From IMG/VR virus record IMGVR_UViG_3300021373_002158, positions 1 to 28,753 of that record: 28,753 nucleotides of DNA. The stretch is one strand, 5' to 3'. Both the position numbers and the translations under genes were made by a program. The notes below the pieces were generated by a model. The model saw only the letters and a program-made list of their open reading frames with translations, did not search any database and was not told the DNA's origin. Origin of the DNA: a virus. This document shows, piece after piece, positions 1 to 28,753 of this stretch (positions are counted from its first letter, which is position 1; the number at the start of each line of letters is the position of its first letter).

Positions 1-3000
1 TTCAATTCTTGGGTATACAATACAAGTTGTAGATTTAATATCGATTCTATTTCTGGATCGTCATTTACGTTAAAAACAGATATTGACAAATCTTCTTTAA
101 GAGTTAATGATTCTGTTGATATCTTGACTTCAAATTCAAATAATGTTGTTTTTTCTGGAGCTACTGTTTCCAGTATCAATGGGGGACTGAAACAAGTAAT
201 TTTAGATAATCTTGGTGGATTTTCACCAATATCTGGAATTGAATACGATCTAAGAAGAAATATCAAAACAGCTTCTAGTTCTGGTCTCTCTATTGATGTT
301 GGCAATAACACCGCTTTCTCTGATGTTCAGAACACATATAATGATGATAATCAATATTTTTATGTTGCTTCAAATTCATTACCATCATATGAAATTACTA
401 GGAATCTAATTTCTAAACAGATTGATTCTGCTGTGTCTGGATCAACAATTCAGGGATATGACAGCACGACAGAAAAATATTCAATCATTTCTTTCTCTTC
501 TCTTGTTAATTTTCTCACTGGTGATAGTGTTTATTATCAACCAGAATCTGCTCCATTATTTGGATTAACTGAAGGAATATACTATGTTAAAGTTACAGGA
601 TCTGGAAATCAAATTAAACTTTATTCTTCTAGATCTTTTATCGATAGTGATGATTACTTGGAATTTAACTTACCAACTCAATCATCAGGATATCACAGAT
701 TTATTCTTTCTTCAGAGAAAAATTTATTAATAACACCACGAAAGATATTGAGAAAGTTTCCAACACCTTCAAACATTGATGATTCCGGAAAAGATAAGAC
801 AGAAGTTGGTTCTGTTGGAATGTTGGTAAATGGTGTTGAAATTATCAATTATAAGTCGGATAATAAAATTTACTACGGTCCACTAGAAAGAGTAAAAATA
901 ATTAATTCTGGATCAGATTATGATGTAATAAACCCACCAACTATAGAAATTTCTAGACCATCTATAGGTACAACGGCACTTGTTCAACCTGTTGTATCTG
1001 GGTCTGTCAATTCTGTTTTAGTTGATCCATCAGATTTTGATATATCAAATGTTATTTCTGTTTCTATTACTGGTGGAAATGGTAATGGTGCAATCTTAGA
1101 GCCATCTCTAAGAAAAAGATATAGAGATGTTTCCTTTAGTGGGGTAGATATTTCTTCTGGTGGTGGAATAGATTCTTCCAATGAAACCATCACTTTCCTA
1201 TCCAACCACAACTTTGTGGATGGTCAAAAAATCGTTTATGATAAAAACGGTAATAGTGAGATAGGTATCGGTACTTATGGCGCTTCCAACACAGATCAAG
1301 GAAGAACGTTGAAGAATGGATCAGTATATTATACTAAAGTTGTCAACAATAAAACTATTAGACTATTTGAAAATGATACTGACTACTATTCTGGAATAAA
1401 CACCGTTGGTTTTACAACTATTGCTAACCAAGGAATTCACAAATTCCGTGTGTTTGATGGAAAGAATAATATTTCACAAATAAAAGTTCTTAATTCTGGA
1501 AGTGGTTACACTAATAGAATTTTAAGGGTAAAACCTGTTGGTGTTTCTACAGAAGAAAATTTAGTAATCTTCCCAAATCATAATTTCAAGGATGGTGAAT
1601 TGGTGAAGTATGAATCGACTGGATCGGTAATATCTGGTTTATCTACGTCAAATCAATATTATGTTATTTCTGATAATAATAATAGTTTTAGACTTGCCAA
1701 TGCGGGAATTGGTGGGACAATAAAAACAAACTATACTAGAAAAAATTATGTTAAATTTGAATCTGTAGGATCTGGGTATCATGTATTTTCATATCCAGAT
1801 ATTACTATAAACATCAATGTTTCTTATGGAAGTAACGTAACTGGTATTATCACCGCTACTCCAATAATCAGAGGTGAAATTATTGGTGCATATTTGTATG
1901 AATCTGGAACTGGGTATGGATCAACCACTTTAGATCTACACAAAAAACCACTTGTCTCAATTAAGACTGGTAAGAATGCTCAGTTAAAACCAATTATTGT
2001 AGGTGGAAAAATTGAAAAAGTTGTCGTTTTGTCTCAGGGGTCAGAATATAATGCTGCTCCAGATTTAGTTGTAAATGGTGATGGGGTAGGAGCTGTACTT
2101 AGAGCAGATGTTTCCAATGGATCTGTAACTGACGTTATTGTTATAACCTCTGGTTCTGGGTATACACAAGAAAAAACAACTGTTATTGCTAAACCTCCAG
2201 GTTCAAATGCTTTAATTGATGTTGATGTAAGATCATTAACCCTGAATAATCAGTATAGATTTGGTGATGAGATTCTATATCCTTCTGGTAATGGACTTCA
2301 GTATGGAGTTGTTGGATATTCTACAGCAATAGGAAACAAGTTCACTGTAGATGATGGCAACCAACACTCTCCTATCATTGGATGGGCATATGATGGAAAT
2401 CCAATCTATGGACCATATGGTTATTCTGACCCAGATGATGAAAATTCATCATTGAAGTTGGTTGAGTCTGGATACACTTTAAATACGTCCAACATACCCA
2501 ATAGACCAAGTTTTGATTCTGGATTCTTTGTTGAGGATTACTCTTTCGATTCAACCGGAGACCTTGATGTTCATAATGGAAGATATTGTTTAACACCAGA
2601 GTTTCCAAAGGGAACTTATGCGTATTTCTGTGGAATCAAAACCGACTCTTTGTCAAACAATTTAGTTTCTGAGTTCCCATATTTTATCGGAGACACTTTT
2701 AATTCTAAGTTCTATACAGAAAATAAAAAATTAGATCAAACATTTGATTTCAATAATTCCAATCTAATTAGAAATACATTCCCATATAAAGTTTCTGAAA
2801 GATATGCCGATAATGATTTTATTTCAGAATCATATGAAATCACAAATCAAACTACAAAAATTGATTCTGTTACTACTGGATCTGTAGAATCATTTACTAT
2901 TGTTTCTTCTGGAGAAGATTATAAGATTGGAGATACTGCGAATTTCAATAATGATGAAACAAATGGTGGCGGTGTAACTGCTTCGATTTCAAGGTTGACT

Positions 3001-6000
3001 GGTAAAGAAATCGTTGATCTTTCAACATCGATTGAAACATATGAAGATGCTGTAATCACTTGGAAGAATCAGAATCAAGTTGAAGTGTTTGTGGATCCAT
3101 ACCACCCTCTCCTTGATGGTGATTATGTTACTGTTTCTGGTCTTTCTACATTTTTACAGGGTATAACAAAAACACATAAGATTGGGGTATCTACTGACCA
3201 CTCATCATTAAACAAACAAGTTCCAGCAAATGCAACTGCTGGAATTGTAACTGATATATACCTTTCCAGAAATTTAAATTCAGTATCTGTCGGTTCGACC
3301 ATTGGAATTGGTACAGAGGTTCTTTCTGTTCTCAACATTTTTGATACTGAAAAAGTTCTTAGAGTAAAGAGAGGTATTGTAGGGTCTGCTCATACATCTT
3401 CAACACAAGTTTCTCTAGAACCAAGTACATTTACTTTACCCATATCTGTAGATTATTTTAACTCTAAAGTTAATGATAGAGTTTATTTTAATCCAAGAAT
3501 TTCTATTGGTGTTGGATCAACATCAGGAATTGGTATTGCAGTAAGTTTTCCTCTTGGTGAGGTAACAAATATTATTTCAATACCGACTCAAAGTATATAC
3601 TTACCAAATCACCCCTTTAAAACAAATCAACAAGTAACTCTACATAAAAAGAGTTCTTCAAATCCTATCTCTGTTGGTACAACTTCTGGTGATCTACCAT
3701 TTAATTTACCAACAAGTGGCAATTCACAAACTGTTTACGTTATCAGCAAGTCAAAAGACTTTATTGGTCTAACAACTTCTGTTGGATTAACTACAAACAC
3801 TGATGGGTTATTCTTCTTTAATAATGGAAGTGATGATTATGAGTATTACTTAGAAAGTGATTATACTCAAGTAACTGGAAAGATAGAAAAAATTAGAACT
3901 ACAGTATCTGTTTCTACAGATCATCAACTAAAAAATGGTGATAAAGTTGTATTTGAGATTACACCAAATTTGACTGTTGGTATTGGAACATCAACAGAGG
4001 TAAGAGTTAAATATAATTCTTCAATTGAAAAGATTGTAATTGATCCTGTTGGTTTTGGATCAGAATCTATAATCACTTCCTCAAATAAAATTAATATTGA
4101 GAATCATGGATACAAAACTGGTGATAAAATTTTCTATGACTCTTCGGACTTAATTGCTTCTGGATTAGAAACAGGAAGTTACTATGTTTATAGAATTGAT
4201 GATAATAATTTTAATTTGTGTGAAACTAAGTACGATGTTTCTTTAAATCCACCAACTGTAGTAAGTATAGCTGGAACAGGTGGTTCCGGACAAGAATTTA
4301 GTCTCATTAATCCAAGAATTGAATCGTATATTGGAAATAATCTTAAGTTTGATTTAAGTGACTCTTCCTTACAAGGATATGAGTTTAAAATCTATACAAA
4401 TACAACTTTTGGAAATGAATTTGTTTCTGTAGGAAATACTACACCATTTACGGTCATTGGTGTTGGGACGGTTGGAGTTTCAACGAATGCTTCACTAACC
4501 TTAAATTATAACTCTAGTATCCCCTCAAAACTTTTCTACAATGTAGAAAAATCTGGTTATATTAGCACTTCAGATACTAGTGTATCCAATTATTCTACAA
4601 TATCCATTATCGAGAGTAAGTACAATAACAAGGAATATCAAGTTATTGGCGCTGGATCAACAACTTTTGACGTTGCTCTTACGGGCAAACCAGAAAGATT
4701 AAGTTACTCTACAAGTAATTGCAGTAAGATTAAGTATACTACAACATCATTAAACGAGAAAGGTGGAGTTGCCAAATTAAGCATTCTTTCTGGTGGATTC
4801 AATTATAAGAAAACTCCTTCGTTCATTGATATCACTTCAATTGAAGGAAAGAATGCTTCTATTATAGCAAACTCTCAATCCATTGGTAGGATTAGAAATA
4901 CTACTATTTTAGATCAGGGATTTGATTATTCATGTGATAGAACCCTCAGACCAGAAGCATATATTTCTCCAAAAATTAATTTAAAAAATTCCAGTGAAAT
5001 TACAAATATTTCTGTTACTGATGGTGGAAGAAATTATTATTCTTTACCAGAACTAGTAGTGGTTAGTTCTGTAACGAGAGAAAAAATTGATAGTGGATTC
5101 CTATCTCCGGTACTAACATCGAATTCGATTACATCTGTAGATATTGTTAGAAATCCAAAAGGTTTGCCATTTGGAAACGTTGAGATTTTTGCTATAAACA
5201 ATACTAATAGCATTGGAATTAATACTATAGTAACTTCTGTCTCCGGAATTGCTACATGCTACATCAGCACACCAACTTCTGGATATACTCAACCACCTTT
5301 TGCTGTTGGTGACAGAATATTTGTTGAGGGAATTGAAAACATAGATTCTAGTGGAACTGGATTCAATTCAGATGACAATGGATATCAATTTTTCACTGTA
5401 TCAAGTTTCCAGAATACCAATCCAGCAGTTTTAGAATTTGATATTTCTGGTATTACAACAAATCCAGGAACAGCGAAAACAAATCAAACCTCTTATGGTA
5501 ATATTGTAAATTACAATGATTATCCTAAGTTTGAAGTAACAACAACATATTCAAACTTCTTAAACGGTGAAAAATTATCTACAGATGATGGTAATGGTTT
5601 TGTTCTCAGGGATTTGTCAGTAACAGAATCTGGAGATGAATATGTAAAAGTTTATGGATCTTACAACTTAAGTGTTGGCGAAATTCTAAAGGGAGAAAAT
5701 TCTGGATCTTTAGCTACTATTGAATCTATTACAAATAATAAAGGAATCTTCGATGTTCGCTATTCATCGGAAAAAAATTATGAGTGGTCAAATAGTGTAG
5801 GAAAACTCGGTGTTGATTATCAAGTTATTGCTGATAATGATTACTATCAAAATTTATCATATAGTGTTAAGAGTCCAGTAACATATGAAGATCTAATTAA
5901 TCCAGTTAATAGACTACTTCACACATCTGGGTTGAAAAACTTTGCCGATACTGAGATTGAGCAAGCAGTAAATGTTGGAACATCTTTAACAACTACTTCA

Positions 6001-9000
6001 GAATCAATCGTCGTTAGAGATATTTTAGAAGAAAAGAGGGTTGATACCATTAACTTCTATGATAACGTGGTTGATATTGATACTGCTACCAATGGAAATG
6101 GGCAGACCAAGTCCAAGTTCTTAAAGTTAGAGAGTAAAGTATTAGCAGACTATATTAGATGTAGCACAAACAGAGTTCTAAAAATCGATGACTTTAGTAC
6201 TCAATTTAGAAATCAGAGTAATGTAACTGAAGAATATGTTGACATTGTTTCTTATGATAATAGTTATTCTGAGTTTTTAATACAAACAGTAGATCCAAAT
6301 GGAACTCAAAGACAACTAACAGAACTCATTGTTTTAAACAATGGATCCGATTCTGCAACTTTGGAAAAGACTTCTCTTTACAATACTCAGAATGAGATAG
6401 CAGATATTCAAGCGTTTGTTGATGAATTTGGCAATCTATCTTTGAGATTCTCTCCCGAAGATACGGCAGACACTGATTATGATATCAAGGTACTTAATTC
6501 TAGTTTTAATTCCATCCTGAGTGGCATCAGCACTCAATCTATTGGATTTATCGATCTTGTTGGTGCTAATAAATTAGTTGGAGTTGGTTCAACTGAAATT
6601 GTAGTTGGATTCTCCACTATCACGACATCTTCAGTCTATGGTAAATTCCAGGTCTATGATCAAACTCTAAATGAATTCAATTTTGTAGAACTTGAAATTG
6701 ATCATGATGGTGAAAATACATACGTTTCAGAATTCTATAGTGATGGTAATTCTGGAACTGTTGGTGGTTTAATAGGATCTTTTGGTGTTTCTATTGATAG
6801 TGGAATACTAACACTAGACTTTACAAATAATTCTACCAACGAAATCTTAGTAAGAGGTAAGTTGATTGGATTTGGTTCAACATCTGTTGGTATTGGAACA
6901 TATAGATTCAAAACTTCAGCGCAAACTGATGGATCTGAGAGAAGTATAAAACTGGAATCCAATGTATCTTCTGGTTCAACAGTATTCACTGCTAATAAGA
7001 GTCTTATTTCTTCCGTTAAATCTTTAGTTAGAGTTTCATATGGTGACACCACTTCTATTCATCAAGTCTTAATGATACATGACGGAACGGATGTTTATAC
7101 AACACAATATCCATTCATCTCAGTTGGAAGCACCAGTGGTATTGGTACATTTGCTGGTGAGTATAGTGGAACTGATTTGGTTCTAAGTTTCTATCCAGAT
7201 CCAGATATTACAGGATTTTATGAACTTCAAAGTTTGAATAAGTTCTTCTATGAAGATAGTGATGTTGTTAATACTCCACCAGATTTAACCTATGGACCTG
7301 TAACAGAGGCAGTAAATCTTGCTTTCTATAACTCCAAAAATGGGGACAGATCCGACAAAGTTGACTTTGATTTAAACTATCAGGGTACTCCAATTTTCGC
7401 TAAAGTCTTTGATCCCTCAGATTCTACAATTCTTGATACTGAGACTGGAATATTTACTATTGACAACCACTTCTTCAGTACTGGTGAGAGATTAAACTAT
7501 ACACCAAATAGTAGTGTAATTGGTTTAGGATTTACTAGCGTTGGTATTGGATTAACAGCAACAGAAATATCTGGAGGAGTTGGTATTGGAACAACTGACA
7601 TATTGCCATCAACTGTTTACGCTATTAAGATTAATAATAACCAGTTCAAAGTAGCAACAACTCCACTGTATGCTTCTTCTGGAATAGGAGTAACATTTAC
7701 TTCTGTCGGAAGTGGCAATATTCACCAATTTGAAATGTACAAGAAACTTGAAAAGACAGTTCTATCTGTTGATGGAGTTATTCAGTATCCTCTAGCATAT
7801 AATCCATTATCATATAATTTAGTTGATAATGGTCCTCAAGTGAGTGTCGCATCAACTTATATTTCAGTATCTGGCATATCATCAATCAGACCTGCGGATA
7901 TTCTTAAGATTGATAATGAATATGTTAAAGTTCTTGCAGTTGGTTTTGGTACGACATCATCTGGTCCAATCGACAATGTTGGTATAACAACACTAATTGA
8001 AGTTCAGAGGGGTGCTGTTGGAACTTCTGCCACAACACATACTGATGGAACATCATTCCAGGTCTATCGTGGATCTTACAACATAGAAGGAAGTAAAATT
8101 TATTTCACAGAACCTCCTAAAGGAAGTGCTGATAACGTAATTGATTCTAGCAACCTTCAAGAAGTATTTTCATCTTTTAATGGTAGAGTATTCCTGAAGC
8201 AAGATTATAGTTCTAACGTGATCTATGATGATATTTCTGATCAATTTACTGGAATTGGTCAAACATATACGCTCACTACTTCTGGATTAAACACAACTGG
8301 AATATCAACTGGTAGTGGTATTTTGTTGATAAATGATGTTTTCCAGACTCCAACCACGGATAACAATGAGGGTAATAATTATGAGTTATCCGAGAGTACT
8401 GGAATTTCCAGCGTTACTTTTAGTGGAATAACCTCATCTAATGGTTCTATAATTATTGATCCAATTTATATTGAGAAAAATCAACTGCCACGTGGTGGAT
8501 ATATTATTTCCCTCGGATCAACTAATGGCCTTGGATATGCTCCTTTAGTTGGTGCATCGGTTACCGCAGTGATTGATGGATCTGGATCTATCACCGCTAT
8601 CGGAATAGGGTCTACAGATGTTAATGGATCTGGATATAGAGGACCAGTAAGTATTGCTGTCACTTCTTCTACAGGTCATGGTGCTGACGTTAGTGTAACT
8701 GTTGGTGCTGGTGGATCGTTGGCATTTACTATTAATGATGGTGGAACAGGATATTCTCAAACAAACACTTTTGTATCAACTCCAGAACCAACATATAGTA
8801 ACTTAGAAGTTACTGGAGTTTCTAGATTTGGTATTGGTTCAACCTCAGAAACAGGAACAGGACTGCTACTTAATTTAGAAGTCGGGGCAAGTTCAACAAC
8901 AGGTATAGGATCAACATTATTTGAAGTTAAATCTTTCAATATAACAAGACCTGGATATGGGTTCAGAAATGGTGATGTATTCAAACCAGTTGGATTGGTA

Positions 9001-10587
9001 ACAGATAAAAATCTTTCCGAACCAATATCTAATTTTGAATTAACAGTTATTGATACCTTTACTGATAGTTTCTCTGCATGGCAATTTGGTGAATTAGATT
9101 ATATTGATAACATATCAAATTTACAAAATGGTATTAGAAAGAGGTTCCCATTAATATATAATGGCCAACTTTTAAGTTTCCAGAAAGATCCTTCTAATGT
9201 GGATTCTGCTGATATTGATATGAACACTTTGTTGATTATATTTGTAAATGGTGTTATACAAGATCCGGGTGTTAATTACACATTCACTGGTGGAACATCA
9301 TTTGTATTTACTGAAGCACCAGAAGAAACAGATATTGTATCAATATTCTTCTACAGAGGTACAAGAGGGGTCGATTCTGCGATTGTTGATGTTAATGAGA
9401 CTATCAAACCTGGTGATGTAGTTCAAGTTATCAAAGATAATTTGAATGCCAGCACAATTACTCAAGATTCTAGAGTTGTTGTTGGTATCACAAGTTCTGA
9501 TGTTATGGAAACAAATCTTTATACTGGTATTGGTATAGATGAAGATAACTTCAAACCATTAAGTTGGACAAAACAAAAAGTTGATAGAATTATCTCAAAT
9601 GAAATTGTATCAAAATCAAGAGATTCTATAGAAACTCAGGTTTATCCAACATCTAGAATTATCAAAGACTTTTCAACTTCTGATACTGAAATATTTGTTG
9701 ATGATGCCCAGTTCTTCAATTATGAGGAGAATGAATCTGCCATTGTCATATCTTCATTCGATGCTTTGATTGTTGATAGTATTGATCCTGTTTCTGCTGC
9801 GGTTACTGCTGTAGTTTCTGTGGCAGGAACTATACAATCTTTAGATATCGTAACTGCTGGTTCTGGATATACTGGATCTTCGGTAGAAGTTAAGATTGGA
9901 GCACCAAAACGTATTGGTGTCGGTATTGGCACTACAGCAACAGCTGTAATATCCATAGTAAATGGCTCTTTGAGCGGTACTGCCAACATTACAAATCCAG
10001 GTTTTGGATATTCTCAAACATCCCAACCAAAAGTTATTGTTCCATTCCCAACCCCAACATATGAGAATGTAACCGAAATCACTACCGTTGAAGGATTCTC
10101 TGGAATTGTTACTGGCATCACAACAACATCTGGGACTGGTGGAAATCCACTGGCACTCAAGTTTTTCTTAAATTCTACATCATTTACTAGTTTACTAGTA
10201 TCATATCCAATTTGTATCTTTGATACGACAGTTGGAAATGGTGTTACATCAATTGATGGTACTGACGCCTCAGTTGTTGGAGTTGGAACAACCTTCCTGG
10301 ATAATGTTTATTATATTCACAGTATTTCTGCTTCTGGTGGAAATGCAGAGATTATAACAAATGTTAAATCTGATAGTTCTATTGTTGGTATTGCAACTAC
10401 TGGAAGTATAACAATGCCATTAGGAAGGTTCTCCTGGGGTAAGTTCTCCAATCTCAGTAGATCATCATCTCCCATTTCTATTGGTGTTACTGGATTAACG
10501 GTTACTTCTGGATTAACTACTTTCCCAACAATTCAAAGACGTGGTTATGGATTGAGAGATACTGGGGCACTTAGAAAAGATCTATAA
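1..10587 (+). CDS. Giant YHYH-domain virion protein in the gene 7 position (5'-partial)
   Basis: The frame is open from base 1 to the TAA at 10585-10587, giving at least 3528 residues; the true start lies upstream. A YHYH-type domain is visible at about residues 793-880 (GWAYDGNPIYGPYGY, then NGRYCLTPEFP and GTYAYFCG). The rest is mostly repeats: about a dozen 'GSGY' units, at least six longer 'NHxF..G..V.Y' units, and two 'VxRGxxG' units. A glycine-repeat-poor block occupies about residues 1944-2467 and includes a YYQNLSYSVKS motif. Near the C-terminus (about 3070-3120) is a fibre-like segment, FVNGVIQDPGVNYTF. Lying directly before gp8, it occupies the place of T4 gp7, a baseplate wedge protein of about 1030 residues. 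I infer a baseplate-peripheral or adsorption-apparatus protein; direct homology to gp7 is not visible by eye. There are no signal or membrane segments. Confidence 0.85.
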   Translation, partial: FNSWVYNTSCRFNIDSISGSSFTLKTDIDKSSLRVNDSVDILTSNSNNVVFSGATVSSINGGLKQVILDNLGGFSPISGIEYDLRRNIKTASSSGLSIDVGNNTAFSDVQNTYNDDNQYFYVASNSLPSYEITRNLISKQIDSAVSGSTIQGYDSTTEKYSIISFSSLVNFLTGDSVYYQPESAPLFGLTEGIYYVKVTGSGNQIKLYSSRSFIDSDDYLEFNLPTQSSGYHRFILSSEKNLLITPRKILRKFPTPSNIDDSGKDKTEVGSVGMLVNGVEIINYKSDNKIYYGPLERVKIINSGSDYDVINPPTIEISRPSIGTTALVQPVVSGSVNSVLVDPSDFDISNVISVSITGGNGNGAILEPSLRKRYRDVSFSGVDISSGGGIDSSNETITFLSNHNFVDGQKIVYDKNGNSEIGIGTYGASNTDQGRTLKNGSVYYTKVVNNKTIRLFENDTDYYSGINTVGFTTIANQGIHKFRVFDGKNNISQIKVLNSGSGYTNRILRVKPVGVSTEENLVIFPNHNFKDGELVKYESTGSVISGLSTSNQYYVISDNNNSFRLANAGIGGTIKTNYTRKNYVKFESVGSGYHVFSYPDITININVSYGSNVTGIITATPIIRGEIIGAYLYESGTGYGSTTLDLHKKPLVSIKTGKNAQLKPIIVGGKIEKVVVLSQGSEYNAAPDLVVNGDGVGAVLRADVSNGSVTDVIVITSGSGYTQEKTTVIAKPPGSNALIDVDVRSLTLNNQYRFGDEILYPSGNGLQYGVVGYSTAIGNKFTVDDGNQHSPIIGWAYDGNPIYGPYGYSDPDDENSSLKLVESGYTLNTSNIPNRPSFDSGFFVEDYSFDSTGDLDVHNGRYCLTPEFPKGTYAYFCGIKTDSLSNNLVSEFPYFIGDTFNSKFYTENKKLDQTFDFNNSNLIRNTFPYKVSERYADNDFISESYEITNQTTKIDSVTTGSVESFTIVSSGEDYKIGDTANFNNDETNGGGVTASISRLTGKEIVDLSTSIETYEDAVITWKNQNQVEVFVDPYHPLLDGDYVTVSGLSTFLQGITKTHKIGVSTDHSSLNKQVPANATAGIVTDIYLSRNLNSVSVGSTIGIGTEVLSVLNIFDTEKVLRVKRGIVGSAHTSSTQVSLEPSTFTLPISVDYFNSKVNDRVYFNPRISIGVGSTSGIGIAVSFPLGEVTNIISIPTQSIYLPNHPFKTNQQVTLHKKSSSNPISVGTTSGDLPFNLPTSGNSQTVYVISKSKDFIGLTTSVGLTTNTDGLFFFNNGSDDYEYYLESDYTQVTGKIEKIRTTVSVSTDHQLKNGDKVVFEITPNLTVGIGTSTEVRVKYNSSIEKIVIDPVGFGSESIITSSNKINIENHGYKTGDKIFYDSSDLIASGLETGSYYVYRIDDNNFNLCETKYDVSLNPPTVVSIAGTGGSGQEFSLINPRIESYIGNNLKFDLSDSSLQGYEFKIYTNTTFGNEFVSVGNTTPFTVIGVGTVGVSTNASLTLNYNSSIPSKLFYNVEKSGYISTSDTSVSNYSTISIIESKYNNKEYQVIGAGSTTFDVALTGKPERLSYSTSNCSKIKYTTTSLNEKGGVAKLSILSGGFNYKKTPSFIDITSIEGKNASIIANSQSIGRIRNTTILDQGFDYSCDRTLRPEAYISPKINLKNSSEITNISVTDGGRNYYSLPELVVVSSVTREKIDSGFLSPVLTSNSITSVDIVRNPKGLPFGNVEIFAINNTNSIGINTIVTSVSGIATCYISTPTSGYTQPPFAVGDRIFVEGIENIDSSGTGFNSDDNGYQFFTVSSFQNTNPAVLEFDISGITTNPGTAKTNQTSYGNIVNYNDYPKFEVTTTYSNFLNGEKLSTDDGNGFVLRDLSVTESGDEYVKVYGSYNLSVGEILKGENSGSLATIESITNNKGIFDVRYSSEKNYEWSNSVGKLGVDYQVIADNDYYQNLSYSVKSPVTYEDLINPVNRLLHTSGLKNFADTEIEQAVNVGTSLTTTSESIVVRDILEEKRVDTINFYDNVVDIDTATNGNGQTKSKFLKLESKVLADYIRCSTNRVLKIDDFSTQFRNQSNVTEEYVDIVSYDNSYSEFLIQTVDPNGTQRQLTELIVLNNGSDSATLEKTSLYNTQNEIADIQAFVDEFGNLSLRFSPEDTADTDYDIKVLNSSFNSILSGISTQSIGFIDLVGANKLVGVGSTEIVVGFSTITTSSVYGKFQVYDQTLNEFNFVELEIDHDGENTYVSEFYSDGNSGTVGGLIGSFGVSIDSGILTLDFTNNSTNEILVRGKLIGFGSTSVGIGTYRFKTSAQTDGSERSIKLESNVSSGSTVFTANKSLISSVKSLVRVSYGDTTSIHQVLMIHDGTDVYTTQYPFISVGSTSGIGTFAGEYSGTDLVLSFYPDPDITGFYELQSLNKFFYEDSDVVNTPPDLTYGPVTEAVNLAFYNSKNGDRSDKVDFDLNYQGTPIFAKVFDPSDSTILDTETGIFTIDNHFFSTGERLNYTPNSSVIGLGFTSVGIGLTATEISGGVGIGTTDILPSTVYAIKINNNQFKVATTPLYASSGIGVTFTSVGSGNIHQFEMYKKLEKTVLSVDGVIQYPLAYNPLSYNLVDNGPQVSVASTYISVSGISSIRPADILKIDNEYVKVLAVGFGTTSSGPIDNVGITTLIEVQRGAVGTSATTHTDGTSFQVYRGSYNIEGSKIYFTEPPKGSADNVIDSSNLQEVFSSFNGRVFLKQDYSSNVIYDDISDQFTGIGQTYTLTTSGLNTTGISTGSGILLINDVFQTPTTDNNEGNNYELSESTGISSVTFSGITSSNGSIIIDPIYIEKNQLPRGGYIISLGSTNGLGYAPLVGASVTAVIDGSGSITAIGIGSTDVNGSGYRGPVSIAVTSSTGHGADVSVTVGAGGSLAFTINDGGTGYSQTNTFVSTPEPTYSNLEVTGVSRFGIGSTSETGTGLLLNLEVGASSTTGIGSTLFEVKSFNITRPGYGFRNGDVFKPVGLVTDKNLSEPISNFELTVIDTFTDSFSAWQFGELDYIDNISNLQNGIRKRFPLIYNGQLLSFQKDPSNVDSADIDMNTLLIIFVNGVIQDPGVNYTFTGGTSFVFTEAPEETDIVSIFFYRGTRGVDSAIVDVNETIKPGDVVQVIKDNLNASTITQDSRVVVGITSSDVMETNLYTGIGIDEDNFKPLSWTKQKVDRIISNEIVSKSRDSIETQVYPTSRIIKDFSTSDTEIFVDDAQFFNYEENESAIVISSFDALIVDSIDPVSAAVTAVVSVAGTIQSLDIVTAGSGYTGSSVEVKIGAPKRIGVGIGTTATAVISIVNGSLSGTANITNPGFGYSQTSQPKVIVPFPTPTYENVTEITTVEGFSGIVTGITTTSGTGGNPLALKFFLNSTSFTSLLVSYPICIFDTTVGNGVTSIDGTDASVVGVGTTFLDNVYYIHSISASGGNAEIITNVKSDSSIVGIATTGSITMPLGRFSWGKFSNLSRSSSPISIGVTGLTVTSGLTTFPTIQRRGYGLRDTGALRKDL
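481..708 (+). repeat. Long 'NHxF' module, copy 1 (divergent)
   Basis: The segment encodes SFSSLVNFLTGDSVYYQPES, then LTEGIYYVKVTGSGNQIKLY and ends SSGYHRFI. It keeps 'F..GD.V.Y', 'G.YYV', 'N.IKLY' and 'G.H.F' in the order of the clearer copies at 1190 and 1561. Confidence 0.6.
1190..1455 (+). repeat. Long 'NHxF' module, copy 2
   Basis: The segment encodes ITFLSNHNFVDGQKIVYDKN, LKNGSVYYTKVVNNKTIRLF and ends NQGIHKFRV. The order is 'NHNF.DG..V.Y', 'YY....N...RL', then 'G.H.F'. Confidence 0.7.
1561..1797 (+). repeat. Long 'NHxF' module, copy 3
   Basis: The segment encodes LVIFPNHNFKDGELVKYEST, GLSTSNQYYVISDNNNSFRL and ends FESVGSGYHVFSY. It is the closest relative of copy 2. Confidence 0.7.
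2230..2660 (+). other. YHYH domain segment within the giant virion protein
   Basis: This stretch encodes FGDEILYPSGNG, a GWAYDGNPIYGPYGY core, and after a spacer DLDVHNGRYCLTPEFPKGTY followed by YFCG. Aromatic and histidine residues around 'DGxPIYGPYGY' and 'NGRxxxTPEFPxGTYAYF' are the recognisable signature of the YHYH family, which also occurs in secreted bacterial proteins. Its biochemical role is not established to my knowledge. Within a repeat-rich baseplate protein it is the only globular, non-repeat domain I can name. Confidence 0.75.
3286..3420 (+). repeat. 'VxRGxxG' module, copy in giant protein (first)
   Basis: The segment encodes SVGSTIGIGTEVLSVLNIF and VLRVKRGIVGSAHTSS. The order (short Gly loop, 'EVLSV', then 'V-x-R-G-x-x-G-x-x-H') is repeated at 7847-8070 in the same protein and in two other virion proteins of this window. 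Confidence 0.6.
3592..3880 (+). repeat. Long 'NHxF' module, copy 4 (divergent)
   Basis: The segment encodes SIYLPNHPFKTNQQVTLHKK, SQTVYVISKSKDFIGLTTS and a variable acidic end. It preserves 'LPNHPF....V' and 'YVI....FIGL'. Confidence 0.55.
4086..4310 (+). repeat. Long 'NHxF' module, copy 5
   Basis: The segment encodes KINIENHGYKTGDKIFYDSS, GLETGSYYVYRIDDNNFNLC and ends GTGGSGQEFSL. The 'NHG..TGD.I.Y' and 'YYV.....FNL' core is intact. Confidence 0.65.
7446..7740 (+). repeat. Long 'NHxF' module, copy 6
   Basis: The segment encodes IFTIDNHFFSTGERLNYTPN, STVYAIKINNNQFKVATTPL and ends FTSVGSGNIHQFEMY. It contains an extra Gly/Thr loop (VGIGLTATEISGGVGIGTT) between the two halves. Confidence 0.65.
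7847..8070 (+). repeat. 'VxRGxxG' module, copy in giant protein (second)
   Basis: The segment encodes ILKIDNEYVKVLAVGFGTTS, then LIEVQRGAVGTSATTHTDGT. It is the clearest copy: an I-D-N-E-Y-V-K-V strand, a variable loop, and V-Q-R-G-A-V-G-T-x-x-x-x-H. Confidence 0.65.
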
Positions 10588-10590
10588 ATA
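10583..10590 (+). promoter_or_regulatory. T4-type late promoter (TATAAATA) before gp8
   Basis: The octamer TATAAATA matches the T4 late promoter -10 element exactly. It overlaps the TAA stop of the giant gene (10585-10587), and the gp8 ATG is 20 bases after its last base. Late promoters of this form are used by the phage sigma factor gp55 with the sliding clamp. A start site a few bases downstream would give gp8 a very short leader. Confidence 0.7.
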
Positions 10591-10609
10591 TAGAAAAAAG
10601 CTATTTACG

Positions 10610-12160
10610 ATGGCGGCAATTGTAACAGATCAGTTTAGAATATTAAATGCGAGTAATTTTATAGACTCCATTAGTGATACTACCAACAATTCATACTACG
10701 TTTTCTTGAGTTTGCCAAACCCAACTCAAGTTGGATTTGGTAGATCGACTAATTGGGATGATAATACACCAGTTCCTGTAGATAATTTTAATAATCTAAA
10801 TCATGTTGGCGAAACAATGATGTTTGGCAAAAAAGTCACATCAATCAATGCAAAAAGATTGATTAGACGAATTGATTGGGCAAGAGGAACTAGATATGAG
10901 ATGTATAGGCATGATTATAGTGCTTCTAACCTATCTCCAATCACACAATCAACGAGATTGTATGATTCAAATTATTATGTAATGAATTCTGATTATAAAG
11001 TTTATATTTGTATTGAAAACGGATCCTCTGGGATAAGTACAACCGGTAATGCTTCTCAGGATGAACCACTATTTACTGATTTAGAACCATCTAAATCTGG
11101 TGAAAGTGGTGATGGATATGTTTGGAAATATCTTTTCTCTGTAAATCCTAGTGATATTGTTAAATTTGATTCTACAGAGTACATTGCTCTTCCAAATGAC
11201 TGGAGCACCTCAACGGATGCTCAAGTATCAGCAGTTAGAGATAATGGAGATTCTGAGATATATGAGAACCAAATAAAAAAAGTATACATCAAAAATCAAG
11301 GATCAAATTATTCTGGTGGTCTTGGACAAGAAGTTGATATTCTTGGTGATGGATCTGGTGCAAAAGTTATTGTTGATGTTGTTAGTGGTAAGATAACAAA
11401 TACCACCGTTTCTTCTGGTGGTAAAGGATATACTTACGGTATGGTTGATCTTGGATCAATAAATGGCAGTGCTGCCGGAACATATGCTCACCTGATACCA
11501 ATTATCCCACCATCGAGGGGACATGGATATGATATTTACAAGGAATTGGGCGCTGACAAAATTTTAATCTATGCCAGATTTGATGATTCCACTAAAGATT
11601 TCCCAATTGATACTAAGTTTGCTCAAGTTGGAATTGTTAAAAATCCAACATCTATTGGATCAACATCATTATACATGGAAAATCAATTCTCTTCATTAAA
11701 TGCTATTAAGTTTTCTTCTGTAAGTGGAACTTTATCCGTTGGTGATAAGATTTCTCAATCCGTTACTGGTGGAATTGCTAAAGGATATGTTGCTTCTTAT
11801 GATAGTGAAACGAAAGTTGCTAAGTATTTTGTTGATCGCTCATTAACATTCAATCAAACAACTTTAGATGAAACTGATTATATTGGAATAACTACAGCAT
11901 CTAAGGTTCTAAGTTTTGAATCTTCATCAAACCCAGTTACTACTGCTAGTTTTTCTGGTTCTATTGATACAACCTTCACAGGAATAACAACTAATCCAAC
12001 TGGAACTAAGATAATTGATCTAGGATCTCAGTTTACAAATGGACTGGCAAATACTGAAATAAATAAAGGATCGGGGGATATAATTTATCTAGATAATCGA
12101 CCTCTGATTTCAAGGAACTCCAGACAAAAAGAAGACGTTAAAATTATCCTGGAATTTTAA
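10610..12160 (+). CDS. 8: Baseplate wedge subunit gp8
   Basis: This 516-residue protein is the homologue of T4 gp8, a baseplate wedge subunit that joins gp7, gp10 and gp53-type proteins in each of six wedges. The N-terminus (IVTDQFRILNASNFIDSI) and the RRIDWARGTRYEMYR segment fit the family. GDGYVWKYLF near residue 167 followed by EYIALP matches T4 gp8's GDGYVWEYLF and EYIVVP. The C-terminus IIYLDNRPLI with KIILEF mirrors T4's MIYMENRPPI with INILFTF. It is longer than T4 gp8 (about 334 residues), mainly through an insert at about residues 223-284 carrying two 'GSNY/GKGY' repeats like those of the neighbouring giant protein. A late promoter lies just upstream. No strong ribosome binding site is seen; this ATG is the first after that promoter. 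Confidence 0.92.
   Translation: MAAIVTDQFRILNASNFIDSISDTTNNSYYVFLSLPNPTQVGFGRSTNWDDNTPVPVDNFNNLNHVGETMMFGKKVTSINAKRLIRRIDWARGTRYEMYRHDYSASNLSPITQSTRLYDSNYYVMNSDYKVYICIENGSSGISTTGNASQDEPLFTDLEPSKSGESGDGYVWKYLFSVNPSDIVKFDSTEYIALPNDWSTSTDAQVSAVRDNGDSEIYENQIKKVYIKNQGSNYSGGLGQEVDILGDGSGAKVIVDVVSGKITNTTVSSGGKGYTYGMVDLGSINGSAAGTYAHLIPIIPPSRGHGYDIYKELGADKILIYARFDDSTKDFPIDTKFAQVGIVKNPTSIGSTSLYMENQFSSLNAIKFSSVSGTLSVGDKISQSVTGGIAKGYVASYDSETKVAKYFVDRSLTFNQTTLDETDYIGITTASKVLSFESSSNPVTTASFSGSIDTTFTGITTNPTGTKIIDLGSQFTNGLANTEINKGSGDIIYLDNRPLISRNSRQKEDVKIILEF
11278..11460 (+). repeat. 'GSNY/GKGY' repeat pair inserted in gp8
   Basis: The segment encodes KVYIKNQGSNYSGGLGQEVD, ILGDGSGAKVIVDVVSG and TVSSGGKGYTYGMVDLG. 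It has the same strand-turn pattern as the array in gp14 and lies in a part of gp8 that T4 gp8 lacks. Confidence 0.75.
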
Positions 12161-12162
12161 AA

Positions 12163-15100
12163 ATGCCACAGAAGACAAATTTAAATATCAATCCATATTA
12201 TGATGACTTTGATCCGTCCGATAATTTCTATAGGGTATTATTTAAACCAGGATTCCCTGTCCAAGCTAGGGAATTAACTACTCTACAGTCGATTCTTCAA
12301 GATCAAATTGAATCTTTTGGAAGTCATATTTTCAAAGAAGGATCAATGGTGATACCCGGAAGTATCACATATGATCCTCAATATTATGCCGTTAAGTTAA
12401 ATTCTGACCATCTTGGAATTGATGTTTCCCTTTACATCAAACAACTAGTTGGAAAAACACTACAGGGTCAAACAACAGGTATTACTGCTAAAGTAGTTAA
12501 TTTCTTACTCCCACCAACTAAAGATGTAGAATCGGCAACGCTATTTGTAAAGTATGTTGATTCTGATTCAGATTTTCAATTTACACCATTCGGTGATGGA
12601 GAGTTATTAATTACTCTTGATGATGTTACTTATGGAAATACAACTATAAATTCTGGTGATACTGTAGCATCCCTGATTGACTCTGATGCAACTGCTATTG
12701 GAGCAGCTGTAGGTATAACGCCAGGAGTCTATTTTATTAGGGGCACTTTTGTAAATGTGGATGAAGATACTTTAATCGTTACCCCATTTACAAATAACCC
12801 TTCTTTCCGTGTGGGTTTACAAATAAAAGAAGAGATTGTAAATGTTGGCATAGACACTTCTCTTTATGATAATGCTAAAGGTTTTTCAAACTTTGCTGCT
12901 CCTGGAGCAGATAGATTAAAAATCTCAACAATTCTGACACAAAAAGAATTAACAGATTTTGATGACAAGGATTTTGTAGAAATTATAAGACTTGACAATG
13001 GAGAAATAAAAAAATTACAAGATAAGTCACAATATTCAATAATTAAGGATTACTTTGCTAAGAGAACATTTGAAGAATCTGGAGATTACTCTGTAGATAA
13101 CTTTAATATCCAGGTTACTAATTCTCTTAATGATCGAATCTCCAATGAAGGTCTATACCTAGATACACAAAAGACAGAACAAGGTAATGATCCTAGTGAT
13201 GATCTAATGTGTGTTAAAGTTTCTGCTGGAAAGGCATATGTCAGAGGATATGATGTTGATCTTGTAGGGACAACAATTCTAGATGTTGAAAAACCAAGAG
13301 ATGTACAATCAGTATCATCCTCATTGGTCCCATTTGATATGGGTAATAGATTAAAACTTAATAATGTTACTGGAACTCCAGTTATTGGTGTAGATAATAA
13401 TAGCAATACTGTAGATCTTAACAATCAAAGAACTAGTGGATCTTCTGCCGGAACAGGAACTACGATAGGAACAGCGAGAGTTTATTCTTTCGGAACAGCA
13501 GATAATTCTTTCTCTTCAGATTCCTCTGAATGGGATTTATATCTGTTTGATATTCAAACATATACTATACTATCTCTAAACGAGTCCACACTGGCGGCAG
13601 ATTGCCCTGAGACCTCTTTCATTAGGGGTTTGAGTAGTGGAGCATCTGGATACACTGTAGGATCTCCTAGTGGGGCAGACATAACTATTAGTCAAACATC
13701 CGGAACTTTTATCGTTGGTGAGCAGATTCTTATTAATGAATCTAGAAGTTTAACAAGATCGGTAAAATCAGTTAAAGTTTATAATGCTGAAGACATTAAG
13801 TCCGTCTTCCAAAGATCTTCTGACCTCGGATTGGAAACAAACTTTGTAGGTGATACAGTTTTACAAAGGTATACACCTGATAAATTTACAATAACAGATA
13901 AACTACAAATTAATAACACTGGTATTGCTACTTGTCCAGGAAAAACTTTTACTGGAATTAGAAGCGATGCTATTATCAGATATCAAATTGCTGGTCTAAC
14001 TGATGAAACATTTAATAGAGTTCAAAGTGTTTCCTCTGATGGAACAACTCTACAGTTAGCAACTGTCCCAACAATTTCTGGTGTATGTGATGGTTCTTTC
14101 CCAACAACAGAAGTATTAACGACATTCTCTGTTGGACGTCCACAGATAGGCAATACTGAAGAGGCATACTTATACGCTCCTATTTCTGCTTCTAATGTAT
14201 CTTCAGTAGATTTGTCAAGTTCAAATCTGTTAGTTTCTAAACAGATCACAGGTCAATCAACAGATTCTGCTGGATCATTGACAATCAATGTTTCTTCGAC
14301 AGGAATTTCTAGCGCATTCTTTGAAAGTTTTGATGCGGAAAGATATTCCGTTTTCTATAGTAATGGTACTATTGAAGATTTGACAGATGATCAATTCACA
14401 TTATCATCAAATGCTACAGTACTTACTCTTACTGGTCTAACTCCAAGTCAATCTTCAAATGTAACTGTAAATGTTTCTGTTAAGAAAAATTCAATACAAA
14501 ACAAAACTAAAAATTATGTTAGGAGTCAAAAACTGACCATTGATAAAGTCAGTTCAGGCGTTTCAACTTCAATAAGTGGTCTAACAACAAGTAATTACTA
14601 CGGTTTAAGAGTTGACGATAGAGAAATTTCTCTTAATGTTCCAGATGTAGCAAACGTGATCGCTGTTTATGAATCTCTAGACTCTGGTTCACCAGTTTTA
14701 GATAAACTAACTTTTGTTTCTGGTTTAAGTTTAGATACAGCGTCAATTCTTGGTGAAAAAATAATCGGCCAAGAAAGTGGAGCAGTTGCTCAGTTGGCAA
14801 CTAGATTATCTTCAACACAAATTGAGTTCGTTTATTTAAACTCCAATAAATTTACTGTTGGTGAAACGGTAAACTTTGAAGAATCAAATATTACCAGTAA
14901 TATTGTTGCCATTTCTTTTGGAAATTATCAAAATCTAACAAATTCTTTTGATCTTAATAAAGGACAAAAAGATCAATATTATGATTACTCAAGAATCGTA
15001 AGAAAGAAATCATCACAAACACCTTCAAGAAAACTGTTAGTGGTATATAACTGCTATCAAGTACCATCGAATGATAATGGTGATGTTTATACTGCAAATT

Positions 15101-18100
15101 CATATGCTTCAGAAAGATTTGGAAAGGACATTCCTTCGCTACCAACTGGTTTAAGAGCATCTGATACATTAGATTTCAGACCAAGAGTTTCTGAGTTTAA
15201 TTCGACTACAAGTTCTCCTTTTGCTTTTAGTAGCAGAAACTTTGCTTCAACAGGAACTAATCCAACTCTAGTTGTAAGTCCTGGAGAAAGTTCTTTGATT
15301 GGTTATAAAAATTATCTACCAAGAAAAGATAAACTTGTTTTAGACAAACTTGGAAATCTTTCTGTAATCAAGGGAACATCTTCTCTAGATCCAAAAGAAC
15401 CAGTCAATGTCGAAGAAGCAATGGATATTGCTTCTATAGATCTCCCAGCATACTTATATGATCCAAGTGATGCTGTAATCACTCTTGTGGATAATAGAAG
15501 ATATACCATGAGAGATATTGGTAAGTTGGAGGATAGAATTGAGAATCTGGAAGTTGTTACTTCACTATCCTTACTTGAACTAAACACCAAAACTCTGCAG
15601 ATTCAGGATGCTGATGGTTTATCCAGATTCAAGAGTGGTTTCTTTGTTGATGACTTTAAGAATAATCAACTTCTAAATCTTTCAGATCCAGATTGTAATG
15701 TTGATGTTGATGTTGAAAAGAGAGAACTAAATGTACCTGTTGACTTCTATTCTTTAAAAACAAACCTAGCAGTTTCTCCATCTCTTAATGAAGATACTGT
15801 AGACTATAGAACAGATTTACCTCTCCTAGATTCAAATGTAAGAAAAACTGGAGATTTAATTACTCTAAATTATGAAGAAAGGGGATGGTTAGAACAACCA
15901 CTTGCTTCTAGAGTTGAGAATATCAACCCATTCAATATGATTGAATATAAGGGTGTTGTTAAAATTAATCCAGCATCTGACAATTGGGTTAGAAATGTTT
16001 TTGTTCCAGGTGGATCTAGAACGGAAACTGGCGGTTGGAATGGATCTTATGTAGAAAATATTTTAATTAGTAGTGCTCCCGATACTCACATGAGATCGAG
16101 AAACGTTGAGTATAGTAATAGTGGTCTTAAACCATTAACAAGATATTATGCTTTCCTCGATGGTGTAAGTGGAATTGATATTATTCCAAAACTTGTTGAA
16201 ATATCAATGGTTTCTGGAACTTTCCAAACTGGAGAAATTGTTGATGGATTTGTTGGATCTGAAAGAGTTATTTCTTTTAGAACTGCTCAACCAAATCATA
16301 AAACTGGAGCATATAATAATCCAGAAAGAACTTATACAATTAACCCATATAATAAATCAACTTCAATTGGTTCCGCATATTCCGCTTCTTCCACAATCCT
16401 CAATGTTGATACAGCATCTCTATGTGAAGAAGCACAAGGAAGATTCTTTGGTTATATCACCAACGGTGTTACTTTCGTTGGAAGATCTAGTGCTGCTGAA
16501 GCAACAGTATCAAATGTTAGAATCGTTACGGACAATTGGGGAGATTCTCAAGGTGCATTCTTTATTAGAAATCCTTTAGCATCCCCACCACCAGTAATAA
16601 GAATAACTACTGGAACAAAATCATTCAAGGTAACATCGAGTTCAACAAATGCCACTCCACTTCCCGGTAGTCTTTTAGTTTCTAGTGGAGAAACAACGTA
16701 TTCTTCCAGTGGTGTAGTTAATACATTTGCAAGAGTAACTGTACATGTAAGAACTCCACCCCCACCACCACCTCCACCACCAGCTCCCCCAAGAACACCA
16801 CCAGCTCCTAGGAGAGATCCACTTGCTCAGACATTTACTGTTGATGAAACTGGGGCATTCTTAACATCGGTCGATCTTTACTTTGGTAGTAAAGATGAAA
16901 ATGAAAAGATGGTCATTGAACTAAGAACTGTTGAACTTGGAACACCAACGAGTCAACTGGTTCAAGATTATGCTACTATTGAGGTTTATCCAGATCAAAT
17001 CACAACATCAACAGATGCTACTGTTGCTACAAACCTCAAATTCCCATCTCCAGTTTATCTACAACCAAATACAGAATATGCTCTAGTTCTTCTTGCTCCA
17101 ACATCTGATAACTATGAGACTTGGATCGCTAGAATGGGTGAGAAGACTGTTAACACACAGTCATTACCAAACCCAGAAAATGTTCTTGTAACTCGTCAGT
17201 ATCTTGGTGGAAGTTTGTTCAAATCACAAAATGGAACGATCTGGACACCAAGTCAGTTTGAAGATCTTAAATTCAAACTTTATAAGGCAAACTTTACTTC
17301 TACTTCTGGAACAGTTACATTCTATAATCCTACTCTTGGATCTGAAGATGAAAATATTCCAGCAGCAGATATTAATCCAGTTAGAACTTTACCAAGAAAG
17401 TTAAAAGTCGGAGTATCAACTGAAGAAACTGATGTTTCTGTACTTGCTACTTTAATTCCAGGAACTAAAGTTATTAAGACTGGTTCTTCTGGACCATATG
17501 GATATATCGAAAATGTTGGAAGTAAGATCGCAACTGTTAGTACTGCAAATGTTGGTTCTGGATATTCGAATGGATCATTTAATTCAGTACCTCTATATTC
17601 AATAACTGGATCTGGAAGTGGCGCAGAAGCAACTGTAGTATTTTCCTCTGGTCAACTATCATCAGCAACTATCACTTCAGTTGGTAATGGATATGCTGTT
17701 GGTGATGTTCTTGGGGTTACAACTTCTAATGTCACTAAAGGTAAGAACGCTCAAATTTCAGTCTCAACAATTGGTGGTGTTGACACTTTATACCTGACTA
17801 ATGTTCAGGGCGAATCTTTTGTAACTAATGATAATCTTCAGTATTTCAATGGATCATCAAATGTAGCACTTGGTGTTACTGTTAGAGAAAATTCCAGTGT
17901 AATGAGCAATCTTTATGATGGAAGAGTTCTTCAGATTAATGAATACAATCATGGTATGCATCAAGATACCAATAAGGTTATTATCTCCAATATTGAACCA
18001 AATACAGTACCCACTACTTTAACTGATAATCTTGGTTTAAGTGATACAACTGTTTCTGTTGCCAATACTTCAATATTTGCTACGTTTGAGGGAATATCCA

Positions 18101-19248
18101 CCACAAGAGGATATGCCAAGATTAACAATGAAATAATCTACTATAATAGTATTGGTTCTGGAACTCTTGGAATTGGATCCAGAGGAAATGATCTCCTTCT
18201 CTCTGGAACCAGACAACATAGCGTTGGAGACAGAATTTATAAGTATGAGTTAAATGGAATTTCTCTCTCAAGAATTAATACAACTCATACATTACCAAAT
18301 GATTCTACACTGAAAGAAGCAAGAGAAATTGATACCTATCATCTACAGATTGATAGATCGGATAGATCCTCTGGTGATACTCAACTCAGTTTCACCGATG
18401 AAAAATCTCTTGGTGGTACAAATGTTTCTATATCACAAAACTTCCAGTACAATGGAATTATCCCACAATATAATGTCATAACTCCTGGTCAAAATACAAC
18501 GATTAATGCCAGAATCAGAACTGTTTCTGGCACAAGTTCTGGTGGATCTGAAATATCATTTATCGACCAAGGATATGAATCAGTAGAACTCAATCAAATT
18601 AATTACTTAGATTCTACTCGTTTGGTTTGTTCGGAAGTTAATGAAGAAGAGTACCTAACAACTCTTCCTAAGAATAAGTCACTAACTGTCGATCTTACTT
18701 TGAATTCTTCGGATTCGAATTTATCACCAGTTATTGATGTACAAACAGCGTTTGTGGCTCTGGTGAGAAATAGGATTAATAATCCTATTGACAATTATCC
18801 TGGAGATTTTAGGGTTAATCAAAATTCTGATGACCCACACTCTGCAGTTTATATTTCAAACAGAGTAAACCTTAAGCAACCAGCATCTTCACTGAAGGTT
18901 ATAGTTGGTGCTTATCGTCACTCCTCTGCTGACTTTAGAGTTCTCTATAAACTCTATAAAGCAGATTCTAGTGAAATTGATCCAACTTACGAGTTGTTCC
19001 CTGGATACGATAATTTGAATGATACTGATGGTGATGGATTTGGAGACACTGTAATTGACCCAACAAAGAATAGCGGTTTACCCGATGCCTTTGTTCGAGC
19101 TAGCAGAGATGATGAGTTCTTGGAATATCAGTTCAGCGCAGAAAATCTTGACCAGTTCACTGGTTTTGTTATTAAGATTGTTATGAGTGGTACTGATGAG
19201 GCACATGCGGTTAAATTGAAAGATCTGAGGACAATAGCACTAGCATGA
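12163..19248 (+). CDS. DUF4815-type virion protein, probably baseplate/tail-fibre connector
   Basis: This 2361-residue protein begins two bases after the gp8 stop. Its N-terminus (NINPYYDDFDPSDNFYRVLF, then FPVQARELTTLQSILQDQIE) is the hallmark of the DUF4815 family of phage virion proteins. I place it in the baseplate because it stands where T4 has genes 9-12, none of which is recognisable here. A proline-rich linker (nine prolines in a row at residues 1532-1540, continuing to about 1550) separates two halves. The second half opens with DPLAQTFTVDETGAFLTSVD, a segment typical of phage fibre and baseplate proteins. It then carries two GSGY-type repeats (about 1790-1847) and an 'RG' module (about 1957-2027). 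Near the end, DTDGDGFGD (2287-2295) resembles a calcium-binding loop. Its stop overlaps the next start in ATGA. Precise function is inferred from position. Confidence 0.82.
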   Translation: MPQKTNLNINPYYDDFDPSDNFYRVLFKPGFPVQARELTTLQSILQDQIESFGSHIFKEGSMVIPGSITYDPQYYAVKLNSDHLGIDVSLYIKQLVGKTLQGQTTGITAKVVNFLLPPTKDVESATLFVKYVDSDSDFQFTPFGDGELLITLDDVTYGNTTINSGDTVASLIDSDATAIGAAVGITPGVYFIRGTFVNVDEDTLIVTPFTNNPSFRVGLQIKEEIVNVGIDTSLYDNAKGFSNFAAPGADRLKISTILTQKELTDFDDKDFVEIIRLDNGEIKKLQDKSQYSIIKDYFAKRTFEESGDYSVDNFNIQVTNSLNDRISNEGLYLDTQKTEQGNDPSDDLMCVKVSAGKAYVRGYDVDLVGTTILDVEKPRDVQSVSSSLVPFDMGNRLKLNNVTGTPVIGVDNNSNTVDLNNQRTSGSSAGTGTTIGTARVYSFGTADNSFSSDSSEWDLYLFDIQTYTILSLNESTLAADCPETSFIRGLSSGASGYTVGSPSGADITISQTSGTFIVGEQILINESRSLTRSVKSVKVYNAEDIKSVFQRSSDLGLETNFVGDTVLQRYTPDKFTITDKLQINNTGIATCPGKTFTGIRSDAIIRYQIAGLTDETFNRVQSVSSDGTTLQLATVPTISGVCDGSFPTTEVLTTFSVGRPQIGNTEEAYLYAPISASNVSSVDLSSSNLLVSKQITGQSTDSAGSLTINVSSTGISSAFFESFDAERYSVFYSNGTIEDLTDDQFTLSSNATVLTLTGLTPSQSSNVTVNVSVKKNSIQNKTKNYVRSQKLTIDKVSSGVSTSISGLTTSNYYGLRVDDREISLNVPDVANVIAVYESLDSGSPVLDKLTFVSGLSLDTASILGEKIIGQESGAVAQLATRLSSTQIEFVYLNSNKFTVGETVNFEESNITSNIVAISFGNYQNLTNSFDLNKGQKDQYYDYSRIVRKKSSQTPSRKLLVVYNCYQVPSNDNGDVYTANSYASERFGKDIPSLPTGLRASDTLDFRPRVSEFNSTTSSPFAFSSRNFASTGTNPTLVVSPGESSLIGYKNYLPRKDKLVLDKLGNLSVIKGTSSLDPKEPVNVEEAMDIASIDLPAYLYDPSDAVITLVDNRRYTMRDIGKLEDRIENLEVVTSLSLLELNTKTLQIQDADGLSRFKSGFFVDDFKNNQLLNLSDPDCNVDVDVEKRELNVPVDFYSLKTNLAVSPSLNEDTVDYRTDLPLLDSNVRKTGDLITLNYEERGWLEQPLASRVENINPFNMIEYKGVVKINPASDNWVRNVFVPGGSRTETGGWNGSYVENILISSAPDTHMRSRNVEYSNSGLKPLTRYYAFLDGVSGIDIIPKLVEISMVSGTFQTGEIVDGFVGSERVISFRTAQPNHKTGAYNNPERTYTINPYNKSTSIGSAYSASSTILNVDTASLCEEAQGRFFGYITNGVTFVGRSSAAEATVSNVRIVTDNWGDSQGAFFIRNPLASPPPVIRITTGTKSFKVTSSSTNATPLPGSLLVSSGETTYSSSGVVNTFARVTVHVRTPPPPPPPPPAPPRTPPAPRRDPLAQTFTVDETGAFLTSVDLYFGSKDENEKMVIELRTVELGTPTSQLVQDYATIEVYPDQITTSTDATVATNLKFPSPVYLQPNTEYALVLLAPTSDNYETWIARMGEKTVNTQSLPNPENVLVTRQYLGGSLFKSQNGTIWTPSQFEDLKFKLYKANFTSTSGTVTFYNPTLGSEDENIPAADINPVRTLPRKLKVGVSTEETDVSVLATLIPGTKVIKTGSSGPYGYIENVGSKIATVSTANVGSGYSNGSFNSVPLYSITGSGSGAEATVVFSSGQLSSATITSVGNGYAVGDVLGVTTSNVTKGKNAQISVSTIGGVDTLYLTNVQGESFVTNDNLQYFNGSSNVALGVTVRENSSVMSNLYDGRVLQINEYNHGMHQDTNKVIISNIEPNTVPTTLTDNLGLSDTTVSVANTSIFATFEGISTTRGYAKINNEIIYYNSIGSGTLGIGSRGNDLLLSGTRQHSVGDRIYKYELNGISLSRINTTHTLPNDSTLKEAREIDTYHLQIDRSDRSSGDTQLSFTDEKSLGGTNVSISQNFQYNGIIPQYNVITPGQNTTINARIRTVSGTSSGGSEISFIDQGYESVELNQINYLDSTRLVCSEVNEEEYLTTLPKNKSLTVDLTLNSSDSNLSPVIDVQTAFVALVRNRINNPIDNYPGDFRVNQNSDDPHSAVYISNRVNLKQPASSLKVIVGAYRHSSADFRVLYKLYKADSSEIDPTYELFPGYDNLNDTDGDGFGDTVIDPTKNSGLPDAFVRASRDDEFLEYQFSAENLDQFTGFVIKIVMSGTDEAHAVKLKDLRTIALA
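16747..16818 (+). repeat. Proline-rich linker within the DUF4815-type protein
   Basis: This CCA/CCC/CCT-rich tract encodes VRTPPPPPPPPPAPPRTPP and a following APRRDP. Such runs form stiff polyproline II rods, and here it appears to hinge the N-terminal half of the protein to a fibre-like second half. At DNA level it is a low-complexity C/A-rich stretch that stands out from the AT-rich background and is a plausible site of slippage or recombination. Confidence 0.8.
17530..17700 (+). repeat. 'GSGY' repeat pair in DUF4815-type protein
   Basis: The segment encodes TANVGSGYSNGSFNSVPLYS, ITGSGSGAEATVVFSSGQLS and TITSVGNGYAVGD. The Gly-x-Gly-Tyr turn followed by a 'G-S-G-A-x-A-x-V' strand matches the arrays in gp14, gp8 and the giant protein. 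Confidence 0.75.
18031..18240 (+). repeat. 'RG' module, copy in DUF4815-type protein
   Basis: The segment encodes GLSDTTVSVANTSIFATFEG, then AKINNEIIYYNSIGSGTLGI and GSRGNDLLLSGTRQHSVGD. It keeps the I-N-N-E-x-x-Y strand, the R-G pair and the H-x-x-G-D end of the module seen in the giant protein and gp15. Confidence 0.6.
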
Positions 19249-19445
19249 TTCCAGTAGAAGGACACAAAAATCTTTTCCGAGATGAAAAGTCTGGTGCTAT
19301 TGTTAATATCGATACACACGGTTACTCACAATATATTAAAATGAAAAATGAAAAACAAAAGCAAAGAGAGGAACTCGATCAAATAAAGAATGATATTGAC
19401 GAGATTAAATCACTACTAAAGGAGATTATTAATGGATCCAAATGA
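19245..19445 (+). CDS. Small conserved cyanophage protein with C-terminal coiled coil
   Basis: This 66-residue protein has its ATG overlapping the upstream stop (ATGA), indicating translational coupling. The N-terminal part (IPVEGHKNLFRDEKSGAIVN) is a compact segment of a type I recognise from cyanomyoviruses. The second half (about residues 27-62) is strongly charged with hydrophobic residues at heptad-like spacing (L, I, I, I, LL, I), predicting a coiled coil. No catalytic motif is seen. It is probably a minor virion or assembly protein, judging only from its position between baseplate and fibre genes. The function is unknown. Confidence 0.8.
   Translation: MIPVEGHKNLFRDEKSGAIVNIDTHGYSQYIKMKNEKQKQREELDQIKNDIDEIKSLLKEIINGSK
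19418..19425 (+). promoter_or_regulatory. Strong ribosome binding site for the 56-residue gene
   Basis: AAAGGAGA lies six bases before the ATG at 19432, inside the end of the upstream frame. Most starts in this window have weak or no Shine-Dalgarno sequence, so this good match decides the start of an otherwise easily missed small gene. Confidence 0.7.
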
Positions 19446-19602
19446 AATTACTCTAGAGAGTATTAATAAAATGTTTGAATATGAAAAGCATGTTCGTCTT
19501 ATAGAAGATCTGAATTTTGAAGAACTCCAAAATTTTGCTAAACTTTATTGCAAGTTATACCTTAGGCAACAAGAAGTTGTTGCATCCCTGGGTGTAAGTT
19601 GA
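19432..19602 (+). CDS. 56-residue helical protein with NblA-like pattern
   Basis: The frame starts MDPNEITLESINKMFEYE and ends at TGA 19600-19602. It overlaps the preceding gene by 14 bases in another frame. AAAGGAGA at 19418-19425, six bases before the ATG, is one of the best ribosome binding sites in the window, which supports a real gene. The sequence predicts two helices: ITLESINKMFEYEKHVRLIE, and after a short turn, FEELQNFAKLYCKLYLRQQE. Size (NblA proteins are about 55-65 residues), the L-x-L/T-L-E start, the central Val, the K-LY pair in helix 2 and the R-Q/E near the end recall NblA, the adaptor that delivers phycobilisomes to Clp protease. Small NblA genes are known in some cyanophages. 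The similarity is by eye and short, so the gene is well supported but the NblA assignment is tentative. Confidence 0.75.
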   Translation: MDPNEITLESINKMFEYEKHVRLIEDLNFEELQNFAKLYCKLYLRQQEVVASLGVS

Positions 19603-19603
19603 G

Positions 19604-19611
19604 TATAAATA
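19604..19611 (+). promoter_or_regulatory. T4-type late promoter (TATAAATA)
   Basis: A perfect TATAAATA begins two bases after the TGA of the 56-residue gene, in the only sizeable intergenic gap. It is placed to transcribe the 78-residue protein, the fibre-like protein and the neck genes. The identical octamer precedes gp8. Confidence 0.7.
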
Positions 19612-19631
19612 TATTTTAGATCCTGATGTTG

Positions 19632-19662
19632 TATAAATCTCGTGGTTATGTGGGTATAAAAC
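19632..19662 (+). promoter_or_regulatory. Two additional degenerate late-promoter-like boxes
   Basis: TATAAATC (19632-19639) and TATAAAAC (19655-19662) follow the perfect box at spacings of 28 and 23 bases. Each differs from TATAAATA at one or two 3' positions. T4 late promoters tolerate little variation there, so these could be weak promoters, remnants, or chance in AT-rich DNA. Rest of the 19603-19681 gap: no hairpin terminator seen; CGGGAG at 19666-19671 is the likely ribosome binding site of the next gene. Confidence 0.4.
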
Positions 19663-19681
19663 TTGCGGGAGTCACTATCTA

Positions 19682-19918
19682 ATGGCAGATATAAAAGTCA
19701 GAGTTGGTCAAAAAAATGCAGTAAAGGTTATATCATCTTTGGCTGGAGCACAAGCTCTTTCTTTGCCAGAACTTACTGATGTGGATTCCAATTCTTTTGC
19801 TAATTTATATGATGGAATGGTTCTTGTTTATAATGCATCTATCAATAAGTGGCAAGCAACATTAGAATTAACTCCAGGAAATACTCAGAATCTAGACATT
19901 AATGGGGGGACCTTTTAG
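19682..19918 (+). CDS. Small virion-associated protein upstream of fibre gene (78 aa)
   Basis: The ATG follows CGGGAG by ten bases, downstream of the late promoter cluster. The N-terminus (MADIKVRVGQKNAVKVISSL) is a motif I know from small cyanomyovirus proteins in this position. The middle, LPELTDVDSNSFANLYDGMV, leads to LVYNASINKWQATLEL, resembling the 'DGxVLxYNxxxxKW' segments found in phage tail-fibre proteins. Its TAG overlaps the GTG of the next gene (TAGTG), so the two are probably translated together and may form a complex. The exact role is unknown; a fibre-base or fibre-trimerisation part is a guess. Confidence 0.78.
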   Translation: MADIKVRVGQKNAVKVISSLAGAQALSLPELTDVDSNSFANLYDGMVLVYNASINKWQATLELTPGNTQNLDINGGTF

Positions 19919-21069
19919 TGGCTAGTATAATCAGAGTTAAAAGGTCTACAGGTACAACAGCACCCACTTCATTATATTATGGCGAATTAGCATATACTGA
20001 TGGTTTAGCTCTCACTGCTAATGGTGGTGGTAGACTTTTTGTTGGTGACCAAAACGAAATACCAAGAGAAGTTGGTGGTAGATATTATACAGATATGTTC
20101 CTCGAGCCTGGAAAGGTTGCGGGACAAGAAAATAAAACAACTCCAGCAAATGGATTTGTTGCTATTCTTGATGAAAACAGAAAAGTTGATGAATGGAATG
20201 TTGATGGATACTTAAACGTAACCGGAGTTTCAACTTTTATCGGGACGGTAAATGTTGAGGGAGAATCATTCTTTGGTAATGTTGGTATATCTTCAGATCT
20301 TATAAGAACAGTCTCAGGAGATACACTTTATATTGATCCATATCCGGATGGATTGAACAATCAAGGAACGGTCGTTATTAAGGGTAATCTCCAGGTTGAT
20401 GGAGACACTACAGCAATAAATTCTACAGAAGTATTTGTAGATGATGTAATCCTTAAACTTGGTGATGTCAATAAGGTAAGAACAGTTGTTGGAGAAAACG
20501 CAACATCTGGAGTATCTACAATTAGATTAGATTCTGTATTAAATTTAAATCAAGATGATGTAGTAACTGGATCATCAAACTTATCATTATCTGGTCTAAC
20601 AACTATTACCAGTGTTGATACAAATAATAATATCATTACAATACAAGATACTATTATTGGATCTGGTATTAGCACAGAAACACAATTAACAATAACCAGT
20701 GGATATGATACTAATACCGATAGAGGTATTTCTTACGATTATAACACTGGTATAGGTACAGCAAATAATAAGACTGGTTTCTTTGGTTATGATGATAGCA
20801 CTGGTCGTTGGACTTACATCCCAGATGCCACTATCACAAATAGTGTTGTATCCGGAACAAAAGGTGAGTTAGATCTTGGTGCTGCTTATTTTGATTGGGC
20901 AGTATCTGGAATACATACTAGAGGATCTGCTTATTTTGATACCAACGGTAAACTAATAAGCACATTATCACCAGAAGTTGGATACGCAATGACTTCTAAT
21001 TTTGTTTTAACAACAGACGCTTCAAATGTTCCTGTTTGGACCAGCGTTTTAGACGGAGGATCTTATTAA
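19918..21069 (+). CDS. Tail-fibre-like virion protein (383 aa)
   Basis: The GTG start at 19918 shares its G with the upstream TAG stop. The N-terminus (IIRVKRSTGTTAPTSLYYGE) with LAYTDG and RLFVGD is the common opening of phage appendage proteins, in which each fibre begins with a 'LxxGELAYT...LFVGD' fold. Further on, VIKGNLQVDGDTTAINSTEV and DVILKLGD form the 'GNLxVxGxTTxINST' repeat typical of trimeric fibres. The C-terminal part (GAAYFDWAVSGIHTRGSAYF and VLTTDASNVPVWTSVLDGG) also fits a fibre. It sits where T4 has gene 12 and wac, without sequence likeness to either that I can see. I infer a short fibre or collar appendage. Confidence 0.75.
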   Translation: MASIIRVKRSTGTTAPTSLYYGELAYTDGLALTANGGGRLFVGDQNEIPREVGGRYYTDMFLEPGKVAGQENKTTPANGFVAILDENRKVDEWNVDGYLNVTGVSTFIGTVNVEGESFFGNVGISSDLIRTVSGDTLYIDPYPDGLNNQGTVVIKGNLQVDGDTTAINSTEVFVDDVILKLGDVNKVRTVVGENATSGVSTIRLDSVLNLNQDDVVTGSSNLSLSGLTTITSVDTNNNIITIQDTIIGSGISTETQLTITSGYDTNTDRGISYDYNTGIGTANNKTGFFGYDDSTGRWTYIPDATITNSVVSGTKGELDLGAAYFDWAVSGIHTRGSAYFDTNGKLISTLSPEVGYAMTSNFVLTTDASNVPVWTSVLDGGSY

Positions 21070-21070
21070 A

Positions 21071-21925
21071 ATGGCAAAACCAAATAGTAGACAAACACTA
21101 ATTGATTACTGTCTCAGGAGGTTGGGTGCTCCCGTCTTGGAAATTAATATTGATGATGATCAGATTGATGATCTAGTTGATGATGCTCTTCAGTATTTCC
21201 ACGAAAGACACTTTGATGGTGTCGAAAGAATGTTTTTGAAGTATAAAGTTAGTGCCGATGATATTGCTAGAGGAACCGCAAAATATAGTGGTGGATCATT
21301 CACACCAAATGCTGGTATTGTAACAACCACAGGCATTTCTACTACATCATACGGTACAAATACATTCAACTTTTACGAAAATTCAAATTACATCCAAGTT
21401 CCAGACTCAGTAATAGGAATTGAAAAAATATTCAAGTTTGACACTAGTTCTATTTCTGGTGGAATGTTTAGTATTAAGTATCAGTTATTCTTGAATGATC
21501 TTTACTATTTCAATTCGGTTGAATTGCTTCAATATTCTATGGTTAAGTCATATCTAGAAGATATTGACTTCCTTTTAACAACAGATAAGCAAATTCGTTT
21601 TAACAAGAGACAAAATAGATTGTATTTGGATATTGATTGGGGAGCACAATCAGAAAATGATTTCTTTGTTATAGACTGCTACAGAATTTTAGATCCTAAT
21701 GATTTTACAAGTGTATATAATGATAGTTTTGTGAAAAAGTATTTAACTGCTCTCATGAAGAGACAGTGGGGTCAAAATCTAATTAAGTTTAGAGGTGTTA
21801 AACTTCCTGGTGGAATTGAATTGAATGGAAGAGAAATATATGAAGATGCTGAAAGAGAGTTAGAGCAAATCCGTGAAAGAATGACCATGGATTATGAATT
21901 ACCACCTTACGACTTTATTGGATAA
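21071..21925 (+). CDS. 13: Neck protein gp13
   Basis: This 284-residue protein matches T4 gp13 (309 residues), which together with gp14 forms the neck that closes the filled head and provides the docking site for the tail. The N-terminal RQTLIDYCLRRLGAPVLEIN and IDDDQIDDLVDDALQYFHER fit the family pattern, and the C-terminus ends in YELPPYDFIG. A Shine-Dalgarno-like GGAGGA (21055-21060) lies within the end of the fibre-like gene. The start follows the upstream stop by one base, and the TAA overlaps the gp14 ATG (TAATG). A short Gly/Thr-rich loop around residues 75-98 (IVTTTGISTTSYGTN) looks like a small insertion of the window's repeat style. Confidence 0.93.
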   Translation: MAKPNSRQTLIDYCLRRLGAPVLEINIDDDQIDDLVDDALQYFHERHFDGVERMFLKYKVSADDIARGTAKYSGGSFTPNAGIVTTTGISTTSYGTNTFNFYENSNYIQVPDSVIGIEKIFKFDTSSISGGMFSIKYQLFLNDLYYFNSVELLQYSMVKSYLEDIDFLLTTDKQIRFNKRQNRLYLDIDWGAQSENDFFVIDCYRILDPNDFTSVYNDSFVKKYLTALMKRQWGQNLIKFRGVKLPGGIELNGREIYEDAERELEQIRERMTMDYELPPYDFIG

Positions 21926-23343
21926 TGGCACTTAATCCCTTCTTTCTACAAGGATCTCCAAGCGAACAAAGACTTGTACAAAGTCTTATTAATGAGCACC
22001 TACAGATACATGGTGTTGAGGTAATTTATATACCAAGAAATTTTGTCAATAGAAAGACAATTATTGAAGAAGTTCAATCATCTAGATTTGATGATAATTA
22101 TGCTATTGAAGCATATATCAACACATATGAAGGACATGCTGGTGGTGGAGATATACTAACAAAATTTGGAATGAGTCTAAAGGATGAAGTTACTCTAACT
22201 ATTTCAAAAGAAAGATTTGAAGATTTTATCGTACCATTTCTTGGAGCACAGGGGGATGAATATGAAATTGAACTTTCAAATAGACCAAGAGAAGGAGATT
22301 TAGTTTATTTCCCATTAGGACAAAGATTATTTGAAGTAAAGTTTGTTGAACATGAACAACCATTTTATCAATTAGGAAAACTATATGTCTATGAATTAAA
22401 GTGTGAACTCTTTGAATATGAAGATGAGATTATTGATACTTCCGTATACGAGGTCGATTCTCAAGTTCAAGAAGAAGGTTTTATTACTACACTAAACCTT
22501 ATTGGTGTTGGTGTTACTGCTCAGGTCACACCATTTGTTGGTACTGGATATGTTAACAGTATAACATTATCGAATGATGGAAGTGGATACACATCAACTC
22601 CAACTGTCGCCATTTCATCATCACCATCCGGAAATCCACTACACAATGCTTCTGCTGTAGCAATTACAACTGTCAGTGGTGGAGTACGTTCTGTAAAACA
22701 AATCTATTTAACAAATGCTGGTGCTGGTTACACAGTTGCTCCAACAATCACAATCACTGGTGGTGGAGGATCTGGGGCGATAGCGACTTGTGGAATTAAT
22801 ACTTCAACATATGGTATCGTTAGAGTAACCACCGAAGATAATGGATCTGGATATGCTGGAGATGTTCCAACAATTGTATTCAGTGGTCCACCAGCATCTG
22901 GTCTTGGAACTGCTACCGCAATACTAACAATTAATGAGGGAACGAATGAAATTAGTTCTGTAAGATTTACAAATCCTGGATATGGATACACAGCAACTTC
23001 AAACCCAACAGCAACAGTTTCTGCTCCATCAATTATTACTGGAATAGGAACATTTACGTTTAATGAAATTATTACTGGTCAAACCTCAAATACTGTTGCA
23101 AGAGTTAAATCTTGGGATCAGGATGATCGTATTCTTAAGATTTCAAATGTTGGAATAGGTTCAACAACTGCAGGATTCTTACCAGGAGAAACAATTGTTG
23201 GTACAATATCTTCTGCAAGATATACAGTTAAGAGTTATGTGCATGATGATACCTATGATAAATATACCCAGAATGATGAAATAGAAGAGGAAGCAGATAA
23301 CCTCTTAGATTTTACAGAATCAAATCCATTTGGTGATTACTAA
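21925..23343 (+). CDS. 14: Neck protein gp14 with a large repeat insertion
   Basis: The N-terminal 190 residues (NPFFLQGSPSEQRLVQSLIN, RFDDNYAIEAYINTYEGH, LTISKERFEDFI) match T4 gp14, a neck protein of 256 residues. The protein here has 472 residues because a domain is inserted at about residues 202-440. That insert begins with four 'NxGxGYxxxPTxxI' repeats (about 210-360) of the type found in the giant gene 7-position protein, then a 'FxxGExIxGxxSxxxAxVxSW' module. The family C-terminus resumes at about 440, ending NLLDFTESNPFGDY. The start overlaps the gp13 stop and the stop overlaps the gp15 ATG. The insert probably decorates the outside of the neck; whisker or collar attachment is conceivable but unproven. 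Confidence 0.92.
   Translation: MALNPFFLQGSPSEQRLVQSLINEHLQIHGVEVIYIPRNFVNRKTIIEEVQSSRFDDNYAIEAYINTYEGHAGGGDILTKFGMSLKDEVTLTISKERFEDFIVPFLGAQGDEYEIELSNRPREGDLVYFPLGQRLFEVKFVEHEQPFYQLGKLYVYELKCELFEYEDEIIDTSVYEVDSQVQEEGFITTLNLIGVGVTAQVTPFVGTGYVNSITLSNDGSGYTSTPTVAISSSPSGNPLHNASAVAITTVSGGVRSVKQIYLTNAGAGYTVAPTITITGGGGSGAIATCGINTSTYGIVRVTTEDNGSGYAGDVPTIVFSGPPASGLGTATAILTINEGTNEISSVRFTNPGYGYTATSNPTATVSAPSIITGIGTFTFNEIITGQTSNTVARVKSWDQDDRILKISNVGIGSTTAGFLPGETIVGTISSARYTVKSYVHDDTYDKYTQNDEIEEEADNLLDFTESNPFGDY
22530..23020 (+). repeat. 'GSGY' repeat array inserted in gp14
   Basis: Four units are visible: SNDGSGYTSTPTVAI, TNAGAGYTVAPTITI, EDNGSGYAGDVPTIVFSG and TNPGYGYTATSNPTATVS. Each is separated by Gly/Ala-rich strands such as GGGGSGAIATCG. 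The unit length is about 40-50 residues. Confidence 0.8.
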
Positions 23344-24386
23344 TGTTAGGGACCTATTTTTATCACGAAATTATTAGAAAAACTGTCATAGGTTTTGGCA
23401 CGTTATTTAATAATGTTCGTATTCGCCATCAGGATAGAAACGGTGCTGATATAACAGATCTTAAAGTTCCTATTGCTTATGGTCCAGTTCAAAAGTTTTT
23501 GGCAAGAATAGAACAGCAACCAGATTTAAATAAAGCGGTTGCTATGACACTTCCAAGAATGTCATTTGAAATGACATCTCTTCAATATGATTCTACTAGA
23601 AAAGCAGGAGTAACTCAGACTTTTAAAGCTTCTGACGGAACTAATCTGAAGAAAGTATTTTTGCCTGTACCATACAACATTGGATTTGAACTTAATATTC
23701 TCTGCAAGATAAATGATGATGCTCTTCAAATAGTTGAGCAAATTCTTCCATTTTTTCAACCAGCATTTAATATAACAATCAACTTGATTGATGCTATTGG
23801 TGAGAAAAGAGATGTTCCGATTGTTTTAGATAATATTTCTTTTCAGGATGATTATGAGGGAGATTTTGCAACCAGAAGAGTTTTAATCTATACTTTATCT
23901 TTTACAGCAAAGACTTACTTGTTCGGTCCAATTGCAGACACTACGGATGGATTGATCAAGAAGGTTCAGGTCGATTACTATGCAGATACTGCTGCCAATA
24001 GTAGAAGAGAATTGCGCTATACGGCAACACCTCAGGCAAATAAAGATTATAATAATGATAACACTGGCGAGTTGTCACAGGATATAGAAAAAGATACAAC
24101 CTTGATTGGCGTTCGTGATACAACAGGATTTGTTGCCGGAAATAGAATTAGAATAGATACTGAAAATATGTATGTGAAGGAAGTTCCCAATTCTTCACAA
24201 CTCATTGTTGTAAGAGGATACAACAATACAACTGTAGCGACTCATGTTGAGAGCACAAAGATAGACCTAATAACAACAGCAGATGATGCTCTAATTGAAC
24301 CTGGTGATGATTTTGGATTTAGTGAATCAATATTCTCATACACAGACTCTAGAGATTTCAGTCCAACATTACAAACTGATATTTGA
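23343..24386 (+). CDS. 15: Tail completion / sheath stabiliser gp15
   Basis: This 347-residue protein matches T4 gp15 (272 residues), the hexameric ring that caps the tail tube and sheath and joins the tail to the neck. Shared features include the aromatic N-terminus (LGTYFYHEIIRKTVIGFGTL), VPIAYGPVQKFLARI, the LPRMSFEM motif (LPRINLHL in T4) and QIVEQILPFFQPAFN (QIVEQILPYFQPHFN in T4). Family similarity ends near residue 225. The remaining 120 residues are an extension holding an 'IDTEN.YVKEV....L.VVRGYNNTTVATHVEST' module that also occurs in the giant and DUF4815 proteins. The ATG overlaps the gp14 stop. Confidence 0.93.
   Translation: MLGTYFYHEIIRKTVIGFGTLFNNVRIRHQDRNGADITDLKVPIAYGPVQKFLARIEQQPDLNKAVAMTLPRMSFEMTSLQYDSTRKAGVTQTFKASDGTNLKKVFLPVPYNIGFELNILCKINDDALQIVEQILPFFQPAFNITINLIDAIGEKRDVPIVLDNISFQDDYEGDFATRRVLIYTLSFTAKTYLFGPIADTTDGLIKKVQVDYYADTAANSRRELRYTATPQANKDYNNDNTGELSQDIEKDTTLIGVRDTTGFVAGNRIRIDTENMYVKEVPNSSQLIVVRGYNNTTVATHVESTKIDLITTADDALIEPGDDFGFSESIFSYTDSRDFSPTLQTDI
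24091..24270 (+). repeat. 'RG' module, copy in gp15 C-terminal extension
   Basis: The segment encodes DTTLIGVRDTTGFVAGNRIR, then IDTENMYVKEV and LIVVRGYNNTTVATHVEST. It lies wholly in the part of gp15 that extends beyond the T4 protein. Confidence 0.65.
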
Positions 24387-24396
24387 GTAAATTGAT

Positions 24397-24831
24397 ATGT
24401 CAAATAATTTTGAAAAACTCGATGAGGCACTGAACGTGGAAAGTAGCATTGTAGAAGTTGAAGAAGAAACAACAAGTATTCAAAAAAAGAGACCAGAAGA
24501 AAAGACTGACATCAAAAAAGATTATGAATATACTCGTGCTAATTTGTATTCGTTAATTGAAAAAGGTCAGGAAGCAATTAATGGAATCATGGAACTTGCT
24601 GGTGAAGGTGGGAGCCCAAGAGCATATGAAGTTGCTGGTCAGTTGATCAAGAGTGTTGCTGATACAACAGATAAACTGATTGATTTGCAGAAAAAACTCA
24701 AAGACGTTGAAGAAGAAGTCGAAAAGAAAGGACCAAATAATGTTACTAATAACGCCGTGTTTGTTGGATCAACATCTGAACTACAAAAACTACTCAAACA
24801 AGGTTTTCTAAATAATAAAGAAGAATCTTAA
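24397..24831 (+). CDS. 16: Small terminase subunit gp16
   Basis: This 144-residue protein has the layout of T4 gp16 (164 residues), which assembles as a ring, recognises the DNA for packaging and stimulates the gp17 ATPase. The central segment DYEYTRANLYSLIEKGQEAI, with MELAGEGGSPRAYEVAGQLI and a following K-x-V-x-x-x-x-D-K-L-x-x-L-Q-K-K-L, is the conserved coiled-coil core. The N-terminus is acidic and probably disordered, and the C-terminal VFVGSTSELQKLLKQ resembles the gp17-contacting tail. It begins ten bases after gp15. Unusually for T4, three genes separate it from gp17. Confidence 0.9.
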   Translation: MSNNFEKLDEALNVESSIVEVEEETTSIQKKRPEEKTDIKKDYEYTRANLYSLIEKGQEAINGIMELAGEGGSPRAYEVAGQLIKSVADTTDKLIDLQKKLKDVEEEVEKKGPNNVTNNAVFVGSTSELQKLLKQGFLNNKEES

Positions 24832-24837
24832 ATTCTA

Positions 24838-26469
24838 ATGGGTTGGTCTGACAAATATAAAAAGTCAATTGACTGTGATAATCCAAAAGGATTTTCTCAG
24901 CGTTCCCATTGTCAAGGAAAAAAGAAGAAAATCAATGAATCAAAATCTGGAGACCAAGGTCTTCGTGATTGGTTTGGAAAATCAAAATCTTCTGACGGAA
25001 AACCTGGATGGGTTCAACTTGGTGGCAAATATGCAGGAAAACCCTGTGCTCGTCAACCTGGTCAAACTTCTACACCAAAATGTGGAAGTTCTAAAATGAA
25101 GAGAGATCTTTCCGATAAAGAAGAAGAAAGAGCAAGAAGAAGAAAAAATCGTTTAGATCCCAACCAACCAGAAAAGTCTGGTGGAGCAAAACCAACTAAC
25201 GTAAGAACTGAAGAAATGGACCTACAAGAAGTAAAAGATAAACCAGGTAAAGGTAGTGGCAAGAAGGACGCTTGCTATAACAAAGTAAAGTCACGTTATT
25301 CTGTTTGGCCAAGTGCTTATGCATCAGGAGCACTGGTCAAGTGTCGTAAAGTTGGTGCTGCGAATTGGGGTAATAAGACTGAAGAAAAAGATCATGAGTA
25401 TTCAATGGCACGCTCAGAGATCTCAACAATTATCTCTGCAGCAAAGAGACTGAAGAAGAAAATGGGTAAAGGTGAAGGAGAACTCAAGGCATGGGTTCAG
25501 TCAAAGATCACAAAAGCAGCGGACTACATTGATACTGCTGCTGATTATGTTGAGAGTGGTGAGCATAAGGTTGATGAAGCATGTTGGGTTGGTTACAAGC
25601 AATTGGGTATGAAGAAGAAAGGAAAGAAAATGGTTCCCAACTGTGTAAAAGAAGGTGTATGTCCGGTTTGTGGATATGATCCTTGCCAGTGCTTAGAAGG
25701 CACTATCAGTGAGATTCACTCTCAGGCACATAAACCACATGAAGTTCCAGGATCAAACATAAAAAATCTGGTTAAGAAGGCAGTTAAAAGAGTTGATATA
25801 GACGTTGATGGTGATGTGGATAAGAAAGATCCAACCACTCCTGTTGGAACTGCTGGAACAAAGAGAAAAATCCACGCACCACATGAAGTTCCCGATAGAG
25901 ATTTGAAAAAACTCGTCAAAAAAGCAGTCAAGAGAATTGACACTGATGTTGATGGTGATGTTGATAAAAATGATCCAAAAGCAGGAGATTTTGGTGAGTT
26001 TGTTCCAACACCAGATGGTAAGAAGAGAATTACAACTACCTTGAAGAAAGAATCATTCACCATCGATAAGAGTGCCCACAAAACAGCACAAAAAAGAGAA
26101 AAAATTAGAGCACTTGTAAATAGAGGTGAGGGTGGTGAAAAGGAAGTTGCCAAAAAGAAACTAGGCACTACTGCTGAACTTCCAAAATTAAAAGAGTTCA
26201 CTCAGTTTATGGAAGATTGGCAAAAAGTCAATAAGTCCGATAAAACTGATGGTATGAGTCCTGCAGCAGTTAAGGCATATCGCCGTGAGAACCCAGGTTC
26301 CAAACTTAAGACTGCTGTAACTGGTGATCCAAAACCAGGCAGTAAGGATGCTAAGCGCAGAAAGTCCTTCTGCTCGCGCTCTAAGGGGCAGCAAGATATG
26401 CATAACATTGATTGCTCAAAAACCCCCGATAAAGCAATTTGTAAAGCACGTCGCCGCTGGAAATGCTAA
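24838..26469 (+). CDS. Lysine/cysteine-rich mosaic protein between terminase genes
   Basis: This 543-residue, strongly basic protein is built of short modules seen singly in cyanophage small proteins. Residues 1-30 hold WSDKYKKSIDCDNPKGFSQR. Residues about 42-115 (DGKPGWVQLGGKYAGKPCAR, KPCARQPGQTSTPKCGSSKM) resemble DUF5872. Residues 142-168 hold a KDACYNKVKSRYSVWPSAYA unit with a C-terminal Cys. Residues 249-269 are CWVGYKQLGMKKKGKK.VPNC, and 275-285 are CPVCGYDPCQC, a probable zinc-binding knuckle. Two 35-residue repeats at 298-332 and 346-380 each end in an EF-hand-like loop (D-x-D-V-D-G-D-V-D). The end (473-543: MSPAAVKAYRRENPGSKLKT and a Cys-rich, Arg/Lys-rich tail) resembles a DUF6321-type unit. 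Charge and cysteines suggest DNA or metal binding, but the function is unknown. Confidence 0.82.
   Translation: MGWSDKYKKSIDCDNPKGFSQRSHCQGKKKKINESKSGDQGLRDWFGKSKSSDGKPGWVQLGGKYAGKPCARQPGQTSTPKCGSSKMKRDLSDKEEERARRRKNRLDPNQPEKSGGAKPTNVRTEEMDLQEVKDKPGKGSGKKDACYNKVKSRYSVWPSAYASGALVKCRKVGAANWGNKTEEKDHEYSMARSEISTIISAAKRLKKKMGKGEGELKAWVQSKITKAADYIDTAADYVESGEHKVDEACWVGYKQLGMKKKGKKMVPNCVKEGVCPVCGYDPCQCLEGTISEIHSQAHKPHEVPGSNIKNLVKKAVKRVDIDVDGDVDKKDPTTPVGTAGTKRKIHAPHEVPDRDLKKLVKKAVKRIDTDVDGDVDKNDPKAGDFGEFVPTPDGKKRITTTLKKESFTIDKSAHKTAQKREKIRALVNRGEGGEKEVAKKKLGTTAELPKLKEFTQFMEDWQKVNKSDKTDGMSPAAVKAYRRENPGSKLKTAVTGDPKPGSKDAKRRKSFCSRSKGQQDMHNIDCSKTPDKAICKARRRWKC
25729..25833 (+). repeat. Direct repeat copy A: helix plus EF-hand-like loop
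   Basis: The copy encodes 35 residues, HKPHEVPGSNIKNLVKKAVK followed by RVDIDVDGDVDKKDP. The loop D-I-D-V-D-G-D-V-D-K-K-D has acidic residues at EF-hand positions 1, 3, 5, 9 and 12, with Gly at 6 and Val at 8. Copy B starts 144 bases downstream, with 26 of 35 residues identical. Confidence 0.8.
25873..25977 (+). repeat. Direct repeat copy B: helix plus EF-hand-like loop
   Basis: The copy encodes 35 residues, HAPHEVPDRDLKKLVKKAVK followed by RIDTDVDGDVDKNDP. It keeps the complete D-x-D-x-D-G-D-V-D-x-x-D loop and the basic helix of copy A; the differences are mainly in the linker between HEVP and the helix. Confidence 0.8.
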
Positions 26470-26777
26470 TGAAAAGTTTTCAACAGTTTCTATCAGAAAG
26501 TATCACTATCAATGGTGATTTCAACGGAACCCTAAATGTAGGTGGTTCTCAACCAGAACAGGCACAAGAGTCTTTCTTTGCCGATGTTATGTGGGAAGGT
26601 AAACTATATCGTTTAGAAGTAGAAGGCAAGATGCTTTCTAAAAATGAACTAGCGGAACAAATTCAAGGAGAGTATCCTGGTGCTATCGTTCATAATGTTT
26701 ATCCTTCTCAGGTAAATACTTCAAGAATTAAAAACGCACAAAGGTATCAACCAGAAAGATTGTCTTGGAGTGAGTGA
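26469..26777 (+). CDS. Putative capsid-targeted internal protein (CTS leader)
   Basis: I choose the ATG at 26469 (TAATG overlap with the upstream stop) over the one at 26463, because it gives the start MKSFQQFLSES. That closely matches the T4 internal-protein capsid-targeting sequence (MKTYQEFIAE), which takes proteins into the prohead core and is cut by the gp21 protease after an (L/I)-x-E site, here L-S-E. The remaining 90 or so residues hold ITINGDFNGTLNVGG, then ADVMWEGKLYRLEVEGKMLS and ELAEQIQGEYPGAIVHNVYP, a small alpha/beta domain I recognise as recurring in cyanophages but cannot name. The gene yields a 102-residue precursor. I infer packaging in the capsid, with possible ejection with the DNA. 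Confidence 0.78.
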   Translation: MKSFQQFLSESITINGDFNGTLNVGGSQPEQAQESFFADVMWEGKLYRLEVEGKMLSKNELAEQIQGEYPGAIVHNVYPSQVNTSRIKNAQRYQPERLSWSE

Positions 26778-26780
26778 TTA

Positions 26781-28211
26781 ATGGCACAATTTAATAAAAA
26801 TACTCAAGATTTTTTAAATCAAGAGAGAACTCTTTTTGAAGTGAATATGATCGCCAATAAAAATGGCGAGGTAGTTACACTTGACAATCCATTCCCAGTT
26901 ACCGGAACTGTCGGAATTTCGTCAGAAACTGTTGTAACGATTAATCCAGATACAACTGCTATTGATGCATTTGGTAGAAGTAGAGTTTCTGAACCTTTTA
27001 CGCTTGGTGATTACAAACACCTTTATGCTATTGACCCAAACTTTTTCGATAGTAGTTCTGGGGCAGGTTCAACAGTATCATTTATACAAAATCAAGCCGC
27101 AGCAAGATTGCAAACTGGTATTGGTTCTACTGCATATTCAATTCACCAAACAAAGTTTTATCATCACTACCAACCAGGAAAGGGACAGTTAATTTTTAGT
27201 TCTTTTAACTTTTATGCCCCCCAACAAAATGCAACTAAAAGAACTGGATATTTTGATGACAGAGATGGAATCTATTTTGAGCAAGTTGGACTTAGTACTT
27301 CTGACGGAATAAATGCTGGTATTGGAACAAATAATTGGGTAATTAGATCTTTTGTAAGCGGGATTGCATCGGAAACAAGAATTCCACAATCACAATGGAA
27401 CAAAGATAAGTGTGATGGAACAGGAACTTCTGGATTTAATTTGGATGTTACAAAAACTCAACTTGCATTTATAGATTTCCAGTGGTTAGGTGTTGGTAGA
27501 GTCCGTTGTGGTTTTGCACATGATGGACAACTCATCACAGCACATGAATTTCTCCACTCCAACAATTTAGCAACAGTTTATATTTCTAATCCAAACCTAC
27601 CAGTCCGATGTGAAATTAGAAATACTGGTGTAGGTATTGGAGCATCTTTTGACCAGATTTGTTCTTCTGTAATGTCAGAAGGTGGATATGTAGAAAGTGG
27701 TATTGACTTTGCTTACACAATGACTACTACAAGAACTACGCCAACACCAGCAGGAACAGAACTTCCTTTGATTGCAATTCGTCTTAAAAATACTTTCCAA
27801 GGATATCCAAATAGAATATCAGTTAAATTAAATAATCTTTCATTATACTGTGAGTCCAATAGTATTGTTTATAAAGTTCTAAAACTTCCAAGTTCTGCCT
27901 ATTTGAGTAATGCTGGAACTTTAACCTGGACTTCTGCTTCTAATAATAGTGGTGTTGAATATTGCATTGATGCAACAACTTATAGTGATGGTGATGAGTT
28001 TGCATCAGGATTTGTTCCTTCTGGTGCATCACAAAACTCACTTTCGCCAGTTTCTTCTGGAACATTAAGTCAGGCAAAGAAAAATATTATTGTTCAAAAT
28101 ATAGATTCAACAAACTCTGAGATTTATGTTATTGTTGTAAGAACTATTACTACTACAGGTAATGCTACTGCTGACGTTGCTTGTGCTCTTCAATGGAGGG
28201 AGATTTACTAA
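26781..28211 (+). CDS. Virion structural protein, receptor/fibre-like (476 aa)
   Basis: The ATG follows the upstream TGA by three bases. The N-terminus (QFNKNTQDFLNQERTLFEVN) leads to a short beta segment, NPFPVTGTVGIS, and then AFGRSRVSEPFTLGDYKHLY. The core includes HQTKFYHHYQPGKGQLIFSS, KRTGYFDDRDGIYFEQ, QWNKDKCDGTGTSGFNLD and FIDFQWLGVGRVRCGFAHDG, followed by NPNLPVRCEIRN. This is a conserved cyanophage and environmental-phage virion protein type that I recognise but cannot link to a T4 gene. The C-terminal 130 residues are beta-rich and variable in feel. There is no signal or membrane segment. Its place between the terminase genes is odd for an appendage protein; a head decoration or fibre role is possible. 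Confidence 0.78.
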   Translation: MAQFNKNTQDFLNQERTLFEVNMIANKNGEVVTLDNPFPVTGTVGISSETVVTINPDTTAIDAFGRSRVSEPFTLGDYKHLYAIDPNFFDSSSGAGSTVSFIQNQAAARLQTGIGSTAYSIHQTKFYHHYQPGKGQLIFSSFNFYAPQQNATKRTGYFDDRDGIYFEQVGLSTSDGINAGIGTNNWVIRSFVSGIASETRIPQSQWNKDKCDGTGTSGFNLDVTKTQLAFIDFQWLGVGRVRCGFAHDGQLITAHEFLHSNNLATVYISNPNLPVRCEIRNTGVGIGASFDQICSSVMSEGGYVESGIDFAYTMTTTRTTPTPAGTELPLIAIRLKNTFQGYPNRISVKLNNLSLYCESNSIVYKVLKLPSSAYLSNAGTLTWTSASNNSGVEYCIDATTYSDGDEFASGFVPSGASQNSLSPVSSGTLSQAKKNIIVQNIDSTNSEIYVIVVRTITTTGNATADVACALQWREIY

Positions 28212-28214
28212 ATT

Positions 28215-28753
28215 ATGAGTGAAGTTTACTTAGGTAACCCAAACCTTAAGAAGGCAAATACTGCTATTGAATTTACACAAGAGCAAATCATTGAGTTCTT
28301 AAAGTGTAAAGAAGACCCTGTTTATTTTGCCAGAAACTATATCAAGATTGTGTCTCTTGACCATGGTCTAGTGCCTTTCAGTATGTATCCGTTTCAGGAA
28401 AAACTTATCCAGAATTTCCATGATAACAGATTTAATATTTGTAAGATGCCACGTCAGACTGGTAAGTCTACTACTTGTGTATCATATCTTCTGCACTACG
28501 CTGTTTTTAACGATAATGTTAACATCGCCATCCTAGCAAACAAGGCGTCAACGGCAAGAGATCTTCTAGGAAGGTTACAACTTGCATACGAAAACTTGCC
28601 TAAATGGATGCAACAGGGTATTATATCATGGAACAAAGGTAGTTTAGAACTCGAAAATGGCTCCAAGATTTCGTCTAACTCTACTTCTTCATCTGCTGTC
28701 CGAGGCGGATCCTATAATGTCATCTTTCTTGACGCGTTCGCGTTCATCCCGAA
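28215..28753 (+). CDS. 17: Large terminase subunit gp17 (3'-partial)
   Basis: The frame starts MSEVYLGNPNLKKANTAIEF and runs off the window after 179 complete codons. It is the N-terminal ATPase domain of the packaging motor that cuts and translocates phage DNA into the prohead. MYPFQEKLI (57-65) looks like the adenine-contacting segment, and PRQTGKST (79-86) is the Walker A motif, comparable to RQLGKTT in T4. Walker B is VIFLDAFAFIP with Asp173, but the residue after it, normally the catalytic Glu (E256 in T4 gp17), is Ala174 (GCG). The N-terminal region before Walker A is about half the length of T4's. The nuclease domain lies beyond the window. Confidence 0.93.
   Translation, partial: MSEVYLGNPNLKKANTAIEFTQEQIIEFLKCKEDPVYFARNYIKIVSLDHGLVPFSMYPFQEKLIQNFHDNRFNICKMPRQTGKSTTCVSYLLHYAVFNDNVNIAILANKASTARDLLGRLQLAYENLPKWMQQGIISWNKGSLELENGSKISSNSTSSSAVRGGSYNVIFLDAFAFIP

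Follow-up and report, generated by a model that had tools for sequence, protein, structure and literature searches.

Does a small protein encoded among the structural genes of a T4-like cyanophage begin with a capsid-targeting leader of the kind known from the T4 internal proteins, and, if it does, is the protein carried as cargo in the head? The question is raised by an open reading frame of 102 aa plus stop (positions 26469-26777, + strand) in a 28.7-kb virus record, the whole of which constitutes the window analysed here. By its PHROGs matches, the window covers structural genes of a T4-like cyanophage, encoding baseplate wedge, neck, sheath stabiliser and small terminase proteins, and the proximity of the terminase small subunit (gp16, phrog_445; 24397-24831, +) locates the gene of interest in the gp13-gp17 region. 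Immediately upstream is a 543-aa lysine-rich protein (24838-26469, +; 17% K, pI 9.7), whose C-terminal part is a DUF6321 domain and whose counterpart in S-SCSM1 is labelled as a virion protein in its record; downstream is a virion structural protein identified by PHROGs as phrog_1645 (26781-28211, +). The stop of the upstream frame and the start of the 102-aa gene share one base in the overlap TAATG (26467-26471, +). An alternative in-frame ATG is found two codons upstream, at 26463, and the homologues begin at the MKSF position. The late promoter TATAAATA has 2 sites in the window, which is not above chance.

The only PHROG match of the 102-aa protein is phrog_1742 (E = 3.1e-42), a family of unknown function that is matched over nearly the full length and for which no leader is noted in PHROGs; in Pfam no family scores above the cut-off. 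The protein is matched in 135 of 50,697 public phage records, all of them named as Synechococcus, Prochlorococcus or cyanophage phages, and at least 574 stretches in IMG/VR encode a relative. By BLAST, a phrog_1645-type neighbour follows the homologues in all 151 testable loci, and a homologue of the upstream neighbour is present in 135 of 166 loci.

The first ten codons (26469-26498, +) encode MKSFQQFLSE, a candidate capsid-targeting sequence with a cut predicted after Glu10. According to PMC9026906, the first ten residues of T4 IPIII are sufficient for packaging; targeting depends mainly on residues 4 and 7, and cutting on residues 8 and 10. Our homologue set contained 181 matches, of which one at a contig end and one weak paralogue were excluded; all 179 placed N-termini carry [FY]..F[LIM].E, 178 in the ten-residue register and one with an extra residue. 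The loci were drawn with six peptide patterns, one of which was the leader itself, so that the sample is tilted slightly toward leader-bearing copies. In each of the 117 distinct homologues residue 4 is F or Y, residue 7 is F, residue 8 is L, I or M and residue 10 is E, while position 5 is the most variable of the leader. The likeness of MKSFQQFLSE|S to a T4 internal-protein leader, on which the initial annotation was built, thus extends to every residue mapped in T4. This likeness is not a product of chance, since nine cyanophage genomes contain 13 occurrences of the strict leader motif, whereas 300 column shuffles give a mean of 0.01 and a maximum of 1. The same scan recovers ipII and ipIII in T4, and a control in which thirteen genomes were read backwards gave one match. 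Five of the 13 strict-motif matches lie outside the family of the 102-aa protein. The search for further leader-bearing genes proposed in the initial annotation was run on relatives. The notion of the leader as a hyper-conserved stretch was rejected: overall it is not under tighter constraint than the rest of the protein (pN/pS = 0.22, versus 0.12 in the linker and 0.095 in the domain described below).

In the long open segments of the window itself, the leader-pattern scan gives only one other match, LKEFTQFMED (26188-26217, +), internal to the 543-aa protein. The stretch sits directly ahead of the DUF6321 domain. It may mark a site of internal cutting or be what is left of a fused gene, in view of S-SZBM1_192, a separate, leader-bearing gene for a related C-terminal part.

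A leader of this type would be cut by a gp21-type prohead protease. Peptidase_S77, the corresponding family, is present in the records of 11 of 11 relatives and also in T4, S-SM1 and S-CRM01; none was seen in the 28.7-kb record, which is a fragment ending before gp17. The cyanophage S-CBWM1, which is not T4-like, has neither Peptidase_S77 nor a leader ORF, and its NMNAT carries no leader; as this NMNAT is reported in virions in PMC10665884, presence in the virion does not always depend on this leader.

Outside the family, the main bearer of the leader is a cytidylyltransferase/NMNAT. Of the best 80 of 569 loci, one is cut at a contig end; among the N-termini placed for the remaining 79, the pattern is matched by 71, and 8 differ from it slightly. 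This enzyme is reported in the virions of S-SM1 (PMC3037559), S-SCSM1 (PMC9602691), S-SZBM1 (PMC9146016, Table 1) and S-CREM2 (PMC10665884, Table 3); the virion-detected S-SZBM1_140 has a form of the leader shorter by one residue. In S-CREM2 (OR473000) the leader also starts three further proteins detected by mass spectrometry (PMC10665884): a SAM hydrolase, an APH/ChoK-like kinase and one of 78 residues. The virion-detected ORFs of this phage with similar leaders are 6, 13, 14 and 154. The lysine-rich ORF136 of the same phage starts MQTFSMFFSE, and its Cas9-like nuclease has a leader-like stretch that is internal, at about residues 17-26. Most of the other detected S-CREM2 proteins examined, structural ones included, have no such leader. 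In S-CRM01 (HQ615693) four annotated genes start with the leader, and the kinase has MISFDQFLSE at its N-terminus; PMC10665884 is the source for the presence of a kinase of S-CRM01 in virions. A broader search for the leader says little on the range of cargo, because among the at least 120 matching stretches 114 of those listed belong to the NMNAT family and 6 are single unrelated ORFs.

Several other sequences of this kind came to light. The survey of S-CREM2 (OR473000) and S-CRM01 (HQ615693) also showed a T4-type leader on an acetyltransferase. T4 gp61.1 (AF158101, 18966-19130, - strand), a hypothetical protein of 54 aa, begins MKTFKEFIKED, which resembles the T4 capsid leader. A 114-aa ORF of S-CAM9 (134339, +) begins MKTFRQFVND; in T4, Asp10 is reported to allow targeting and block cutting. 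S-SCSM1_93 (L284:5627-5836), a 69-aa protein labelled as a virion protein, has a leader-like C-terminus, KKRTFKEFLEYIE.

We then related the leader pattern to published virion protein lists. The pattern was set before its application to S-CREM2, in which three ORFs carry it; all three are annotated and all are detected by mass spectrometry, in a phage with 52 of 219 genes detected (p = 0.013). With S-SCSM1 and S-SZBM1 included, 4 of 7 pattern ORFs are detected versus 1.3 expected (p = 0.024). For S-SCSM1 the detected set consists of the 'virion protein' labels in its record, the total of 290 coding genes was estimated from the 293 annotated features, and a pattern match at 199830, which falls within an annotated tail-fibre gene and at no annotated start, was for that reason not counted. 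A looser pattern, admitting GTG/TTG starts and Phe at position 8, gives p = 0.003 for S-CREM2 alone and 0.008 for the combined set, values that are biased because the pattern was loosened after the S-CREM2 N-termini were known. Prohead targeting and gp21-type cutting, as put forward in the initial annotation, appear well supported at the sequence level by the retention of the T4-mapped residues, the protease in relatives and the leaders on virion-detected proteins.

The three undetected pattern ORFs are S-SZBM1_192 and two homologues of the 102-aa protein itself. The S-SCSM1 homologue has no virion label in its record, though both flanking genes are labelled, and the 30 proteins given for S-SZBM1 in Table 1 of PMC9146016 do not include the homologue. 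Neither of the two virion lists able to show a homologue contains one, such absence being weak evidence; small size is in turn a weak excuse for non-detection, as the 102-aa protein yields several tryptic peptides of usual length. This non-detection is the main result against the protein being cargo. It would also agree with an N-terminus that is T4-like by chance or common descent and has no targeting role, which we regard as highly improbable in view of the motif statistics, the recurrence of the leader on unrelated virion proteins and its absence from the protease-less phage S-CBWM1.

The same absence from both the S-SCSM1 and S-SZBM1 lists speaks for another reading, in which the leader brings the protein into the prohead, where the protease destroys it like T4 gp67, gp68 and gp22, and it leaves before or during DNA packaging, with little remaining in virions and none being ejected. 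All 117 distinct homologues keep a further L-x-E site, L61-x-E63, of the kind that is lacking from the mature parts of IPII and IPIII and occurs several times in gp67, gp68 and gp22. Against such a fate, L61-x-E63 is predicted to sit within a helix of the folded domain, and five [LI]xE sites also lie within the cytidylyltransferase found in virions, from which it follows that a site of this type does not imply destruction. We consider this outcome possible, though on balance unlikely.

The mature portion had been described as a single domain of about 92 residues. The AlphaFold model suggests instead a linker followed by a small ordered domain: over most of residues 1-29 pLDDT stays below 50, and over most of residues 41-80 it is about 90. 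Residues 11-34 (26499-26570, +) would form a low-confidence, probably disordered linker, and residues 35-79 (26571-26705, +) a predicted beta-beta-alpha-beta domain. The mature protein is acidic (pI 4.93, charge -4.4; the values for T4 IPII and IPIII are pI 9.56 and 9.65), and for this reason we have not filed it as a relative of IPI-IPIII. The domain is paralogous to one in the upstream lysine-rich proteins of relatives: 39 of 160 domain matches lie outside the query set, mostly in these neighbouring proteins, including S-SCSM1_29, labelled as a virion protein, and S-CREM2 ORF137, detected by mass spectrometry.

These paralogues, together with the conserved position beside a structural gene, lend some weight to an accessory structural or assembly protein, that is, a domain split off from the lysine-rich virion protein that works in head or neck assembly and does not enter the host. 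Such a role would leave unexplained the T4-type leader on the 102-aa copy, as the embedded copies are mostly without one (1 of 39 has a leader within 60 residues upstream); the Sf-FS3 paralogue of the domain carries its own leader. On this evidence we judge the accessory role rather unlikely. As the protein would be enclosed by its leader both in this case and if it were destroyed in the core, our confidence in these readings overlaps with that in targeting as such.

Comparison with known folds raises one further candidate role, in which the domain would be delivered along with the DNA and would inhibit the host RNA polymerase as T7 Gp2 does. The top Foldseek match in the PDB is the Gp2 chain 4lk0_M (E = 0.16, probability 0.99, TM by target 0.68), Gp2 also heads the VIA rows (Z = 4.5, rmsd 2.5, 49 aligned), and some viral models annotated as RNA polymerase inhibitors match as well. 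The VIA score is, however, tied with that of phi29 p6 (4.4) and near those of ribosomal chains, hhalign gives probabilities of 0.2 and 0.1 per cent with a reversed decoy scoring higher, and there is no RNA_pol_inhib match in 43 members. Homology to T7 Gp2 was rejected, given that the fold match failed the profile comparison and its Z is tied with unrelated rows, and a Gp2-like inhibitor has in our estimation very little chance of being correct. Phycobilisome linker-like rows also appear in the fold-match lists, at lower Z, and the best match to solved structures by sequence, RPA (E = 0.12), was taken as noise.

The explanation that we favor, and regard as quite likely, is that the 102-aa protein belongs to a T4-like cyanophage and is targeted to the prohead, enclosed by virtue of its leader and cut after Glu10. 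It would be expressed from the structural gene cluster, probably by translational coupling to the preceding lysine-rich protein; its first ten residues would bind the prohead core, so that the protein is enclosed while the shell forms; and a gp21-type protease would remove the leader at Glu10, so that a mature protein of 92 residues is left in the head. Thereafter the candidate fates are retention in the virion with ejection, as in the initial annotation, destruction along with the core, and a structural part beside the lysine-rich protein. We infer both targeting and cutting. The protein is probably head cargo, because its tag is T4-like and similar tags are present on enzymes found in the virions of related cyanophages. 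Because relatives have the folded domain within the lysine-rich virion protein encoded next to it, we give a role in the head interior alongside that protein no lower probability than a separate action on the host.

In leader length, residue order and mapped targeting and cutting residues the candidate resembles T4 IPII and IPIII, and the records of cyanophage relatives encode a gp21-type protease; unlike in IPII and IPIII, the mature part is acidic (pI 4.9 versus 9.6). The cyanophage cytidylyltransferase/NMNAT (phrog_395, T4-GC190) has a leader of the same kind, but is an enzyme of about 290-410 aa (S-SM1, S-SCSM1, S-SZBM1, S-CREM2), unrelated past the leader. The DUF6321 lysine-rich cyanophage virion proteins (PF19846, phrog_727), encoded by the adjacent gene and holding in relatives the paralogue of the mature domain, differ in being long and basic, with the embedded domain mostly leaderless. 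T7 Gp2 (PF16857) has a similar small beta-beta-alpha-beta arrangement, without sequence-profile support. Basic proteins with similar capsid-targeting sequences are known in T4 relatives (PMC9026906). In a literature search outside subscription papers, the one paper bringing together cyanophages and capsid targeting was a T4 review, and none of the papers listed, PMC9026906 and PMC5694885 among them, appeared to describe such leaders in cyanophages.

Targeting of the T4 type is already known, and the more interesting lead is a wider cyanophage cargo code. We advance tentatively the idea that one entry code, M-K-x-F-x-x-F-L-x-E, loads in T4-like cyanophages a set of cargo destined, together with the DNA, for the photosynthetic host: NMNAT/cytidylyltransferase, SAM hydrolase, kinases, acetyltransferase, Cas9-like nuclease and the small domain. 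If this were true, the small protein would have a target in the host, on which it would act within minutes of infection, and a Gp2-like grip on RNA polymerase would be one possible form of that action. Mass spectrometry has time and again detected metabolic and regulatory enzymes in cyanophage virions, and the authors of the S-CREM2 study (PMC10665884) could not exclude co-purification; the T4-type leader on several of these proteins would be a simple mechanism for loading them. The 102-aa gene is a conserved unknown of the leader-bearing kind, and a leader on such proteins would make the cargo predictable from sequence alone in the phages of very abundant marine cyanobacteria.
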